Source: Halococcus salsus
GTDB taxonomy: Archaea > Halobacteriota > Halobacteria > Halobacteriales > Halococcaceae
Length of the DNA stretch: 64,000 bases
Direction of reading: 5' to 3'
Assembly (NCBI RefSeq): GCF_009900715.1
Contig: NZ_JAAAJC010000001.1
Coordinates: forward strand, 857,216-921,215
Position numbers and translations under genes: made by a program. This document shows positions 1 through 64,000 of this stretch, one piece after another (position 1 is the first letter of the stretch; every line of letters begins with the position of its first letter). The notes beneath the pieces were generated by a model. That model ran no database searches and was not told where the DNA came from. It was given only the letters and a program-made list of their open reading frames with translations.

Positions 1-826
1 CGCTCACGACGACGTCCGGTCGCCAAACCCGGTTCTCGGCGATGACGAAGAACTCGTCACGGCCACGGGTGATCTCTGTCACCTCGACGCCGGTCCGGAT
101 CGTCACTCCGAGCTCCCGAGCGAGGGCTGCGAGGCCCGCGACGACACCCTCCATCCCGCCTTCGGGGTAGTACACCCCCTGCGTGATGTCGATGTGACTC
201 ATCATGTGATAGAGCCGCGGTGTCGAGGACGGTGCCCCGCCGAGGAAGACGGCGGCGTACTGAACGAGCTGACGGAGCTTCTCGTCGTCGAAGAACGACG
301 CCACGTAGCGGTCGAGGCTACCCAAGAGCTCCAACCCGACCGTCCCCGTCTCCAACACGTCGCGCCCGACCCAGTCCCGGAGTCGCGGGCGGTCGGTGTA
401 GACGAACCGTTCCATCGAAATATCGTACGTTCGCCTGGCGGTAGCGAGGTACGCCGCGAGTGCCTCGCCGGCACCCTCCTCGCGCTCCTCGAAGCGGGCT
501 CGCATCGCTGTCAGGTCGGTCGTCACGTCGATGTGGTCGCCATCCTTGTAGCAGACGCGATAGCTGGGATCGAGCCGCTCCAAGGAGTAGTAGTCGGCCG
601 GCGAGCGCTCGAAGTGTCTGAAAAATCGCCCGAAAACCTCGGGCATCATGTACCACGTCGGTCCCGTATCGAAACGAAAGCCGTCCACCGTGAGCGAGCT
701 CGCCAGCCCACCGACCTGGTCGTTCTTTTCGAGGAGTGTGACGTCGGCACCGCCGTCCACGAGGTAACACGCGGCCGAGAGCCCACCGACGCCCCCGCCG
801 ACGACCACGACCGACGTATCGTTCAT
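1..826 (-). CDS. crtI: Phytoene desaturase (CrtI family), N-terminal part
   Basis: The reading frame starts at an ATG (824-826) and stays open to the left edge, about 275 codons, so the C-terminus is outside the window. The N-terminus has a Rossmann FAD-binding motif (VVVGGGVGGLSAA) followed by the stretch FDTGPTWYMMPEVF, typical of CrtI-type carotenoid desaturases. The family inserts double bonds into phytoene on the way to lycopene and the C50 bacterioruberins of haloarchaea. The downstream gene that would show a carotenoid cluster is not visible. A related carotenoid oxidoreductase (CrtD-like) is the main alternative. Confidence 0.8.
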   Translation of the reverse strand, partial: MNDTSVVVVGGGVGGLSAACYLVDGGADVTLLEKNDQVGGLASSLTVDGFRFDTGPTWYMMPEVFGRFFRHFERSPADYYSLERLDPSYRVCYKDGDHIDVTTDLTAMRARFEEREEGAGEALAAYLATARRTYDISMERFVYTDRPRLRDWVGRDVLETGTVGLELLGSLDRYVASFFDDEKLRQLVQYAAVFLGGAPSSTPRLYHMMSHIDITQGVYYPEGGMEGVVAGLAALARELGVTIRTGVEVTEITRGRDEFFVIAENRVWRPDVVVS

Positions 827-960
827 CCCGTCGCTCTTGGGCCGGCTTCTGCTTAGCTGTGTCCGTACCTACGTCGTGACAGGGCACCAATCATAGTGTC
901 CGGTCGGAGTGGTCGTCGACACCCCGCGGTTTTAATAGTTACAGACCCGTTCTGGCCCCC

Positions 961-1404
961 ATGAGCGGACTCCGCTGGTTGCAGCTGTCGGAGGAAGAAC
1001 TAGGCGAGTTCCTCGGGGACGGCGGCACCGGCGTCCTCTCGTTTTCGGCCGGACGCGACGAACCGCCGTTCTCGCTGCCGGTCTCGTACGGCTACCTCGG
1101 GGACACCGGCCACTTCCACTACCGGCTCGCGGTCCCGGAGGACAGCTCGAAGGAACGGTACCTCGACCGACCCGTCTCGTTCGTCGTCCACGACCACACG
1201 GACGACGGGTGGCGCAGCGTCGTCGCGACCGGCGAACTCGACGACCTCACGGAGCTCCCCTACGAGGCCGACGCCCTCCAGGAGCGCTGGGGCGTCGACA
1301 TCCCGTTGATCGACATCTTCGAGGAGCCCCCGGACGACGTGACGTTCCGGGCGTTCCGTCTCGACGCCGAGCGCGTGACCGGTCGGAAGGAAGTCCGGTC
1401 GTAA
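961..1404 (+). CDS. Pyridoxamine 5'-phosphate oxidase (PPOX)-fold flavin protein, copy 1
   Basis: A 147-residue protein of the split-barrel PPOX-like family, which binds FMN or F420. The landmark is GTGVLSFS followed by PVSYGY near residues 25-48, shared with the paralogs at 2583-3029 and 4277-4738. The substrate is unknown; family members reduce small molecules or act as redox sensors. A TATA-like TTTTAATA lies about 25 bp before the ATG, which fits a leaderless transcript. It sits among UspA and HTH genes upstream of cytochrome bd oxidase, suggesting a redox or low-oxygen stress role by inference only. Confidence 0.75.
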   Translation: MSGLRWLQLSEEELGEFLGDGGTGVLSFSAGRDEPPFSLPVSYGYLGDTGHFHYRLAVPEDSSKERYLDRPVSFVVHDHTDDGWRSVVATGELDDLTELPYEADALQERWGVDIPLIDIFEEPPDDVTFRAFRLDAERVTGRKEVRS

Positions 1405-1440
1405 CCGAGCCGCTCCCCCTCGCCGGTCGGTTCGGACCGG

Positions 1441-2010
1441 TCAGCCGCGCCACTCCGACGCCAGCTCGTCGCGCGTTCGCGCGTCGAACGTGCCGTCCCG
1501 GAAGACGGTCACACGCCCGTCCTCGGCGCTCAGGGTGACGGTCGCGACCACCTCGTCCCGAGCCGAGGTTTCGAGCGCGCTCATGTGGCGCGACCCCATC
1601 CACTCCGCGTACTCGACCCCGGTCCGTTCGTCGGGCCCGGCGGCATCGGCCCCCGACGGATCCCTGAACCGAACCATCTGGCGCTGGATGACGTTGTCGA
1701 CGCCGACGACGACCGCCCCGTCGCGCGACCGCGAGACGTCCCGCACCGTCTCGTAGAAACTCGGATCCGCCCCGTGGACGCGCCAGCACTCCTCGGTCGG
1801 CCAGACGTTCTCGCCCATCGCGTCGGCATAGTCGCGAAGCGAGCGGCCCGAGACGACCGCGAAATACGCGCCCGGTCCGTGAGCGGCGGGTTCGTCCCAG
1901 CGGTCGAACCCGAGACTTAGGTCCTCCAGACAGTAGCGCACGACGTCGAGGAGCTCCCGGACCGGCGGATGGTGTCCGTAGTCGATGGCGAGCGGGTGGG
2001 GGTCGGTCAT
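1441..2010 (-). CDS. dacZ: Diadenylate cyclase (DacZ/DisA_N domain)
   Basis: A 189-residue single-domain protein. The C-terminal half carries DGAVVVG and later GSRHMSALETS, matching the conserved DGA and RHR-type motifs of the DisA_N/YbbP catalytic fold that joins two ATP into cyclic di-AMP. Euryarchaeal DacZ enzymes are stand-alone cytoplasmic proteins of this kind and influence osmotic homeostasis. The start at 2010 (MTDPHP) was preferred because the nine residues before it (from 2037) look non-coding. No transmembrane segment or DisA DNA-binding domain is present. Confidence 0.8.
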   Translation of the reverse strand: MTDPHPLAIDYGHHPPVRELLDVVRYCLEDLSLGFDRWDEPAAHGPGAYFAVVSGRSLRDYADAMGENVWPTEECWRVHGADPSFYETVRDVSRSRDGAVVVGVDNVIQRQMVRFRDPSGADAAGPDERTGVEYAEWMGSRHMSALETSARDEVVATVTLSAEDGRVTVFRDGTFDARTRDELASEWRG

Positions 2011-2132
2011 CCACCGACCTTCGCTCGGGACGGACAAATACGTTCTCGGGGCGGCAGCCGCGTCGACGGATGGGGTCTACGGCGACGAGAACCGGACTAG
2101 TCGTTTATAGGACGGCGCGCCGTCGCTCGACC

Positions 2133-2528
2133 ATGAAGATACTCGCCCCGGTCGATAGCTCCGAGCGGAGCCGCGAAGCCCTCCGGTTCGCCGCGGGGAT
2201 GGTGCGTGCGTTCGGCGGCGAGCTCCACGCCGTTCACATCACCGACGTGCGTGGGAGCCACACCGAGGAGCTCCTCGACAAGGCGCGGGCGGTGCTGGAC
2301 GAGGAGGGGATCGAGGAGGACCCAGAAGTGGTCATGAACTTGACCCTGCACCGACCGAGGGCGTCCGACCGGATCGGTCGGGACATCCTCCGGATCGCCG
2401 CCGAGGAGGAGTGCGACCACATCGTGATGGGTCACTACGGGGAGGGTCGGATCGGGCGGGCTATCCTCGGGAGCGCGGCCGAGACGGTCGTCCGTGCGGC
2501 CGAGATCCCCGTGACGATAATTCCGTAG
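2133..2528 (+). CDS. Universal stress protein UspA family, copy 1
   Basis: A 131-residue single-domain Usp beginning MKILAPVDSSERS, with the C-terminal nucleotide-binding signature GHYGEGRIGRAILGS (G-x2-G-x9-GS). Such cytoplasmic ATP-binding proteins respond to stress, but their ligands are rarely known. The ATG at 2133 was chosen because the Usp fold begins there. An upstream in-frame ATG at 2070 adds 21 residues of poor coding character, and a TATA-like TTTATAGG lies about 27 bp before 2133. It is one of four Usp genes in the window. Confidence 0.85.
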   Translation: MKILAPVDSSERSREALRFAAGMVRAFGGELHAVHITDVRGSHTEELLDKARAVLDEEGIEEDPEVVMNLTLHRPRASDRIGRDILRIAAEEECDHIVMGHYGEGRIGRAILGSAAETVVRAAEIPVTIIP

Positions 2529-2582
2529 TTCGTCACTCGTTTCGGGATGACCGGTCGAACCCGGACGTCGACCGATACGACC

Positions 2583-3029
2583 TCAAACCTCGGTTCTGCC
2601 TTCCGTGCGGGTCGTGAGATCCGTCGGGACGAGCCGATAGAAGCCGAACGAGACCTCCTTCGGGGGTGTGCCGAAGATGTCGACGAGCGGGATGTGGGTT
2701 CGTTCGAGCCCCTGAAGCGTCTCGATGGCGATCGATTCCTCGGTGGTCTCCTCTAACGGTCCCGTCGCGATGGCGCTGCACCAACCCGCGTCGGTGTGGT
2801 CGTACGTGACGAACGAGACGGTGCGACCGGCGAGGTCGGATCGCTCGCGGTCCGAGCCGAGCGCCAATCGGAAGTAGAAGACCCCGTCGGTCGCGTCGTA
2901 GCCGTACGAGACCGGTCTCGAGTACGGTGCCGGCTCGTCCGTCGAGACCGACAGCACGCCGGTCCCGCCGGTCCCGAGGAACGCCGCCCGTTCGTCCGCG
3001 TCCATCCGCTGAGTGTTGGTATTTGCCAT
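2583..3029 (-). CDS. PPOX-fold flavin protein, copy 2
   Basis: A 148-residue paralog of the protein at 961-1404, with GTGGTGVLSVS, RPVSYGY and a C-terminal block HIPLVDIFGTPPKEV that aligns with DIPLIDIFEEPPDDV of copy 1. It is predicted to be an FMN/F420-binding split barrel without a known substrate. It lies convergent to the UspA gene at 2133. The divergence between the paralogs suggests separate targets, but nothing in the sequence identifies them. Confidence 0.75.
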   Translation of the reverse strand: MANTNTQRMDADERAAFLGTGGTGVLSVSTDEPAPYSRPVSYGYDATDGVFYFRLALGSDRERSDLAGRTVSFVTYDHTDAGWCSAIATGPLEETTEESIAIETLQGLERTHIPLVDIFGTPPKEVSFGFYRLVPTDLTTRTEGRTEV

Positions 3030-3071
3030 ATCTCTCCCTTCCTCTCTACGACGGTGTCCGGTGAAACTCCA

Positions 3072-3491
3072 TCACCGGGACGGTCCGGTTTCGGTGGCGA
3101 TCGACGACCGACGTTCGGGACGTCGGTGTCGGACGGTCAGCTCGATCGCACCGTCGCGCGCGATCGAGACGACGAGGTCCCCGCCGACCCGAACGTACTC
3201 GCTGGTGTGGTGGCCGGAGGACCGAACCCGGGTCCGTTCCTCAAGCAGCCCCGTCTCGGTGAGGAGCCCGAGCTTCCGGTAGACGCTCGACGGCGGGAGG
3301 TCACATCGCTCGGCGATCTCGCTCGCGGACAGGGCGTCGTCGTCCGTCGCCGCGAGGATCGCCCGACAGTCGGGGGTGTGAACCGCGTTGAGCAGGCTCT
3401 GGATGGTGTCCTCGGTGCTGACGACGGTCGTCGCGTCGGTCGACGGGTCGGCTCGGTCGACGAACGCAGCCGCCGTCCCTGACTGGCTCAT
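3072..3491 (-). CDS. Winged-helix transcriptional regulator (ArsR-like HTH)
   Basis: A 139-residue protein with a winged helix at about residues 35-95: ALSASEIAERCDLPPSSVYRKL is the helix-turn-helix and LLTETGLLEERT begins the wing. The C-terminal tail carries no recognised ligand domain. The ATG at 3491 gives a compact N-terminus; the long open frame upstream to 3956 overlaps the next gene and is spurious. Its place between PPOX and HTH_10 genes suggests local stress regulation; targets are unknown. Confidence 0.75.
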   Translation of the reverse strand: MSQSGTAAAFVDRADPSTDATTVVSTEDTIQSLLNAVHTPDCRAILAATDDDALSASEIAERCDLPPSSVYRKLGLLTETGLLEERTRVRSSGHHTSEYVRVGGDLVVSIARDGAIELTVRHRRPERRSSIATETGPSR

Positions 3492-3577
3492 AGCTACACC
3501 GACGCTACCGACGGGGAATAGCGTAGGACCCCAATACTCGGGGACGTTTATATGCGGTGGCGCGACTCGACGACGGC

Positions 3578-4213
3578 TCAGAGGACGTCCTCGAGGATCT
3601 TGGTCTCGGCCGCCGCCAGGTGCTCGCCGAAGGTCGACGGGTTGATGTCGAGCGCCGCGGCGACCTCCGTCGCGTTCGCGCGTCGCGGCCGTTCGAAGTA
3701 GCCCATCTCGTAGGCGGTCTCGAGGACTTCGAGCTGCCGAGGGGTGAGCTTGCCTCGTTCGACGAAGACCCCGTCCTGGGGATGCTCGCCGGCCGGCGAC
3801 CGGATCAACCGCTCGATGTCCATCTCCGGGAAGCGCTCGCGGAGCGCTCCGACGACGTTCCGGAGCTGGTCGTAGTCGGCGGCGTAGAAGGCGATCGTTA
3901 CTGTTCCGTCCCGGGCGACGTATCGGTCGACCGGGCAGCCGAACCGGCCGAGACACTCACACGGACAGCTCGTCCCGCCGCCGTGGGTGAACCGGTATCG
4001 GTGCGTGGAGCCGTGCGAGAAGATCCGTGAGATGTCGGTTTCGGGTTCACACGCCGTGTCCATCGAGAACTCGGTGACACAGGCCTCACAGTCGGCGGGA
4101 CAGACGCTCACCCTGACCGAGTCGATCGTGGCCTCCTCGCTCGCCGAGAGGTCGGCGAGCGGGCAGCCCCCCGGTCTCGCGAACTCGATCGTGGCTCGGA
4201 TCCCCTCCGACAT
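3578..4213 (-). CDS. Bacterio-opsin activator-type HTH regulator (HTH_10), cysteine-rich sensor
   Basis: A 211-residue protein. The C-terminal 55 residues form the haloarchaeal HTH_10 domain: KLTPRQLEVLETAYEMGYF followed by NATEVAAALDINPSTFGEHL. The N-terminal region contains cysteine clusters (CPADCEAC, CPCECLGRFGC), which suggest metal, redox or thiol sensing. The DmsR/Bat type of activator controls anaerobic or microaerobic genes in other haloarchaea, and cydAB lies 1.7 kb away; a link is inference. The ATG at 4213 was chosen over 4252 because homologous sequence starts at MSEGIRATIEF. Confidence 0.8.
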   Translation of the reverse strand: MSEGIRATIEFARPGGCPLADLSASEEATIDSVRVSVCPADCEACVTEFSMDTACEPETDISRIFSHGSTHRYRFTHGGGTSCPCECLGRFGCPVDRYVARDGTVTIAFYAADYDQLRNVVGALRERFPEMDIERLIRSPAGEHPQDGVFVERGKLTPRQLEVLETAYEMGYFERPRRANATEVAAALDINPSTFGEHLAAAETKILEDVL

Positions 4214-4276
4214 GGCTACGAGCGGCGTTCGGTCGGATTCGACCGAGCGCACGGCGCGACCCTCGTCTCGTCGTCG

Positions 4277-4738
4277 TTAGGACGGCTCATGCTCCCGGTC
4301 GACCTCGATCACGCGGCCGCTCACCGAGTCCGGGGTGAGTCGATACAGTCCGATGTCGAGGTCGGGTTTCGCGTCGCCCCAGATCTCGAACAGCGGCCGT
4401 TTCGCCTCGCCGTACTGCTCGATGTGTTCGACGGTGAGCTCGTCCTTCGGGACCGTCTGGAGGGTCCCGACCGCGACGACGCTGCGATACACGTCGGCGT
4501 CCTCCTCGTAGACGACGATCCGCGCCCGAGGGGCCGACGCCAGGAACCGCCGCTTTTCGCTCTCGGGCGTCGAGACCAGTCGGAGGTAGAAACGGCGCTG
4601 GTCCGCGTCGTAGCCGTAGGAGATCGGGATGGCGTAGGGCTCGTCCTCGCGGGCGAGCGACAACACGCCGGTCTCGTGGCGGCCGAGAATCGTGTCCGTC
4701 TTCGCGTCCGACAACGCGGTCTGTTGATCCAGGGCCAT
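4277..4738 (-). CDS. PPOX-fold flavin protein, copy 3
   Basis: A 153-residue PPOX-like protein with ETGVLSLAREDEPYAIPISYGY near residues 22-43, the usual N-terminal strands of the split barrel. It is clearly related to but more distant from copies 1 and 2 and lacks their shared VDIF block, having LFEIWGDAKPDLDIG instead. It probably binds flavin; the substrate is unknown. It lies directly upstream of the HTH_10 regulator on the same strand, with a 63-bp gap, so it may be co-transcribed with it. Confidence 0.72.
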   Translation of the reverse strand: MALDQQTALSDAKTDTILGRHETGVLSLAREDEPYAIPISYGYDADQRRFYLRLVSTPESEKRRFLASAPRARIVVYEEDADVYRSVVAVGTLQTVPKDELTVEHIEQYGEAKRPLFEIWGDAKPDLDIGLYRLTPDSVSGRVIEVDREHEPS

Positions 4739-4890
4739 CCTCTCGTCGAGCCGTTGTCGGAGATCCGCATTAAGCGTTGCTCATATCCCGACCGACGAGT
4801 CCCGTCCTCCGAAACCGGACAGTGACACACCGAAACGCCGCTCCACGGTACCTCGACGACGAAACGGAGAAAGACGAACCCGACGACCGG

Positions 4891-5061
4891 TTACGGGCGG
4901 TCGGTTGCCGACAGTTCCGTGAACGCGGCGGCGGTCACGGACGCCCCACAGACGACACAGCCCTGCTCGACGAGCGCCCGTTTCATCGAGTCGTTCACCT
5001 CCAGGGACTCACCACACGCTGGACAGGCGAAGCGATAACCGTCCGCGACGACGTCACTCAT
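4891..5061 (-). CDS. Zinc-ribbon microprotein (56 aa)
   Basis: A 56-residue reading frame that starts at ATG 5061 and ends with TAA at 4891. It holds two CxxC knuckles, FACPACGESLEV and GCVVCGASV, spaced as in a zinc ribbon, and ends in TELSATDRP. Haloarchaea encode many such microproteins with two CPxC motifs; most have no known role. The start ATGA overlaps the stop of a possible 19-codon frame at 5058-5117. A TATA-like CTTATTAT on the minus strand near 5120 would put the transcript start about 30 nt before the gene. Confidence 0.75.
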   Translation of the reverse strand: MSDVVADGYRFACPACGESLEVNDSMKRALVEQGCVVCGASVTAAAFTELSATDRP

Positions 5062-5278
5062 CGTGGTGCCGGCTGCGACAGCTGTTCGTCATCGTCTTCG
5101 GTATCGTTTGTCCACATAATAAGTGCTGGTCCTCGCTTCGAACGGATGAGAACGGATCCACGACGTGTGCGGGCGGAATCGGTGGAGGGATCGGCCCACT
5201 GGACGTCACGGAACGACGGATCCCAGACGGTGGTAATCGACGCGGGTCTCTTGGTCGGTGGGCGGGAACCGCGGGTGA

Positions 5279-5734
5279 ATGTACGACCGGATCTTACTGG
5301 CGACCGACGGAACGACCGCGTCCGAGAACGCCGAAGCCCACGCCATCGACCTCGCGGCGACCCACGACGCGGACCTCCACGCGCTCTACGTCGTCGACGA
5401 GAGCGTCTACACGGCCTACAGCGGCGACGAGTACGTCGACGAGGCGGAGGGACCGGAGCACGGGCTCGCCGAACACGGGGAGGAGACGCTCGACGGGATC
5501 CACGCCACCGCGACCGACCGCGGCGTCGACGTCGTCGAGGTGCTCAGGTACGGCGACCCGGTCGAGACGATCCTCGACTACGGCGACGAACAGGACGTGG
5601 ATCTGATGATCCTCGGCACGAAACGCCGCTCGGCCGAGTACCGGGCGCTCCTCGGTAGCGTCACCGACCGGGTGCTCAGGTTGACGGCACGACCGGCGCT
5701 CGTGATGAAAACCGAGACCGGAAGCGAGCGCTGA
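5279..5734 (+). CDS. Universal stress protein UspA family, copy 2
   Basis: A 151-residue Usp domain starting MYDRILLATDGTTASENA. The nucleotide-binding loop reads GTKRRSAEYRALLGS, so the second glycine of the usual G-x2-G-x9-GS signature is replaced by arginine. ATP binding may be weakened; Usp proteins without ATP binding are known. It stands alone, 143 bp before cydA on the same strand. Confidence 0.85.
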   Translation: MYDRILLATDGTTASENAEAHAIDLAATHDADLHALYVVDESVYTAYSGDEYVDEAEGPEHGLAEHGEETLDGIHATATDRGVDVVEVLRYGDPVETILDYGDEQDVDLMILGTKRRSAEYRALLGSVTDRVLRLTARPALVMKTETGSER

Positions 5735-5877
5735 GGCGCGAGGCCGTCTTTCAGAGGCCAAAGCGGCACGCGAAGGGTCCGTCGTCGGCCCGAACACGGC
5801 CGTTCGCCGGCACACGGATAAAGGACCCCCGATGCTGGGGTTCGAAACTCAATCCCGTCCCGATCGGACGAGAGCGT

Positions 5878-7275
5878 ATGGTTGATCCCGTCGTCCTGAG
5901 TCGGGCCCAGTTCGCGCTGACGATCATCGTCCACATCGTGTTTCCCGTGCTGAGCATGGGACTCGCGCCGTTTCTGGTCTACTTCACGTGGAAGGAGATA
6001 CGGACCCACGAGCCGGTCTACGAACAGCTTCGTCGGTTCTGGGCCCGGATATTCGCGATCAGTTTCGTGACCGGGACCGTGACCGGGATCGTCCTCGAGT
6101 TCGAGTTCGGCACCAACTGGTCGGAATTCTCGCGGGCCGCCGGGGCCGTCATCGCGGGCCCGCTCGCCACCGAGGGGATGATGGCGTTCTTTCTCGAAGC
6201 CGTCTTCCTCGGGGTGTTCCTGTTCGGCCGCGACCGGGTCTCCGACCGCACCTACTTCGCGTCGGCCTTCCTGACTGGGCTCGGGTCGTGGCTCTCGGCG
6301 ACGTGGATCCTCATCGTCAACTCCTGGATGCAGCACCCACGGGGGTACCAGCTGGTCACGCGAAACGGCGAGACGGTCATCACGCTCACCGACCCGATCG
6401 CCGCGTACGCGAACCCCCGGTTCTTCTGGGAGTTCGTCCACATGCAGAACTCGGCGGTGCTCTCGGTGGCGCTGTTGATCGCGGGGATATCGGCGTACTA
6501 CGTCTGGTCGGGTCGGGCGACGGCGTTCTGGGAGCGCTCGTTGAAGTCCGCGCTCGCGGTGATGGTGGTCTCGGCCCCCTTCCAAGTCATCCACGGCGAC
6601 GCCTACGCGCGCCACATCGCGAACACCCAGCCCGAGAAGTTCGCCGCGATGGAGGCGGTCTGGGAGACCGCCCGCTACGTCCCGGAGTACATCATCGCGT
6701 TCCCGACCACGCTCAGCCAGATCTTCGACCCGCGGGCCAAGGAACTCGTGGGGATCGGGATCCCCGGCATGGCGAGCTGGCTGGCGAGCGGCGGGAACCC
6801 GAACGCCCCGATCACCGGGCTCAGCGAGTTCGCGAACGTCGGTACGCCGCCGATCGCGGTCGTCTTCTGGTCGTTCCGGATCATGGTCGCGCTCGGTTTC
6901 TGGTTCATCGTGCTCGCGTTCTGGGGTGGCTACCGCTGGCGGACCGGCGAGCTCTTCGAGGACCGGCTGCTCCACAAGGCGCTGATGGCCTCCTCGGTGC
7001 TCGGGTTCATCGCGGTGGAGTTCGGCTGGATGGTGGCCGAGATCGGTCGCCAACCGTGGATCATCCAGGGCGTGATGCGGACCTCCGAGGCGGTCTCGCC
7101 AGGTCTCTCGGGTTCCGACGCCCTCCTCACCTTCGCGGGGTTCGTCGTCGGCTACTTCGGCCTGCTCGTCCTCGTCGTCTACGTTCTCGTCCGACTCGTT
7201 CGCCGTGGCCCACCGGCGATCCAGGACGGTCCCGACCGGCATCCGGGCGACCAGGGGGTGTCGACGGATGATTGA
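5878..7275 (+). CDS. cydA: Cytochrome bd-type quinol oxidase subunit I (CydA)
   Basis: A 465-residue polytopic membrane protein. The first heme ligand is His19 in FALTIIVHIVFP, in the same place as in bacterial CydA. The glutamates of the proton/heme channel lie in ATEGMMAFFLEAVFLG, the second heme His in EFVHMQNSAVL, and the quinol-site motif GRQPW near residue 390. It oxidises membrane quinol (menaquinol in haloarchaea) and reduces oxygen to water with high affinity. The frame ends 8 bp inside cydB, so the pair is translationally coupled. The Q-loop is of the short type. Confidence 0.95.
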   Translation: MVDPVVLSRAQFALTIIVHIVFPVLSMGLAPFLVYFTWKEIRTHEPVYEQLRRFWARIFAISFVTGTVTGIVLEFEFGTNWSEFSRAAGAVIAGPLATEGMMAFFLEAVFLGVFLFGRDRVSDRTYFASAFLTGLGSWLSATWILIVNSWMQHPRGYQLVTRNGETVITLTDPIAAYANPRFFWEFVHMQNSAVLSVALLIAGISAYYVWSGRATAFWERSLKSALAVMVVSAPFQVIHGDAYARHIANTQPEKFAAMEAVWETARYVPEYIIAFPTTLSQIFDPRAKELVGIGIPGMASWLASGGNPNAPITGLSEFANVGTPPIAVVFWSFRIMVALGFWFIVLAFWGGYRWRTGELFEDRLLHKALMASSVLGFIAVEFGWMVAEIGRQPWIIQGVMRTSEAVSPGLSGSDALLTFAGFVVGYFGLLVLVVYVLVRLVRRGPPAIQDGPDRHPGDQGVSTDD

Positions 7276-8272
7276 GTCGGTGCTCTCGCTCGATTCGGCC
7301 CCGCTGTTCGGCCTCCCGCTCGAAGCGGTCTGGTTCGTCGTCCTCTTCTTCTTCCTCGCGATGTTCCTGTTCCTCGACGGGTTCGATTTCGGTATCGGCG
7401 CGCTGTTCGCCACCCGGAACGACGAGGAGGACCGCCACCAGTTGCTCGCCGCGGTCGGCCCGTTCTGGGACGGCAACGAGGTCTGGCTGGTGGTGTTCGG
7501 CGGGGCGATGTTCGCGGCGTTCCCGGCGGTCTACGCCAACCTGTTCAGCCGCAACTACCTCCTGCTGTTCGCGCTGCTGTTCGCGCTGGGGCTTCGTGGG
7601 TTGGCCCCCGAGTTCTACGAGCAGCGCGAGGACCGCGAGTGGCGACGGGCGTGGGGCTGGGCGTTCGTCGTCGGTAGCGTCGCCGCGCCGTTCACGCTCG
7701 GGATGTTCGCCGCGAACTGGCTCCTCGGCTCGACACGGTTGGTGACGATCCCCGGCATCGTGGTCGGGCTCGCCGTCGTCGCCCTCACCATCGTCGAGGG
7801 CAGCGGTTTCCTCGTGCTCAAAACCCGCGGGGCGCTCCCGACGGAGATGCGCCGGTACGGAACGCGCGCCGCCGTCGCGTATCTGGTGTTGGTCGTGGTC
7901 ACGCTGGGCTGGCTCCTCGTGATGACGCCGCGCCTCCGCGATGCCCTGCTCGCCCCGCTCCCGCTCGCACTCGTGGTGCTCACGGTCCTCCTCGTCGCGG
8001 GCGTGGTCGTCGCCCATCGACGGGAGGCCGACCTGGCGGCGTTCTGTGCGTCGGGCGGGCTGGCGTTCGGTCTGGTCGCGCTCGTCGCGACCCTCCTCTA
8101 TCCGACGATCGACCCCGCGGCCGACCTGACCGTCGGGGCGGCGGTCGTCCCGCTCCTCTCGCTCAACCTGATGACGATCATGGCGGGTGTCCTGCTCCCC
8201 ATCATCCTCGCCTACTTCGCGGTGCTGTACTCGGTCTTCAGCGGCCCGATAGAGCCCGAGGAGACCTACTGA
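7268..8272 (+). CDS. cydB: Cytochrome bd-type quinol oxidase subunit II (CydB)
   Basis: A 334-residue multi-spanning protein that partners CydA. FLDGFDFGIGALF and PFWDGNEVWLVVFGG are the conserved CydB signatures near the N-terminus. The ATG at 7268 overlaps the cydA stop by 8 bp; the frame is open further upstream (to 7205) but that lies inside cydA. No small third subunit (CydX) or cydCD assembly transporter is visible nearby. Confidence 0.95.
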   Translation: MIESVLSLDSAPLFGLPLEAVWFVVLFFFLAMFLFLDGFDFGIGALFATRNDEEDRHQLLAAVGPFWDGNEVWLVVFGGAMFAAFPAVYANLFSRNYLLLFALLFALGLRGLAPEFYEQREDREWRRAWGWAFVVGSVAAPFTLGMFAANWLLGSTRLVTIPGIVVGLAVVALTIVEGSGFLVLKTRGALPTEMRRYGTRAAVAYLVLVVVTLGWLLVMTPRLRDALLAPLPLALVVLTVLLVAGVVVAHRREADLAAFCASGGLAFGLVALVATLLYPTIDPAADLTVGAAVVPLLSLNLMTIMAGVLLPIILAYFAVLYSVFSGPIEPEETY

Positions 8273-8372
8273 CCGACGAGGGACGGTTCACCGGCCGAAC
8301 GAAAACGGGGCCGACGACGGCTCCTTTTGCTTTCTTTTCTACGGGTCCTCGACGGGACCCGGCGGCACGGCG

Positions 8373-8705
8373 CTAGTGAACGGAGACGTCGGAGACCACG
8401 TTGAGCAGGTAGACGCCCGCGACGATGAGGCCGATACCGACGACGCCGGCGGGGTCGATCCGCTGTCCGAGGAACACGGTGCCGATGGCCGCGATGAGCA
8501 CGATCGCGCCCGCCGACCACGTCGCGTAGACGAGCCCGATCGGGAGCTGGCTCAGGATCAGACTCAGGAGGTAGAACGACGCGAGATAGCCAACGACGAC
8601 GACCGTGGTCGGAACCGGGTTCGTGAACCCCGCCGAATACTGGAGCGCCGTCGTCGCGACGACCTCGATGACGATCGCTAGCCCGAGGAGGGGATAGGGG
8701 TTCAT
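8373..8705 (-). CDS. SMR-family multidrug/quaternary ammonium exporter
   Basis: A 110-residue protein with four predicted membrane helices. Glu14 in AIVIEVVATTAL is the proton/drug-coupling glutamate of EmrE-type transporters, and IGLVYATWSAGAIVLI and FLGQRID match the conserved second and third helices. It exports cationic compounds in exchange for protons. The start at 8705 places Glu14 correctly; an upstream in-frame ATG (8768) would add 21 charged residues. It is on the same strand as copA, 76 bp downstream of it. Confidence 0.88.
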   Translation of the reverse strand: MNPYPLLGLAIVIEVVATTALQYSAGFTNPVPTTVVVVGYLASFYLLSLILSQLPIGLVYATWSAGAIVLIAAIGTVFLGQRIDPAGVVGIGLIVAGVYLLNVVSDVSVH

Positions 8706-8781
8706 CGTCGGATCTGCCCAGACCGATCGTATAGTTCGTTCGATACGTTCGGGCTGCCGGGGTCGCACACGACGCTGCCCG

Positions 8782-11397
8782 TTACCGGAGGAACCCGAGA
8801 AGCTCGTAGTCGTGGTCGGGGGTGTACCGGCGGAACAGTAGGCTGTTCGAGAGCACCGAGACCGACGAGAACGCCATCGCGGCCGCGGCCAGTGCGGGCT
8901 GGAGGAGGCCCAGCGAGGCCAGCGGGATCATCGCGGTGTTGTAGCCGAGCGCCCAGAAGAGGTTCTGTTCGATCTTCCGGAGCGTGCCGTCGCTGATGCG
9001 GATCGCCTTCACCACGTCGAGCGGGTCGTCGCGCAGCAGGGTGACGTCGGCGGCCTCGATGGCGACGTCGGTCCCGGAGCCGATCGCGGTCCCGACGGCG
9101 GCGGTCGCGAGCGCCGGCGCGTCGTTGACCCCGTCACCGACCATCATCGCCGTCCGACCGTCCCGCTGGATGTCGTCGATGGCAGCCGACTTGTCCTCGG
9201 GGAGAACCCCCGCCCGGACGTTCGCGGGGTCGATGCCGACCGCCTCGGCGACCGCTTCGGCCGTCCGCTCGTTGTCGCCGGTGATCATGTGGACCGAGAC
9301 ACCGCGCTCGTGGAGCGCCGTGACGGCCTCCTCGGCGCTCCCCTTGACCGTGTCGGCGGTGGCGACGAGCCCGAGCAACGTCTCCCCCCGCACGACCAGC
9401 AACGCGGTCTTGCCCTCGCCTTCGAGCCGGTCGAGCGCTTCGGCGGCGGCCGAGGGGTCGACACCGTTCTCGCGGACGAACGGGCGGTTGCCGACGAGTA
9501 CCGCCTCCCCGCCGACCGTCGCCCGGATCCCCTGCCCCGGTACGTTCTCGAAGTCCTCGGGGTCGGTACGTTCGATGTCTCGCTCCTCGGTTCCGTCGAC
9601 GATGGCCCGCGCGAGCGGGTGTTCGCTCCCGGACTCGGCGCTCGCGGCGGCGTGGAGCACCGTCGCCTCGTCGGTCCGGTTCGTCGTGGCCTCCGCGCCG
9701 CCGACCGCCCGCGTACCGCCGTCGGTCGCCGTCTCGGAGCTGTCCGGTGCGGAAGCGGCATCGAGGGGAACGACGTCGGTCAGTTCCATCTTGCCCTCGG
9801 TGAGCGTCCCGGTCTTGTCGAACACGACCGTGTCGACGTCCTTGGCGCGTTCGAGGACGTCACCACCTTTGAACAGGATGCCGTTCTTCGCGCCGATCGA
9901 GGTCCCGACCATCGTCGCCGCCGGGGTCGCGAGCCCGAGCGCGCAGGGACAGGCGATCAGGACGGCCGAGGCGAACACCACGACCGCGAACTCGAAGACC
10001 GAGACCGCCCCGCCGGCGGCCGCCGGCCCGCCCGCGACGAGGCCCCACACCGGCAGCCAGCCGACGAACCCCGCGAGCGCCTCGGGGAAGAGATACCAGA
10101 CGACGCCCCAGAGCACCGCGTTCGCGATCACGATGGGGACGAAGTACGCCGAGATACGGTCGGCGAGGTTCTGGATGTCCGGCTGGCGCGACTGCGCCTC
10201 CTTGACGGTTTGGACGATCTGCTGGAGCGCCGTCTCCGAACCGACCTTGGTCGCCTCGACCGTGAGGACGCCGTTCTCGTTGATGGTCGACCCGACCACC
10301 TCGTCGCCCTCGCTCTTCTCGACGGGCACCGACTCGCCGGTGACCATCGACTCGTCGACCGCCGACCGCCCGTCGACGACGACGCCGTCGGTCGGGACCC
10401 GTTCGCCCGGCCGGACCTTCATCCGGTCGCCGACGGCGACCTCGTCGAGCGGGACCTCCGTTTCGTTGCCGTCCCCGTCGACGACGATCGCGGTGTCGGC
10501 CTCCAGTTCGAGGAGCTGCTGGAGCGCCGCGCCGGCTCGACCCTTCGAACGGGCTTCGAGGTAGTTACCGAGCGTGATGAACACGAGGATCAGCGCGGCC
10601 GTATCGAAGTACATGCTCCCCGCGAGCACGCCCAGCAGGACGACCACCGAGTAGAGGTAGGCCGTCGAGGAACCGAGGGCGATCAGCACGTCCATGTTGG
10701 CGCGGTGGTTCTTCACGAGCGCCTTGTAGGCGTTGGCGTAGAACGGCCGCCCGAGCACGAGCTGGACCGGCGTCGCGAGCAGGAACTCCACCCAACCGAG
10801 CTCCAGCCCGAAGACCGTCTCGGGGAGCGCACCGCCACCCAGTAATAGTTTCTCGACCATGAACGCGATCAGCGGCAGGGACAGTGCCGCGCCGAACAGC
10901 GTGAGCCGCCGCTGACGGCGGATCTCGTTCTCGTGCGCGGTATCGCGCTGCTCCGATTCGGAGCCGTCGCCCCCGTCGTCGCGCACCGGGGAGTAGCCGG
11001 CGTCCTCGATCGCCCCGTAGAGCCGTTCACGGTCGGCCTCGGCGGGGTCGTACTCGACGGTCGCCTCATCGGTCGCGTAGTTGACCGTCGCCGAGATCAC
11101 GCCCGGCACGCCTTCGAGCGCCTCCTCGTTCGTCTCGGCGCAGTTCGCACACGTCATGTCCGTGATGGCGATGGTGACCGAGGTGCTCACCGCCTCGTAG
11201 CCGGCGTCGTCGACCGCCGCATAGATGGCCGCCAGCGACGTTTCCTCGGGGTCGTACTCGACGGTCGCTTCGTCGGTCGCGTAGTTGACCGTCGCCTCGT
11301 TCACCCCCGCGAGGCCGTCCAGCGACTCCGTTATCGACTCGGCGCACGTCGCACAGCTCATGCCCCGAATGTCGAGTCGCACGTTTCGCTCACTCAT
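8782..11397 (-). CDS. copA: Copper-translocating P-type ATPase (P1B-1) CopA
   Basis: An 871-residue P1B ATPase. Two N-terminal heavy-metal-associated domains carry MSCATC and MTCANC; between them and the membrane core lies an acidic linker. The core holds TGES, the membrane metal motif CPC in [11 protein letters not shown], the phosphorylation site [10 protein letters not shown], the HP motif (SEHPLA) and [10 protein letters not shown]. These features fit Cu(I) export from the cytoplasm. A glycine/threonine-rich insertion of about 40 residues follows the phosphorylation site. The Lrp/TRASH gene immediately upstream is the likely regulator. Confidence 0.95.
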
Positions 11398-11557
11398 CGA
11401 TAGTACATACGGGCTCCTCGTTCAATGCCTCTTTTCTTCAGATACGTAGGCATCGAACGACCTCGACCTACGATCCGAAGGCGATCGATGGCTCCGGACC
11501 GCGGGTTTCTACCCCATCCCGCTCGGGACGATACAGCAGCACCGTCGTTCGTCCCGA

Positions 11558-12157
11558 TCAGGCACCGGCACTGAACTGTTCGTACCGGGCCTCGAACTGC
11601 TCCAGACACGACGGACAACAGAGGTAGTAGAGGTCGCCGTCGACACGGAGGGTCTCGCCCTCCTCGCCGACCTCGTTGCCGCACTCGGCACAGGTTATTG
11701 CGAGGTCGGTCCCGCCGACCTGCGGCGTCCAGTCGGCGTCCGTGAGGACGACGACCTCGTAGTCGGTTATCGCATCCAATCCGTCTTCGTCGAACGTATC
11801 CGAGAGGAACGCACGAACGTTCGCGTCCTGGAGGCGGGACTGGAAGAAGACCCGTGGGTCGGCGGCCGTGAACACGTGTTCGACCCCGTCGGCACGCGTG
11901 AGCGTCTCACGGACCGCCTCGACCGCCTCCGGTCGCACCGAGAGCTCGACCAGAACGGGTGTGCCGCCACGGAGCTTCGAGCGGTCGAGGTCGAGCGTGA
12001 ACCGACGGATGATCCCGAGCTCCCCGAGTCGGCTCACGCGGTCGGAGACCGACGGGGAACTGAGACCGACGGCGTCGGCGATCTCACGGTACGGACGGCG
12101 GGCGTCCTCGGTCAGCAGTCGGAGGATCTCGGCGTCGGTCTCGTCGATGGTTCGCAT
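11558..12157 (-). CDS. Lrp/AsnC-type regulator with C-terminal TRASH metal-binding domain
   Basis: A 199-residue protein. Residues 1-60 form an AsnC-type HTH (DAEILRLLTEDARRPYREIA and VSDRVSRLGELGIIRRF); a RAM-like middle follows. The last 45 residues are a TRASH domain with CAECGNEVG and LCCPSCLEQF, whose cysteines bind metal. This architecture matches archaeal copper-responsive CopT/CopR-type regulators adjacent to copA. The gene lies 160 bp upstream of copA on the same strand. Copper binding and copA control are inferred from the family and position. Confidence 0.88.
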   Translation of the reverse strand: MRTIDETDAEILRLLTEDARRPYREIADAVGLSSPSVSDRVSRLGELGIIRRFTLDLDRSKLRGGTPVLVELSVRPEAVEAVRETLTRADGVEHVFTAADPRVFFQSRLQDANVRAFLSDTFDEDGLDAITDYEVVVLTDADWTPQVGGTDLAITCAECGNEVGEEGETLRVDGDLYYLCCPSCLEQFEARYEQFSAGA

Positions 12158-12313
12158 ATTCGAAGTAGGATCCGGAACCCGAAACCGATTTCGCCTTGTT
12201 TTCTAAGGCGTTCTCCAGATCGGCCTTCGTCCGATAGCCGATGTACGAATAGCGCTGCCCGATCCAAACCACTCTCCGTGATTCGTCTTCGCGATGGGAA
12301 CGAGGAGCGAGCG

Positions 12314-13591
12314 CTACGTCGGCTGTGGCACCGGAAGCGCCCGGTGTGCGCGTGGCGGCACGAGGTAGTTCCCGCGGTTGGTGACGCTCATGTACTGGAG
12401 AATGCCGTTGTTGTTCTTCTGCCCGAGCGCGGACTCGGACGCGAGGTCGGTCCCGTTCATCGCGTCCCGTGTTCGGGTGAAGTCCTCGGTCGTCCGCTGG
12501 AGCGAGAGGAAGTGGAGCCCGGCATCGTCGCCGTCGGTCGAATCGAAGTCCCGCCTGAGGATGATCGGGCGGTCGTTCTCGCGTGCCTGTACCATCTTCT
12601 GGGAGTGGCCGACGACACCGGACTCGCGCGCCGCCGTCTCCGCCGGCGCACAGTCGTCCATCCCGCTTGCGTTCCCGAGGTTCGCGCCGACGCCCTCCAC
12701 CGCCCCCGACTCGGCGTGTGCGGGACAGAACATCTTGCTCACCCGCTGTGACCGGCTGTCCTGATCGTACCACTGGTCAAGGTGGAGTCGGATCTTCGAG
12801 ATCTGCTGGATGCTTCCCTCGGCGAACGGACCCGACCGGATCGTCACGCGGTCCTCGGTCGCCTGATTCTTGTCGAATCCCGATTTGAACCCCATGTAGA
12901 GCGGTGCGTCGTCCGGCACGGGCTCGGAGTCGGGGATCCCATCGACGTCCTGGTTGTCGGCGGGAAGCCCGTCGCCGACGAACCCCGTCCGCCGGTCGGT
13001 TCGTTCGAGCACGCCCCCGGGGTCCGTCTCGATGGCTACCCCGTTGAGTTCGTCCTGCTCGCCGAGAAGCGCCTGTTCGGCCCCGAGCACGACGCTCCCG
13101 TAGTCGCTCGCGAGGTGGACGACCGCGTCGGGGGTATCGAGCGTCGGCTCCTCGAACGGGGTGAGCGCCTTCGGTGCCGCGAGGTCCACCGACTTCGGAA
13201 GCGAGTCGTCGAACCGGTCGAAGTACGCCGACGAGTAACTCACCGTGAAGAGCAGGCCGTCGTTCGAGCGGGGGTAGGCGTGTTCAAGCCCCCGAAACGC
13301 CCGTTCGACGGTCCGGCGGTCGGCATCGGTGGGTGTGCCGTCGCCGGCGTAATCGAGGTACAGCAGCACCCGGTGGCGCGGCCCGAGGTGGTTGTCGGCG
13401 TCGTCCAGGTCGAGAACGTCGTTCCAGGCGTGCTGGCGCGCGGGGAACCCGGAGAGGTCGTCCGGGCCCTGCGAGAGGTCGGGGGTCTCCTCGCGCGCCG
13501 TACACGCCGCGAGCGCCGACCCGCCGCCGATAGCGACCGCGGCCTTCACGAACGCACGTCGCGAGACGCCACGGTCCGTGCGAGGAAGCAT
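12314..13591 (-). CDS. DyP-type peroxidase-like Tat lipoprotein (EfeB-like)
   Basis: A 425-residue protein with a Tat signal (SRRAFVKAAVAIGGG) and lipobox LAAC, so it is probably exported folded and anchored outside the membrane. The C-terminal half resembles DyP/EfeB heme peroxidases: GPFAEGSIQQISKIRLHLDQ, a candidate heme-ligand His in VVGHSQK, and ILRRDFDSTDGDDAGLHF. The DyP signature GxxDG reads GFKSG here, so the distal catalytic aspartate is a serine. EfeB-type proteins work with iron uptake lipoproteins; the neighbours fit that. ATG 13591 was preferred to 13615. It may be a peroxidase, a heme-iron extractor or a non-catalytic relative. Confidence 0.65.
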   Translation of the reverse strand: MLPRTDRGVSRRAFVKAAVAIGGGSALAACTAREETPDLSQGPDDLSGFPARQHAWNDVLDLDDADNHLGPRHRVLLYLDYAGDGTPTDADRRTVERAFRGLEHAYPRSNDGLLFTVSYSSAYFDRFDDSLPKSVDLAAPKALTPFEEPTLDTPDAVVHLASDYGSVVLGAEQALLGEQDELNGVAIETDPGGVLERTDRRTGFVGDGLPADNQDVDGIPDSEPVPDDAPLYMGFKSGFDKNQATEDRVTIRSGPFAEGSIQQISKIRLHLDQWYDQDSRSQRVSKMFCPAHAESGAVEGVGANLGNASGMDDCAPAETAARESGVVGHSQKMVQARENDRPIILRRDFDSTDGDDAGLHFLSLQRTTEDFTRTRDAMNGTDLASESALGQKNNNGILQYMSVTNRGNYLVPPRAHRALPVPQPT

Positions 13592-13616
13592 ACGATCACG
13601 TGGGGTTCGAGCCAAA

Positions 13617-13647
13617 AGCGCGTTCTGGTTCGTCCATCGAACGCGCT
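13617..13647. promoter_or_regulatory. Perfect 9-13-9 inverted repeat with metal-cluster motif (copy A)
   Basis: Arms AGCGCGTTC and GAACGCGCT flank a 13-bp spacer, 25 bp upstream of the DyP-like start codon. Within it, at 13623-13641, is the shared element that reads TTCGA-N8-CCAGAA in gene orientation. It lies immediately upstream of a TATA-like CTTTTGG. It is probably a regulator binding site rather than a terminator, because it sits between divergent promoters. Confidence 0.55.
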
Positions 13648-13716
13648 ACCGTCCCCCGATATGTACGACCGGTGGGCCGCGTTCGGGAGGGACCGTCGAA
13701 CCCCGACCATCGGGAT

Positions 13717-13735
13717 TTCGAGAACCGCACCAGAA
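13717..13735 (-). promoter_or_regulatory. Metal-cluster promoter element TTCGA-N8-CCAGAA (copy C)
   Basis: The element reads TTCGAGAACCGCACCAGAA on the + strand (gene orientation) and ends 35 bp before the ATG of the P19-like gene. A TATA-like GGGATACC follows. It has the same half-motifs and the same 8-bp spacing as the copies before the DyP-like, ferritin-like and CCCCGP genes. Confidence 0.55.
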
Positions 13736-13770
13736 CGGATAGGGGGATACCGCTGTGAGACCCAGTACTG

Positions 13771-14991
13771 ATGAATCGCCGTAGGTTCTTGCGTTCCGGA
13801 GCGGTCTTTGCGACTCTCGGGTCCAGTGGGCTCGCCGGCTGTACCCAGCTGTTCACCACGGGGTCCCAGTACGCGCCACCGATGGTCGAGAACCGGCCGG
13901 ATGGGGTCTACATTCCCTCGCACAAGGAAGGGATGGAAATGGCTGGAATGAGCGGGATGAACAACACTTCCTCGATGGACGGCATGTCCGGGATGAACGA
14001 GACGGACAACAACTCCTCGATGAACGGGATGTCCGGGATGAGCGGGACGGAAAACAACTCCTCGATGGGCGGCATGTCCGGGATGAGTGGGATGAAGGAC
14101 CAGCCGGGGACGCTTCGATGTGCGCTGACCTACAGCTATCCACATCGGTTCTGGACCGTCACCGGAAGCGATACCGAGAAGGTCTCGATAGCGTCCGACG
14201 ACACGCTCCACCTCATGGTCAGCGTCTGGGACGCCGCGACGGGGATGTACGTGATGGACACCGGCCCGACGATAACGGTCTCCCAGGACGGCGAGGAGGT
14301 CACGACGAACACCCCCTGGACGATGATCTCCCAGAACATGGGCTTTCACGCGGGGGACAACGTCTCCCTCCCCGAGGAAGGCACTTACTCCGCGACCGTG
14401 GACGTCCCCGCTGTGACGACCCGCCGAGTCCGGGGCTTCGCCGGGCAGTTCGCCGAACCGCAGACCTTCGAATTCGGGTTCGACTACAGTCGGGAGGCAC
14501 TCGAGAACATCTCGTTCCAACGTCTCGACGACCGGAAGGGGAACCGGCAGGCGATCAGCCCGATGAGAATGGACACGATGCCCCTCTCCACTGCACCCGC
14601 TGCCGGTTCGCTTCCGGGCCGGACGCTCGGCCGAACGAAAACGGCCGACGATATCGTGTTCGTCGCCACCGCGATACCGGATGCCACTGACTTCGACATC
14701 GACGAGAGCACGTATCTCGCCGTCTCGGCACGGACGCCGTACAATCGGTTCGTTCTGTCGGCGATGTCGCTGTCCGGCACGCTCACACGCGATGGACGGC
14801 GGGTGTTCAACGGCCCGCTTACGCCAACGCTCGATCCGGAACTCGACTACCACTACGGCACGGGGGTCGATACCGTACAGGCGGGTGACGTTCTCGAACT
14901 GTCCGTCGAAACCCCGCCACAGGTCGCCCGACATGAGGGCTACGAAACCGCGTTCCTACAGACGGCCACGACTCGGATTACCGTCGAGTAG
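13771..14991 (+). CDS. Met-rich P19/Tp34-like Tat lipoprotein (probable iron/copper-binding)
   Basis: A 406-residue protein with a Tat motif (RRRFLRSG) and lipobox LAGC, hence a surface lipoprotein. Residues 50-105 are a low-complexity region of GMSGM units separated by N/S/T/E linkers, which would offer thioether ligands for Cu(I) or other soft metals. After it, YSYPHRFWTVTG and LHLMVSVWDAATG resemble the P19/Tp34 immunoglobulin-like iron/copper-binding fold, and a second beta-rich domain follows to the end. P19 proteins support iron uptake in bacteria. It lies divergent to the DyP-like gene with a shared 179-bp promoter region. Confidence 0.65.
   Translation: MNRRRFLRSGAVFATLGSSGLAGCTQLFTTGSQYAPPMVENRPDGVYIPSHKEGMEMAGMSGMNNTSSMDGMSGMNETDNNSSMNGMSGMSGTENNSSMGGMSGMSGMKDQPGTLRCALTYSYPHRFWTVTGSDTEKVSIASDDTLHLMVSVWDAATGMYVMDTGPTITVSQDGEEVTTNTPWTMISQNMGFHAGDNVSLPEEGTYSATVDVPAVTTRRVRGFAGQFAEPQTFEFGFDYSREALENISFQRLDDRKGNRQAISPMRMDTMPLSTAPAAGSLPGRTLGRTKTADDIVFVATAIPDATDFDIDESTYLAVSARTPYNRFVLSAMSLSGTLTRDGRRVFNGPLTPTLDPELDYHYGTGVDTVQAGDVLELSVETPPQVARHEGYETAFLQTATTRITVE
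13972..14100 (+). repeat. 45-bp tandem repeats coding for Met-rich linker
   Basis: Units at 13972-14016, 14017-14061 and a partial third from 14062 are 15 codons each (S-M-x-G-M-S-G-M-x-x-T-x-N-N-S pattern). A degenerate earlier unit begins near 13936. The high similarity between units 1 and 2 points to recent duplication by slippage or recombination, so copy number may vary between strains. Confidence 0.8.
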
Positions 14992-15085
14992 CGAGTCGAG
15001 GGCAGTGCGCCACGGATCGACCGGTACCGTCCCGACGACGGGCACCCGAACCGAATCGAGAACGAAGAACGCTCCCGAACGAGTG

Positions 15086-16147
15086 CTACTCCGAAGCGAC
15101 GAACTGCTTCGCGAGGGGGACGACCTGCGCCATCGAGCGCGCCGTATCGAACGCATCGGGTGCCGCTCGACGAAGGTTCAGCGTGTCGAAGTAGCTCGCG
15201 TGTCGTGCCTCGACCGAGTGGATGCTCAGCGCGGCCGAGAGGACGTCCGGGTCGGAGAGATGTGGGGCGGCACCCGCGTACGCCGACACACCGATGTCCT
15301 CGAGACGGGCCGCGGTCGCGACGAACGCGGGAACGGTCCCGTATCCGAATTCGTACTCCGCTTCCCGAACGGGAGTGCCGCCGAGGTCGTCGATCGTCGT
15401 AGTCAGCGCCTCGACGTGCGCCTTCTCGTGATCACGGATTGCCTCAAACTGCTGGTACGTCGAGTAGCGGAGCGTCGGTCGCGCGAAGTACTGCGCGACC
15501 TCGGAGCGTTCGACCTCGCGTTCGGAGAAGCGTCCGCCGCTCGACGCCAGCGCGTCCCGGTAGAACGCGTGTTCGAGGTGTTCGAGCGAAAGCGCGTAGT
15601 TCAGTACGTCGATGTCGCTCGGGGACGTGTCGTCCGGAAGTTCGACGGTATCCGATCCTGCATAGCCGTGCTCCCCGGACTCGTCCCGTTCCCAGTAGAG
15701 GGAGGCGCTCGTCTCGTCGCCGGTGAACCCTGCCCCATCCGTCGGGAAGGTCAGAACGAGGTCGTCGGTCCCATCGCCGTCGACGTTCTCGACCACACCG
15801 TCGTCGACTGGTCGAACACCGCCACCGTTCGCGAGCAGGTCTGTCGTTCCGAAGCGGTATCTGACGGCACGCTCGGTCGGGTCGAACGTCACGCGCTCCC
15901 CGTCCCTGTCCGTGAACGTGGTCGCGCGAACCGCGACCGTCGTTCGACCGTCCTCGCCGGTCCCGACCCGATTTCGTTCCGATCCGGGTTCGACGTCGAT
16001 GTCGAGTTGGTCCGGGAAGTGAGCCGCGGCGACGCCGCTCATCGTGGGGAGCGCGACGGCGGTCGCGGCCGTTCCGAGAGCGAGCTTGACGAACTGACGA
16101 CGGTCGGTGTTCGCCGACGACGGTCGGAGCGATGGTGGCAGGTTCAT
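15086..16147 (-). CDS. Ferritin-like (Ferritin_2) Tat-secreted protein
   Basis: A 353-residue protein with a Tat signal (DRRQFVKLALGTAATAVALP) followed by an AAHFPD cleavage region and no lipobox. Residues 60-180 form a beta-rich domain of unknown type. The C-terminal 180 residues are a ferritin-like four-helix domain with carboxylate/histidine pairs in LEHLEHAFYRDAL, AIRDHEKAHVEAL and SVEARHASYF. Such domains hold a di-metal site. It could store or oxidise iron at the cell surface; this fits its neighbours but is untested. An in-frame ATG at 16165 is an alternative start. Confidence 0.72.
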   Translation of the reverse strand: MNLPPSLRPSSANTDRRQFVKLALGTAATAVALPTMSGVAAAHFPDQLDIDVEPGSERNRVGTGEDGRTTVAVRATTFTDRDGERVTFDPTERAVRYRFGTTDLLANGGGVRPVDDGVVENVDGDGTDDLVLTFPTDGAGFTGDETSASLYWERDESGEHGYAGSDTVELPDDTSPSDIDVLNYALSLEHLEHAFYRDALASSGGRFSEREVERSEVAQYFARPTLRYSTYQQFEAIRDHEKAHVEALTTTIDDLGGTPVREAEYEFGYGTVPAFVATAARLEDIGVSAYAGAAPHLSDPDVLSAALSIHSVEARHASYFDTLNLRRAAPDAFDTARSMAQVVPLAKQFVASE

Positions 16148-16207
16148 GGTCGTTTCGGACCCCATCTCAGGGATCGATCGAGGGTTCGAGCGAAGCGAGG
16201 TCGTGCT

Positions 16208-16226
16208 TTCTGGCTTGAACGTCGAA
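16208..16226 (+). promoter_or_regulatory. Metal-cluster promoter element (copy D)
   Basis: The element reads TTCTGGCTTGAACGTCGAA on the + strand, i.e. TTCGA-N8-CCAGAA toward the ferritin-like gene. It is 60 bp before ATG 16147 and 42 bp before the alternative ATG 16165. It keeps both half-motifs but its spacer differs most from the other three copies. Confidence 0.5.
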
Positions 16227-16346
16227 ACGAAACACCAGCAAAGCGACGTGACATCGACAGTACGATATCTGGTACGTCGCTGACTCGCGGCCTCGATACG
16301 ACGGCGGTGTAGCTCCTTCGTTCGAAGCGACCCACCGACTACCTCG

Positions 16347-17123
16347 TCAGGTGCGTGACCGACCGCTTGCGACAGACCAGCATTCGCGGAGCCCGACGGC
16401 GAGCAGGACGGCCGCCGCGCCCGCCGCGGCGAGGTCCTGCACGAACAGGGGTATCGACCACGCGACCGCGAAGGTGACACCGGCCGCGACGACGTAGACG
16501 GTCTGCATCAGTCCGACCGCGACGACCGCGCCGGAGGTATCGGCAGCGCTGACGTGGGTTCCCGCTACGACGGCGGTCTCGGCGACGGTGTGAAGCGTCA
16601 GCAACACCGCTGCGGTCACCCCGACCACGCCACCCGCGATGTACGCGCCGGCGAGCGCCATGCCCTCGACGAACTGGTGAAGCGTCAACGCACCGGTGGT
16701 CGAGAGGGCTACCGTTCTGTCGTCGGCACGCACCTGCCGCGAGAGCCCTATCGCGCCGACGACCCCCATCGCGCCGGCCAGCAGCGTGAGTCCGGGCTTC
16801 GATGACCCAAGCGGGAGCAACACGAGGACACCGACGAGGGTCAGCCCGACCCCGAGTGCGCCGGAGAATCCCTTCCCGCCGAACCGATCCGATGGATGTC
16901 GAGCTCGGGCGACGACCACTCCGACCCCACCGAGCGAGCCCACGAGGGCCGACCCGAGCACGAGGATCGGGAAGCGAAAGCCGACGGTGGCCTCCGTGGA
17001 CGGGACGTGCGCCGCCGCGAGGAACGGTATCGCGCCGAGCGCGGCGACCCCGACGAGCGACGATGCACCCACCCGAATCCCCCATCGGTCGGTGTCGACG
17101 CCGAGTCCGTTGGGGAGTCTCAT
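16347..17123 (-). CDS. ZIP-family metal transporter-like membrane protein
   Basis: A 258-residue protein with about eight membrane helices. The helix-4 motif TLHQFVEGMALAG and helix-5 motif TLHTVAETAVVAG match the paired H-x3-E signatures of ZIP transporters, although the second has ET where EG is usual. ZIP proteins bring Zn, Fe or Mn into the cytoplasm. It follows the CCCCGP membrane protein by 12 bp on the same strand, so the two are probably one operon. The substrate cannot be read from the sequence; the neighbours suggest iron or copper. Confidence 0.75.
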   Translation of the reverse strand: MRLPNGLGVDTDRWGIRVGASSLVGVAALGAIPFLAAAHVPSTEATVGFRFPILVLGSALVGSLGGVGVVVARARHPSDRFGGKGFSGALGVGLTLVGVLVLLPLGSSKPGLTLLAGAMGVVGAIGLSRQVRADDRTVALSTTGALTLHQFVEGMALAGAYIAGGVVGVTAAVLLTLHTVAETAVVAGTHVSAADTSGAVVAVGLMQTVYVVAAGVTFAVAWSIPLFVQDLAAAGAAAVLLAVGLRECWSVASGRSRT

Positions 17124-17135
17124 CGGTGGAGTGCC

Positions 17136-18440
17136 TCAATCGCCCGACGCCTTCGCGGACGGCGTGTCGACCCGAACGACGCAGGACCTCGGCTCCTGGC
17201 TCATCCGGTCGGCCCGAACGAGGTTCCCCGTGAGCGCGAGTATCGTGACGCCGAAGAAGATCATCCCCACCGGGGAGGCGAGGTCGATGAACAGCCAGTA
17301 GAGCGGCATCGCGGTGGAGGGACCGAGGAGGACGACCGCGAACTCCGCGAGCACGGGGCCACAACAACAGCACGCGTTCGGAGCCGACAGCGCGAGCGCG
17401 CCCGTGATGGCGTTCGTCGTCGTATCGTTCTCCCCGGCGTCGGCTCCGTCGCCCTTCCAGAAGTGGGCGATTGCCGCCCCGTTCAATCCGACCAGCCCAC
17501 CGAGCAGCCCGACGAAGAGGACGACACCGGGCGAGAGCGCCGCCCGGAACGGCACGTACGGCGGCGTCGCGAACAGGTCCGGCGGCAGGATGGCTTCGAG
17601 GACGGGTGTGACGAACGGGAGCCTGGGAACGAAGAGTTCGAGCGCGGGCCAGGTCGCCAGCGGCGCGAGGATCGGGAATATCTCCAGGTCGATCCGGGTC
17701 CACGAGAGCCCGACGCCGTCGTCGATGGCGAAGCTCAGCATTCCCGAGGAGAAGAGGAAGAAGACGGCGGCGAGGAGCGCGATCCCGGCACCGAAACGGC
17801 GTGCGAGACGGTCATTCCGGAGGTCGGCGAGCAGGTGGCGACAGTCACGCCAGAAGATGTAACCCACCGTCACCGGCAGCGCGAGTTCGAGGAGATAACC
17901 CACCGGGTTGGTCGGGCCGTAGAGCCCGAGCGCGTCCATGACCGCCGAGTAGGTTATCCAGAGCCCGAGGATGATGCCGAGGATCGCGTACCGGGGGCGC
18001 GAGGGCCATCGAAGCTGGACCGCGACGAAACTGCCGGTCAGCACGAGCGCGCCGACGAGGAGGGTCGCCGGGTAGAAAGCCGCCTCCGGGATCGGCGACT
18101 GTGAGACCGAGAACGACTGGATCTGCGAGAGCTGTACCAGCCCCACGCCGCCGGCCGCGACGAGCACCAACCCGGCGAAGACCCCGTAGACGGCGTATCG
18201 GTCCCGACCCGTGTCGAGGGTCCGACCGAGGTAGATGCTGGCGGCGACGACGACGAGCCCGGTGACGAGCGGGAGCAGCGACGCCCACTGGACGATCCTG
18301 ACCGTCCCGCCGTGGGCCGACGCGAGCGGGACGAGCTGGAGCGCACCGACGAGTATCGCCGCCCGGAGACCGCCACGAGCCAGCAGCCCCAGATCCGACG
18401 ATAGATCGAACCCTCTATTCATCGTGTCGTGCGAAGCCAT
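17136..18440 (-). CDS. Polytopic membrane protein with CCCCGP motif, unknown function
   Basis: A 434-residue protein with roughly ten predicted membrane helices. Near residue 355 the sequence APNACCCCGPVLAEF places four consecutive cysteines at the start of a helix; this is unusual in haloarchaeal membrane proteins and suggests thiolate metal binding. A histidine-glycine segment (LASAHGGTVRIV) follows the first helix. The C-terminal tail is charged (RMSQEPRSC). It is the first gene of an operon with the ZIP-like transporter. I do not recognise a named family. A metal permease or metal-delivery role is inference from context. Confidence 0.7.
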   Translation of the reverse strand: MASHDTMNRGFDLSSDLGLLARGGLRAAILVGALQLVPLASAHGGTVRIVQWASLLPLVTGLVVVAASIYLGRTLDTGRDRYAVYGVFAGLVLVAAGGVGLVQLSQIQSFSVSQSPIPEAAFYPATLLVGALVLTGSFVAVQLRWPSRPRYAILGIILGLWITYSAVMDALGLYGPTNPVGYLLELALPVTVGYIFWRDCRHLLADLRNDRLARRFGAGIALLAAVFFLFSSGMLSFAIDDGVGLSWTRIDLEIFPILAPLATWPALELFVPRLPFVTPVLEAILPPDLFATPPYVPFRAALSPGVVLFVGLLGGLVGLNGAAIAHFWKGDGADAGENDTTTNAITGALALSAPNACCCCGPVLAEFAVVLLGPSTAMPLYWLFIDLASPVGMIFFGVTILALTGNLVRADRMSQEPRSCVVRVDTPSAKASGD

Positions 18441-18866
18441 TGGATACTACCGGAGAAGAGTGTGTTGTCTTCGCTATTAGTCCGACGGGGGTCGTCCCGG
18501 ACACCGAGAAAAACGGACCCGACCCGGAGTCATCGTCCATCCTCCGACGGGAGGGGGAGGACTGGAAATAGTGTTCTGGTGCGCCCATCGAAAACCGCTC
18601 CGACGCGCTGGAGGGGTCGAGTTCGACCTCCCTCAATTGGCATCCCTCACGGAACGGTTAAATACGTAGAGCGACTTCTATATGGCTGATTCTACCAGCG
18701 TTAGTATCCCTCTGACCTGTCGAGAATTGGGAGAGACGATGAAACCCTTCGAAACGAGCAGTGGCAGCAGAACCGATACGCGGACCGTTGACGAACGCTC
18801 GAAGCGGGCGTCCCGTTCGCCGGCAGTGACCCGTACGGACGGGCCGATCGATGGAGGAAGGTGGCG
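18441..18866. other. Intergenic region, 426 bp, divergent promoters
   Basis: This gap separates the CCCCGP operon (leftward) from the DUF3267 gene (rightward). It contains the metal motif at 18574-18592 and a TATA-like TTAAATA at 18658-18664. A 62-codon open frame (18682-18870) begins just after that box, and its TGA overlaps the ATG of the next gene. The frame is serine/threonine-rich with no recognised domain. It may be a leader frame or simply untranslated leader. Confidence 0.45.
18574..18592 (+). promoter_or_regulatory. Metal-cluster promoter element (copy B)
   Basis: The element reads TTCTGGTGCGCCCATCGAA on the + strand, i.e. TTCGA-N8-CCAGAA toward the CCCCGP operon at 18440. Directly downstream in that direction is a TATA-like ACTATTT, which would give a leader of about 100 nt. 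It matches copy A at 17 of 19 positions. Confidence 0.55.
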
Positions 18867-19742
18867 ATGAGTACGGTTCAGGCTCGGCCGGTCCCGGAGC
18901 GCGACGCCTCGACGCTGCTCCGCGAGATCACGCTCTCGCGCGTGGTGGCGCTCCAGTTGGCGTTCGTCGGGACCCTCGGTTTCGTGCTCTCGCTCGGGGT
19001 ATTCGGCCGGGTCTTCGAGCTGGTCACCGGGCAGTCGCTCGTCAGTGTGAACCAGTTCGTCTCCGTCGGAGCGGTGAGCGGGCTGCTGGGAACGCTGGTG
19101 GTGGTCGTACTGGCCGTCGTGATCGTCCTCCCGCACGAGTTGCTCCACGGACTCGCGATCTCGTACTATGGGGGAAAACCGCGTTACGGCGTCGGTCTCG
19201 CGCACTTCCTGCTACCCTACGCCTACGCGACGGCCGACCACCGGTTCACCCGCAACCAGTTCGTCGTCGTCGCGCTCGCGCCGCTCGTGGGTCTCACGGT
19301 TCTCGGCGTCGCGCTGATGGCCGCCTTCGAGTGGTCGTGGCTGATCGTCCCGCTAGCCGCGAACGCCGGTGGGGCCGTCGGTGACTGCTGGATGGTGCTG
19401 ACCGTGCTCGGCTATCCGGCTCACACGCGCATCGAGGACGGCACGACCGGGCTGCGGATCCTCGGTACCCGAACCGACAGTTCCCAGGGTCACTGGCTCA
19501 CGACCGCCCTCTGGAGCGTCGCTATCGGGACGGCCGTCGTCCCGATCGGCGTCTACCTCGTCGGACCGTTCGCCCTGCTCGCGCTCGGGATCGAATCGCT
19601 GACCGTCGGATGGCCCGGAACGGTCACGCTACTCTTCGAATCGACGGCCACGCCGATGTCGTACTCGTTCTCGGTCGGACCCGGGAGCTTCCTGCTCGGC
19701 GCTATCCTCGGCGCGGTCTACGCGTTGGTCCGCTCCCGATAG
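18867..19742 (+). CDS. DUF3267 putative zincin membrane peptidase
   Basis: A 291-residue membrane protein with about six helices. VLPHELLHGLAISYYGG contains the HExxH zinc-protease motif that defines the DUF3267 (putative zincin) family, and a later helix carries VPLAANAGGAVGDCWMV, a possible third-ligand region. Family members resemble site-2-type intramembrane proteases but substrates are unknown. Two starts are possible: GTG 18861 and ATG 18867. The ATG was chosen because a GGAGGA lies at good spacing before it. Confidence 0.75.
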   Translation: MSTVQARPVPERDASTLLREITLSRVVALQLAFVGTLGFVLSLGVFGRVFELVTGQSLVSVNQFVSVGAVSGLLGTLVVVVLAVVIVLPHELLHGLAISYYGGKPRYGVGLAHFLLPYAYATADHRFTRNQFVVVALAPLVGLTVLGVALMAAFEWSWLIVPLAANAGGAVGDCWMVLTVLGYPAHTRIEDGTTGLRILGTRTDSSQGHWLTTALWSVAIGTAVVPIGVYLVGPFALLALGIESLTVGWPGTVTLLFESTATPMSYSFSVGPGSFLLGAILGAVYALVRSR

Positions 19743-19980
19743 CGCCGTTCGTTCCGTTTCTGTAACGGTTCATCGCGAACCGACTGGAACGAGCCCGGAG
19801 ATATCCTTATGCGAAAGACAGGCGCAAAACCCGGTCCTTGAGGGCGGGGATACGCGCCGTCAGCTTTGTCGCGGATGTTCGCAACTGCTGGCTACCTGCC
19901 GATGGCTGGCCGGATATTCGTTGTCAATTCGTGACCGGTGGGTTCATGTTTACGAGCTTCATAACCGCTTATGGAGACAG

Positions 19981-21252
19981 ATGCCGACGCGAACCATCCG
20001 AACGTTCGAAGCCACCATCCTGAACCAACGACAGGTTCGGGACGACCTCGACCAACTCGGCTGGGCCGCGTCGAAGCTCTGGAACGTCGGTCGCTACTAC
20101 GCACAGGGCATGTGGGACGACACGGGCGAGATTCCCGATGACGGGGAACTCAAACGCGAACTCAAAGGCCACGAACGCTATACGGACCTTCATTCCCAAT
20201 CCAGTCAGCGCGTTCTCGAAGAACTCGCTGAAGCGTTCAACGGCTGGTTCGCAAAGCGTCGGAACGGCGACGACCGTGCCCGACCGCCCGGCTACCGCAA
20301 ACACGGCGATTCGCACCCACGCTCCACGGTGTCGTTCAAGGCGGCTGGCTTCAAACACGACGCACAGTACCAGCGCGTTCGCCTCTCGAAAGGCCGGAAT
20401 CTCAAGGAACACCGTTCGGACTTCGTGCTCTGTGAGTACAAAACCCGACCCGATGTGGACCTCACCGAGTGGGACATCCAGCAGGTCCGGGCCGTCCACA
20501 AACGCGGCGAGTGGCGACTCCAATTCGTCTGCCGAACGACGATTGACCCTCAACCGCCGGGCGACGAGGTTGCCGGAATCGACCTCGGAATCTGCAACTT
20601 CGCCGCCGTCTCGTTCGGTGGCGATTCACTGTTGTATCCCGGTGGCGCACTCAAAGAGGACGAATACTACTTCGCCAAGAAGCGTGCGGAGTGTGACGAC
20701 TCGTTCTCCCGTGAGGCCCGCCGTCTCGACCAGAAGCGCACTGACCGCCGCACGCACTTTCTCCATACCCTCTCGAAAGAGATTGTGGCAAAATGCGTCG
20801 AACGCGAGGTCGGTACAATCGTCGTGGGCGACCTCGGCGGTATCCGCGAGGACGAAAACGGCGACCCCACCAATTGGGGCGACCACGGCAACATGGACCT
20901 CCACGGGTGGGCGTTCGACCGCTTCACGACGATGCTCGACTACAAGGCCGAAGCCGAAGGAATCGAGGTCGAAACCGTCTCCGAACGGGACACGTCGAAG
21001 TCGTGTTCGGTATGTGGTCGGTGCGACGACAGCCAGCGTGTCGAACGCGGATTGTACGTCTGTGACGAGTGCGGACTGGTCGCCAACGCCGACACGAATG
21101 GCGCAGAGAATATTCGACAAAAGGTACTCCCGAATCTCGCCACGGATGGCGGTGATAGGGATAACGGCTGGTTGGCACAGCCAGCGACCCGTCTCTTTTC
21201 ACGAACGCGGGGAGCGTTTTTCCCACGTTCCGAGGCGGGTTGCGAACCCTGA
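19981..21252 (+). CDS. tnpB: TnpB RNA-guided endonuclease (IS1341 type)
   Basis: A 423-residue protein: an N-terminal OrfB HTH region (TFEATILNQRQVRDDLDQLG), then a RuvC-like nuclease with RuvC-I VAGIDLGICNFAAV, RuvC-II region TIVVGDLGGIRED, a four-cysteine zinc finger (CSVCGRC and YVCDECG) and RuvC-III NADTNGAENI. The RuvC-II glutamate found in ISDra2-type TnpB (EDL) is a glycine here (GDL), as in many haloarchaeal relatives. TnpB proteins cut DNA with a guide from the element's right end. The start at 19981 is chosen because homology begins there; 19921 is an upstream alternative. Confidence 0.9.
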   Translation: MPTRTIRTFEATILNQRQVRDDLDQLGWAASKLWNVGRYYAQGMWDDTGEIPDDGELKRELKGHERYTDLHSQSSQRVLEELAEAFNGWFAKRRNGDDRARPPGYRKHGDSHPRSTVSFKAAGFKHDAQYQRVRLSKGRNLKEHRSDFVLCEYKTRPDVDLTEWDIQQVRAVHKRGEWRLQFVCRTTIDPQPPGDEVAGIDLGICNFAAVSFGGDSLLYPGGALKEDEYYFAKKRAECDDSFSREARRLDQKRTDRRTHFLHTLSKEIVAKCVEREVGTIVVGDLGGIREDENGDPTNWGDHGNMDLHGWAFDRFTTMLDYKAEAEGIEVETVSERDTSKSCSVCGRCDDSQRVERGLYVCDECGLVANADTNGAENIRQKVLPNLATDGGDRDNGWLAQPATRLFSRTRGAFFPRSEAGCEP

Positions 21253-21304
21253 TATCCCACCAGCGGCAGGGAATCCTCGCCGTTCACGGCGGGGAGGATG
21301 TCAA
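21150..21304 (+). ncRNA. Candidate omega/reRNA at the tnpB 3' end
   Basis: In tnpB elements the guide RNA scaffold overlaps the 3' end of tnpB and runs through the right-end hairpin, with the guide copied from flanking DNA. Here that region would end at the hairpin 21273-21299, so the guide would begin near 21305 (TGTTCTACGACACG). The limits are inferred from family knowledge; no transcript evidence is available. Confidence 0.4.
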
Positions 21305-21328
21305 TGTTCTACGACACGAACCGGCGAT

Positions 21329-21763
21329 ATGAAACGTCGGTGGTTCGTACTGGTCGGTCTCCTCGTCATCGCGCTCCAGTCGGCGATCCTCGTCGCCTTC
21401 GGGTTCCCGTCACCCGCCGACCCGGCCACCGCTCTCCTGCTCGGCGGGATGACCCTCGCCGGGTGCTCGTTCGTCCTCGGTGGGTTCGACCGCCGCCTCG
21501 GCGGTGTCGAGTGGTACCAGTTCGTCGGGGTCGGCAACGTCCTGGTCGGGGTCTCGGTGGCTCTCGGCCAGTTGATCCCGGTTCTCACCGGGCCGACGGC
21601 GTACGACAGCAGTACGCTGCTCGCTCTCGTCGTATTCGCCGTCGTCGGTGGCGGCTCGATAGTCTTCATCGGTGCCGACTGGGTCCGCGGGGGACACCAC
21701 TTCGACCTCTCGGTCTTCGAACCAGGGCCGATACTCGCCTCGGGAACGGGGAAACGGAACTGA
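21329..21763 (+). CDS. Hypothetical four-helix membrane protein
   Basis: A 144-residue protein that starts MKRRWFVLVGLLVIALQ, with four predicted membrane helices and a short polar C-terminus. No motif identifies a family. It starts 25 bp downstream of the IS element, which has probably displaced its native promoter. It and the next small membrane protein are 31 bp apart and probably co-transcribed. Confidence 0.6.
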   Translation: MKRRWFVLVGLLVIALQSAILVAFGFPSPADPATALLLGGMTLAGCSFVLGGFDRRLGGVEWYQFVGVGNVLVGVSVALGQLIPVLTGPTAYDSSTLLALVVFAVVGGGSIVFIGADWVRGGHHFDLSVFEPGPILASGTGKRN

Positions 21764-21794
21764 CGACCGACGACATGGCACTCGACACGCTCAC

Positions 21795-22016
21795 ATGAAC
21801 ACGAAGCAACGAATCCTGTTGGGACAGGGATCGACCGCCATCGCGATGGTGCTCCTGCTCTACGAGCGGATCGCGGATCCCGAACCCGCGGTACCCCGGC
21901 TGTTCGGTGTCGACTGGCTCGTCCTGGTCGCGGTCGTGATACTGCTCGTCAGCCTCGGTATCGTCCTCCGAACCCTCCACACCGAGACCGTCTCCAGCGG
22001 CACACGAACCGAGTGA
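21795..22016 (+). CDS. Small two-helix membrane protein (73 aa)
   Basis: A 73-residue protein with two predicted membrane helices (GQGSTAIAMVLLLYERI and WLVLVAVVILLVSLGIVLR) separated by a short proline-rich loop. The function is unknown. The start ATGA overlaps the stop of a seven-codon frame beginning at 21775, which could couple its translation to the upstream gene. Confidence 0.55.
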   Translation: MNTKQRILLGQGSTAIAMVLLLYERIADPEPAVPRLFGVDWLVLVAVVILLVSLGIVLRTLHTETVSSGTRTE

Positions 22017-22089
22017 CCGCCTCGCGGAACGGCCGACGACGCACGTTCTGGTTCCGGATTCGAGATGCTTATCACGTCCGGGACTCGAA

Positions 22090-22098
22090 TTTTACCAG
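22090..22098 (+). promoter_or_regulatory. Half-site of the TTTACC...GGTAAA operator before pirin
   Basis: TTTTACCAG lies directly before the pirin ATG and matches the left half of the perfect palindrome at 23782-23797. The right half is absent. It could be a weak site for the TetR regulator encoded downstream, or chance. Confidence 0.3.
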
Positions 22099-22099
22099 A

Positions 22100-22848
22100 A
22101 TGTCAAACGAGCCAGCGCGACCCGATGTCGGCCCCATCGGCGGGGAGATGGTTCGGCACGGAACCGGTGTGGATTCGAACCGCGCCTTCCCGACGAACAC
22201 CTACCCCGAACACCTCGATCCGTTCGTCCTCTTCGAGCGGTTCTTCATCGAGCCCGAGCGGGGGTTTCCGATGCACGAACACGGGGGGTTCGAGATCGTC
22301 TCGTACATGATCGACGGCGGGATGGACCACGGGGACTCCCTCGGTGTCACGCACACGGCCACCGAGGGCGACGTCATGCGGATCACGGCCGGGAACGGGA
22401 TCCAGCACTCCGAGTTCCCCGCCGACGGGGCCGCGTGTAGCGGGCTCCAGCTCTGGGTGAACCTCCCGCGCGAGGCCAAGGGGATCGACCCCAGCTACGA
22501 CGACGCGACCGGCGACGAGCTCCCGACGGAGGTGGAGGACGGTGCCACCGTGACGACCGTCGTCGGCGACGGGTCACCGATCGAACTTCACACGCGAACG
22601 GAGTACCTCGACGTCGCGGTCACCGACCGCTGGACGTGGACGATACCGGACGGCTGGTCGGGCTTCCTCTACGGCGTCGCCGGCCGCGGGACGGTTAATG
22701 GGGAGCGGTTCGCGGAGGGAGACGTCCTCCCGGTCACGAGCGCGAGGGACGTCACCCTCGAACGCGACGGGGCGGAGGCGTTCCGCGCGGTCGCCGTCGC
22801 CGGGTCGCCACACGAGGAGCCGATCCGCGAGGGCCGTACGTCCAGTAG
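22100..22848 (+). CDS. Pirin family protein with C-terminal frameshift
   Basis: This is a bicupin pirin. The N-terminal cupin has DPFVLFERFFIEPERGF, HEHGGFEIVSYM and NGIQHSEF, whose histidines and glutamate bind the metal. Family members are redox-responsive nuclear or cytoplasmic proteins, and some are quercetin dioxygenases. The expected C-terminus after SPHEEPIRE is GPYVQ-stop, which is found one frame over and ends at TAG 22846-22848. The literal frame instead runs on to 23557 through the TetR gene. One missing G in the run at 22831-22833 explains this. The last four or five residues are all that differ from a normal pirin. Confidence 0.8.
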
Positions 22849-22976
22849 CCGGGCTTCCCGCCGAACGTTTTCTCCTGAATGTGTCGCGGATCCATCTCGT
22901 AGAACGGTGAGCGGTCGGGACGACGGGCGGTGCAACCACGAATCTAATACGTCGCTCCACCCTATCGACGGTATAT

Positions 22977-23636
22977 ATGACCCCGGACAGCGAACGAGGA
23001 ACCGCTACGGACACCGAGCGGGCGATCATGGAGGCGACCTTTCGGGCGCTCAGCAAGCACGGCTACGTCGACCTCCGGCTGCGCGATATCGGCGACGAGT
23101 TCGAGATGACCCGCCAGTTGATCCACTACTACTACGACGGCAAGCACGACCTCATCTCGGCGTTTCTCGAATACGTGATCGAGCAGTACGAGGGCAGCGT
23201 CGCGGTCGACGAGAGCGACGACCTCTGGGCGGAGCTGGACGCCCGGATCGACCAGTGTCTCTTCGGCCCCGAGTTCGCCAGCGACTTCGACCACTGGGAT
23301 CGGATGCGCGTCTACCACGAGCTGTTCTCGCAGGCCCAGAACGACGACCAGCACCGCGAGATATTCAACCGCCACTACACCAAGATCCGCCGCAGCATCA
23401 CCCGCGTCATCGAACGCGGGATCGAACAGGGCGTCTTCCGGGACGTCGACCCCGAGAACACGGCGCAGTTCATCACCGACGCGATACACGCCGCACGCGG
23501 ACGGCGGATCTCGCTCGGCCACGACGAAGCGCCGGAACAGATACGCCGCGCGCTTGACGAGTTCGTCATCTCCTCGCTCGCCCCGCCGGGCGAGGAGCCC
23601 GAGTTCAAGCGCGCCCGTTCGACCGCCCGAAACTGA
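22977..23636 (+). CDS. TetR/AcrR family transcriptional regulator
   Basis: A 219-residue regulator. The N-terminal HTH spans about residues 15-60: AIMEATFRALSKHGYVDLRL, then IGDEFEMTRQLIHYYYDGKHDLI. The rest is helical and holds the ligand pocket and dimer face. A TATA-like CTAATAC about 30 bp before the ATG suggests a leaderless transcript. No copy of the TTTAC/GTAAA palindrome lies before its own gene, but four lie before the next three transcription units. It is the obvious candidate repressor. Confidence 0.88.
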   Translation: MTPDSERGTATDTERAIMEATFRALSKHGYVDLRLRDIGDEFEMTRQLIHYYYDGKHDLISAFLEYVIEQYEGSVAVDESDDLWAELDARIDQCLFGPEFASDFDHWDRMRVYHELFSQAQNDDQHREIFNRHYTKIRRSITRVIERGIEQGVFRDVDPENTAQFITDAIHAARGRRISLGHDEAPEQIRRALDEFVISSLAPPGEEPEFKRARSTARN

Positions 23637-23781
23637 CCGTCCACGACGGCTCGACAGCCACGAGCCGACTCCCTTCTCGGGGTTTTCTTCCCTCGTTCTG
23701 CCTCCGGAGTTCAACCGTAGAGCCACTTCGGTCGGAAGGCACACCGACCGGATATCGCCCGCTCGAATCCGACTTCCGAAT

Positions 23782-23797
23782 TTTACCGATCGGTAAA
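23782..23797. promoter_or_regulatory. TetR-type operator 1 (perfect 16-bp palindrome)
   Basis: TTTACCGATCGGTAAA is a perfect inverted repeat. A TATA-like CTTAAT follows at 23798-23803, so a bound repressor would block TBP/TFB. It controls the fumarylacetoacetase-family gene. Confidence 0.75.
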
Positions 23798-23833
23798 CTT
23801 AATGGAACGGGTCGACAACGGACGAGGAGCACC

Positions 23834-23899
23834 ATGACCGACTCACGACCGGCCGACAGCACCGATCAGCGAGCCGACGAGGGCCCCCCGAACCGATGA
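23834..23899 (+). other. Possible 21-codon leader frame
   Basis: The frame reads MTDSRPADSTDQRADEGPPN... and its TGA overlaps the ATG of the next gene (ATGA). Its ATG lies about 7 nt after the transcript start predicted from the TATA-like box at 23798. Ribosomes may enter here and re-initiate. No homology is recognised. Confidence 0.3.
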
Positions 23900-24780
23900 G
23901 GATCGGACGGTTCGGGGCCGACGACGACGCGGCGTGGGTGGGTGTGGTCGACGGCGAGACGGTTTACAACGTCCCGGAGGCGGCAGCCGAGATCGGTGTC
24001 GACCTCCCCGGGGGAACCGTCGACCTCCTCTCGACGTGGGGCTGGCGAGAGAAGGTCGAACTCGCCGTCGAGTACGCTGCCGAGACGGGTGAGGCGACCT
24101 ACGACCTCGACTCGCTCGACCGGCACGCCCCGATCACCGACCCGGCGAAGGTGATCTGCGTCGGGTTGAACTACGCCGACCACGCCGACGAGGGCGGGTT
24201 CGAGGCACCCGACGCGCCGGTGTTGTTCTCGAAGTTCCCCACGGCGCTCACCGGACCGGGGGCGGCGATCGAGTGGGACCCGACGCTCACGGAGGCGGTC
24301 GACTACGAGGGCGAACTCGTCGCCGTCATCGGGGACCGAGCCCGGAACGTCGACCCGGAGAACGCGCTCGACCACCTGGCCGGCTACACGGTGGGGAACG
24401 ACGTCTCCGCGCGCGACCTCCAGATGGCCGACGAGCAGTGGGTTCGCGGCAAGAGCCTCGACACCTTCGGCCCGATCGGCCCCGACATCGTTACCCCCGA
24501 CGAGATCCCCGACCTCGGGGACCTCGACGTCTGGACCGAGGTCAACGGCGAGCGGCTTCAAGCGTCGAACACCCGTCACCTCATCTTCGGGATCGACGAG
24601 CTGGTCTCGTTCTGCTCGCGGGCCTTCACCCTCGAACCCGGCGACGTGATCTACACTGGGACGCCCGACGGCGTCGGCTACTTCAGGGACCCCCAGGTCC
24701 TGCTCGAGGACGGCGATTCGGTCACCGTGGGCGTCGAAGGGGTCGGCGAACTCCACAACCACTGCCATTCCGACCAGTAA
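23896..24780 (+). CDS. Fumarylacetoacetate hydrolase (FAH) family protein
   Basis: A 294-residue protein. KVICVGLNYADHADE opens the catalytic domain, the metal ligands lie in DYEGELVAVIGD, and YTVGNDVSARDLQ and PGDVIYTGTPDGVG are further FAH signatures. The family hydrolyses C-C bonds of acylpyruvates or isomerises ring-cleavage products. It carries the usual short N-terminal beta domain. Operator 1 precedes it and a ring-cleavage-type dioxygenase follows at 24875, which suggests consecutive steps. The precise substrate is unknown. Confidence 0.88.
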   Translation: MRIGRFGADDDAAWVGVVDGETVYNVPEAAAEIGVDLPGGTVDLLSTWGWREKVELAVEYAAETGEATYDLDSLDRHAPITDPAKVICVGLNYADHADEGGFEAPDAPVLFSKFPTALTGPGAAIEWDPTLTEAVDYEGELVAVIGDRARNVDPENALDHLAGYTVGNDVSARDLQMADEQWVRGKSLDTFGPIGPDIVTPDEIPDLGDLDVWTEVNGERLQASNTRHLIFGIDELVSFCSRAFTLEPGDVIYTGTPDGVGYFRDPQVLLEDGDSVTVGVEGVGELHNHCHSDQ

Positions 24781-24801
24781 GGCCCCCTCTCGACGAGGTC
24801 G

Positions 24802-24817
24802 TTTACCAACCAGTAAA
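24802..24817. promoter_or_regulatory. TetR-type operator 2 (imperfect)
   Basis: TTTACCAACCAGTAAA keeps the outer five bases of each arm and a mixed centre. Its centre is 45 bp upstream of operator 3, so two dimers could bind on nearly opposite faces or cooperate by looping. Confidence 0.6.
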
Positions 24818-24837
24818 ATCGGCCGCTAACCCGAACG

Positions 24838-24862
24838 GTATATCCTTTTACTGCATGGTAAA
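24838..24862 (+). promoter_or_regulatory. TATA-like box plus TetR-type operator 3
   Basis: GGTATATC at 24838-24845 is followed at 24847-24862 by TTTACTGCATGGTAAA, a 5-6-5 inverted repeat. The operator covers the space between the TATA box and the expected start site, a classic position for repression. Confidence 0.7.
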
Positions 24863-24874
24863 CGGTGAAGTACG

Positions 24875-25822
24875 ATGGGAGAAATAAGCCGACTACACCA
24901 CGTAACGGCGTTCGCGAGCGACCCGCAGCGGAACCTGGACTTCTTCACCGAGGTGATCGGGCTGCGGTTCATCAAGCGAACGGTTCGATTCGACATCCCC
25001 GAGGAGATCTACCACCTCTACTACGGGGACGAGGCCGGAACGGCCGGCTCGATCGTGACGTACTTCCCGGTTACGGACATGAACGAGGGCCTCGTCGGGA
25101 AGGGACAGATCAGCGCGGCCGGCCTCGTCATCCCCGAGGACTCGGTCGAGTACTGGATCGACCGCTTCGAGGAGCACGACGTCGAGCACACCGTCGAGGA
25201 ACGCTTCGGCGAGACCGCGATCGGCTTCACCGACCCCGACGGAACACCGTTCGAACTCGTCACCGGCGAGTCCGACATCGACCCGTGGGACGGCGGACCG
25301 GTCCCCGCGGAACACGGCGTTCGAGGGCTCCACAGCGTCACGATACACTCGAACGACCCGGCGGGGACCTTCCGGGCGCTCGAAACGATGGACTGGAGCC
25401 GGGTCGGTCGGGCCGACTACCCACAGGCCGGCGACCACGTCCGGTATCAGGCCCCCGGCGACAGGAAAGGCGCGAACTACGTCGACGTGCTCGTTCGCCC
25501 GAACGCGCCACAGGGAGTCCAAGGAACGGGAACCTTCCTGCACGTCGCCTTCGACACCGGCGAGAAGTGGGAGCAAAAGGAGTGGAGCGAGCGTTTCCGC
25601 GAGGCGGGCCTGATCACGACCTCGCGGAAGGACCGCGACTACTTCTGGTCGATGTACTTCACCGAGCCCGGCGGTGCGACTTTCGAGTTCGCGACCGAGG
25701 GCCCAGGAGTAACGCTCGACGAGAGCATCGACGCGCTCGGGTCGGAGCTCAAGGTGCCGGACTGGCTCGACGTCGACGTGAGCGAGATCGACGAACAGCT
25801 CCCCGACCTCACGACGGACTGA
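24875..25822 (+). CDS. VOC-family ring-cleavage-type dioxygenase (MhqO/PcpA-like)
   Basis: A 315-residue protein with two VOC modules. The start LHHVTAFASDPQRNLDFF and the block FDIPEEIYHLYYGDEAG match the MhqO/MhqA group of hydroquinone-type ring-cleaving dioxygenases. Metal ligands expected at the C-terminal module are the histidine of FLHVAFDTG and the glutamate of GGATFEFATEG. Bacterial relatives in the MhqR regulon detoxify methyl-hydroquinones and quinones. Two operators precede it, and a TatD-type hydrolase follows in the same direction. Confidence 0.85.
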   Translation: MGEISRLHHVTAFASDPQRNLDFFTEVIGLRFIKRTVRFDIPEEIYHLYYGDEAGTAGSIVTYFPVTDMNEGLVGKGQISAAGLVIPEDSVEYWIDRFEEHDVEHTVEERFGETAIGFTDPDGTPFELVTGESDIDPWDGGPVPAEHGVRGLHSVTIHSNDPAGTFRALETMDWSRVGRADYPQAGDHVRYQAPGDRKGANYVDVLVRPNAPQGVQGTGTFLHVAFDTGEKWEQKEWSERFREAGLITTSRKDRDYFWSMYFTEPGGATFEFATEGPGVTLDESIDALGSELKVPDWLDVDVSEIDEQLPDLTTD

Positions 25823-25913
25823 CCGAGGCGACGGAGCAGGACCGCCCGGGACAACCTGCGCGGTCGCCAGCACGAACAGCTACTCTGCAACGCCGATTCG
25901 ACGGAGAACGACG

Positions 25914-26915
25914 ATGGAACCAGAACGAGCCACCCCGACGAGACGACCCACCGACGCCGACTACACGACCGAACCGGACGACGAGCTTCCCGTCGAGCTG
26001 ACGACGCTCCCGTGGATCGACGTCCACAACCACGCACACACCCTCTCGTGGAACGACCGGGAGCGGTTCGCGCTGAGCGGCTGTCACGAGATGGTGATGA
26101 TGGCCGCGGCGTACTACTGGACACCGTACAAGCCGGTCGCGCCCGAAGACGTTCGCTACCTCTGGGACGACGCGCTCAATCGGCTCGACCCGATCCGCCG
26201 GTCACACGTCTTCGATGCGAGTCTGGGTATCGGGATCCACACCGGCGCGCGCGTCGAGAACGTCGAGGAACTGCTCGACGTGATGCCCGACTACCTCGAA
26301 CACGACGCGGTCCGGGCCGTCGGCGAGATCGGTATCACCGGGTCACAGCACGTGAGTCGGTGGGAGCTCGACGCACAGCGAACGGTGATGCGCGAGCAGT
26401 TGCAACTCGCCGCCGACTACGACCTCCCGGCCGTCGTCCACACGCCGCCGAACCTCGACAATGTGGACGTCCCCTACCGGGAGCGGGGGCCGATCCCCGG
26501 CTACGAACTGAACAGCGACCTCCAGCAGGAGTCGGTCATCGAAGCCGCGGACACGAAACGCGCTGCGACGGAGCTGGACGTCGAACTCGCCGAGGAGGCG
26601 GGTCTCCCCGACGAGCAGCTGGTGCTCTCCCACGCCGACCGTGACATCGCCCCGTTCGTGCTCGAGAACACCGACGCGTACCTGAGCTTCACGATCAGCT
26701 ATCCCTGGCTGCTCGGGACCACGGCACGGGACGTCGCGGCCGTTATCGACGAGTACGGGCCGGACCGCGTCATGATGGAGACCGACAGCGCGGGCATCCT
26801 CCGAAGCGACGTCTTCTCGTTCAGACGGGCGATCTTCGACCTCTATCGGCTGGGCATCGAGGTCGAGACGATCCGCGAGGTCGTCTACGAGAACCCCCGT
26901 CGCGTGCTGAGCTGA
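25914..26915 (+). CDS. TatD-family metal-dependent hydrolase
   Basis: A 333-residue amidohydrolase-superfamily protein. Metal-binding positions visible are WIDVHNHAH (HxH), AVGEIGITG, AVVHTPPN, LSHADRD and METDSAGIL. The N-terminal 35 residues are acidic and probably disordered. Typical TatD members act as nucleases; this divergent group is of unknown substrate and could hydrolyse a ring-cleavage product. It lies 91 bp after the dioxygenase without its own operator, so co-transcription is likely. Confidence 0.78.
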   Translation: MEPERATPTRRPTDADYTTEPDDELPVELTTLPWIDVHNHAHTLSWNDRERFALSGCHEMVMMAAAYYWTPYKPVAPEDVRYLWDDALNRLDPIRRSHVFDASLGIGIHTGARVENVEELLDVMPDYLEHDAVRAVGEIGITGSQHVSRWELDAQRTVMREQLQLAADYDLPAVVHTPPNLDNVDVPYRERGPIPGYELNSDLQQESVIEAADTKRAATELDVELAEEAGLPDEQLVLSHADRDIAPFVLENTDAYLSFTISYPWLLGTTARDVAAVIDEYGPDRVMMETDSAGILRSDVFSFRRAIFDLYRLGIEVETIREVVYENPRRVLS

Positions 26916-27019
26916 CACGGTCGGGGTCGGTCTCGACCGTCGGGGATGACGAGTTCCTGAGACAGTCTCTCGTCGACCGGTGGACCGGATCGAACGGGGT
27001 TCCCGCCGGATCAGAACGC

Positions 27020-27037
27020 TTTTACTGAGCAGTAAAA
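27020..27037. promoter_or_regulatory. TetR-type operator 4 (perfect 8-2-8 palindrome)
   Basis: TTTTACTGAGCAGTAAAA is a perfect inverted repeat, 11 bp before the ATG of the FAD oxidoreductase. It would cover the transcription start region. Its core TTTACTG-N2-CAGTAAA differs from operator 1 by C/T at the inner position. Confidence 0.75.
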
Positions 27038-27048
27038 TAAAGGGTGGT

Positions 27049-27633
27049 ATGGTAGACGTCGCAATCGTCGGTGGCGGCCCCGCCGGCCTCAGCGCAGCAC
27101 TGTTCGCCCAGAAGAACGGCCTCGAAACCGCCGTCTTCGATACCGACCAGACGTGGATGCACAAGGCCCACCTCTTCAACTACCCCGGCGTCGGCTCCAT
27201 CGACGGGACGGACTACATGGAGGTCCTCCGGACCCAGGTCGACGACTTCGGTGTCGAGCGCCACCAGGGAGCCGAGGTCACCGCCGTCGAATCGACCGAC
27301 GACGGCTTCACGGTCACGGCCGACGAGGAGTACGAGGCGAACTACGTGATCCTCGCGACGGGCGCGAAGCGCGACCTCGCCGAGGATCTGGGCTGTGCGT
27401 TCACCGACGAGGGCGCGGTGGACGTGGACGTGACGACCGAGACGAGCGTCGAGGACGCCTACGCGACGGGCGCGATGGTCCGCGCCGAGGAGTGGCAGGC
27501 GGTCATCGCCGCCGGCGACGGTGCCGCGGCGGCGCTCAACATCCTCACGAAGGAGAAGGGCGAGCACTACCACGACTTCAACGTACCCGCCGACGCCGAG
27601 GAGGTCTTCGGCGCGATGGCCGACGACGACTGA
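27049..27633 (+). CDS. Thioredoxin-reductase-like FAD oxidoreductase, short form
   Basis: A 194-residue protein with an N-terminal FAD-binding Rossmann motif (VAIVGGGPAGLSAALFAQ) and ATGAKRDLAEDLG near residue 105. A C-terminal block DAYATGAMVRAEEWQAVIAAGDGAAAAL resembles the FAD-closing motif of thioredoxin reductases. The CxxC redox pair and the NADPH domain are missing, so it is about half the usual length. It may take electrons from a partner or serve as a flavin-dependent quinone reductase. Its own operator links it to the dioxygenase genes. Confidence 0.8.
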   Translation: MVDVAIVGGGPAGLSAALFAQKNGLETAVFDTDQTWMHKAHLFNYPGVGSIDGTDYMEVLRTQVDDFGVERHQGAEVTAVESTDDGFTVTADEEYEANYVILATGAKRDLAEDLGCAFTDEGAVDVDVTTETSVEDAYATGAMVRAEEWQAVIAAGDGAAAALNILTKEKGEHYHDFNVPADAEEVFGAMADDD

Positions 27634-27849
27634 GACGGCGACCGCGGTCGCGACGGTGGAGCGTCGGTCTGGCTTCCGACCGAACTCCGACTTCGAGCCG
27701 ATTTTCAGACGCTGAAGATCCGGGAAACCGATTTCACCCGTTCGAAGCAGCACTCGTGTAGAGCCTCCGACCGTCCGTCGGGGCTCCGTTCGGGAGACCC
27801 CGCTTCCCTGGCATCACTTTTATTACACATCTGTCTCCAATTTTCCTCA

Positions 27850-28641
27850 ATGGATGCCTCGACTTCATCCAAGCTATCAATGATGGCGATCGATACCACC
27901 GACCTGACGAAACGCTACGGAAGCACGCTCGCCGTCGACTCCCTCTCGCTCTCGGTACCGGCGGGAACCGTCTACGGGTTCCTCGGTCCGAACGGGGCGG
28001 GGAAGACCACCACGATGCGGATGCTCACGGGGCTCACGCACCCCTCCAGCGGGACCGGGACCATCGCGGCCGCCCCGATCACCGACCGCGACCGGCTCCG
28101 TCCCCACATTGGCTATCTCCCCGAGGAGCCGCCGCTCTACGAGGAGGCGACCGCCGAGGAGCAGCTCGACTACGTCGCCGGGCTCCGCGACCTCCCCACC
28201 GACGCGGCACACGAACGGATCGATCGCCTCCTCGCGGACCTCGATCTCGCGGCCGACGCCGGCACGCGCATCTCGGAGTACTCGAAGGGGATGCGCCAGA
28301 AGGTCGCCTACATCCAGGCCGTCCTCCACGACCCCGACGTGGTCTTCCTCGACGAACCAACGTCGGGGCTGGACCCACGTGCCGCCCGGACGCTCCGCGA
28401 GATGATCGCCGACCTCGCCGACGGCGGAACGACGGTCTTCCTCTCGACACACATCCTGCCGGTCGTCGAGGCGGTCGCCGATACGGTGGGCATCCTCTAC
28501 GACGGCCGGCTCGTCGCCGAGGACACGCCGGACGCCCTGACGAACCGTGCCGAAGCCGGCGAAACCGGCAGCCTCGAGGACGCCTTCCTCGAACTCACAA
28601 CCGATACACCCGCCCGAGGCCGGGAGGCCACCGATGGCTGA
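27850..28641 (+). CDS. ABC transporter ATP-binding protein (ABC-2 type)
   Basis: A 263-residue ATPase with Walker A GPNGAGKTTTMRML, signature YSKGMRQKV, Walker B VVFLDEPTSGLD and switch histidine in STHILPVVEAV. A TATA-like TTTTATTA lies about 27 bp before ATG 27850, which would make that a leaderless start. ATGs at 27880 and 27883 are alternatives. It overlaps the permease gene by 8 bp. It belongs to the exporter group with a separate multi-spanning permease; the cargo is unknown. Confidence 0.9.
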   Translation: MDASTSSKLSMMAIDTTDLTKRYGSTLAVDSLSLSVPAGTVYGFLGPNGAGKTTTMRMLTGLTHPSSGTGTIAAAPITDRDRLRPHIGYLPEEPPLYEEATAEEQLDYVAGLRDLPTDAAHERIDRLLADLDLAADAGTRISEYSKGMRQKVAYIQAVLHDPDVVFLDEPTSGLDPRAARTLREMIADLADGGTTVFLSTHILPVVEAVADTVGILYDGRLVAEDTPDALTNRAEAGETGSLEDAFLELTTDTPARGREATDG

Positions 28642-30397
28642 GTCGGGGTGGGCGCGCCACGCGCTCGGTATCGGGCTGTTCGAGTTTCGGCGCTCGGTGC
28701 GCGCGATCCGGCGTGACAAAGCCCGGCTCGGGATGACGGCCCTCCCCGTGGTGGGGCCGCCGGCGATCCTGACCGCGCTTCTCGCGCTGTTCGCGAGCGA
28801 GATCCGAGGTATCGGGCCGCTCGCCGTCCCAAACGGGGTCAGGGGCATGGTCGCACTGTTCTGGTTGTTCATGGTGTTCATCGTCGGTCAGCGGGTCGTT
28901 TCGGCCCACACGCACATCGAGGCCGAGTCGATGGTGCTCACGAGCGTCTCGGCCCGGACGGTCGCGGGCGGGCTGGTCGTCGCCGAGACGCTCCGTGCGC
29001 TCACCTACGTCGGACTGTACACCGTCGTGGGGACCGCCGCCGCGGTCTTGCTGTTCGGGTCGATCGCGAGCCTGGTCCTCGTCCCGATGACGACCGTGTT
29101 GTTCGTCGCCACCGCGGTCGTCACGGCGACCGCGTGTGGGTACGCGATCGCGTGGCTGATCGCGAGCTCACCGTTCGTCGCGCGCCACAAGACGGTTCTC
29201 GGGATCGTCGCGGCGTTGGTGCTGATGGGTATCTACTTCCTCTTCGTCTACTCCCCGCTCGGTGTCGTGAGCCCGACGTCGCTCGCGTGGCTACCGATGG
29301 CGTGGTTCGCCGACCTCGCGACGGCCGGGTCGCCGTTCGCGGGCTCGTCGATCCGGGCGGTCGGCGCGCTCCTCGGTAGCGCCCTCGTTGTCGTGGTGGC
29401 CGGGGCGCTCGTCGAACGCGAGGCGGTCGCGCTCTGGTTCACCGAACCGGTGAATCCCGATGACGGCGCGACCCGTGAGACGACGGATTCGGCGGCGACT
29501 CGCTCCTCGCATCGCGGCGCGCTCGCTGCCGCCGTGGGCCCGCTCGTCGTCCCGGACCTCCTCTCGACGCCAACGAGGCGCGTCGCCGAGTGGACGCTGC
29601 TCCGCACCCGGCGCGACCCGAACCGAATGACGTTCCTACTGGTTCCGGTCTTCGCCATCGGGAGTTCGTTCATGAGTTCGAGCTACCAATCGGGGTCGGT
29701 CACGGCCGTCGCAGCGCCGCTGTGTGCGGTGATGCTGCCGTGGCTCGCCGGCGCGCTGTTCGCCCTGAACCCCCTCGGCGACGAGGGACGAGTGTTGCCG
29801 ATGACGCTTACGGCGGTCCCCGGTCGACAGTACGTTCGGGGACTCATGACGCCCGGCTTGCTCCTCGGTCTCCCGGTCGTCCTCGTCGTGACGGCCGTCG
29901 CGAGCGTGTTCTCGCCCTACACACTCGTCCAACGGGTCGAGACGGTCGCTCTCAGCGGATCGCTGACCGTGATAGCGGTCGCCATCGCGCCCGCGGTCGG
30001 CATGGCCTTCCCGCGGTTCAGTGCCATCAGCATCGGGCGAAGCGACGACGTGCTTCCACCGCGGATGACCGCCGTGTTCGTCCACCTGGTGGCGGTCGTC
30101 GTCCCCGGCGGTCTGCTGGTACTGCTCACGGTCGTTCCGGGGCTCACACGTGGGCTCCTCGGTGCGTCGTTCGGCTCGTTGCCGGCGTTGCTGCTCGGAC
30201 TGCTGGCGGGGTCCCCCGGTGGCCCGGTCTCGATGGCTGCGGACTGGTTCGACGGGCTGGGGAACGCGATCCGCGCGCTCGACCTCCTCCAGCTCCAAAT
30301 TGTCACCAGCACGGTGCTCCTCGTCGCCGGTCTCGCCGTCGCATGCTCGCTCTACCGGAACGCCGTCTCCCGGTTCGAACGCTTCTCGCCGCCCTGA
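28634..30397 (+). CDS. ABC transporter permease, large multi-spanning
   Basis: A 587-residue membrane protein with about twelve helices in two halves separated by a polar loop near residues 280-320. It is the partner of the preceding ATPase, whose stop codon lies 5 bp inside this gene. Haloarchaeal exporters of this size are common next to ABC-2 ATPases but are uncharacterised. No signature for a substrate can be read. Confidence 0.8.
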   Translation: MAESGWARHALGIGLFEFRRSVRAIRRDKARLGMTALPVVGPPAILTALLALFASEIRGIGPLAVPNGVRGMVALFWLFMVFIVGQRVVSAHTHIEAESMVLTSVSARTVAGGLVVAETLRALTYVGLYTVVGTAAAVLLFGSIASLVLVPMTTVLFVATAVVTATACGYAIAWLIASSPFVARHKTVLGIVAALVLMGIYFLFVYSPLGVVSPTSLAWLPMAWFADLATAGSPFAGSSIRAVGALLGSALVVVVAGALVEREAVALWFTEPVNPDDGATRETTDSAATRSSHRGALAAAVGPLVVPDLLSTPTRRVAEWTLLRTRRDPNRMTFLLVPVFAIGSSFMSSSYQSGSVTAVAAPLCAVMLPWLAGALFALNPLGDEGRVLPMTLTAVPGRQYVRGLMTPGLLLGLPVVLVVTAVASVFSPYTLVQRVETVALSGSLTVIAVAIAPAVGMAFPRFSAISIGRSDDVLPPRMTAVFVHLVAVVVPGGLLVLLTVVPGLTRGLLGASFGSLPALLLGLLAGSPGGPVSMAADWFDGLGNAIRALDLLQLQIVTSTVLLVAGLAVACSLYRNAVSRFERFSPP

Positions 30398-30551
30398 TGG
30401 CCTCGCCGTGGCACTTCGGCCGGCCAACGAACGGCGCTGTACCCAGCCTGCTCGCCGCTATCTCTGAGTCACGCGGGGAGGATTAGACGAAGCTAACAAT
30501 TTGATTGGTGGAAAAGAATTATACCGTTCGCCATCTCACCTCCGGGCAAGC

Positions 30552-30635
30552 ATGAACGACGATCGACGTTCGGATGGAAACGCCCTCCTCCGTTCCATCC
30601 ACCCGGACGAAAACTCGGGACCTGCGGACCGATGA
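30552..30635 (+). other. Possible 27-codon leader frame
   Basis: The frame starts MNDDRRSDGNALLRS and its TGA overlaps the ATG of the transporter gene (ATGA). A TATA-like AATTATAC at 30517-30524 predicts a transcript start about 4 nt before its ATG. This makes near-leaderless entry at this frame plausible. Confidence 0.3.
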
Positions 30636-31861
30636 TCCCCCTGGACCTCACCGCACAGGGCGCGATCGACATCCTCCTCGGCTCCGTGCGTGACGGCTTC
30701 GTCCAGGTTTCGGCTTTCGTCGCGGTCACCGTCCTGGTCTTCGGCTATCTCCAGTACAGAACGGGCGGACGGATGGTTCAGTTCCTGGAGAACAACGAAC
30801 ACCTCCAGCCGCTCGCGGGTGGCCTGTTGGGGCTCACCCCCGGTTGCGGCGGTGCCATCATCGCGATGCCGCTGTACATCCGTGGGACGATCAGCTTCGG
30901 GACGGTCGTGGCGACGCTCGCCGCGACCGCCGGGGACTCGGCGTTCGTGATCCTCGCGCTCGCCCCCGAAGCTGCGCTCTACGCGTACGTGCTGGCGTTC
31001 GTCTCGGGCGTGTTGTTCGGCTACGCGATCGACTTCTGGGGCCTCGGGGTCGGACGCGTCGACCGTGCCGTCGAGCGGATCAGTCGGCCGATGACCGACG
31101 GTGGGTTCGCGACCACGAGCGTCGCCGCTGGCGGGCCGAGCGTCGCGGGGTTCGAGATGGACGACGGCGGCCACGACCACGAGCGAAACACCTCGGGGTT
31201 CATGGCGAAGTTCACCCACGGCGTCCACGTCGTCTGGTGGGTGGTGGCGCTCGCCGGTCTCACCGCCGGCGTGCTGTATCTCGCCCGCGGCGCGCCCGAG
31301 GTGCCGTTCGAGTACGGGCCCACGTTCTTCGGGCTGTTCACCGTCGCCGGTCTGGTGGGCACGACCCTCTCGTTCTACCTCCACTTCTTCGGCCGTCGGT
31401 TCATCGGCGAGGGCGACGCGGGACGTATCCGGGAGACGTACGCGGACGCCTACGACACCTTCCAGCACGCCGCGATGGAGACCAGCATGGTCACGGTCTG
31501 GGTGATCGGTGCCTACCTGATCTACGAGTACGGCATGGCGCTGCTCTCGATCGACATCGCCGCGCTCGCTGCGGCGGCGGGCGTTCTCGCGCCGCTGGCC
31601 GGGGCGGCGCTGGGGTTGATACCCGGTTGCGCACCACAGATCGTGTTCGCGGGGCTCTACGCCGAGGGCGCGATCCCCTTCTCGGCGCTCGTCGGGAACG
31701 CGATCAGCCAGGACGGCGACGCGCTCTTCCCCCTCATGGCGATCGACATGAAGGCCGCGATCATCGCGACGATCTACACCACGATACCGGCCGCCATCGT
31801 CGGCGTCGCGGTCCACTACTTCTGGCCGTACGCCCAGTTCGGTTTCGGGGTGATAGGATGA
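30632..31861 (+). CDS. Putative manganese transporter (ArsP_2-type permease)
   Basis: A 409-residue membrane protein with an internal duplication: GLTPGCGGAIIAMPLY in the first half and GLIPGCAPQIVFAGLY in the second, each in a re-entrant or broken helix. A histidine-containing loop (DDGGHDHERN) separates the halves. These features match the family annotated as putative manganese transporter, where the gene is often under a Mn riboswitch in bacteria. No riboswitch is seen here. A UspA gene follows via a short coupled frame. Confidence 0.75.
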   Translation: MIPLDLTAQGAIDILLGSVRDGFVQVSAFVAVTVLVFGYLQYRTGGRMVQFLENNEHLQPLAGGLLGLTPGCGGAIIAMPLYIRGTISFGTVVATLAATAGDSAFVILALAPEAALYAYVLAFVSGVLFGYAIDFWGLGVGRVDRAVERISRPMTDGGFATTSVAAGGPSVAGFEMDDGGHDHERNTSGFMAKFTHGVHVVWWVVALAGLTAGVLYLARGAPEVPFEYGPTFFGLFTVAGLVGTTLSFYLHFFGRRFIGEGDAGRIRETYADAYDTFQHAAMETSMVTVWVIGAYLIYEYGMALLSIDIAALAAAAGVLAPLAGAALGLIPGCAPQIVFAGLYAEGAIPFSALVGNAISQDGDALFPLMAIDMKAAIIATIYTTIPAAIVGVAVHYFWPYAQFGFGVIG

Positions 31862-31920
31862 CGTCGGTCCCCGTCGTCCGACAGGACATCGGAGCGCGAA
31901 CCAGGGACGGGGAACGATGA
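31858..31920 (+). other. Possible 20-codon frame bridging two genes
   Basis: Its ATG overlaps the transporter stop (ATGA) and its own TGA overlaps the UspA start (ATGA). It reads MTSVPVVRQDIGARTR... and fills the 55-bp gap exactly. It may carry ribosomes from one gene to the next; no domain is recognised. Confidence 0.35.
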
Positions 31921-32375
31921 GTCCCAGGTACGAACACATCCTCGTTCCGACGGACGGGCGCGGTCCCTCGACGAACGCGGTTCGGCACGCCGTCGGCCTC
32001 GCCGAGACGTACGACGCGACCGTCCACGCGGTCTTCGTCATCGACACCTCGACGAGCTGGTTGACGGTCTCCAAATCGGAGGTCCACGACACCCTCTGGG
32101 AGGTCGGTCGGAAGGCCAGCGAGCAGGCGCTTCAGGCGGTCGAAACCGCGGCTGCGGACGCCGGCGTCGACCTCGTAACCGAGGTCCTCGAAGGAACGCC
32201 CGCGGCGGCCATCCTCGCCTACGCCGCGGAGAACGACGTCGACCTCGTCGTCATGGGAACACACGGCCACCCGGAGATCGAGCGTCGGCTCCTCGGCAGC
32301 GTAACGCAGAAAGTGGCCGGCAACGCTGACGTGCCGGTGATGACGGTGAGCGACGCCACGGAACGGGCCGACTGA
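31917..32375 (+). CDS. Universal stress protein UspA family, copy 3
   Basis: A 152-residue Usp with YEHILVPTDGRGPSTNA at the start and the nucleotide loop GTHGHPEIERRLLGSVTQKV. All glycine positions needed for ATP binding are present except that the second G-x9 segment is slightly altered. It is the last gene of the putative manganese transporter operon, so it may sense or modulate metal or energy status; this is inference. Confidence 0.88.
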   Translation: MSPRYEHILVPTDGRGPSTNAVRHAVGLAETYDATVHAVFVIDTSTSWLTVSKSEVHDTLWEVGRKASEQALQAVETAAADAGVDLVTEVLEGTPAAAILAYAAENDVDLVVMGTHGHPEIERRLLGSVTQKVAGNADVPVMTVSDATERAD

Positions 32376-32492
32376 ACGACGGGTGTCGACACGTTCGGAG
32401 CGACCGGAAGGGACAGTGCGAGACCGGGCGGTCGCGGCAGTCGGTGCAACGGCTGACTCCTGTTCGGCACGAACTCCCCGCTCCTCCGCTCC

Positions 32493-32981
32493 CTATCGAC
32501 GTCGTGAGGCCTCCCGAATCGGTGGGAGGTCCGGGTTCGGTGGGAAGTCCAACTCGGGGAGGTCGTCCTCGAAGCGTCGAACGAGGCCGGCGACGAACGC
32601 GAACTTGAGCGTCATCGACAGCGAGGTCGCGACGGTCGCCCCGCCGGTGTCCCGTCGGTAGGCGGCGACGAGCGCGTACAGCGTCACCGGGACGTTCACC
32701 AGGTTGAGAACGTTCAAGGAACCGACGTCGGCGTCGTGGGTTCGCCAGTACCGCTCGGCGAGCACGACCTTCGTCATCCAGGCCTCGGTGTTCTCGGGCG
32801 GGGCGAACAGAACGGGGTTGACGACCGCGAAGACCAGGGTCGCGACGACGAGCCGCCACCGGCGCTCGCCGACGGCGTACACCAGGAGGGGGAGGACGAC
32901 CGTCCGCGACCAGCCGCTCTTCGGGTTGGCGTGGCGCTTCCAGAAGAAATCGCCGAGCGTCTCCCGGGAGGTCGTCTTCAT
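32493..32981 (-). CDS. DUF6653-type membrane protein
   Basis: A 162-residue protein with FFWKRHANPKSGWSRTVVLP near the N-terminus, a strongly conserved motif of a haloarchaeal and bacterial small membrane family (DUF6653, assigned from memory). Three to four membrane helices follow, and the C-terminus is acidic and proline-rich. The function is unknown. It stands alone, convergent with UspA copy 3. Confidence 0.7.
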   Translation of the reverse strand: MKTTSRETLGDFFWKRHANPKSGWSRTVVLPLLVYAVGERRWRLVVATLVFAVVNPVLFAPPENTEAWMTKVVLAERYWRTHDADVGSLNVLNLVNVPVTLYALVAAYRRDTGGATVATSLSMTLKFAFVAGLVRRFEDDLPELDFPPNPDLPPIREASRRR

Positions 32982-33050
32982 GGGTTCGATTCGCCCTCTA
33001 GGGGTAAGTAGTGGTGGGCCAACTCCCGGAGCGGATCGATCGTTCCGCGG

Positions 33051-33689
33051 TCAGTAGCCGACACCGAGCTGGGTGTGCACCGCGTCGTCGGCTTCGAGCC
33101 GGTCGACGAGCGCGACGGCGAAGTCCTCCATGGAGACGTAGCTGTCGCCGTCCTCGTCGACGACCAGCTCGCCTTCGGCCGTCCGGTACTCCCCCGTTCG
33201 TTCGCCGGGCTCTATCAGCCCGGCGGGCGCGAGGTAGGTCCAGCGGAGGTCGTCGACGTCTTCCAAGAGCTCGTAAGCGTCGATCGCGGCCTGCGAGACC
33301 GGTTTCCACTCCTCGGGGAACGCCTCGGTCTCGATGAGCCGTGTCTCGGGGTCGACGTGGAGGATCCCCGCGCCGCCGGTCCAGACGAGGCGGTCGACCT
33401 CACCGCGACGCATTCCCTCGATGACCGCACGCAGCATCTCCGAGAGGATTTCCGGTGATTCGTCGCCGCTCGGTCCGAGCGTGGAGACGACCGCGTCGTG
33501 ACCCGCCACGAGCCGTGCGACCGCTTCCGGGTCCGTCGCGTCACCCTCGACGACCGTGAGGGCCTCGCTCTCGACGTCGCTCACCTCCCCGCTTCGGGAG
33601 ACGCCGGTGACCGTGTGTCCCCGGTCCAACAGCTCGCTCGCCGTTCGATGCCCGATCCGCCCGCTTGCTCCGAGCAGTAGTACGTTCAT
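33051..33689 (-). CDS. NAD(P)H-binding atypical SDR protein
   Basis: A 212-residue Rossmann protein: VLLLGASGRIGHRTASELL is the nucleotide-binding motif and DATDPEAVARLVAGHDAVVSTLG the following adenosine-binding region. It matches atypical short-chain dehydrogenases of the YwnB/NmrA-like group, which often act as redox sensors rather than enzymes. The start at 33689 directly begins the Rossmann strand; the frame from 33704 adds five residues. Confidence 0.85.
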   Translation of the reverse strand: MNVLLLGASGRIGHRTASELLDRGHTVTGVSRSGEVSDVESEALTVVEGDATDPEAVARLVAGHDAVVSTLGPSGDESPEILSEMLRAVIEGMRRGEVDRLVWTGGAGILHVDPETRLIETEAFPEEWKPVSQAAIDAYELLEDVDDLRWTYLAPAGLIEPGERTGEYRTAEGELVVDEDGDSYVSMEDFAVALVDRLEADDAVHTQLGVGY

Positions 33690-33783
33690 GGTGTCCCGTC
33701 TCACAATCCTGTTGTCGTTGATTCGCTGTATACCTTTCTATAGCGACTTCAGGTAACTGAATGAAACGAACGGACCGTGGCGG

Positions 33784-34935
33784 TCAGGCCGCGCAGTTGT
33801 TCGCCCCCGTTTCGAGCATCGTGGCGTCGCGGTCGCTCTCCACGTCCTCCCGCCCGAGATTGAGACCGATGATCGCCTCGTAGTTGTCGGGCTTCTCGGG
33901 TACGTCCTCGACCAGTCGGTTCACGAAGGCGTCCTCGTCGAGTTCCACGAGATCGAGCCGGGATCCGACCTCGGCCAACGGCGCGCCGACGAGCGTTCCC
34001 GGCGTGGCGTTCGCGTAGGTGCCGTCGTCGTTCACCGTGACGTGGCCCGGCAGCACCAGCAACCCGTCCGGGAGCGCCAGCAACGTCTCGTGAAGCGTCT
34101 CGTACTGCATCCTCGCGCCGTGTTCGGCCCCGTCGTCGCCGAACTCGAGCTCCGTCCGCCCGACCGAGTCGAGGAAGAGGCTGTCCCCGGTGAGAACGGC
34201 TTCGTCGGCCACCCGATAGGCCAGCATCTCCGTCGTGTGTCCGGGCGCGGGGAGGGCCTCGATATCGATCCCACCGACCGCTATCGTCTCCCCGTCGGCC
34301 ACCGGCTCGAACTCGCCCTCGACGTCGCGTTCGGCGGCGCGCTCGCTCAGGTGATAGGGAACGTCGAGCTTCGCCGCGAGCTCCCGTCCGCCGGAGATGT
34401 GGTCGGCGTGGACGTGAGTGTCGAGAACACGTGTGATCGCGAGCCCCTCCGCGGCGGCGGTCGTGATGTACTGGTCGACGTGTCGGGTCGGGTCGACGAC
34501 GACGGCCGTCCCGTCGATCTTCGAACCGACGAGGTAGCTGAGACAGCCCTTCGCGCGGCGCTGGAACTGGACGAGGACGAGGTCGTCCCGCGTCGTCTCG
34601 ACGGGGACCGACTCGTAGAGCGCGTTCCACGCGCGCATCCCGCCGCCGACGACCGCCACGTCGTCGAACCCGTTCGCGTCCAGTTCGGTGGCGAGCCTCG
34701 TCGAGGTGGCCCCCTTTCCACAGATGACGAGGACCTCCCGCCCGTCAGCGAGGCGCTCGATCGTGGCCCGCTGTTCCCGGCTCAGCGTCTCCGCCGGCCC
34801 GAACGGAACGTTCTCGGCTCCCTCGACGCGCCACGCCTCGTAGCTGTCCTGGGGACGGGTATCGACCAGCACGTAGTCGTCCCGGCCGGAGTCCTGCCGG
34901 TCGGCGAGCTCCCTGGCGCTGATCGTCTCGAACAT
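33784..34935 (-). CDS. Rhodanese-metallo-beta-lactamase fusion, persulfide-dioxygenase-like, copy 1
   Basis: A 383-residue protein. Residues 1-105 are a rhodanese domain with the active-site cysteine in VLVICGKGATS. From residue 120 an ETHE1-like metallo-beta-lactamase domain has THVHADHISGG and the metal ligands in APGHTTEMLAY, DSLFLDSVGRTE and LPGHV. Such fusions oxidise persulfides or move sulfane sulfur. The C-terminus ends in ETGANNCAA, shared with copy 2 (EQGPNNCAAS), where NCA may be a second functional cysteine. The start at 34935 follows the rhodanese fold. Confidence 0.88.
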   Translation of the reverse strand: MFETISARELADRQDSGRDDYVLVDTRPQDSYEAWRVEGAENVPFGPAETLSREQRATIERLADGREVLVICGKGATSTRLATELDANGFDDVAVVGGGMRAWNALYESVPVETTRDDLVLVQFQRRAKGCLSYLVGSKIDGTAVVVDPTRHVDQYITTAAAEGLAITRVLDTHVHADHISGGRELAAKLDVPYHLSERAAERDVEGEFEPVADGETIAVGGIDIEALPAPGHTTEMLAYRVADEAVLTGDSLFLDSVGRTELEFGDDGAEHGARMQYETLHETLLALPDGLLVLPGHVTVNDDGTYANATPGTLVGAPLAEVGSRLDLVELDEDAFVNRLVEDVPEKPDNYEAIIGLNLGREDVESDRDATMLETGANNCAA

Positions 34936-35074
34936 AGAGCCATGTACGGTATTGGGTTGGTTAAACATTTCCACCGGCCGCTCGGCGACGTCGGTACACC
35001 GACGATGCCAGTGTACCAAGCGATACCCTCCGCCCTCCTCTCCGCCCGTCCGCTCGTGGTGGACGATACACCGA

Positions 35075-35512
35075 TCAGAGGTTCGAGAAGGCTTCGTCGG
35101 CGAGTTCGCCGGTGTCCTCGATGATCCCGGCCATCGCCTCGTCGTCCGGGGCCATCCCGACCAACCGGGCGATCCGCATGATGCTCACGTGGTAGACGGT
35201 CTGCACCCTCGGTTCTTCCTCCCAGACGACCACGTTGCAGGGGAACAGCCCCCCGAGTCGGTTCGCCGAGGCGTCGAGCGCGCGGTCGGCGACGGCCGGG
35301 TTGCAGGCCCCGAGAACGTAGTAGGGGTCGCGGTCGGCGTCGACCTTCTCGTTGAGCAGCTCCGACGGCGAGAACTCGACGGGGATACCGAACCCGGCGT
35401 CGGTGAAGACGGCTCGAACGTGCTCGATGGCCTCCTCGTGGCCCATCTCGAGGGTCGTTCGTTTCGTGCCGATGGCCGCCGGGTCGACCTGCGAGGGATC
35501 GATCGGTAACAC
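35075..35512 (-). CDS. DUF302 domain protein
   Basis: A 145-residue protein of the DUF302 family: HEEAIEHVRAVFTDAGFGI, then ACNPAVADRALDA and GGLFPCNVVVWEEE, whose two cysteines (ACNP and FPCN) recur in sulfur-cluster members. GTG 35512 is chosen as start because MLPIDPSQVDPAAIG matches the usual N-terminus and no ATG is closer than residue 23. It lies between sulfur-transfer genes on the same strand and may accept or reduce sulfane sulfur; this is inference. Confidence 0.8.
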   Translation of the reverse strand: MLPIDPSQVDPAAIGTKRTTLEMGHEEAIEHVRAVFTDAGFGIPVEFSPSELLNEKVDADRDPYYVLGACNPAVADRALDASANRLGGLFPCNVVVWEEEPRVQTVYHVSIMRIARLVGMAPDDEAMAGIIEDTGELADEAFSNL

Positions 35513-35594
35513 TGTAGTGTAGAGTATTGTGTTGATAGCGAAAAGCGTTCGGGTCCCCGCCCACGAGGGCGGGTTCGGCGGGAGGTCGGTCGAC

Positions 35595-36161
35595 TCAGAC
35601 CAGGAGCTGGATCTCGGAGTCGGCCATGCGCTGGAAGGCGCTCGCCGCACCAACACCGGTCTCGACCCCGTCGTAGAAGTCGTCCTCGTCGTAGTCCAGG
35701 AGGTCGATCGTCATCTGGCAGGCCTGGAGGTCGACCCCGCTGTCGAGGGCGGTTCGAACGAGTTCCTCGACGCTCGCGACGTCGTTGTCGGCGATGCGTT
35801 TGGCCATGAACTTCGAGGTCGCCCGGTCCATGCCGGGGAGGGCGGCCACCGCGTTCGGGATCGGCAGGTTCGGATTCCCGACCGAGCTCAACTGGAGCGC
35901 CTTCGAGTGGTCCTCGTGGAGGAGTTCGAGCCCCCAGAAGGTGTGAAACACAGTCACATCCCAGCCGAACGCCGCGGCCGTCGAGGCGAGTATCAGCGGT
36001 GGATACGCCATGTCGAGGGTGCCCTTCGTGGCGATGATCACCATCCGCTGGCCGTCCTCCTGGGCTCGAACCGCGTCGAGTTCCGATTCGAGCTCCTCGA
36101 TGCGGGCTTCGAGGGCCGCGGGGTCCACGTCGGCCTCCGAGGGTGGCGTGTCGGTACTCAT
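35595..36161 (-). CDS. DsrE/DsrF-like sulfur carrier protein
   Basis: A 188-residue protein with a coiled N-terminal segment (AALEARIEELESELDAVRA) and then a DsrE-like Rossmann domain (MVIIATKGTLDMAYPPLILAS). A candidate carrier cysteine lies in DLQACQMTIDLL, the usual position for DsrE-like peroxiredoxin/carrier families. The protein lies 19 bp after the tusA stop on the same strand, so the two are probably co-transcribed and may exchange sulfur. Confidence 0.85.
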   Translation of the reverse strand: MSTDTPPSEADVDPAALEARIEELESELDAVRAQEDGQRMVIIATKGTLDMAYPPLILASTAAAFGWDVTVFHTFWGLELLHEDHSKALQLSSVGNPNLPIPNAVAALPGMDRATSKFMAKRIADNDVASVEELVRTALDSGVDLQACQMTIDLLDYDEDDFYDGVETGVGAASAFQRMADSEIQLLV

Positions 36162-36180
36162 CGATGCCCCACGAACCGCG

Positions 36181-36426
36181 TCATTCGACTTTCCGGACGT
36201 AGTGTCGGTAGACGTCCGCCTCCGCGACTTGGTCGACCAGTTCGACGTCGGCGGTCGAACCGGCCCACCCCTTGATGTCGCTCATACTGCCGGCGTCCGT
36301 CGCGAGCACTTCGAGGACCTCGTCCGCCCCCAGCCCGTCGACGGCCTGCTTGGTCTTGACGACCGGCATGGGACAGTTCTCTCCCTGTACGTCGAGCGTC
36401 TCGGCCACGTCGTGTTCTTCGCTCAT
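36181..36426 (-). CDS. tusA: TusA-family sulfur carrier
   Basis: An 81-residue TusA protein. The active motif CPMPVVKTKQAV holds the carrier cysteine and the start of the first helix. It receives sulfane sulfur from rhodaneses or desulfurases and passes it to DsrE-type partners. It is the first gene of the leftward TusA-DsrE-DUF302-fusion series and is divergent to copy 2 of the fusion protein. Confidence 0.92.
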   Translation of the reverse strand: MSEEHDVAETLDVQGENCPMPVVKTKQAVDGLGADEVLEVLATDAGSMSDIKGWAGSTADVELVDQVAEADVYRHYVRKVE

Positions 36427-36571
36427 GTGCTGTCTTGCCTCTACACCACAACATTGTCTCCCCGTTCAAAAGTCTTGCGAGAGAGACGAACAGCCATTTC
36501 TCCGCTCACTCTGTATCGTACGGTAGCGGTTGTGCAGCGTCGCTCTTCGCACGAGATCGCGATACCGTATT

Positions 36572-36594
36572 GTATAGAAATCACTATTCTATAC
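36572..36594. promoter_or_regulatory. Perfect 8-7-8 inverted repeat in divergent sulfur-gene promoter
   Basis: Arms GTATAGAA and TTCTATAC flank ATCACTA, 36 bp before the ATG of the rightward fusion gene and 145 bp from tusA. The arms are AT-rich relative to surroundings and overlap the expected TATA region, so this is a good operator candidate. Overlapping it at 36563-36572 is TACCGTATTG, found with one mismatch at 34945-34954. Confidence 0.6.
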
Positions 36595-36630
36595 GAACGC
36601 TTATGTGGCCGAGCCGAGTAGGTCGGGGCG

Positions 36631-37818
36631 ATGAGCGAGGACGCAGTCCCCGAACCCGACGCCGAGGTCGAATCGATCGAGCCGGACGAACTGAAGGAAC
36701 GGATCGACCGCGGCGAGGAGGTGTTCCTCCTCGATACCCGTGCGTCCGACGCGTTCGAGGCGTGGCACATCGACGGCCCGAACGTCACGACGCACAACGT
36801 CCCCTACTTCGAGTTCCTGTTCGACGACGTTCCCGAGGAGCGCCTCGACGGGATCCCCGACGACCGTCCAGTGACGGTGCTCTGTGCGAAGGGCGATTCG
36901 AGCGAGTACGTCGCCGGAACGCTCCGGGAACGCGGCTACGAGGTCACTCACCTCGCCCGCGGCATGAACGGCTGGGCGGAGCTCTACGAGTACCACGAAC
37001 TCGATACGGGTACTGACGTCACGGTCGCCCAGTACCAGCGCCCCTCCAGCGGCTGTCTCGCCTATCTCGTCGTCAGCGGCGACGAGGCGGCCGTGGTCGA
37101 CCCGCTCCGGGCGTTCACCGACACGTATCGACAGGACGCGCGTGCGCTCGGAGCCGAGATCACCCATGCGCTCGACACCCACGTCCACGCCGACCACGTG
37201 AGCGGCGTTCGTCGGGTTGCGGCCGAAAACGACGCCGAAGCCGTCGTCCCCCAGGCCGCCGCCGAGCGCGGTATCGACTTCGAGACGCCCTACACGACGG
37301 TCGAGGACGGGGAGACCGTCTCCGTCGGGGAGACCGAGATCGAGGCCATCCACGCACCGGGCCACACGACGGGGATGACCGCCTACCGCGTCGGTGACGT
37401 CCTCTTCACCGGCGACAGCCTCTTCACTGAGAGCGTCGCCCGCCCCGACCTCGAAGCGGGTGCCGAGGGTGCGGCCGAGGCCGCGGCCGACCTCCACGAG
37501 ACGCTGCGGGACACGATCCTCCCGCTCCCCGCGGACACCGTCGTCGCGCCGGGGCACTTCAGCGGGAACGCCGAGACCGTCGATGGAGCCCACGTCGCGC
37601 GGCTCGGCGACCTCGAAGCCTGGATGGCGGCGCTCTCGATGGAGAGGGAAGCGTTCGTGGCGTTCGTCCGGTCGGACATGCCGCCGCGGCCGAGCAACCA
37701 CGAGACGATCGTCGCGATCAACCTCGGCGAGCGCGACGCGGACGACCGGGAGGCGTTCGAACTCGAACAGGGGCCGAACAACTGTGCGGCGAGCCAGGAC
37801 GCACTGACGGGCGACTGA
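36631..37818 (+). CDS. Rhodanese-metallo-beta-lactamase fusion, persulfide-dioxygenase-like, copy 2
   Basis: A 395-residue protein with the same order as copy 1: rhodanese first (active-site cysteine in VTVLCAKGDSS), then an ETHE1-like domain with DTHVHADHVSGV, APGHTTGMTAY, TGDSLFTESVARPD and APGHFSG. The end EQGPNNCAASQ parallels copy 1. The two are only moderately similar outside motifs, so they are old paralogs or separate acquisitions. It is the first gene of an operon with the YeeE/YedE halves. Confidence 0.88.
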   Translation: MSEDAVPEPDAEVESIEPDELKERIDRGEEVFLLDTRASDAFEAWHIDGPNVTTHNVPYFEFLFDDVPEERLDGIPDDRPVTVLCAKGDSSEYVAGTLRERGYEVTHLARGMNGWAELYEYHELDTGTDVTVAQYQRPSSGCLAYLVVSGDEAAVVDPLRAFTDTYRQDARALGAEITHALDTHVHADHVSGVRRVAAENDAEAVVPQAAAERGIDFETPYTTVEDGETVSVGETEIEAIHAPGHTTGMTAYRVGDVLFTGDSLFTESVARPDLEAGAEGAAEAAADLHETLRDTILPLPADTVVAPGHFSGNAETVDGAHVARLGDLEAWMAALSMEREAFVAFVRSDMPPRPSNHETIVAINLGERDADDREAFELEQGPNNCAASQDALTGD

Positions 37819-37821
37819 ACG

Positions 37822-38328
37822 ATGACCGGATACGTTCTCCAGCTCCTCGCCGAGGTGTCGCTCGCGGGGCTCTTCCCGCGCGGTATCGGTCAGTACGCCG
37901 TCGGCGGCGTGCTGATCGGGCTGGGGGTCTCGACCATCTACCTCGGAACGGCGATCGCGCCGGGCGCGAGCACGTTCTTCGAGTCGACGCTGTCGTACGT
38001 CTCGGCGCTCCCCCGGTTCAACCGGGCGACCTACCTCGCCTCGCGCGACTGGCGAGTCGTCTTCACGCTGAGCATGGTCGCCGGCGCGGCCGTCTACGCG
38101 CTCCTCCTCGGTGGGGGTGGCTGGACGACCGACGTCCAGGCGTGGCGGCTGCTGGTCGGCGGCGTCCTCGTCGGGGCCGGCACCCGGATCGGGAAGGGCT
38201 GTACGTCCGGCCACGGCATCAACGGGCTCGCGTCGCGCTCGAAGACCTCGCTCGCGAGCGTCGCGACGTTCATGTCCGTCGCGATCGGCGTCGCGCTGGC
38301 GATGCAGGCCCTCGGGGTGACGCCGTGA
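37822..38328 (+). CDS. YeeE/YedE-type sulfur transporter, first half
   Basis: A 168-residue membrane protein with four to five helices and the motif GTRIGKGCTSGHGINGLA, whose cysteine lines the thiosulfate path in YeeE. It is half the length of one-piece YeeE; the other half is the next gene, which overlaps by 4 bp. The product probably imports thiosulfate or another sulfur compound for the adjacent rhodanese and TusA proteins. Confidence 0.88.
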   Translation: MTGYVLQLLAEVSLAGLFPRGIGQYAVGGVLIGLGVSTIYLGTAIAPGASTFFESTLSYVSALPRFNRATYLASRDWRVVFTLSMVAGAAVYALLLGGGGWTTDVQAWRLLVGGVLVGAGTRIGKGCTSGHGINGLASRSKTSLASVATFMSVAIGVALAMQALGVTP

Positions 38329-38792
38329 CCGAATCAGCGGGCCGCCATCCGCTGTTCGTGCCGCTGGTCGCCCTCGGCGGGCTGCTCTTCGGCTTCGGGC
38401 TCGCCTACAGCGAGATGGCTCGCCCGGAGGTCGTGCTCGACTTCCTGCAACTGCAGGACCTCGGCCTCGTGTTCGTGATGGGCGGGGCGGCGGGCGTCAC
38501 GGCGGTCGCGATCGCGTTCGCGACGCGGTTCCTCGACCGCGCGCCGGTCACCGGCGCGCCGTACGGGAAGCGACGGAAGCCCTTCGACCGGAGCGTCCTC
38601 GTCGGCGGTGCCGTCTTCGGGGTCGGGTGGGGGCTCTCGGGGCTCTGTCCCGGCTCGGCCTACGCCAGCCTCGGGATCGGGAACTACCCGATCCTGATCG
38701 GGCTCGTCGGGATGTTCGTCGGCGCGTACGCGCAGGGCTACTGGCGGGCGCATCGAGCGGATCCCGACCGAACCACCGCACCGAGCGACTGA
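38325..38792 (+). CDS. YeeE/YedE-type sulfur transporter, second half
   Basis: A 155-residue membrane protein with the second cysteine motif FGVGWGLSGLCPGSAYASLG. The start is GTG 38325, whose GTGA overlaps the stop of the first half, so the halves are made together. The C-terminus is polar (HRADPDRTTAPSD). Confidence 0.88.
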   Translation: MTESAGRHPLFVPLVALGGLLFGFGLAYSEMARPEVVLDFLQLQDLGLVFVMGGAAGVTAVAIAFATRFLDRAPVTGAPYGKRRKPFDRSVLVGGAVFGVGWGLSGLCPGSAYASLGIGNYPILIGLVGMFVGAYAQGYWRAHRADPDRTTAPSD

Positions 38793-38813
38793 CCTCGACC
38801 GATTCGAACCACG

Positions 38814-38882
38814 ATGAAAACGGACACGACACAGGAACGGCGCGGCGACAGCGTGCACCCATCGGCGGAGGGGCACGAATGA
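38814..38882 (+). other. Possible 22-codon intercistronic frame
   Basis: The frame reads MKTDTTQERRGDSVHPSA... and its TGA overlaps the ATG of the DUF2270 gene. It occupies most of the 86-bp gap after the transporter. No homology is recognised. Confidence 0.25.
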
Positions 38883-39586
38883 GCGAGGACGACGTCTTCG
38901 ACCCGTGCGGCGAGGTCGAACGCGACATCGGCCGTGGCATGTTCGAGGAGGGGATGGGGCCCGGGTCGTCGATGGCGCACCTCTATCGCGGCGAGATCCA
39001 CCGGATGAAGTTCTGGCGCGAGCGCCTCGACCGGACCACCAACTGGGCGGTCACGATACTCGCCGCGATCTCGACGTGGGCGTTCACGGGCGACACCCCC
39101 CACTTCGTCATCCTCATCGGGATGGCGATGCTCACGGTGTTCCTGGTGATCGAGGCCCGGCGCTATCGTGGCTACGACCTCTGGCGCTCGCGCGTCCGAC
39201 TCCTCCAGGAGAACGTCTTCGCGAACGCGCTGGACCCGACCACCGGTGTCGAGGACGCCGCGTGGCGACGGGAGCTGAGCGAGGACTACCGCCGACCGAA
39301 GATCAAGATCACCTTCGAGGAGGCGCTCGCCCATCGGCTCCGGCGGGTCTACCTCCCGCTCCTGACCGTCCTCCTGGTCGCCTGGCTCGTGCGGATCACC
39401 GCGTTCGACGGCGCGGCTCGCTGGCCGGCGAGCGCCGCGGTCGGGGCCGTTCCCGGCGTCGTGGTGAGCGGTCTCGTCGCGGCGTTCTTCGTCGGCGCGA
39501 CGGCGGTCGCCTGCCGGCCACGAACGTGGAAGGCCAACGGCGAACTCAGACTCACGGACGTCGACGTCTGGAGCGACGTCGAGTGA
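38879..39586 (+). CDS. DUF2270 membrane protein
   Basis: A 235-residue protein of the DUF2270 family: HLYRGEIHRMKFWRERLDRTTNWAV is the conserved entry to the first two helices, and RRYRGYDLWRSRVRLLQENV follows them. Two further helices lie near the C-terminus. The function is unknown. It is in the same direction as the sulfur transporter and perhaps its last operon member. Confidence 0.82.
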   Translation: MSEDDVFDPCGEVERDIGRGMFEEGMGPGSSMAHLYRGEIHRMKFWRERLDRTTNWAVTILAAISTWAFTGDTPHFVILIGMAMLTVFLVIEARRYRGYDLWRSRVRLLQENVFANALDPTTGVEDAAWRRELSEDYRRPKIKITFEEALAHRLRRVYLPLLTVLLVAWLVRITAFDGAARWPASAAVGAVPGVVVSGLVAAFFVGATAVACRPRTWKANGELRLTDVDVWSDVE

Positions 39587-39685
39587 GTAGCCCTCGACCG
39601 AGCCCGACTCACGTGACCGCTCCGTACAGTCGTGCAGGGTATGCACAACGCCTATACCCGCTCTTCCGGTAGGGAACGTAGACCA

Positions 39686-40090
39686 ATGCCAGATTCGATG
39701 GCCGAGTACCTCCGGGCGGATATGGACTGTGAGGGCCTGCTCGAATGTATCTACGGGCTCACCGAACTCGACCGCGAGTGCTTCGAGGTCGTGATCGACC
39801 ACGAGGCACCCCTGACGATCGACGAGATCGCCGAGGCGGTCGACCGGGAGCGCTCGACGGCGTACCGGTCGCTCCAGCGGCTTCGAAAGGCCGGCTTCGT
39901 CCAGAAGGAGCAGGTCAACTACGACCAGGGCGGCTACTACCACGTCTTCCGCCCCGCCGACCCCGACGTCGCGGCCGACGAGATGCAGCGGATGTTGAAC
40001 GACTGGTACGCGAAAATGGGCCAGCTCATCGGGGAGTTCCGGACGAAGTACGAGACGACCGACGGACCGACGGCAGCGGCCGAGAGCTGA
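39686..40090 (+). CDS. TrmB-like HTH transcriptional regulator
   Basis: A 134-residue protein with a winged helix at residues 20-95: DCEGLLECIYGLTELDRECF then LTIDEIAEAVDRERSTAYRSL (HTH) and RKAGFVQKEQVNYDQGGYYHVF (wing). The C-terminal 35 residues are probably a dimer helix. No sugar-binding TrmB domain is present. Its place at the end of the sulfur cluster suggests that it controls it, for example through the repeat at 36572. An ATG at 39632 is an upstream alternative. Confidence 0.78.
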   Translation: MPDSMAEYLRADMDCEGLLECIYGLTELDRECFEVVIDHEAPLTIDEIAEAVDRERSTAYRSLQRLRKAGFVQKEQVNYDQGGYYHVFRPADPDVAADEMQRMLNDWYAKMGQLIGEFRTKYETTDGPTAAAES

Positions 40091-40147
40091 CCGAGCCCGA
40101 CCCGTCGCCCGGAATAATTATATTCAGCGGCTGTGATGTTTCACGTT

Positions 40148-40672
40148 ATGAGTTCGCCGCCGAAAGCCGTCGACGACCCGGAGACCCGCAGCGACCGGCG
40201 ATGGACGTGGGGGCTGAACGGCCCGCAGATGACCGAGAAGAACGCCTACGGGCGGTTCCTCGACGACGTGGTCGCGGCGTTCGCCGAGGTCTCCATCCCG
40301 GGGCTGCCGGCGCTGTGGTTCTTGATGTACCAGGGCCAGCCGTTCGGTATCACCGACCTCAAACTCGCGGCGCTCGCGACGTGGGTCGCGATGGTACTCG
40401 GGGTAGCGGCGCTCCGCAGCGGCCTGCTCCCGACACCCGGCGTCGGTTACGACGGGTGGGTGCCGGCCAGACCGTCGCTCCTCCTGTTCCGCGTTCCGTA
40501 CTACAGCCTGACGATCGTGCTGGGTGGGTTCCTCGCCGGGGCCGTGGGCACCGCCCTCGAACAGCCGGCACTGGCCGTCGTCGCGGCGCTCCTGGTCGCC
40601 GGCGGTGGTCTCGCAGCCTTCCCACGCGTCACGGAATCCTTCGAGGGATGGCTCGCCGAGTGGAACCCGTAG
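40148..40672 (+). CDS. Hypothetical haloarchaeal membrane protein
   Basis: A 174-residue protein. A charged N-terminus (DDPETRSDRRWTWGLNGPQM) precedes about four helices, with PYYSLTIVLGGFLAGAVGTAL in the third. A TATA-like AATAATTATATTC at 40112-40124 sets the promoter; ATG 40148 lies 24-30 bp after it, which fits a leaderless start. I do not recognise the family. Confidence 0.65.
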   Translation: MSSPPKAVDDPETRSDRRWTWGLNGPQMTEKNAYGRFLDDVVAAFAEVSIPGLPALWFLMYQGQPFGITDLKLAALATWVAMVLGVAALRSGLLPTPGVGYDGWVPARPSLLLFRVPYYSLTIVLGGFLAGAVGTALEQPALAVVAALLVAGGGLAAFPRVTESFEGWLAEWNP

Positions 40673-40850
40673 CACGCCGGAAGTCGCCGTTCCGAACGCC
40701 ACGCGAGCACGCACAGAACAACCGTCACGGGGCCGGGGGCATCGACTCAGTGCGGAGCCACACCGTGCTCGCCGAACCGAGGCCGTCGGCCCGGCACTGG
40801 GGTCCGTTCACGAACGAAAGCCGATAAGCCCTCAGACGGTACTCCCTCAC

Positions 40851-41822
40851 ATGGCCACGCGCTCCGCCTTCGTCGACCGAGACGTCCAGCCCGTCGACCG
40901 ACTGGCCGCGGACCTCGACGGCGAGTTCGACCTCACGGTGGGCGAACCTGCGGACGAGGACGCGCTGATCGAGGCGCTCGACGGGATGGACGCCGTCTTC
41001 ACCACCTCCCGACTCACGCTCTCGGAACGGGTGCTCGAAGCCACGTCGCTCGACGTGGTCGCGAAGATCGGCACCGGTATCGACAACGTCGACCTCGCGG
41101 CGGCCAAGCGGCTCGGGATCCCGGTCACGCACACGCCGGGGCTGAACGCGCTCTCGGTCGCCGAACACACCGTCGCGCTCCTGCTCGCGGTCGCCCGCCG
41201 GATCGGCCAGACCCAGGACCTCCTCCGGGCGGGTGGCTGGCGCGGCGACGCCCCCTTCGGGACGCAGCTCTCCCGGAAGACCGTGGGGTTGGTGGGGTTC
41301 GGCAACGTGGGCCGGCGCGTCGCAGCCCTCCTCTCCGGATTTCGACCCACACTGCTCGCGTACGACCCCTACGTCCGTCCGATCGACGGCGAGCTCGTCG
41401 GGGCCGAACTCACCTCGCTCGACCGCGTCCTCACCGAGAGCGACGCCGTCTGTGTGACCGCCGAACTCACCGACGAGACACGTGGCTGTATCGACGAGGC
41501 GGCGCTGGGTTCAATGAAATCGTCGGCGTTCCTCGTCAACACCGGCCGCGGACCGCTCGTGGAGACCGACGCGCTCGTCGAGGCCATCCGCGCGGGCGAC
41601 CTCGCCGGGGCCGGGCTGGACGTCTTCGAGGACGAGCCGCTTCCCGCCGACTCACCGCTCCACGGGCTCGACAACGTCGTCACGACCCCGCACGTCGCGG
41701 CGATGACCACCGAGTACCGTCTCGACGGTATCGACACCCTCGCCGAGAACACGATGGCGCTCCTGAACGGCGAGACGGTCGACCCGGCCTACATGGCCGT
41801 CGACCCGGCACGCGACGAGTAA
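40851..41822 (+). CDS. D-isomer-specific 2-hydroxyacid dehydrogenase
   Basis: A 323-residue NAD-dependent dehydrogenase of the D-3-phosphoglycerate/hydroxypyruvate type. KTVGLVGFGNVGRRVAALL binds NAD; the catalytic set is Arg in TAELTDETRGCIDEAAL/NTGRGPLVE, Glu in LDVFEDEPLP and His in NVVTTPHVAAM. No C-terminal ACT domain is present, so it is not a classical SerA. The substrate is probably glyoxylate, hydroxypyruvate or another 2-keto acid. Confidence 0.88.
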   Translation: MATRSAFVDRDVQPVDRLAADLDGEFDLTVGEPADEDALIEALDGMDAVFTTSRLTLSERVLEATSLDVVAKIGTGIDNVDLAAAKRLGIPVTHTPGLNALSVAEHTVALLLAVARRIGQTQDLLRAGGWRGDAPFGTQLSRKTVGLVGFGNVGRRVAALLSGFRPTLLAYDPYVRPIDGELVGAELTSLDRVLTESDAVCVTAELTDETRGCIDEAALGSMKSSAFLVNTGRGPLVETDALVEAIRAGDLAGAGLDVFEDEPLPADSPLHGLDNVVTTPHVAAMTTEYRLDGIDTLAENTMALLNGETVDPAYMAVDPARDE

Positions 41823-41877
41823 CCGCCCGTCGGATGTGAGTCGTACGTGCCGGCCGGAGTGCCGGCTGCACTACCGG

Positions 41878-43458
41878 TCAGACGACCCGTCGGTCCGTCT
41901 CCGCCTCGATATCGCGTTCGAGCTTCCCGGTGGCTACCAGCGCCGACGCGGTCTCGATCTCGGCGTGAAGCGGTCTGTCGTCGTCGAGCGGTGCTATCTC
42001 GTCGCGAACCGTCTCGTAGGCGACCCCCGTACCCTCACCGGGCGCGAGCCCGTCGTCGACGAACTCCATCGCCTGTGCGCCACAGAGCAGTTCGATCCCC
42101 ACGACCGTGAGAAGGTTCTCGACGGCGGTGCGGGCGTTGAGCGCGCTTTGGGCGCTCATGCTCACGTGGTCCTCCTGGCCACCGCTCACGGGCGTGTTGT
42201 CCGTCGACGGCGAGCCGAGCGAGCGGTTCTCGTTGACGAGCGCGGCGGCGCTGTACTGGGCGATCATGTAGCCCGAGCGCACGCCGCTGTTCGGTGTCAG
42301 GAACGGTGGCAGGTGCGCTTCCTGGAGGTTCGGGTTGAGCAGCCGGTCGACGCGGCGCTCGACGATGCTCGCGAGGTCGGTGAGGGCGTTGGTGACGTAG
42401 TCGAGCCGGAGCGCGAGCGGCGCGCCGTGGAAGTTCCCGCCCGAGAGCACGTTCACGTTCTCGGTCCCGCTCGCCCGGTCGTCGACCGCTCCGCCGGGGA
42501 AGACCAGCGGGTTGTCGGTCGCGCTGTTGAGTTCGGTCTCGACCGCCTCGCGGAGGTGGGCGACCGCGTCGCGGGCCGCCCCGTGGACCTGCGGGAGACA
42601 GCGGATCGAGTAGGCGTCCTGCACGCGGTCGCAGTTGCGGTGTGACTCGACGATCGCCGACCCGGCGGTGAGGGTCCGGACGTTACGCGCGCTCGTCGCC
42701 TGCCCCGTGTGTGGGCGGACGTCCTGGATCGCCGGGTCGCAGGCGGCGGTCGTCCCCATCGTGACCTCGGTCGTGAGCGCGCCGGCGACGTCCGCACCCC
42801 CGAGCGCGCGCTCGGCGTCGACGACACAGAGCGCGCCCAGCCCGACGGAGAGCTGGGTGCCGTTGATGAGCGCCAGCCCCTCCTTCGCCACGAGCGAGAG
42901 GGGTTCGAGACCGGCCCGCGCGAGCGCCGCCGCCCCGTCGAGCCGGTCGCCGTCGACCTCGGCCTCGCCCTCGCCGAGCAACACGAGCGCCTGGTGGGCC
43001 AGCGGCGCGAGGTCACCGCTCGCGCCGAGGCTGCCGCGGGACCTGACGACCGGGTGAACGCCCCGGTTGAGCATCGCCACGAAGTGGTCGAGGACGACCT
43101 CGCGGATCCCCGAGTAGCCTTTCACGAGCGCGTTGATCCGCGTGACCATCATCGCGCGCACCTCCTCCCGGTCGAGTTCGCGCCCGACGCCCGAGGCGTG
43201 GCTCCTGACGAGGTTGGTCTGGAGCCGCCCGCGCTCGCTCTCGGGAACGCGTTCGGTCACGAGCTGACCGAACCCGGTGTTCAATCCGTAGACCGCCTCG
43301 CCGCTTTCGAGCACCTCCTCGACCCGCGCCCTGGACTCCCGGACCGCCTCGCGTGCGGGGTCGGCGATAGCCACCGTCCGACCACGACGGGCGACCGCGG
43401 CCACCGCCTCGGGCGTGAGCGATCCGCCGTCGAGGACGACCGGTTCCGCCCCGCTCAT
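41878..43458 (-). CDS. hutH: Histidine ammonia-lyase
   Basis: A 526-residue enzyme that removes ammonia from L-histidine to give urocanate. The tripeptide of GASGDLAPL cyclises to the MIO cofactor. GLNTGFGQLV and the active-site block NVLSGGNFHGAPLAL are also present. It is the last gene of the hut operon, and its ATGA overlaps the stop of hutI. Confidence 0.95.
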   Translation of the reverse strand: MSGAEPVVLDGGSLTPEAVAAVARRGRTVAIADPAREAVRESRARVEEVLESGEAVYGLNTGFGQLVTERVPESERGRLQTNLVRSHASGVGRELDREEVRAMMVTRINALVKGYSGIREVVLDHFVAMLNRGVHPVVRSRGSLGASGDLAPLAHQALVLLGEGEAEVDGDRLDGAAALARAGLEPLSLVAKEGLALINGTQLSVGLGALCVVDAERALGGADVAGALTTEVTMGTTAACDPAIQDVRPHTGQATSARNVRTLTAGSAIVESHRNCDRVQDAYSIRCLPQVHGAARDAVAHLREAVETELNSATDNPLVFPGGAVDDRASGTENVNVLSGGNFHGAPLALRLDYVTNALTDLASIVERRVDRLLNPNLQEAHLPPFLTPNSGVRSGYMIAQYSAAALVNENRSLGSPSTDNTPVSGGQEDHVSMSAQSALNARTAVENLLTVVGIELLCGAQAMEFVDDGLAPGEGTGVAYETVRDEIAPLDDDRPLHAEIETASALVATGKLERDIEAETDRRVV

Positions 43459-44687
43459 CGCCGGCCTCCGTCGACGGGCTCGCCGGACTTGAGCACCGTC
43501 TCTACCGTGTTCACGCCGAAGTTGTACGGGACGTGGACGTGTGAGGGCCCGTCGACGACCGCGATGTCCGCGGGCAGCCCCTCCCGAAGCGTCCCCGTCT
43601 CACCCGTCCGATCGAGGGCACGAGCCCCGCCGTGTGTGCCGGCGACCAGCGCTTCGGCGGGTGTCATTCCCATCCCGACACAGGCGAGCGCGATGGCGAA
43701 GCCCATACTCTGTGAGTGACAGTTCGGGTTGAAGTCGGTCGCCACCGCGACCGCTCCGCCGTCGTCGAGAAAACCCCGCGCGTTCGCGTACTCCGCGCCG
43801 AGCGAGAAGGCCGTCCCGGGGAGGAGCACGGGCGTGACACCCGCCTCGGCGAGCGCCGCGCGGTCGTCGCCGTTCGCGTGGAGGAGGTGGTCGGCGCTCG
43901 CCGCACCCAGCTCGGCCGCGAGCCGCGCGCCGCCGAGCCGGACGAACTCCTCGGCGTGGACCTTCGGTGTGAGCCCCCGCCCCATCCCGGCTTCGAGCAC
44001 GCGGCGTGACTGGGCGACCGAGAAGACGTCCTCCTCGCAGAAGACGTCGCAGAACTCGGCGACCCCCTGGTCGGCGACCGCGGGGAGCTGCTCGTCGACC
44101 ACCCTGTCGGTGTACGTCTCGGCGTCGGTGTCCGTCGGAACGGCGTGGGCACCCATGAACGTCGGTACGACGTCGATCGGGTGGCGTTCGTCGGCCCGGC
44201 GGATCACGTCGAGCATCCGGAGTTCGGTCTCGGTGTCGAGGCCGTAGCCGGATTTGACCTCGACGGTCGTCGTGCCGTGGGCAAGCATCGTATCGAGGTG
44301 GGTCAGCAGGTTCGCGAGGATCTCGTCGTCGCTCGCCTCGCGGACGGCGCGGACGGTTCGGAGGATACCACCACCGTCGGCGAGGATCGCCTGGTACCGT
44401 TCGCCACCGAGTTTCGCCGCGAACTCGTCCGAGCGGTCGCCCGCGAACAGGCCGTGCGTGTGGGCGTCGACGAACCCCGGAATCACGCTCCTCCCGGTCG
44501 CGTCGACGGCGTGGTTGGCGTTCTCCGGCGGATACTCGTCGGTGACCGCCTCGCTCGGCCCGACCGCGGCCACCCGACCGTCGACGACGGCGATGGCGGC
44601 GTTCTCGTACCGTTCGAGCGGCGCGTCCGCGCCGGGTCCGACGACGACCTCGCTCGCGTCGTGGACCACCGTCGTGAGTTCGATCAT
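43455..44687 (-). CDS. hutI: Imidazolonepropionase
   Basis: A 410-residue metal-dependent amidohydrolase that opens the ring of 4-imidazolone-5-propanoate. Metal ligands appear in [27 protein letters not shown] and [10 protein letters not shown]. The gene overlaps hutG and hutH by the four bases ATGA at both ends. The frame extends far upstream through hutG; ATG 44687 is the start of homology ([11 protein letters not shown]). Confidence 0.95.
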
Positions 44688-45604
44688 GGTCGACCTCCGT
44701 CGTCGCCGCTGAGAAAGTGCGCGATCGCTCGTGCGCCCGCGGCGGCGGTTCGGCCGTCGGTGTCGAGCGGCGGTGCACACTCGACGACCTCGAAACCCGC
44801 CACGCGGTCGTCGGCCGCGACCGTCCGCAGCATCTCGAACAGCTCGCGTGACATGACCCCGCCGGGAGTGGGCGCGCTCACACCCGGTGCGGCCGTCACG
44901 TCGAGCACGTCGAGGTCGACGCTGACGTAGACCGCCGCCACGGCCCCCATCGCGTCGAGCGCGCGTTCGGCGGCGTTCTCGGGGTCGACACCGACCGCCT
45001 CGCTCGTGACGACCGTCCCACCCCGCTCGGCGACGTACTCGGCGTACGTCGTCGAGGTCTCGAAGTGCCGTGCGCCGACGCAGGCGTAGGCGTCGAGCCC
45101 CGCCTCGTGGAGCTGCCGATAGGGCGTCCCGCTCGTCGGGCCTCCCCGCAGCTCGCGGCAGTCGAGATGGGCGTCGAAGTTGATGACGCCGAGCGACGCC
45201 GGGAGGAGCGGGGCCGCGTTCGGATACGTGAGGGAATTGTCGCCACCGAGGAAGACCGGCAGCGCGTCGCTGGCGTGTAGATCGCGCGTTCGTTCGAGAA
45301 CCGCCTCCTGCACCCGACCGACGTCGCCGTCCGGAACGTCGACGTCGCCACAGTCGCCGACCGAACCGACGGCTCCCGCACCGAAATGATGGGTCTTGAC
45401 CCCGGCGAGCGCGTCGCGGAGCGCCGCCGGTCCCTCGCGCGCACCACGACGACCGATCACTGCGCCGTCGTACGGTTCGCCGACGAGAACGGCGTCGAAT
45501 CCGTCGGCATCGTCGGAGGATATCGGTTCGACGACGTCCCCGAACTGCACGTCGTTCGGGTCGCCGGAGGGCCCGTTCCACACTGGTGGGTCGCGCAAGC
45601 TCAT
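44684..45604 (-). CDS. hutG: Formimidoylglutamase (arginase/agmatinase family)
   Basis: A 306-residue enzyme that splits N-formimidoylglutamate into glutamate and formamide. The manganese ligands lie in [10 protein letters not shown] and [15 protein letters not shown]. The first motif reads GGDNS, with asparagine where arginases have histidine (GGDHS), so one Mn ligand may be altered. It lies between hutU and hutI with ATGA overlaps on both sides. Confidence 0.92.
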
Positions 45605-47337
45605 CCTCGGTCCCGCATCGGTACGGCCACGTCGGAGCGGTCGGCCTCGTCGAGTGCGTCCTCGTAGCCCGCGTCGGCGTGGCGGACAACGCCCATGCCG
45701 GGGTCGGTCGTGAAGACGCGACGGGCTTTCTCGGCGGCGAGCTGGGTGCCGTCGAGCACGACGTGGTTGTTCGTGTGGAGCGCGTTGCCGATGCCGACAC
45801 CGCCGCCGTCGTGGACGCTCACGATGTCCGCGCCCGCGGCGCAGTTGAGCAGCGCGTTGAGGATGGGCCAGTCGGCGACCGCGTCGGTGCCGTCGCGCAT
45901 CGCCTCGGTCTCGCGGTGGGGGCTGGCGACGCTGCCCGCGTCGAGGTGGTCGCGTGTGACGACGACCGGGGCCGAGATCTCGCCCTCGGCGACCAGTTCG
46001 TTGATGCGAAGCGCGAAGCGTGCGCGCTCGGTGATGCCGCTCTCGTCCGTTTCGTAGCCGAGCCAGCAGACCCGCGAGGGGAGTCCTTGGAACGAGACGT
46101 GCTCCTGTGCGAGCTCGATCCAGCGGGTGAGCGAGTCGTTCCCGGGGAACAGCTCCGTGACGGCCTCGTCCGTGCGGCGGATGTCGGCGGGGTCGCCCGA
46201 CAGCGCCGCCCAGCGGAACGGCCCGCGACCGCGACAGAACATCGGACGGATGTACGCCGGTACGAACCCGGGGAAGTCGAACGCGTTCCCGTGGTCGCGG
46301 TGTTCCTCGACCTGACCACGGAGGTTGTTGCCGTACTCGAACGCGACCGCGCCCCGATCCTGGAGTTCGAGGATCGCATCGACGTGGCGTTCCATCGTGT
46401 CGAGGCTCGCCTCGACGTAGCGTTCGGGGTCGGAGTCGCGGAGTTCGTCGGCTTCGTCGACCGTGTAGCCGCTCGGATAGTAGCCTTCGAGCTCGTCGTG
46501 AGCGCTCGTCTGGTCGGTCACGATGTCGGGGACGAACTCGCGCTCGACCATCGTCTCGAGCATGTCAGCGACGTTCATCTCGACGGCGACGCTGTAGGGT
46601 TCGGCCGCCTCCGCCGCCGCCGTCGCGGCGTCGAGCGCCTCGTCGAGGCTCGCCGCACGTTCCATCAGGTAGTCCGTTTCGAGCCGGCGTTCGATACGAC
46701 GGGCGTCGACCTCGGCGACGAGACAGACGCCGCGGTTCATCGTCACCGCGAGGGGCTGTGCACCGCTCATCCCGCCGAGACCGCCGGTGGCGACGATCTT
46801 CCCCCCGAGGTCGCCTCCGTACTCCTGACGACCGAGTTCGGCGAGGGTCTCGTAGGTGCCCTGCACGATCCCCTGGGTGCCGATGTACGCCCACGAGCCG
46901 GCGGTCATCTGGCCGTACATGATCTTGCCCTCGGCCTCGAGTTCGTGGAACTGCTCCCAGGTGTCCCACTTCCCGACCAGGTTCGAGTTCGCGATGAGGA
47001 CGCGGGGTGCACGTTCGTGCGTTCGGAATCGACCGACGGGTTTGCCCGACTGGACGAGGAGGGTCTCCTCGTCGCCCAGCTCACGGAGTTCGTCGAGGAT
47101 AGCGTCGTAGGCGTCCCAGCTCCGGGCCGCGCGGCCGGTTCCCCCGTAGACCACGAGGTCCTCGGGCTTCTCGGCCACCTCGGGGTCGAGGTTGTTGTTG
47201 AGCATTCGGAGGGCGGCCTCCTGTCGCCACCCCTCACACTCGATATCGGTACCGGTGGGCGCGCCCCGATACGCACGCCACCGCTCGGACGGCTCACCCA
47301 CCCCACCGTCGGCCGGGACGGATCCTTGTCGGCTCAT
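45601..47337 (-). CDS. hutU: Urocanate hydratase
   Basis: A 578-residue NAD-dependent enzyme. [18 protein letters not shown] near the N-terminus and [18 protein letters not shown] bind NAD and substrate. It is slightly longer than the usual 550-560 residues at the N-terminus. It is the first gene of the operon; the reaction order (H, U, I, G) differs from the gene order (U, G, I, H). Confidence 0.96.
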
Positions 47338-47448
47338 CGACTACCGGTACGTGAACGAGTCACGAGACGATGACCCCTCCTCATGGAGGACCGTTTATCA
47401 CCTCCACCGCGCGGTAGACGTTTATGCGACGTGGGCGCTTCGTGCGGT
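47338..47448. promoter_or_regulatory. Divergent hut promoter region with 5-3-5 inverted repeat
   Basis: The repeat TCCTC-ATG-GAGGA lies at 47378-47390. Further copies of the arm are CCTCC at 47376 and 47401, so that GGAGG and CCTCC also flank CCGTTTATCA. TATA-like boxes lie at 47393-47399 (GTTTATC, leftward as GATAAAC) and 47420-47425 (GTTTATG, rightward). A regulator bound at the repeat would influence both directions. Confidence 0.5.
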
Positions 47449-48102
47449 ATGCACGAGGCGACCTTCCGCATCGAGGGGGATGGAGCGTACGCCGCGGCGA
47501 CCGCCGGCACGGATGCGCGCGTCGAGCTCTGGTGTAACGACCACTGCGACCTCCTCCACGTCACCGGCGGCGCGAGCGACGAGATACTCGCCCACGTTCG
47601 CGAGGCGGTCGGCGTGCAGGAGCGCCTCCAGCGACCGGACGAACTGGTCCTCATCACCGCCGACTGCCTGCAGCGCCACGAGGGCGACCTCATCGAGACC
47701 TACCTCGCCCGTCACGACTGTCTGCTCCTGCCGCCCCTGCGCTACGCTCGCGGTGCGAAGTCCTGTCGCGTGCTCGCGCTCGACCCGGCCAACCTCACGG
47801 CGTGCTACCGCGACCTCCTCGCGGCGGGGTTCTCGGTCTCGGTCGAGCGAACGCGCGAGATCGAGACGGTCACCCACGACGCGCCGCTGCTCACCCTCGA
47901 CGGCGTTCTCCCCGACCTCTCGGCACGTCAGCGCGAGACCCTCGCGATCGCCTACGACTTCGGGTACTACGAGATCCCGCGGGAGACCACGACGGCCGCC
48001 ATCGCCGACGCGGTCGGTGTCGAGCGACGGACCGCCGAGGAACACCTCCGGCGTGCGGAGAACAAGCTGGTCGCGGCGATGATCGAGTACGTGTGCGCCT
48101 AG
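47449..48102 (+). CDS. Bacterio-opsin activator-type HTH regulator, probable hut regulator
   Basis: A 217-residue protein. Residues 1-155 form a small-ligand or sensor region without named domain; it contains CNDHCDLLHVTGG and ITADCLQRHEGD. The C-terminus is the HTH_10 domain: LSARQRETLAIAYDFGYYEIP then TAAIADAVGVERRTAEEHLRR. Divergence from hutU makes it the best candidate for the operon's regulator. ATG 47449 gives a leaderless start about 27 bp after GTTTATG. Confidence 0.82.
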   Translation: MHEATFRIEGDGAYAAATAGTDARVELWCNDHCDLLHVTGGASDEILAHVREAVGVQERLQRPDELVLITADCLQRHEGDLIETYLARHDCLLLPPLRYARGAKSCRVLALDPANLTACYRDLLAAGFSVSVERTREIETVTHDAPLLTLDGVLPDLSARQRETLAIAYDFGYYEIPRETTTAAIADAVGVERRTAEEHLRRAENKLVAAMIEYVCA

Positions 48103-49529
48103 AGCACGCCGAGCGCATTGAGGAGGTGGGTCATGCCGGCGACGAGCGGAACTAAGATGACCGTCCGCATGACGAACAACAGGACGAGGTCTCGGAACCG
48201 GACCGGAACGTCGCTGAACATGTCCATCGTCATCGGCCCGACGCTCGAGAAGAATATCAGCTGGGAGACCGCGAGCACGGCGACGAAAAACCGCGCCATC
48301 CGTGCGGTCTCCTCGACCAGCAATACAGGGACGTACATCTCGGTAATGCCGACGATGGTCGCCGGCGCGACGGTCTCCGCGTCCGGCAACCTGAGGAGTT
48401 CGATGACGGGCACGAGCGGCGCACCGAGGAGCTCGAACGTCGGGGTGTACGCCGAGAGCAACACCGCCGCGAGACCGACCGTGAGGATGGTCCCCAGGAT
48501 GAGGCTCGTGAGCTTGAGGCCATCGACGAACCCACGCCAGGCCGCCCCTGTGAACGTCTCGCCGTCCCTCGCCTTCCCGACCGCTTCGCTGAGCGCGAAC
48601 CGGAGATAGTCGCGTGTGGAGCCGACGAACGGCACTTCGGGGTCGGGTTCGGCGATGTACTCCTTCGGAACGCGGCTGATCGGTGGTATCCGAACGAGGA
48701 TCACGGCACAGACCACGACACAGACGAAGTACGCGACGAAGATAACGGGGAACAGAGCAAGCATGTCGAGCGTGGCGGCCACGACGCCGACGAACCCGAT
48801 ACTCACGGTCGAAAAACACGTCGAGATGATGAACACCTCCCGCTTGTCGTACCCGCCGCGATCGAAGACGTTCCGGGTGACGTAGAGACCGACCGAGTAC
48901 GACCCGACCCACGACGCGAGGCTGTCGAGCGCGGCTCGACCAGGGAATTTGAACAGTGGGTTCATCACCGGTCGGGCGAGCGTGCCGACGAACTCGAGCC
49001 CCCCGAGTTCGACGAAAACGGTGATGAAAACCGCCCCGATCGGAATGATGACGCCGACGCTGTAGATCAACGTTCCCCACATGAACTCGCCCGTCGACGA
49101 CGTGTAGAGCCATGCGGGGCCGAGCCTGAGGAACATGACCGGTGCGAGGAGCGCCCCGAGTACCCGGAGCGCCCAGAACGCGGTCGAACTCTCGAAGTAC
49201 GAGAGGTCGATGTCGAGCGAAAGCACTCCTCGTGCGTCGAGCTCGGCGGCGGTCGTCAGCGCGCCGCCAGCGACGATGACCGCTAGCGCATATAGCCCGA
49301 CCGCGTCGGGGAACGTGGCGGTGATCGTACTGACGACGATGTCGAAGGGCACGGTGACCTCACCCTGCCAAGGCACCGGAACGAGGAAGAAGACCGCGCC
49401 GATGGCGAACGCGACCACGAACTTGAGTATCGGTCCGGTCTCGAAGTCGTTGAGGTCGATCTCGTCGATCCCTCGCGTCGGCGGTGCGTCGTCGATGGAC
49501 CATGTCCTGTCCTGTGTATCGGTACTCAT
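48099..49529 (-). CDS. YjiH-family (nucleoside-recognition/GATE domain) membrane transporter
   Basis: A 476-residue polytopic protein with about eleven helices. GGLEFVGTLARPVMNPLFKFPGR and DSLASWVGSYSVGLYVTRNV are YjiH/GATE-type features, and ITEMYVPVLLVEE lies near the C-terminus. It converges on the regulator with a 4-bp overlap. Adjacency to hut suggests histidine or urocanate uptake; the family itself is not well assigned. A GTG at 49535 is an alternative start. Confidence 0.78.
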   Translation of the reverse strand: MSTDTQDRTWSIDDAPPTRGIDEIDLNDFETGPILKFVVAFAIGAVFFLVPVPWQGEVTVPFDIVVSTITATFPDAVGLYALAVIVAGGALTTAAELDARGVLSLDIDLSYFESSTAFWALRVLGALLAPVMFLRLGPAWLYTSSTGEFMWGTLIYSVGVIIPIGAVFITVFVELGGLEFVGTLARPVMNPLFKFPGRAALDSLASWVGSYSVGLYVTRNVFDRGGYDKREVFIISTCFSTVSIGFVGVVAATLDMLALFPVIFVAYFVCVVVCAVILVRIPPISRVPKEYIAEPDPEVPFVGSTRDYLRFALSEAVGKARDGETFTGAAWRGFVDGLKLTSLILGTILTVGLAAVLLSAYTPTFELLGAPLVPVIELLRLPDAETVAPATIVGITEMYVPVLLVEETARMARFFVAVLAVSQLIFFSSVGPMTMDMFSDVPVRFRDLVLLFVMRTVILVPLVAGMTHLLNALGVL

Positions 49530-49778
49530 GCACACAGAGAAGGAAGAGGACCACCTGGTTCGGTACCCACCGCTTGCGGTGGTGTTTATATATGTTCGAG
49601 CGGTCCACCCCGAAACCGTCCCAACTCTTCGATCGATCCCGCCGAGTACGAACCGAACGCTCGGCAGGCCGTTTATTTTAGAAGATCAATACTTCTCGAG
49701 TTCTGATGGCCCTCGGTGGGCCGTGATCGGCCTGACCGGCGTCCGCTTTCTACTTGATGGGATGACTATTGGCGGGTC

Positions 49779-49918
49779 ATGGCCGTCATCGGCGGGTTCG
49801 ACGTTCCGGAGGAGCGGCGATCTACTCCGAGTACGACCCCGCGGAGTGTTCGATCGGGTTCGCTGCTCTCGTGTTCGGGCTCGCACTGCTCGTCTTCGTG
49901 GCGTTCCAGTTGATCTGA
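49779..49918 (+). pseudogene. Small membrane protein frame broken by one base
   Basis: An ATG at 49779, about 27 bp after a TATA-like TTTCTACTT, opens MAVIGGFDVPEER. One frame over, from 49820, the reading continues IYSEYDPAECSIGF and a hydrophobic helix ending FVAFQLI-stop at 49918. The in-frame continuation is Arg/Ser-rich and looks non-coding. Adding one G in GCGG at 49814-49818 joins both parts into a 46-residue protein. The rest of the 475-bp gap (49536-50010) shows no other gene. Confidence 0.4.
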
Positions 49919-50010
49919 AGACCACCGTGTTCCCCCCAGACAGGAAGTCCCCTCGAATCCGCCGCCAAACCCGGACACTACAAGCCGTCCCGCCGGGGAG
50001 TGCACATCGT

Positions 50011-51384
50011 ATGGCCGACCCGCTCACCGTGATCGGATATTCGGATCTCGAAGGGATCTACGACGAGCCGGACTCCATCGCCAGACTCGGGAGCTTCCTC
50101 CTGGCGCGACGGGACGACGACACGCTGCTGGTCGGAGCCGGCGACAACACGGCTCTCGGGGTCGCATCGACCGTTTCGCACAACAAACCGGGGGTCGAGC
50201 TCCCGACGCGCCCCGGGCGTGCGATCGCGGCCCCGTTCTATCGAGCGGTCGAACCGGACGTCGAGACCTTCGGCAACCACGACCTCGACCACGGACCGGC
50301 GGACGCGAGGGACCTCGTTCGCGAGTTCCCGACCGGCTGGACGTGTGGGAACCTCCACACCGACGACGGACTGTTCGGCGCGGACGCGGGCGTTCGACCG
50401 ACGCGTACGTTCGAGACGGGGGTCGGTCGTGTCGGGGTCTTCGGCGTGACGACCACCCAGCTCCCGGCGATCACGCCGAACGCGTCCAGCCTCCGGGTGA
50501 CGAACCCGGTCGACGCCGCACGGACGGCTGCCGCCGACCTCCGCGAGCGGGTCGACTACGTGATCGGGGTCTCCCACTGCGGTCGCGACGACCCGGCGGT
50601 TGCGGCCGCCGCCGATGCCGACCTCGTGGTCGGCGGGCACCTCCACGAGCGATGCGCCGGGATCCACGACGGCACACTGCTCGTCCGAACGGGCGGGTCC
50701 GGCGTCGTGGAAGCGACGACCGGCGGCAAGTACGCGTTTCACGACTCGATACGAACGGCTCCCGACCGGTCCTTGCTCGACACCTACACGCGGGTTCGGG
50801 AGGCGCTCGAACTCGACACGGTCGTCGCGCACGTCGACGAGCCGGTCGTCCGCGACAGGGAGACGCTCACCACCGGTGAGTCTCGGCTGGTAAACTTCGT
50901 CGCCGACGCGTATCGGGCGGCGACCGACGCCGACGTCGGGGTCATGCACGCCAGCTCCCTCCGAACGGGACCGCCGCTCGCCGGCGACGTCTCCGCGGGC
51001 GACGTGATCGCCGTCTCGCCGTTCGGCAATCGGTTGACGACGCTCTCGGTATCGGGAACCGCGCTCCGGAAGGCGCTCGCGGTCGCCTGTCCCGCCGCCG
51101 AGAACGATCGCTGGTTGCTGTCGGTCTCGGGTGCCTCGGTCGTCTGGGACGATACGACCGGGGCGTTCGAACGGATCCGTATCGACGGCGACCCGCTCGA
51201 CGCGGAAGACGAATACACGGTCGCGGTTCAGGAGTACTTCGTCGTCACCGAGACGATGCCTACGTTGACCGAAGGGGCCGTCCAGTCGTACCACGGGCTG
51301 CAGTACGACCACCTCGTCGCGCACGCGGCGAACGGCGGGCTCGGGATCGGTATCGAGGATCGCATCGTGAGACCGAAGCAGTGA
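50011..51384 (+). CDS. 5'-nucleotidase-like metallophosphatase, cytoplasmic
   Basis: A 457-residue protein with an N-terminal metallophosphatase domain (GAGDNTA, FGNHDLDHG, VSHCGRDD, VGGHLHERC) and a C-terminal 5'-nucleotidase domain beginning near ESRLVNFVADAYRAA. The first metal motif, usually DxHG, reads YSDLEG. There is no signal peptide, unlike most bacterial relatives, so it probably works in the cytoplasm on nucleotides or related phosphate esters. Confidence 0.8.
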   Translation: MADPLTVIGYSDLEGIYDEPDSIARLGSFLLARRDDDTLLVGAGDNTALGVASTVSHNKPGVELPTRPGRAIAAPFYRAVEPDVETFGNHDLDHGPADARDLVREFPTGWTCGNLHTDDGLFGADAGVRPTRTFETGVGRVGVFGVTTTQLPAITPNASSLRVTNPVDAARTAAADLRERVDYVIGVSHCGRDDPAVAAAADADLVVGGHLHERCAGIHDGTLLVRTGGSGVVEATTGGKYAFHDSIRTAPDRSLLDTYTRVREALELDTVVAHVDEPVVRDRETLTTGESRLVNFVADAYRAATDADVGVMHASSLRTGPPLAGDVSAGDVIAVSPFGNRLTTLSVSGTALRKALAVACPAAENDRWLLSVSGASVVWDDTTGAFERIRIDGDPLDAEDEYTVAVQEYFVVTETMPTLTEGAVQSYHGLQYDHLVAHAANGGLGIGIEDRIVRPKQ

Positions 51385-51513
51385 GAAGCTCGAACGAGCC
51401 GAACCCAAACCGAATCGGCCCGACGAGAAGAGGCGGCCCACCGGCCGGCCGAACAGCTGTTCGACACGGCGAGGATTCGGTCGTTTAATACGTGGTCCTC
51501 GTGACCGGCCGGT

Positions 51514-52809
51514 ATGAGCGACGATCCCACAGACCAGTCGACCGCGACGGACGCGCTCCACGCGGGCCAGCAACCGGATTCGGCGACCGGCGCACGCGCC
51601 CCGCCGCTCTACCAGACCACCTCCTACGTCTTCGAGGACGCCGAGGACGCCGCGGCCCAGTTCGCACTCGAAAAGCCCGGCTACATCTACTCCCGGCTGA
51701 TGAACCCAACGGTGGAGACGCTTCAGGAGCGCATGGCGACGCTCGAAGGCGGTGTTGGGGCGGCCGCCACCGGGTCCGGGATGGCCGCGCTCGACCTCAC
51801 GACGTTCCTGCTCGCGTCGGCCGGCGACAACATCGTCTCGGCGTCCTCGCTTTACGGCGGGACCTACACCTACCTCACCCACTCGGTCGAGCGCCGGGGT
51901 ATCTCGACGCGGTTCGTCGACACCCTCGACTACGACGCCTACGAGGAAGCGATCGACGACGAGACGGCCTACGTCCACCTCGAAACGATCGGCAACCCGG
52001 CGCTCGACACCCCCGACATCCAGCGGGTGGCGGACATCGCCCACGACAACGGGGCCCCGCTGTTCGTCGACAACACCTTCGCGACGCCCGCGCTCTGCCG
52101 GCCGCTCGACCACGGGGCCGACCTCGTCTGGAACTCGACCACCAAGTGGCTCCACGGCTCCGGAACGACCGTCGGCGGCGTCGTCGTCGACGGTGGCTCG
52201 TTCCCGTGGGCCGAGTATCCCGAGAAGTACCCCGAGATCGCTCAGGACAACCCGGCCTACCACGGCGTGAACTTCGTCGAAGCCTTCGGTGACGCGGCGT
52301 TCACCTACGCCGCGATCGCCCGCGGGCTCCGCGACCTCGGCAATCAGCAGTCGCCGTTCGACGCCTGGCAAACCCTCCAAGGCCTCGAAACGCTCCCGCT
52401 CCGGATGGACCGCCACTGCGAGAACGCGATGACCGTCGCGGAGTACCTCGAGGACCACGAGGCGGTTTCCTGGGTCACGTACCCTGGGCTCGACTCCCAC
52501 CCGACCCACGAGACCGCGAGCGAGTACCTCGACGGTGGCTACGGCGGTATGATCACCTTCGGGCTGGAGGGCGGTTACGAGGCCGCCCGGCGGACCGTCG
52601 AGTCGACCGAGCTCGCGAGCCTGCTCGCCAACGTCGGCGACGCGAAGACGCTCATCGTCCACCCCGCGAGCACCACCCACCAGCAGTTGAGCGACGCCGA
52701 GAAGGAGTCCTCCGGCGTGACCGACGACCTGGTTCGCCTGTCGGTGGGGATCGAGGACCCGGCGCACATCGTCGCGGACCTGGAGCGGGCCATCGAGTCG
52801 ACGCAGTGA
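51514..52809 (+). CDS. O-acetylhomoserine sulfhydrylase / cystathionine gamma-synthase family (MetY-type)
   Basis: A 431-residue PLP enzyme. PLYQTTSYVFEDAEDAA at the N-terminus, YSRLMNPTVETLQERM, and the PLP lysine in NSTTKWLHGSGTTVGG are diagnostic. MetY makes homocysteine from O-acetylhomoserine and sulfide. No acetyltransferase gene (metX) is adjacent, although this pairing is common. A TATA-like TTTAATACG lies about 27 bp before ATG 51514. Cystathionine gamma-synthase is the alternative reading, but the 431-residue length and DNPAYHGVNF favour MetY. Confidence 0.88.
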   Translation: MSDDPTDQSTATDALHAGQQPDSATGARAPPLYQTTSYVFEDAEDAAAQFALEKPGYIYSRLMNPTVETLQERMATLEGGVGAAATGSGMAALDLTTFLLASAGDNIVSASSLYGGTYTYLTHSVERRGISTRFVDTLDYDAYEEAIDDETAYVHLETIGNPALDTPDIQRVADIAHDNGAPLFVDNTFATPALCRPLDHGADLVWNSTTKWLHGSGTTVGGVVVDGGSFPWAEYPEKYPEIAQDNPAYHGVNFVEAFGDAAFTYAAIARGLRDLGNQQSPFDAWQTLQGLETLPLRMDRHCENAMTVAEYLEDHEAVSWVTYPGLDSHPTHETASEYLDGGYGGMITFGLEGGYEAARRTVESTELASLLANVGDAKTLIVHPASTTHQQLSDAEKESSGVTDDLVRLSVGIEDPAHIVADLERAIESTQ

Positions 52810-53083
52810 CCTCGCCGGTCGAGAACTGACGCGACGGTCCCGACGGGACGGGACCTCTCGTCGCCCACAACCAGTGGGATCGGTCGCACATCATCCGTTC
52901 GCCGATCGATACGCATCGACCGAGTCGCTACCGCTGTGGCGATCGACTCTCGCACGAGCAACCCCCGCAGGACCAACCCCGGAGCCGCACCATCACGACG
53001 GGACCGGAGCCCTAGACGTTCGACGTCGTCGGTCGAGCCGGAGATCGAGAAATATCTCCGTCCTCGCTTCGAGGGGTGAAACG

Positions 53084-53254
53084 ATGAGTGACGTCGAGGC
53101 CTCCGGAGCGTGTGACCACGAAGACCTGTGGAACGAGGGCGTGATAAACGACGGCGGCAACACCGTTCGGGTGTGGAGCTGCCGGGACTGCGACGCGTGG
53201 TTCAAGGAACGGCTCCCGGGGGAGACGTTCGGCGGCTGGATCGACGTGGAGTGA
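53084..53254 (+). CDS. Zinc-ribbon-like microprotein (56 aa)
   Basis: A 56-residue protein. CDHEDLW, then VWSCRDCDAWFKER form a C-x-H ... C-x2-C arrangement that could bind one zinc. The end TFGGWIDVE is acidic. A TATA-like AAATATCTC lies about 30 bp upstream. The family is unknown to me. The region 52810-53083 before it shows no gene. Confidence 0.65.
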   Translation: MSDVEASGACDHEDLWNEGVINDGGNTVRVWSCRDCDAWFKERLPGETFGGWIDVE

Positions 53255-53447
53255 GCGGCCCGACGGCCGTCGGTTCGATGGTGTCGGCCGGTCTCGATAC
53301 CGCTGGAAGCGCGTTTCGAGGTGCGAGACGGTATCTCCGACGAGACGAACCGCCCCCGATAAACCGATCCCCGATTCTCTTCGAGTTGGACGGAGGACCT
53401 GTCTTTACGTGAACTCGGGGTCGACACTGGGACGAGCGTGTGACTCG

Positions 53448-54323
53448 ATGTACGACAGGATCCTCATCCCAACCGACGGCAGCGAGGGCGCACTGGCCGC
53501 CGCCCGCCACGGGCTGGCCCTCGCGACGGCCTTCGAGAGTCAGGTTCACCTCTTGAGCGTCGTCGACGAACGCACGTACAGCAGCTCGATCGCGGACGTG
53601 GATTCCGCGGTTCGAGCCCAACGCGAGGCGTTCGAACGGGCGGCGACCGAAGCGGTTCGAACCCTCGAAGAACTCGCTGACGAGACGCCAGTCACTTGCC
53701 ACACGGCGGTGGAACACGGCGTCCCCCACGCGGTGATCGCCTCCTATCTCGACCGACACGACATCGACCTGGTATCGATGGGAACCCACGGCCGGACCGG
53801 CCTGGACCGGCTGCTCGTGGGGAGCGTGACCGAACGTATCGTGCGGACGAGCGACGTTCCGGTTCTCACCACCCGGCCCGAGGCCGACGAGCGCGACGGC
53901 TACGACCGGGTCCTGATCCCGACGGACGGAAGTGAGGCCGCAGCCGCTGCGATCGAACACGGTCTCGCGGTCGCGGACCGGTACGACGCACGGGTTCACG
54001 CGCTTTCGGTCGTCGACGTGAGCGGGTTGCTGGGCGCTCCCGACGTGGGAATGAGCCCCGATCTGGTCGATGCCTGGACCGAGTACGGCGAACGTGCGGT
54101 CTCGGAGGTCGCCGAGAGGGCCGCGGACCGCGGGCTCGACGTCACCACGGCGGTCGAACAGGGGCTCCCCTACCGCGCCATTCTGGACTACACACGTCAG
54201 GAGGGGATCGACCTCGTCACGATGGGGACACAGGGCAGAACCGGGCTCGAACGGTACCTGCTCGGAAGCGTGACCGAGCGTGTCGTCCGAACGAGCGACG
54301 TTCCAGTGCTCACCGTTCGATAG
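53448..54323 (+). CDS. Tandem-domain universal stress protein, copy 4
   Basis: A 291-residue protein with two Usp domains: MYDRILIPTDGSEGALAA and GTHGRTGLDRLLVGSVTERI in the first, YDRVLIPTDGSEAAAAAI and GTQGRTGLERYLLGSVTERV in the second. Both keep the complete nucleotide-binding loop, and the two halves are very similar, indicating an internal duplication. ATG 53448 begins the fold; 53409 adds 13 residues. Confidence 0.92.
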   Translation: MYDRILIPTDGSEGALAAARHGLALATAFESQVHLLSVVDERTYSSSIADVDSAVRAQREAFERAATEAVRTLEELADETPVTCHTAVEHGVPHAVIASYLDRHDIDLVSMGTHGRTGLDRLLVGSVTERIVRTSDVPVLTTRPEADERDGYDRVLIPTDGSEAAAAAIEHGLAVADRYDARVHALSVVDVSGLLGAPDVGMSPDLVDAWTEYGERAVSEVAERAADRGLDVTTAVEQGLPYRAILDYTRQEGIDLVTMGTQGRTGLERYLLGSVTERVVRTSDVPVLTVR

Positions 54324-54454
54324 CTGCGGACACCGAGATATCGATATTGTCGTCGCGGCGCAGGGTCGGTCGCGTCCGATCGGTCCGACGGTACGTCGCC
54401 GAAGACCTGGGCGGACCCATGTCAGCACCGACCTTTTGCTCGCTCCCGCTCGGC

Positions 54455-54781
54455 CTATTGCCGGTTTCTCTCGATCTCCTCGGCCTCCGTCCGGACCGTC
54501 TCGACTGCCTCGGACTGCTCGCTTCGCGTCAACCCGCCAGCCTCGGCGAACCGGCCGTCGTACTGCCAGTTCGGGATCGACCCCCAGAATCCCCCGTTTC
54601 CGTCGTCACGTCGTTCCGTTCGGTGGCGCTTTCTCGCGACGCTCGCGACCAGCACGCCGACCAGTACCACCGCTGAGACGACGAGAATCCAACTCCTCTC
54701 GATGGCGGGTATCAACGGTGTGACGACCGGGAGGACGAACAGGAGGCCGACGAGTACGAGGGCGATCCGTGCTCGCCGCAT
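54455..54781 (-). CDS. Small membrane protein with charged C-terminal tail
   Basis: A 108-residue protein with two helices (IALVLVGLLFVLPVVTPLIP and ILVVSAVVLVGVLVASVA), then a basic stretch and a Glu-rich tail with EAVETVRTEAEEIERN, similar to short SHOCT-like tails that end many haloarchaeal proteins. The function is unknown. It is divergent from the YdjM-like gene at 54869. Confidence 0.65.
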   Translation of the reverse strand: MRRARIALVLVGLLFVLPVVTPLIPAIERSWILVVSAVVLVGVLVASVARKRHRTERRDDGNGGFWGSIPNWQYDGRFAEAGGLTRSEQSEAVETVRTEAEEIERNRQ

Positions 54782-54868
54782 ACCGCCTCTTGTCGCGTGC
54801 TGCCCTTAAGTGTCGGTGGCGACCGCGAGCGCAAGGTTATCGGTCCGCTGCCGCGTTCGTCGGTCCGT

Positions 54869-55444
54869 ATGCTACCCTGGGGGCACCTCGCGTTCGGCTA
54901 CGTCTGTTACTCCGGTCTCTCCCGGTGGGTCTCCCGACGGCGTCCGGACGGCTCCAGCCTCGCGCTCGTCGCGCTCGGCACCCAACTCCCCGACCTCGTC
55001 GACAAACCGCTCGCCTGGACGTTCGGGGTGCTCCCGAGCGGGCGGTCGCTCGCGCACTCGGCGTTCACCGCGACGTTCGCAAGCACCGTCGTCTGGGACT
55101 TCTGCCGCCGACGCGGCCGCTCGGAGCTCGGGGTCGCGTTCGCCGTCGGCTACGCCTCCCACCTCGTCGCCGATAGCTATCGGGCGCTCCTCTCGGGGCG
55201 GTACGCCGCCCTCTCGTCGCTCGGCTGGCCCCTCCTCCCGCCCCCGCGATTCGACCACGAGGGCGGGATCGTCGACCACTTCCGAGGCCTCTCGTTCACG
55301 CCCGCCTTCGCGTTCCAGCTCGTTCTCGTCGCGCTCGCCGCCGTGGTCTGGGTCGCGGACGGCGCGCCCGGCCGGTCGGCGGTCGGGGACCGCCTCGCGA
55401 GGGTCGTCGACCGGGCTCGCGAACGGGAGCGCGCTATCCGATAG
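54869..55444 (+). CDS. YdjM/PF04307-type inner-membrane metal-dependent hydrolase
   Basis: A 191-residue membrane protein. MLPWGHLAFGYVCYSG, QLPDLVDKPLAW, AHSAFTATF and YASHLVADSYRALL supply the histidine and aspartate residues typical of the YdjM (LexA-regulated, membrane-bound hydrolase) family. The substrate is unknown. It is followed by a short coupled frame (55449-55502) and then the FtsX gene. Confidence 0.8.
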   Translation: MLPWGHLAFGYVCYSGLSRWVSRRRPDGSSLALVALGTQLPDLVDKPLAWTFGVLPSGRSLAHSAFTATFASTVVWDFCRRRGRSELGVAFAVGYASHLVADSYRALLSGRYAALSSLGWPLLPPPRFDHEGGIVDHFRGLSFTPAFAFQLVLVALAAVVWVADGAPGRSAVGDRLARVVDRARERERAIR

Positions 55445-55448
55445 AGGT

Positions 55449-55502
55449 ATGGAGACGGGCCGGAAGCATCGAACACCTATGGAGGCGGCCGACCGACCGT
55501 GA
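55449..55502 (+). other. Possible 17-codon intercistronic frame
   Basis: METGRKHRTPMEAADRP ends with a TGA that overlaps the GTG start of the FtsX gene (GTGA). It begins 5 bp after the preceding stop codon and fills the gap. It is a candidate translation bridge. Confidence 0.25.
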
Positions 55503-58500
55503 GCTACAGACGGGCGCTGCTCACCCGCTGGTCGCGCCGCGACCGGCTCACGGTGCTCGTGGTGGCGGTCACGACGGCGTTCCTCGTCGGGACGACCCTC
55601 CTGCTCGCGGCCGCCGGCGCGCAGACCGCGACGCTCGCGGGCGACCTCAACACCACCGCGACCGCCACCTACGAGGACTCGTTCACCGCCGCGAGGGACG
55701 ACGCGGACCCGAACGACCTCGTCTTTCCCACTGCCGTGCTCCGGGCGGCCGACGGCTCCAGCCACCGGTTCATCGGCGTGCCGAACGGGACGCCGACCGA
55801 GATCGCCGACTCGTCGGTGGATTGGCGGCGTGCGACGATCCCCTCGCCGGGCGGCGGCGTGACGGGCCCCGTGACGAGCTCGACCCAGCGTCGGTTCCGG
55901 ACCGCGAACGGTCCCACGACGCTCGCGATAGACCCGCAGACCGACACCGACTCGCTGTTTCCCGCCTCGTGGTACGTGGCGAACGCCTCAACCGTCCGGT
56001 CGCTCGGTGACGGCGACGTCGACGCGCTCGTGATCCACCCCGACGAACGCCTCACGGGGCTGCTGTCGGTGCCGACGGTCGGGTCGCCGCTCGTCGCGGC
56101 CCTCGTCTTCCTGTTCGCCGGGATGCGCCAGCTACTGACCGCGCTGCTCGCCGCGACGGTCGGGAGCGCGCTGCTCGTGCTCGTCGTGGTCTACAACGTC
56201 CTCCGGATGACCGTCCGGGACCGGATCCGCGCGATCCGGGTCATCCGTTCGACCGGCGGGACCCCCCGTCGGGTGCGGTGGCTGTTCGGGCTCCGGGCCG
56301 GGCTGATCGTCGGTCTCGGCGTCGCGCTCGGCTACGCGGTCGGGTTCGTCCTCACGAACGCCGTGGTCAACGTCGCGGTGTTCGCGGGGCTCCCGATCTC
56401 GCTCACGCCCTCGCTCACGCCGCTCGCGCTCGGCACGCTCGCGGTCGTGCTCCCGACGCTGGTGCTCGCGGGCGTACTGGCGGGCGTGCTCGCCGCCCGG
56501 ACCGCGACGCGCCGTCCCCCGACCCGTCTCGGGGACGCCCCTCGACGCGCCGGTGCGCGGGACGACTCGACGTTCGGACGGCTCCGCTCGCGGCTCGCCC
56601 CGACGTTGCTCGACCCGCGGGCGGTGGTGCCGACGACGCTCACGCTCGCGGTGTTCGCGGTCGTGGTCGTGCTCATCGTCTCGCTCACGGGCGCGGTCGC
56701 GCCGCTCTCGACCCAGGACGAGGGGACGATCGCGGAGGCCGGCTCGGCCAACGTACTCAACAGCCGGATCGACGCCGACTACGCGACGGTGCTCCGCTCG
56801 CGCGGGATCGATGCCAGCCCCGAGATCATCCTCGCCCAGGCCGTCGACGGCGAGCCGTTTCTGGGGCTCGGCGCGAACTACACCGCCTTCGCAGCCGTCA
56901 CGAACGCCAGCCTCGAACGCGGTCACGCGCCACGAACCGATTCACAGGCGGTCATCGGGGCGGACCTCGCGCGAACGCTCGACGTCGAGGTCGGCGATTC
57001 GCTGACCCTCGGGGGAAGCTTCTCGCCGGCGGTCACCAGGGTCACCGTGGTGGGCGTGTTCAGCGCTAGCGGGGTCGACGACGACCAGGTCGTCGTCCCG
57101 CTCCCGATGGCTCACCACCTCGCGATCCGGGAGGGGATCGTCCAGTACATCCGTACCAGCGGCGCGGCCTTCGACGGGATGAACGGGACGACCGCCCGCG
57201 CCAACGACACCATCACGGCGACCGTCGTCTCCGCACCCAACGTCACGGCGGCGAATCGTCCCGTCTCGGTCACGGTGCGTGCCGAGAACCCGGGCGACGC
57301 CGCCGCGACGCGCGAGGTCCCGGTCTCGATCGGGAACGTCACCCGAACCCGGTCGGTGAGCCTCGACGCCGGCGAGTCGACGCAGTTCTCGGTGTCGCTG
57401 CGTGCCCCCGCACCGGGCGAACGGACGCTCCGCGTCGGGTCGCGGAGCCAGCCGATCCGCGTGCTCGCCGCGAACGCGCTCTGGTTCCCCACCGAACTCC
57501 CCGGGACCGGGCCGCCGAACGCGACGCTGTTCGTCCCCGTCGTGACCCCCGACGAGGAGCCGATCCCGAACGCGACCGTCACCCTCGGCGAGCGGACGGC
57601 GAACACGGGCTCGAACGGCATCGCGCAGGTCACCCTCCCGGCCGAACCCGGGAGCTACGTCCTCCGGGCGAGCAAGGCCGACCGGCCGCCCGCGACCCAC
57701 AACCTCACCGTCGCGACCGGGAGTCGCCGCGAGCCCTCGGCACGGCTGCAGGTCACGCCACGGAGCGGGAGCGTGCTCGAACGCCCGACGGCGAACGTCA
57801 CGGTCGCGAACCCCTGGAACGCCAGCCTGACCCGTGAGCTCACGCTGAGCTCGGCGATAACGAATCGAAATCGGACCGTGACCCTCGACCCCGGCGAGGT
57901 CGCCTCGCTCAACGTGAGCGTCTTCGCGGGGGCCGACGGGCGCGCCTCGCCGGGCACGTATCCCGTCCGGCTGCTCTCGAACGGGACTCCCATCGCCCGG
58001 ACGGAGTACACCGTCGAGGGCGACCAGCGGCTGTTCTCGGCGCTCGCGAGCAATGGGCAGTACTCCGGGAACGCGGGCATCGGCCAGGCGATCCAGAGCG
58101 TCTTCGGCAACGTCCAACTCCTGTTCGTGGTGATGGTGCTGCTCGCGGGGCTCACGACCGTCGGAACCACCGCCGCGACGTTCGCCCAGACCGTCCACGC
58201 CCGGCGGCGCGCCATCGGGGTCCACCGCGCGACCGGCGCGACCCCGCGGGACGTGCTCCGGACGGTGCTCGCGGACGTCTGTCTGATCTCGGTTCCCGCG
58301 GCCGTCGTCGCGCTCGTGCTCGCGGTCGGCACCCTCCGCGTCCTCGGGCGGGTCGGGGTGCTCACGCTGTTCGGGATCCGGCTCTCGGTCGCCACGCCGC
58401 CGTGGGTGCTCCTCGCGACCGCCGTCGGCGCGTTCGCGCTCTCGGTGCTCGGTGCCGTCCTCGCGACGACCCCGTTCCTCACCGGACCGCCGACCGGCCT

Positions 58501-58552
58501 CCTCGGCGAGACGACCGCCGAACCCGCGCACCGGGACCGGGAGAACCGGTGA
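55499..58552 (+). CDS. FtsX/MacB-like ABC permease with large extracellular domains
   Basis: A 1017-residue protein, start GTG 55499. The first FtsX-type set of helices runs from about residue 195 (AALVFLFAGMRQLLTALL) to 400, including RAIRVIRSTGGTPRRVRWLF. A long extracytoplasmic part (residues 400-845) contains PVSVTVRAENPGDAAAT (CARDB-like) and PNATVTLGERTANTGSNG (carboxypeptidase-regulatory-like) modules. A final set of helices begins with LLFVVMVLLAGLTTVGT. The following gene encodes the ATPase. Such transporters handle lipoproteins or peptides in bacteria; the cargo here is unknown. Confidence 0.85.
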   Translation: MSYRRALLTRWSRRDRLTVLVVAVTTAFLVGTTLLLAAAGAQTATLAGDLNTTATATYEDSFTAARDDADPNDLVFPTAVLRAADGSSHRFIGVPNGTPTEIADSSVDWRRATIPSPGGGVTGPVTSSTQRRFRTANGPTTLAIDPQTDTDSLFPASWYVANASTVRSLGDGDVDALVIHPDERLTGLLSVPTVGSPLVAALVFLFAGMRQLLTALLAATVGSALLVLVVVYNVLRMTVRDRIRAIRVIRSTGGTPRRVRWLFGLRAGLIVGLGVALGYAVGFVLTNAVVNVAVFAGLPISLTPSLTPLALGTLAVVLPTLVLAGVLAGVLAARTATRRPPTRLGDAPRRAGARDDSTFGRLRSRLAPTLLDPRAVVPTTLTLAVFAVVVVLIVSLTGAVAPLSTQDEGTIAEAGSANVLNSRIDADYATVLRSRGIDASPEIILAQAVDGEPFLGLGANYTAFAAVTNASLERGHAPRTDSQAVIGADLARTLDVEVGDSLTLGGSFSPAVTRVTVVGVFSASGVDDDQVVVPLPMAHHLAIREGIVQYIRTSGAAFDGMNGTTARANDTITATVVSAPNVTAANRPVSVTVRAENPGDAAATREVPVSIGNVTRTRSVSLDAGESTQFSVSLRAPAPGERTLRVGSRSQPIRVLAANALWFPTELPGTGPPNATLFVPVVTPDEEPIPNATVTLGERTANTGSNGIAQVTLPAEPGSYVLRASKADRPPATHNLTVATGSRREPSARLQVTPRSGSVLERPTANVTVANPWNASLTRELTLSSAITNRNRTVTLDPGEVASLNVSVFAGADGRASPGTYPVRLLSNGTPIARTEYTVEGDQRLFSALASNGQYSGNAGIGQAIQSVFGNVQLLFVVMVLLAGLTTVGTTAATFAQTVHARRRAIGVHRATGATPRDVLRTVLADVCLISVPAAVVALVLAVGTLRVLGRVGVLTLFGIRLSVATPPWVLLATAVGAFALSVLGAVLATTPFLTGPPTGLLGETTAEPAHRDRENR

Positions 58553-58614
58553 CCGGCCGATGACCGGCCGCCGACCGAGGAGGGTTTATCCTGACCCGGG
58601 GAGAAGGGTCGTCG

Positions 58615-59322
58615 ATGACGACGCCCGTTCTCGACGCCGACCACCTCGGCGTCACCCGCGGCGGCACGGCGATCCTCACCGACGTCTCGATGACGGTCGC
58701 GCCCGACGCGCGGACGCTGGTTCAGGGGCCGAGCGGGGCGGGGAAGACCACACTGTTCAACGTGCTCGGGTTGCTCGACCGGCCGTCGAGCGGCACCCTC
58801 CGGGTCGAAGGGCGGGTCGCGGACTCGCTCGGGGAGCGCGAACGCGCCCGGCTCCGCCGCGAGACGATCGGCTTCATCTTCCAGGAGTTCCAACTCATCG
58901 CGGACCTCACCGCCTGGGAGAACGCGCGGTTGCCCCAGGAACACGCCGGCGGTGGCGATTCGTCGTGGGTCGACACCCTCTTCGACGCCCTCGGCATCGA
59001 CCACCTCCGCGAGCAGTACCCCGCGACGCTCAGCGGCGGCGAGAAACAGCGGGTCGCGATCGCCCGCGCGCTCGCGAACCGACCGGCGATCGTCCTCGCC
59101 GACGAGCCCACGGGCCAGCTCGACCCAGAGACCGCCGACGGCGTTCTCGACCTCCTGTTCGACATGCAGGACACCGCCGGCACCGCGTTGCTCACCATCA
59201 GCCACGACCGGCGGCTCCGCTCGCGTTTCGAGGACGTCGTCCGGCTCGAAGACGGCACGACGAAGCCAGTACCCCGGGCGGGTTCCGACTCGTCGGACGG
59301 GTCGGCCGTTACGAACTCGTGA
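58615..59322 (+). CDS. ABC transporter ATP-binding protein, LolD/MacB type
   Basis: A 235-residue ATPase with GPSGAGKTTLFNVLG (Walker A), LSGGEKQRVAIARAL (signature), IVLADEPTGQLDPE (Walker B) and TISHDRRL. It matches the FtsX-partner group and is 62 bp after the permease. Its last 14 bp overlap the convergent lipoprotein gene. Confidence 0.93.
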   Translation: MTTPVLDADHLGVTRGGTAILTDVSMTVAPDARTLVQGPSGAGKTTLFNVLGLLDRPSSGTLRVEGRVADSLGERERARLRRETIGFIFQEFQLIADLTAWENARLPQEHAGGGDSSWVDTLFDALGIDHLREQYPATLSGGEKQRVAIARALANRPAIVLADEPTGQLDPETADGVLDLLFDMQDTAGTALLTISHDRRLRSRFEDVVRLEDGTTKPVPRAGSDSSDGSAVTNS

Positions 59323-60028
59323 TGGTGTAGTCGTCGGTCTGTGCCGTGGCGTTGTCGACCGTGAGACCGAAGGTGTAGCTGCCGGCGCTCCCGGTCTCGA
59401 CGCCGCCCTCGAGGACCGCGACGATCTCGTCGCCGGGTTCGACGGTCACGTTCCCGTCGAGCGGGATCGTGAGCCGACGACCGTCGTCGGCCACCCGAAC
59501 GTCGCGTTCGACGCTGGAAGCGAGGCTCTCGTCGGTCCGGTCGCGGGCGAGGCTCCCGTTCTCGTCGATCCCGGCGGTGTCGACGTTCGCGACCGAGACG
59601 TTCGTCAGGTCGAGCCCGCCGCCGGTCTCGATGGTGATGGTCTCGATCCCCTCGCTCGCCGTGGCGTCGGTCATGGTCGCGCGGGCGGTCAGGTTCACGT
59701 CGGTGGTGTTCTCGGTCGTTGGCTCGACCGTCACTTCGAGGCCCGACGCGTTGGTGGAGCCGTTGGCGAGCATCGTCGACGTGCCGGTCGTCGCGGCCGT
59801 CGACGGGGTCGTGCTCGATGCTCCCGTCGCCGTCGCCATCGTCGGCGCGCCGGTCGCCGTCTCCTCGACGGAGGCCTGAGTGGTGGCCACCGTGGTGCCA
59901 CCGTCGTCGGTGTTGCCGCCACAGCCAGCGAGCAGCACCAGACAGACGAGCACGCCGGTCAGGAGCAATCGCGTTCGCGTCGGTCCCGTCGAGTCGTCGC
60001 CCCGGGACCGGGGTCGCTTCGGGTTCAT
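59309..60028 (-). CDS. Lipoprotein with Thr-rich linker, unknown function
   Basis: A 239-residue protein with an N-terminal helix and lipobox LLAGC, followed by a Thr/Ala/Ser-rich linker of about 60 residues (likely O-glycosylated) and a beta-rich domain ending FGLTVDNATAQTDDYTITS. A twin-arginine is not at the usual distance, so Sec export is likely. It is divergent from the DUF1616 gene. No family is recognised. Confidence 0.7.
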   Translation of the reverse strand: MNPKRPRSRGDDSTGPTRTRLLLTGVLVCLVLLAGCGGNTDDGGTTVATTQASVEETATGAPTMATATGASSTTPSTAATTGTSTMLANGSTNASGLEVTVEPTTENTTDVNLTARATMTDATASEGIETITIETGGGLDLTNVSVANVDTAGIDENGSLARDRTDESLASSVERDVRVADDGRRLTIPLDGNVTVEPGDEIVAVLEGGVETGSAGSYTFGLTVDNATAQTDDYTITSS

Positions 60029-60189
60029 TGATCGAGAGACGCCCGGCGAACGATAATAATCCTACTGGTCCGGGCGGAGAAATCGACGGTCGACGACTCG
60101 AAACGAATCCGCTATCGGTCGAATACCGGCGGAACTCCCAACCTTGATATAGCCGTCGGCAGTTGTCTCCATCGACACCACCGACGACC

Positions 60190-61218
60190 ATGAGCAGCGA
60201 ATCCGACGCGTGGCTGTTGGTTCCGCGGCCCCTCCGCCGCCTGCCGGTGGACCTCGTGGTCGTCGCGCTGCTGGTCGTTCTCACCGCGGTCTCGGCGCTC
60301 GTCCCGCCGATCAGCGGGACGCCGATCCGGATCGTGCTCGGGCTGCCGTTCGTGCTCTTCCTGCCGGGCTACGCGTTCGTCGCCGCGCTCTTTCCGGAGG
60401 CCGGCCGAACGACGGACCGGACGGAAGACGACGAGTCGGACGACCGGATCGAACGCGCTCGCGAGGACGGTATCGACGGGATCGAGCGCGTCGCCCTCTC
60501 GTTCGGGCTCAGCATCGCGGTCTCCCCGCTCATCGGGCTGGCGCTCAACTTCACGCCGTTCGGGATCCGGCTCGTTCCCATCGTCGTCGCCATCGGAGGG
60601 TTCACGCTCGTCGCGGTCGCCGTGGCCGCCGCCCGGCGGTTGGCGCTCCCGGCCGCGGATCGGTTCCGGATCCCGCTGGGCCGGTGGTACGCCGCCACCC
60701 GCACGGAACTGTTCGACCCCGAAACCCGGATGGACCAAGTGCTGAACGTCGTGCTGGCCGTGAGCCTCCTGCTCGCAGTGAGCTCGGTCGCCTACGCGGT
60801 CGCGACCCCGACCGCCGGCGAGTCGTTCAGCGAGTTCTACTTCCTGACCGAGAACGAGACGGGCGCGCTCACCGCCGAGAACTACCCCGAGAACTTCACC
60901 GAGGGCGCGGGCCAACCGCTCGTGGTCGGGGTCTCGAACCACGAACACCGACCGACGAACTACACCGTCGTCGCCCAGCTCCAGCGCGTTCGGGTGGCGA
61001 ACAACACGACGCGGGTGCTGGAACGGAGCCCGATACAGCGGTTCAGTCCGCGATTGGCGGACAACGAGACCTGGACCCGACGACACACCGTCACGCCGAC
61101 GATGACCGGCGAGCGGCTTCGATTGACATACCTCCTCTATCGAGGCCCGGCCCCGGCGAACCCGACGACGGGGAACGCCTACCGCGAGACCCACCTCTGG
61201 GTGAACGTGACGTCGTAA
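60190..61218 (+). CDS. DUF1616 membrane protein
   Basis: A 342-residue protein. The DUF1616 core begins PLRRLPVDLVVVALLVVLTAV and includes FVLFLPGYAFVAALFPE and ERVALSFGLSIAVSPLIGLAL; five helices are predicted. An extracytoplasmic C-terminal half has FSEFYFLTENETGALTAENY, a strongly conserved block of haloarchaeal members. Such genes lie with cell-surface glycan loci elsewhere; no glycosyltransferase is seen here. A TATA-like TTGATATAG lies about 35 bp before the ATG. Confidence 0.82.
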   Translation: MSSESDAWLLVPRPLRRLPVDLVVVALLVVLTAVSALVPPISGTPIRIVLGLPFVLFLPGYAFVAALFPEAGRTTDRTEDDESDDRIERAREDGIDGIERVALSFGLSIAVSPLIGLALNFTPFGIRLVPIVVAIGGFTLVAVAVAAARRLALPAADRFRIPLGRWYAATRTELFDPETRMDQVLNVVLAVSLLLAVSSVAYAVATPTAGESFSEFYFLTENETGALTAENYPENFTEGAGQPLVVGVSNHEHRPTNYTVVAQLQRVRVANNTTRVLERSPIQRFSPRLADNETWTRRHTVTPTMTGERLRLTYLLYRGPAPANPTTGNAYRETHLWVNVTS

Positions 61219-61332
61219 CGACGTCGAAGGGCCCTCAGGGGGTCGTTGTTCGGTCGTTCGGGACCACCTCGTCGGGATAGTCGCGAACCGAGAACTCCGG
61301 TGAACGATCGCATCGGGAGCGCCGTCTCCGCG

Positions 61333-61455
61333 CTACTTGAGGAGTACGTGATTGCAGTGCGGGCACTCGACCATGTTCCTCGACTCCATCTCGTCGTCGG
61401 CCGGCCGGTGATAGTAGACGGTTCTGCCGCACCGTTCGCAGGCTGTCTTTGGCAC
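61333..61455 (-). CDS. Zinc-ribbon microprotein (about 40 aa)
   Basis: The C-terminal 40 codons encode ACERCGRTVYYHRPADDE and VECPHCNHVLLK, two CxxC knuckles of a zinc ribbon. A GTG at 61455 begins VPKTACERC, a plausible start. The frame is open to an ATG at 61620, but that part is low-complexity and overlaps the previous gene. It lies 145 bp downstream of the membrane gene at 61601 on the same strand. Confidence 0.55.
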   Translation of the reverse strand: MPKTACERCGRTVYYHRPADDEMESRNMVECPHCNHVLLK

Positions 61456-61600
61456 CGCTCCCCCGTTCGGGCGAGCCGATGAAGTGCCGCCTGCTTGCAG
61501 TGTAACGGTCGACGGCACCCGGCGATTCGAAGCACGGTGCCGGTTCGAGTGACCGGTGTGAGGTGCGGGAGCCGTCGTCGGGATCGAACGGTGGTCGTGG

Positions 61601-62404
61601 CTATGCAGGCTGTTGCTCACCTGGCGCGCGGATCTGTTCGTAGAAGGCGACGCCGTACGCCGCCGTGAACGCGCCGATGATCCCGGTCGCTATCACGAGC
61701 CCGACCGAGAGCACGGCGGCGACCACCAGGAGGTCGTTTACGTCGTACAGCGTCGGGAGCGTGCCGACGATCCCGCCGATGGTCCCGAAGACCATCGAGA
61801 ACAGCACCAGGATGGCCATGTAGCCGAGCGTGCTGAGCTTGTGTCCCCACACGACGCGGACGCTCTTCTTGAACCCGCCGACGGCACTTTCCCCGTCGAG
61901 GACGATCGCCTGGCCGAAGAACTGGACGAAGAACGAGAAGGCGAACACCAACACGAACAGCAACAGTACGAGACCTGCGAACACCAGCAGCGAACCCGTC
62001 CCCGCAGCACCACCGCTCTGGCCGATCCCCACGGCGACGAACCCGCCGACCCCGCCGACGATGGCGAGGACGACGAAGTAGACGACCATCGCTACCACCA
62101 ACAGTAGATACGCACCGAACATCGAGACGTAGTTGGCCCGTCCCACACGGAGGAACGTCCGGAGACTCGTCTTCCCGTTGAGCGCTTCGGCGGCCATCCC
62201 GATGATCCCCCCGAAGTAAAACGGCAGGACGAACACGAACACGAGCGAGAAGAGCCCCGATACGACCAGCCCGATGTCCGTGGCGAGATACGGCGAGACC
62301 AACTGCGGTATCTGGAGGAGCGCGAACAGGAGCGTGACGACGATGATGACCGGGTTTCGCCTGACGGCGTTCACTGCCTCTCCGATCGCTGCTATTGCAC
62401 CCAT
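61601..62404 (-). CDS. DUF7847-type haloarchaeal membrane protein
   Basis: A 267-residue protein with six helices: PVIIVVTLLFALLQIPQLV, then IGMAAEALNGKTSLRTFLRVGR and FFGQAIVLDGESAVGGFKKS as conserved loops. The family name is from memory. The family is widespread in haloarchaea and uncharacterised. A TATA-like GTTTATT and a GGAGG precede the ATG. Confidence 0.72.
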   Translation of the reverse strand: MGAIAAIGEAVNAVRRNPVIIVVTLLFALLQIPQLVSPYLATDIGLVVSGLFSLVFVFVLPFYFGGIIGMAAEALNGKTSLRTFLRVGRANYVSMFGAYLLLVVAMVVYFVVLAIVGGVGGFVAVGIGQSGGAAGTGSLLVFAGLVLLLFVLVFAFSFFVQFFGQAIVLDGESAVGGFKKSVRVVWGHKLSTLGYMAILVLFSMVFGTIGGIVGTLPTLYDVNDLLVVAAVLSVGLVIATGIIGAFTAAYGVAFYEQIRAPGEQQPA

Positions 62405-62561
62405 AACTCAACGGGAAGTACTCCTCCAATAAACGTTGTGTTCGTCCGTCAGGTAGTGTGGTTCTGGGGTCGATCCTCCGCCGAAGGTCTCCCCGTCTTC
62501 TCGGCACTCCCCGCACTCGGATCTGGACGCGACCGACGGCCGGAGGAAGTGCTCGTTCGGT

Positions 62562-62702
62562 TTAGAGCGTGAACGGGGGCAACAGAGCATCCCTCGTTAG
62601 CGCATGGCCGCATCTATCGCACTCCCACGCTATCTGTTCGCCACCGTTGACCTCCGAGATGGAGTACATCTCGTGTCCGAAGAGGGCGCATTTGAATTGC
62701 AC
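62562..62702 (-). CDS. Zinc-binding microprotein (46 aa)
   Basis: This frame starts at GTG 62702 and stops with TAA at 62562. It reads MQFKCALFGHEMYSIS near the start and AWECDRCGHALTRDALL near the end. The pattern C-x4-H followed after 17 residues by C-x2-C-x1-H is typical of a small zinc-binding family (CxLxGH). The region is AT-richer than its surroundings. It overlaps on the opposite strand a longer frame that I judge spurious. Confidence 0.55.
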   Translation of the reverse strand: MQFKCALFGHEMYSISEVNGGEQIAWECDRCGHALTRDALLPPFTL

Positions 62703-62924
62703 TACTGTGCTCTACTCACAAACGAGGAAAACAAATGCGTGTCGGCTTTCGCTCGGTCGGATCCCGGGGACCGAAGTCACGATTCGACGGTGGTCGTGAG
62801 TCGAGATTCCTCGGCCGACGACACGCGCCGTAGCGACCGGACCGAAGGTACGGTTCGGCGGCGGTTGGTGGGTACACGGCCCACAACGATTATACTCGAT
62901 GAGCCGACTAACGCGAATACGGCG

Positions 62925-63029
62925 ATGAGTTCGAACGGGTCGCCAGTCGAAACGTGTGCTGAGTGCGGGGAAAACGTGCTGACGGCGTATCTCGACGACG
63001 ACGTTTGTCCAGCGTGCCGTGACGAGTGA
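62925..63029 (+). CDS. Zinc-ribbon microprotein (34 aa)
   Basis: MSSNGSPVETCAECGENV and DVCPACRDE give two CxxC pairs 19 residues apart. ATG 62925 lies about 30 bp after a TATA-like TTATACT (62890-62896), the expected spacing for a leaderless archaeal transcript. A longer in-frame ATG at 62604 exists, but the extra 107 residues overlap the minus-strand microprotein and look non-coding. Confidence 0.6.
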   Translation: MSSNGSPVETCAECGENVLTAYLDDDVCPACRDE

Positions 63030-63175
63030 GGAGACGGTTTCACAGCGCCAGTAGCCGTTTCGCTTTTTGGAGCCGTCGTACTCAGTGGGCTGACACTCGC
63101 TCCGGAACACCGGGTTTCCGCTGTGAATCGGGAGAATCGCCGGGCGTGCCCGGAATTACTGTGGTCGCGTGTCGT

Positions 63176-64000
63176 TTACAGTGCCGACGTCGAGAGGGTG
63201 ACCTCGTGGTCCGTCGCATCGGGACGCGGATCGGTGGAGAACGTGAGCTGTTCGAGCTCGAAGCTCCACGTCTCACCGCTCGGGAGGTCAGAGACGTTCG
63301 TGTAGTCGCTATCGAGAGCGGTGCCATCGTCAGTGAGAAACACGACATTTGCTTCGAGATATGAGATCGGCGAACCGGACATGTTCTCCGCACGACCGGT
63401 GACGAGCGGTCCGCTGTACTCATCGGCTGGCTCGTTGAGACTGCTCTCAAGCAGCTCGACGCCTTCCGGCGAGGGTGGCGAGCCCGGTATCGCCGAGGCG
63501 ACCTCGACCTCTCCCTCAGCGGGTGGCTCGCTGGCGAGCGACGGTACGTAGAAGTTCCAGGTCTGACCCTCCTCAAGCCCCTCGAAGTATACCGAGTTGG
63601 TGTCTACGACGTCGCCGGCATCGTTGCGGAAGCGAGCCTGGAGTTCGATCGACGCGAGATACGATGGTGCGGTGAGTTCGCCCACCACGGCAGTGTCGGT
63701 AACTCCCGACGCACTCTCCTGTGAGAACTCGCTCGAATCGATACTCACGTCGGCGTTGCCACCGCCACTCCCACTCATCGACGTTCCCATGCCGTCGCCG
63801 CTCATCGTCGTCATCGGGCTCGGCGTCCGCATCGCCGTCGGCATCTCGGTGTCGCCACCCGCCGTCCGCATATCCCCGGCTTCGGTGTTCGAGTTCTCGC
63901 CTCCGGAGGTCGACATCCCGGTCGCCTCGCCTCCACCCGAAGCTTCCGTCGACTCGCCACCGCCGTCGGAGCCGTTCCCGCCGCCACTACTGCTGTTGTT
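63176..64000 (-). CDS. FxLYD-domain secreted protein with Ser/Gly/Met-rich linker, partial
   Basis: The frame ends at 63176 and stays open to the right edge, so the N-terminal signal is outside. The visible part begins with a Gly/Ser/Asn linker, then a Met-containing stretch (EMPTAMRTPSPMTTMSGDGM), then two FxLYD-type beta domains: GELTAPSYLASIELQARFRND and NMSGSPISYLEANVVFLTDDG. Haloarchaeal proteins of this form are usually lipoproteins on the cell surface. An ATG at 63916 exists inside but the linker continues upstream of it. Confidence 0.75.
   Translation of the reverse strand, partial: NNSSSGGGNGSDGGGESTEASGGGEATGMSTSGGENSNTEAGDMRTAGGDTEMPTAMRTPSPMTTMSGDGMGTSMSGSGGGNADVSIDSSEFSQESASGVTDTAVVGELTAPSYLASIELQARFRNDAGDVVDTNSVYFEGLEEGQTWNFYVPSLASEPPAEGEVEVASAIPGSPPSPEGVELLESSLNEPADEYSGPLVTGRAENMSGSPISYLEANVVFLTDDGTALDSDYTNVSDLPSGETWSFELEQLTFSTDPRPDATDHEVTLSTSAL

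Follow-up and report, generated by a model that had tools for sequence, protein, structure and literature searches.

A conserved promoter element of haloarchaea marks a likely copper-related metal regulon with a PF24266-DUF7471 pair as candidate regulator

A metal gene block of Halococcus salsus carries the sequence TTCGA-N8-CCAGAA ahead of each of its four units, which raises the question of whether these genes answer to one regulator, and to which. The stretch of DNA analyzed, referred to here as the window, is 64,000 nt long. A preliminary description of the window had reported four exact copies of the element, each reading toward the gene it precedes, and had held that far fewer than one such site was to be expected by chance. 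All four were present at the reported positions and in that orientation (Table 1), and Markov models of order 2 to order 4 trained on the window predicted 0.044-0.091 exact matches over the 64 kb and both strands.

Table 1. Coordinates of elements, promoter boxes and genes, numbered within the window unless marked otherwise; start codons are predicted
Feature	Coordinates	Strand	Basis and remarks
AsnC/Lrp-type regulator with C-terminal TRASH domain	11558..12157	-	PF24273, E 1.3e-22
DUF7405 protein	12314..13591	-	PF24152, E 3.5e-163; weak DyP-peroxidase C-terminal match, PF20628, E 8.4e-5; twin-arginine type leader
TATA-like box CTTTTG, DUF7405 promoter	13613..13618	-	Sequence; the family profile has Y-W-W-T at positions 24-27
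TTCGATGGACGAACCAGAA element	13623..13641	-	Exact match, also fits the refined pattern; DUF7405 start codon 31 nt away
TTCGAGAACCGCACCAGAA element	13717..13735	+	Exact match; DUF7350 start codon 35 nt away
DUF7350 lipoprotein with P19-like domain and Met-rich MSGM repeats	13771..14991	+	PF24041, E 6.6e-53
Ferritin_2 protein with signal peptide	15086..16165	-	PF13668, E 3.7e-40
TTCGACGTTCAAGCCAGAA element	16208..16226	-	Exact match; ferritin-like ATG 42 nt away
Operon gene 2, earlier read as ZIP-like	16347..17123	-	Open reading frame
CCCCGP polytopic membrane protein, operon gene 1	17136..18440	-	Alignment; invariant CxCCxP
TATA-like box CTATTT, CCCCGP promoter	18566-18571		Follows the TTCGATGGGCGCACCAGAA element
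TTCGATGGGCGCACCAGAA element	18574..18592	-	Exact match; CCCCGP start 133 nt away
PF24266 winged-helix protein (HTH_HVO_0163 type)	G000:C4:10716-11234 (outside the window)		Pfam

A TATA-like box had also been described after three of the sites. Two such boxes are clear, those of the DUF7405 and CCCCGP promoters, but the DUF7350 promoter has only a weak one (GATAG, 13738-13742) and no clear TATA follows the ferritin element, a site that also fits the inner CG-N-A of the family-wide element poorly. The CCCCGP site is kept in genome G002, spacing included. A 41-codon frame that opens 33 nt after the 18574 site was discarded as a target, its protein lacking conservation in that genome. Just past the metal block, at 19921-21252 (+), lies an open reading frame whose translation reads like an IS200/IS605-type TnpB/OrfB with a CxxC zinc-ribbon.

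The exact pattern occurs nine times in the 3.52-Mb Halococcus genome, against an expectation of 2.4-5.0, and the reversed control does not occur at all. Five of the nine copies are promoters, namely the four in the window and one at G000:C4:10214, where the element and a TTATT box are followed by a DUF7471 gene and then a winged-helix gene; three of the copies outside the block fall in apparent coding sequence. Over the whole genome, the bare pattern therefore exceeds background by a factor of only about 2-4, and the promoter copies make up the surplus; it is a modest genome-wide marker, and promoter context is what counts. With the bare pattern so near background, the refined core TTCG-N5-YR-N-R-CCASAA was adopted instead, which has seven matches in the genome (control, 0), five of them the same promoters. 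A search allowing one mismatch was of little use in this genome (85 matches; control, 14). Occurrence at background rate had been named as grounds for abandoning the regulon interpretation, and the genome-wide scan did not refute it.

We then examined conservation before orthologous genes. The exact element was found in 17 of 18 genomes of the family. In Halococcus and its relatives, it stands ahead of DUF7350, DUF7405, Ferritin_2, CCCCGP, the DUF7471-winged helix pair, and DsbD_2, nearly always 31-36 nt before the ATG. Ferritin_2 orthologs in other Halococcus genomes keep the element together with a TATA-like CTATA. The DsbD_2 gene with its element is followed by a copper-type P-ATPase gene in four Halococcus genomes; DsbD_2 was sought in the window's own genome and not found. 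Of 80 named DUF7350 loci from haloarchaea, 53 carried the element with at most two mismatches (26 exact, 18 with one mismatch and 9 with two), almost always 31-35 nt before the ATG, and the remaining loci mostly had DUF7350 inside an operon or lacked the element. DUF7405 orthologs in many haloarchaeal genera also carry it upstream. All four units thus retain the element in other Halococcus genomes, and DUF7350 and DUF7405 retain it in many haloarchaeal genera. The second ground named for abandoning the interpretation, a lack of conservation ahead of orthologs, therefore did not refute it either.

A set of 54 non-redundant DUF7350 promoters, picked by gene and independently of the motif, was subjected to unsupervised motif discovery by EM. 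This recovered TTCGac-nnn-Cg-n-ACCAGAA-ccg-n-c-TTT in about 80% of the promoters, with its first base 50-54 nt ahead of the ATG. Across the family the element reads TTCG-N5-CG-N-ACCAGAA. The form first described, TTCGA followed by a featureless 8-nt spacer, is exact in the window, but family-wide the A at position 5 reaches only 74% and the spacer carries information. A perfect palindrome, TTCGA-N3-TCGAA, was rejected, since just the outer TTCG ... CG-N-A is conserved, and the element is at best an imperfect inverted repeat.

Combined with a TATA constraint, the refined pattern gave 226 sites in 111 of the 194 genomes of the order, compared to 6 for the reversed pattern and an expectation of about 0.04 sites per genome, or about 7 in total. 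In a sample of 60 sites chosen by pattern only, one per genome, an open frame starts 29-40 nt downstream in 57, and the first gene was DUF7350 in 22 cases, DUF7405 in 11, Ferritin_2 in 10, DsbD_2 in 5, and another or none in 12, so that 48 of the 60 precede one of these four families. Targets met once or twice were SCO1, NosL, a plastocyanin-type protein, CtaA, HiPIP, rhodanese, and a beta-propeller protein. We regard it as almost certain that the sites belong to a real regulon, and its repeated occurrence, throughout the order, ahead of members of the same gene families supports the original proposal of one regulator for a dispersed metal regulon. Another conserved target is suggested in the g15 genus, where all sampled genomes share a further, near-identical site, TTCGAGATATGCACCAGAATTATCAT (for instance at G113:C3:2379727).

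The products of the target genes were examined by profile and alignment. The DUF7350 protein matched PF10634 (Iron_transport, P19) at 21.5 bits, a marginal score just above the cut-off of 21, and alignment of DUF7350 proteins revealed invariant EGM-x-M and M-G-F-H motifs; a PDB sequence search returned nothing close. Its long Met/Gly/Ser/Asn-rich repeat (MSGM, SSMxGMSGM; window 13930-14110) is shorter or missing in many orthologs. CCCCGP has no Pfam family, and its structure model is of low confidence and without a fold match; the second gene of its operon gave no Pfam or NCBIfam match, which leaves its earlier reading as ZIP-like unconfirmed. In Halorientalis clusters (L139, L146, 4355-9740), separate copies of the element precede DUF7405, CCCCGP, DUF7350, Ferritin_2, and a CtaA-type gene, and the winged-helix gene sits within these clusters. 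Haloferax DUF7350 loci (L196-L200, L208) lack both the element and the winged helix; the genes downstream encode a CopA-like ATPase and a protein distantly homologous to a 459-residue polytopic protein described below.

The preliminary description had named no regulator. The fifth promoter copy now points to a strong candidate, the winged-helix protein encoded there together with its DUF7471 partner. The former matches PF24266 (HTH_HVO_0163_N) at 122.1 bits (cut-off 31) over the full domain (2-70/70), and the latter, encoded by the adjoining gene, matches PF24283 (DUF7471) at 98.3 bits (cut-off 27). The winged-helix protein is modeled (pLDDT 89) as tandem winged helices with a C-terminal helix. 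The second winged helix aligns to SmtB, AdcR, and MarR-type structures with Z 10-12, a likeness to ArsR and MarR proteins that does not establish function; nothing close was found in a PDB sequence search. Alignment of DUF7471 proteins revealed invariant H84, H85, H89, and D92 (HH-x3-H-x2-D) and a nearly invariant E88. A gene at L088:3832-5208, just upstream of the DUF7471-winged helix pair, encodes a 459-residue polytopic membrane protein without a Pfam match; homologs occur in 40 of the 80 DUF7350 loci, and the protein is probably part of the same system.

The winged-helix gene lies inside the DUF7350 locus in 47 of the 80 named loci, and it adjoins DUF7471 in almost every one of 30 loci. 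With presence defined as a close homolog (E below 1e-30, PF24266 paralogs being separated by E-value alone), the motif was found in 110 of 161 genomes with the winged helix versus 1 of 33 without it (Fisher p 5e-13), and among DUF7350-bearing genomes in 106 of 148 versus 1 of 27 (p 1e-11), values inflated by shared descent; stratification by genus, which corrects for phylogeny only in part, gave p 5e-4. A PF24266 homolog occurs without the refined pattern in 51 of the 161 genomes, which may reflect paralogs that bind something else, or too strict a pattern. The sole exception in the other direction, G004, keeps the sites and retains only the C-terminal third of a winged-helix gene (L068:2554-2736) beside the targets, which looks like a recent loss of the regulator. 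In three genomes without the winged helix (L299, L301, L308), the DUF7350 promoters have the core promoter in place, ACCGGAA-CGCG-CTTTT in L301 and similar in the others, and TTCG is absent. On genomic linkage, the element before the pair's own genes, and co-occurrence, we consider it probable that the PF24266-DUF7471 pair is the regulator of this element.

Other explanations were weighed against this one. That the sites arose by chance, or descend from recently duplicated promoters, draws on the low genome-wide excess of the bare pattern, and is rendered negligible by the rigid spacing to the ATG, the recurrence across the order, the reversed-pattern control, and the membership of the downstream genes in unrelated families. 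Haloarchaea have several TFBs, and one given TFB/TBP combination could read the element as nothing more than an extended core promoter, without any dedicated regulator, in keeping with CCAGAA at the BRE position and a TATA-like box at fixed distance. We find this improbable: TTCG and CG-N-A carry information upstream of any BRE, presence of the element tracks the winged-helix gene, and some relatives without that gene keep the core without TTCG. About as improbable is binding of the element by the TRASH-domain Lrp-type regulator encoded 1.4 kb from the first site, despite its place in the same block beside CopA and the ties of its family to copper in other archaea (PMC4236453, PMC7830388). The family (TRASH_HVO_1752_C) is present in 193 of 194 genomes, compared to 111 with the motif, so its distribution does not track the element, and it was rejected on this ground. 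Its gene also has no gene-oriented element upstream, the nearest match (12159, one mismatch) facing away. The denitrification regulator NarO was considered as a candidate and set aside.

A different matter is the signal to which the PF24266-DUF7471 pair would respond. The same regulator could sense iron or oxygen/redox state, a real if lesser possibility given the Ferritin_2, HiPIP, DyP-like, and P19-like targets and the additional role of CtaA and SCO1 in respiratory assembly. Against it stand the copper-specific NosL, SCO1, and plastocyanin-type targets, the CcoI-like ATPase downstream of DsbD_2, and the position of DUF7350 next to a CopA-like ATPase in Haloferax. A reading in terms of iron only was dropped once the NosL, SCO1, and plastocyanin-type targets appeared. 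Taken together, the targets argue more for copper delivery to extracytoplasmic proteins and respiratory enzymes than for iron, and we give copper status a little better than an even chance of being the signal. The metal regulon as first described is upheld and refined, with copper preferred over iron and the 3' half of the element probably overlapping the TFB-recognition element.

Leaderless transcripts are common in haloarchaea. If the target genes are transcribed in this way, TATA and BRE would be expected where the element has its TTT (near -26) and the AA of CCAGAA (near -34/-33), which makes the 3' half a probable BRE. The winged-helix-less promoters that keep the core and lack TTCG agree with this. 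With CCAGAA where a BRE would be expected, the motif probably joins a regulator site to a core promoter, and what is specific to the regulator is probably TTCG-N5-CG-N-A, an imperfect inverted repeat. PF24266 would bind this part, which spans about -51 to -39 and lies immediately upstream of the TFB-recognition element (contained in CCAGAA, about -38 to -33) and of a weak TATA; there it would most likely recruit TFB/TBP and so act as an activator. By analogy with GvpE, whose site likewise lies directly upstream of BRE and TATA, and given the weak TATA boxes (CTTT, TTATT), we lean toward activation; repression through TFB blocking appears less likely. DUF7471, by virtue of its invariant HH-x3-H-x2-D, would be a metal or redox sensor in the membrane, and in Halococcus the pair would be under its own control. 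As a whole, the likely explanation is a regulon that acts through PF24266-DUF7471 and serves copper handling outside the cytoplasm and the maturation of respiratory metalloproteins. The fully specified version, in which DUF7471 senses membrane copper and controls a tandem winged-helix activator of a copper-acquisition regulon through the BRE-fused site, is offered tentatively.

Our literature search found no paper describing the element, searches with the motif gave nothing relevant, nothing was found on DUF7350, DUF7405, or DUF7471, and HVO_0163 appeared in one proteomics paper only. The haloarchaea gain a conserved regulon whose promoter code is short and precise and for which a candidate regulator can be named; the literature searched held no description of it. 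The uncharacterized proteins DUF7350, DUF7405, DUF7471, and CCCCGP are grouped with copper chaperones, so that their roles become testable, and the fixed placement of the site beside the core promoter makes it a convenient model for the action of archaeal activators.

Several known systems invite comparison. At haloarchaeal gas-vesicle promoters, the GvpE activating sequence is an activator site of about 20 nt directly upstream of BRE and TATA (PMC8241225). The element described here is alike in abutting BRE and TATA and in its fixed TATA and ATG spacing, with the BRE position inferred, whereas the activator and target genes are others; the comparison is one of layout. The TRASH copper regulators (Pyrococcus CopR, Halobacterium VNG1179C, and the HVO_1752 family) are likewise archaeal and metal-linked, with a member in the window, but they combine an Lrp/AsnC fold with a fused TRASH domain and their distribution is unlike that of the element. 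With P19/FetMP iron-copper uptake, DUF7350 shares the P19-like domain (PF10634), in which Met and His are conserved, although its Pfam score is marginal, it has the additional DUF7350 domain, and no FTR1-type permease was recognized in the block. Bacterial copper supply to cytochrome oxidase employs CcoI and SenC/SCO (PMC8267372), and a CcoI-like ATPase, SCO1, and, in some loci, CtaA are gene types in common; the haloarchaeal set, in contrast, is centered on DUF7350 and DUF7405 and has a candidate regulator of its own.
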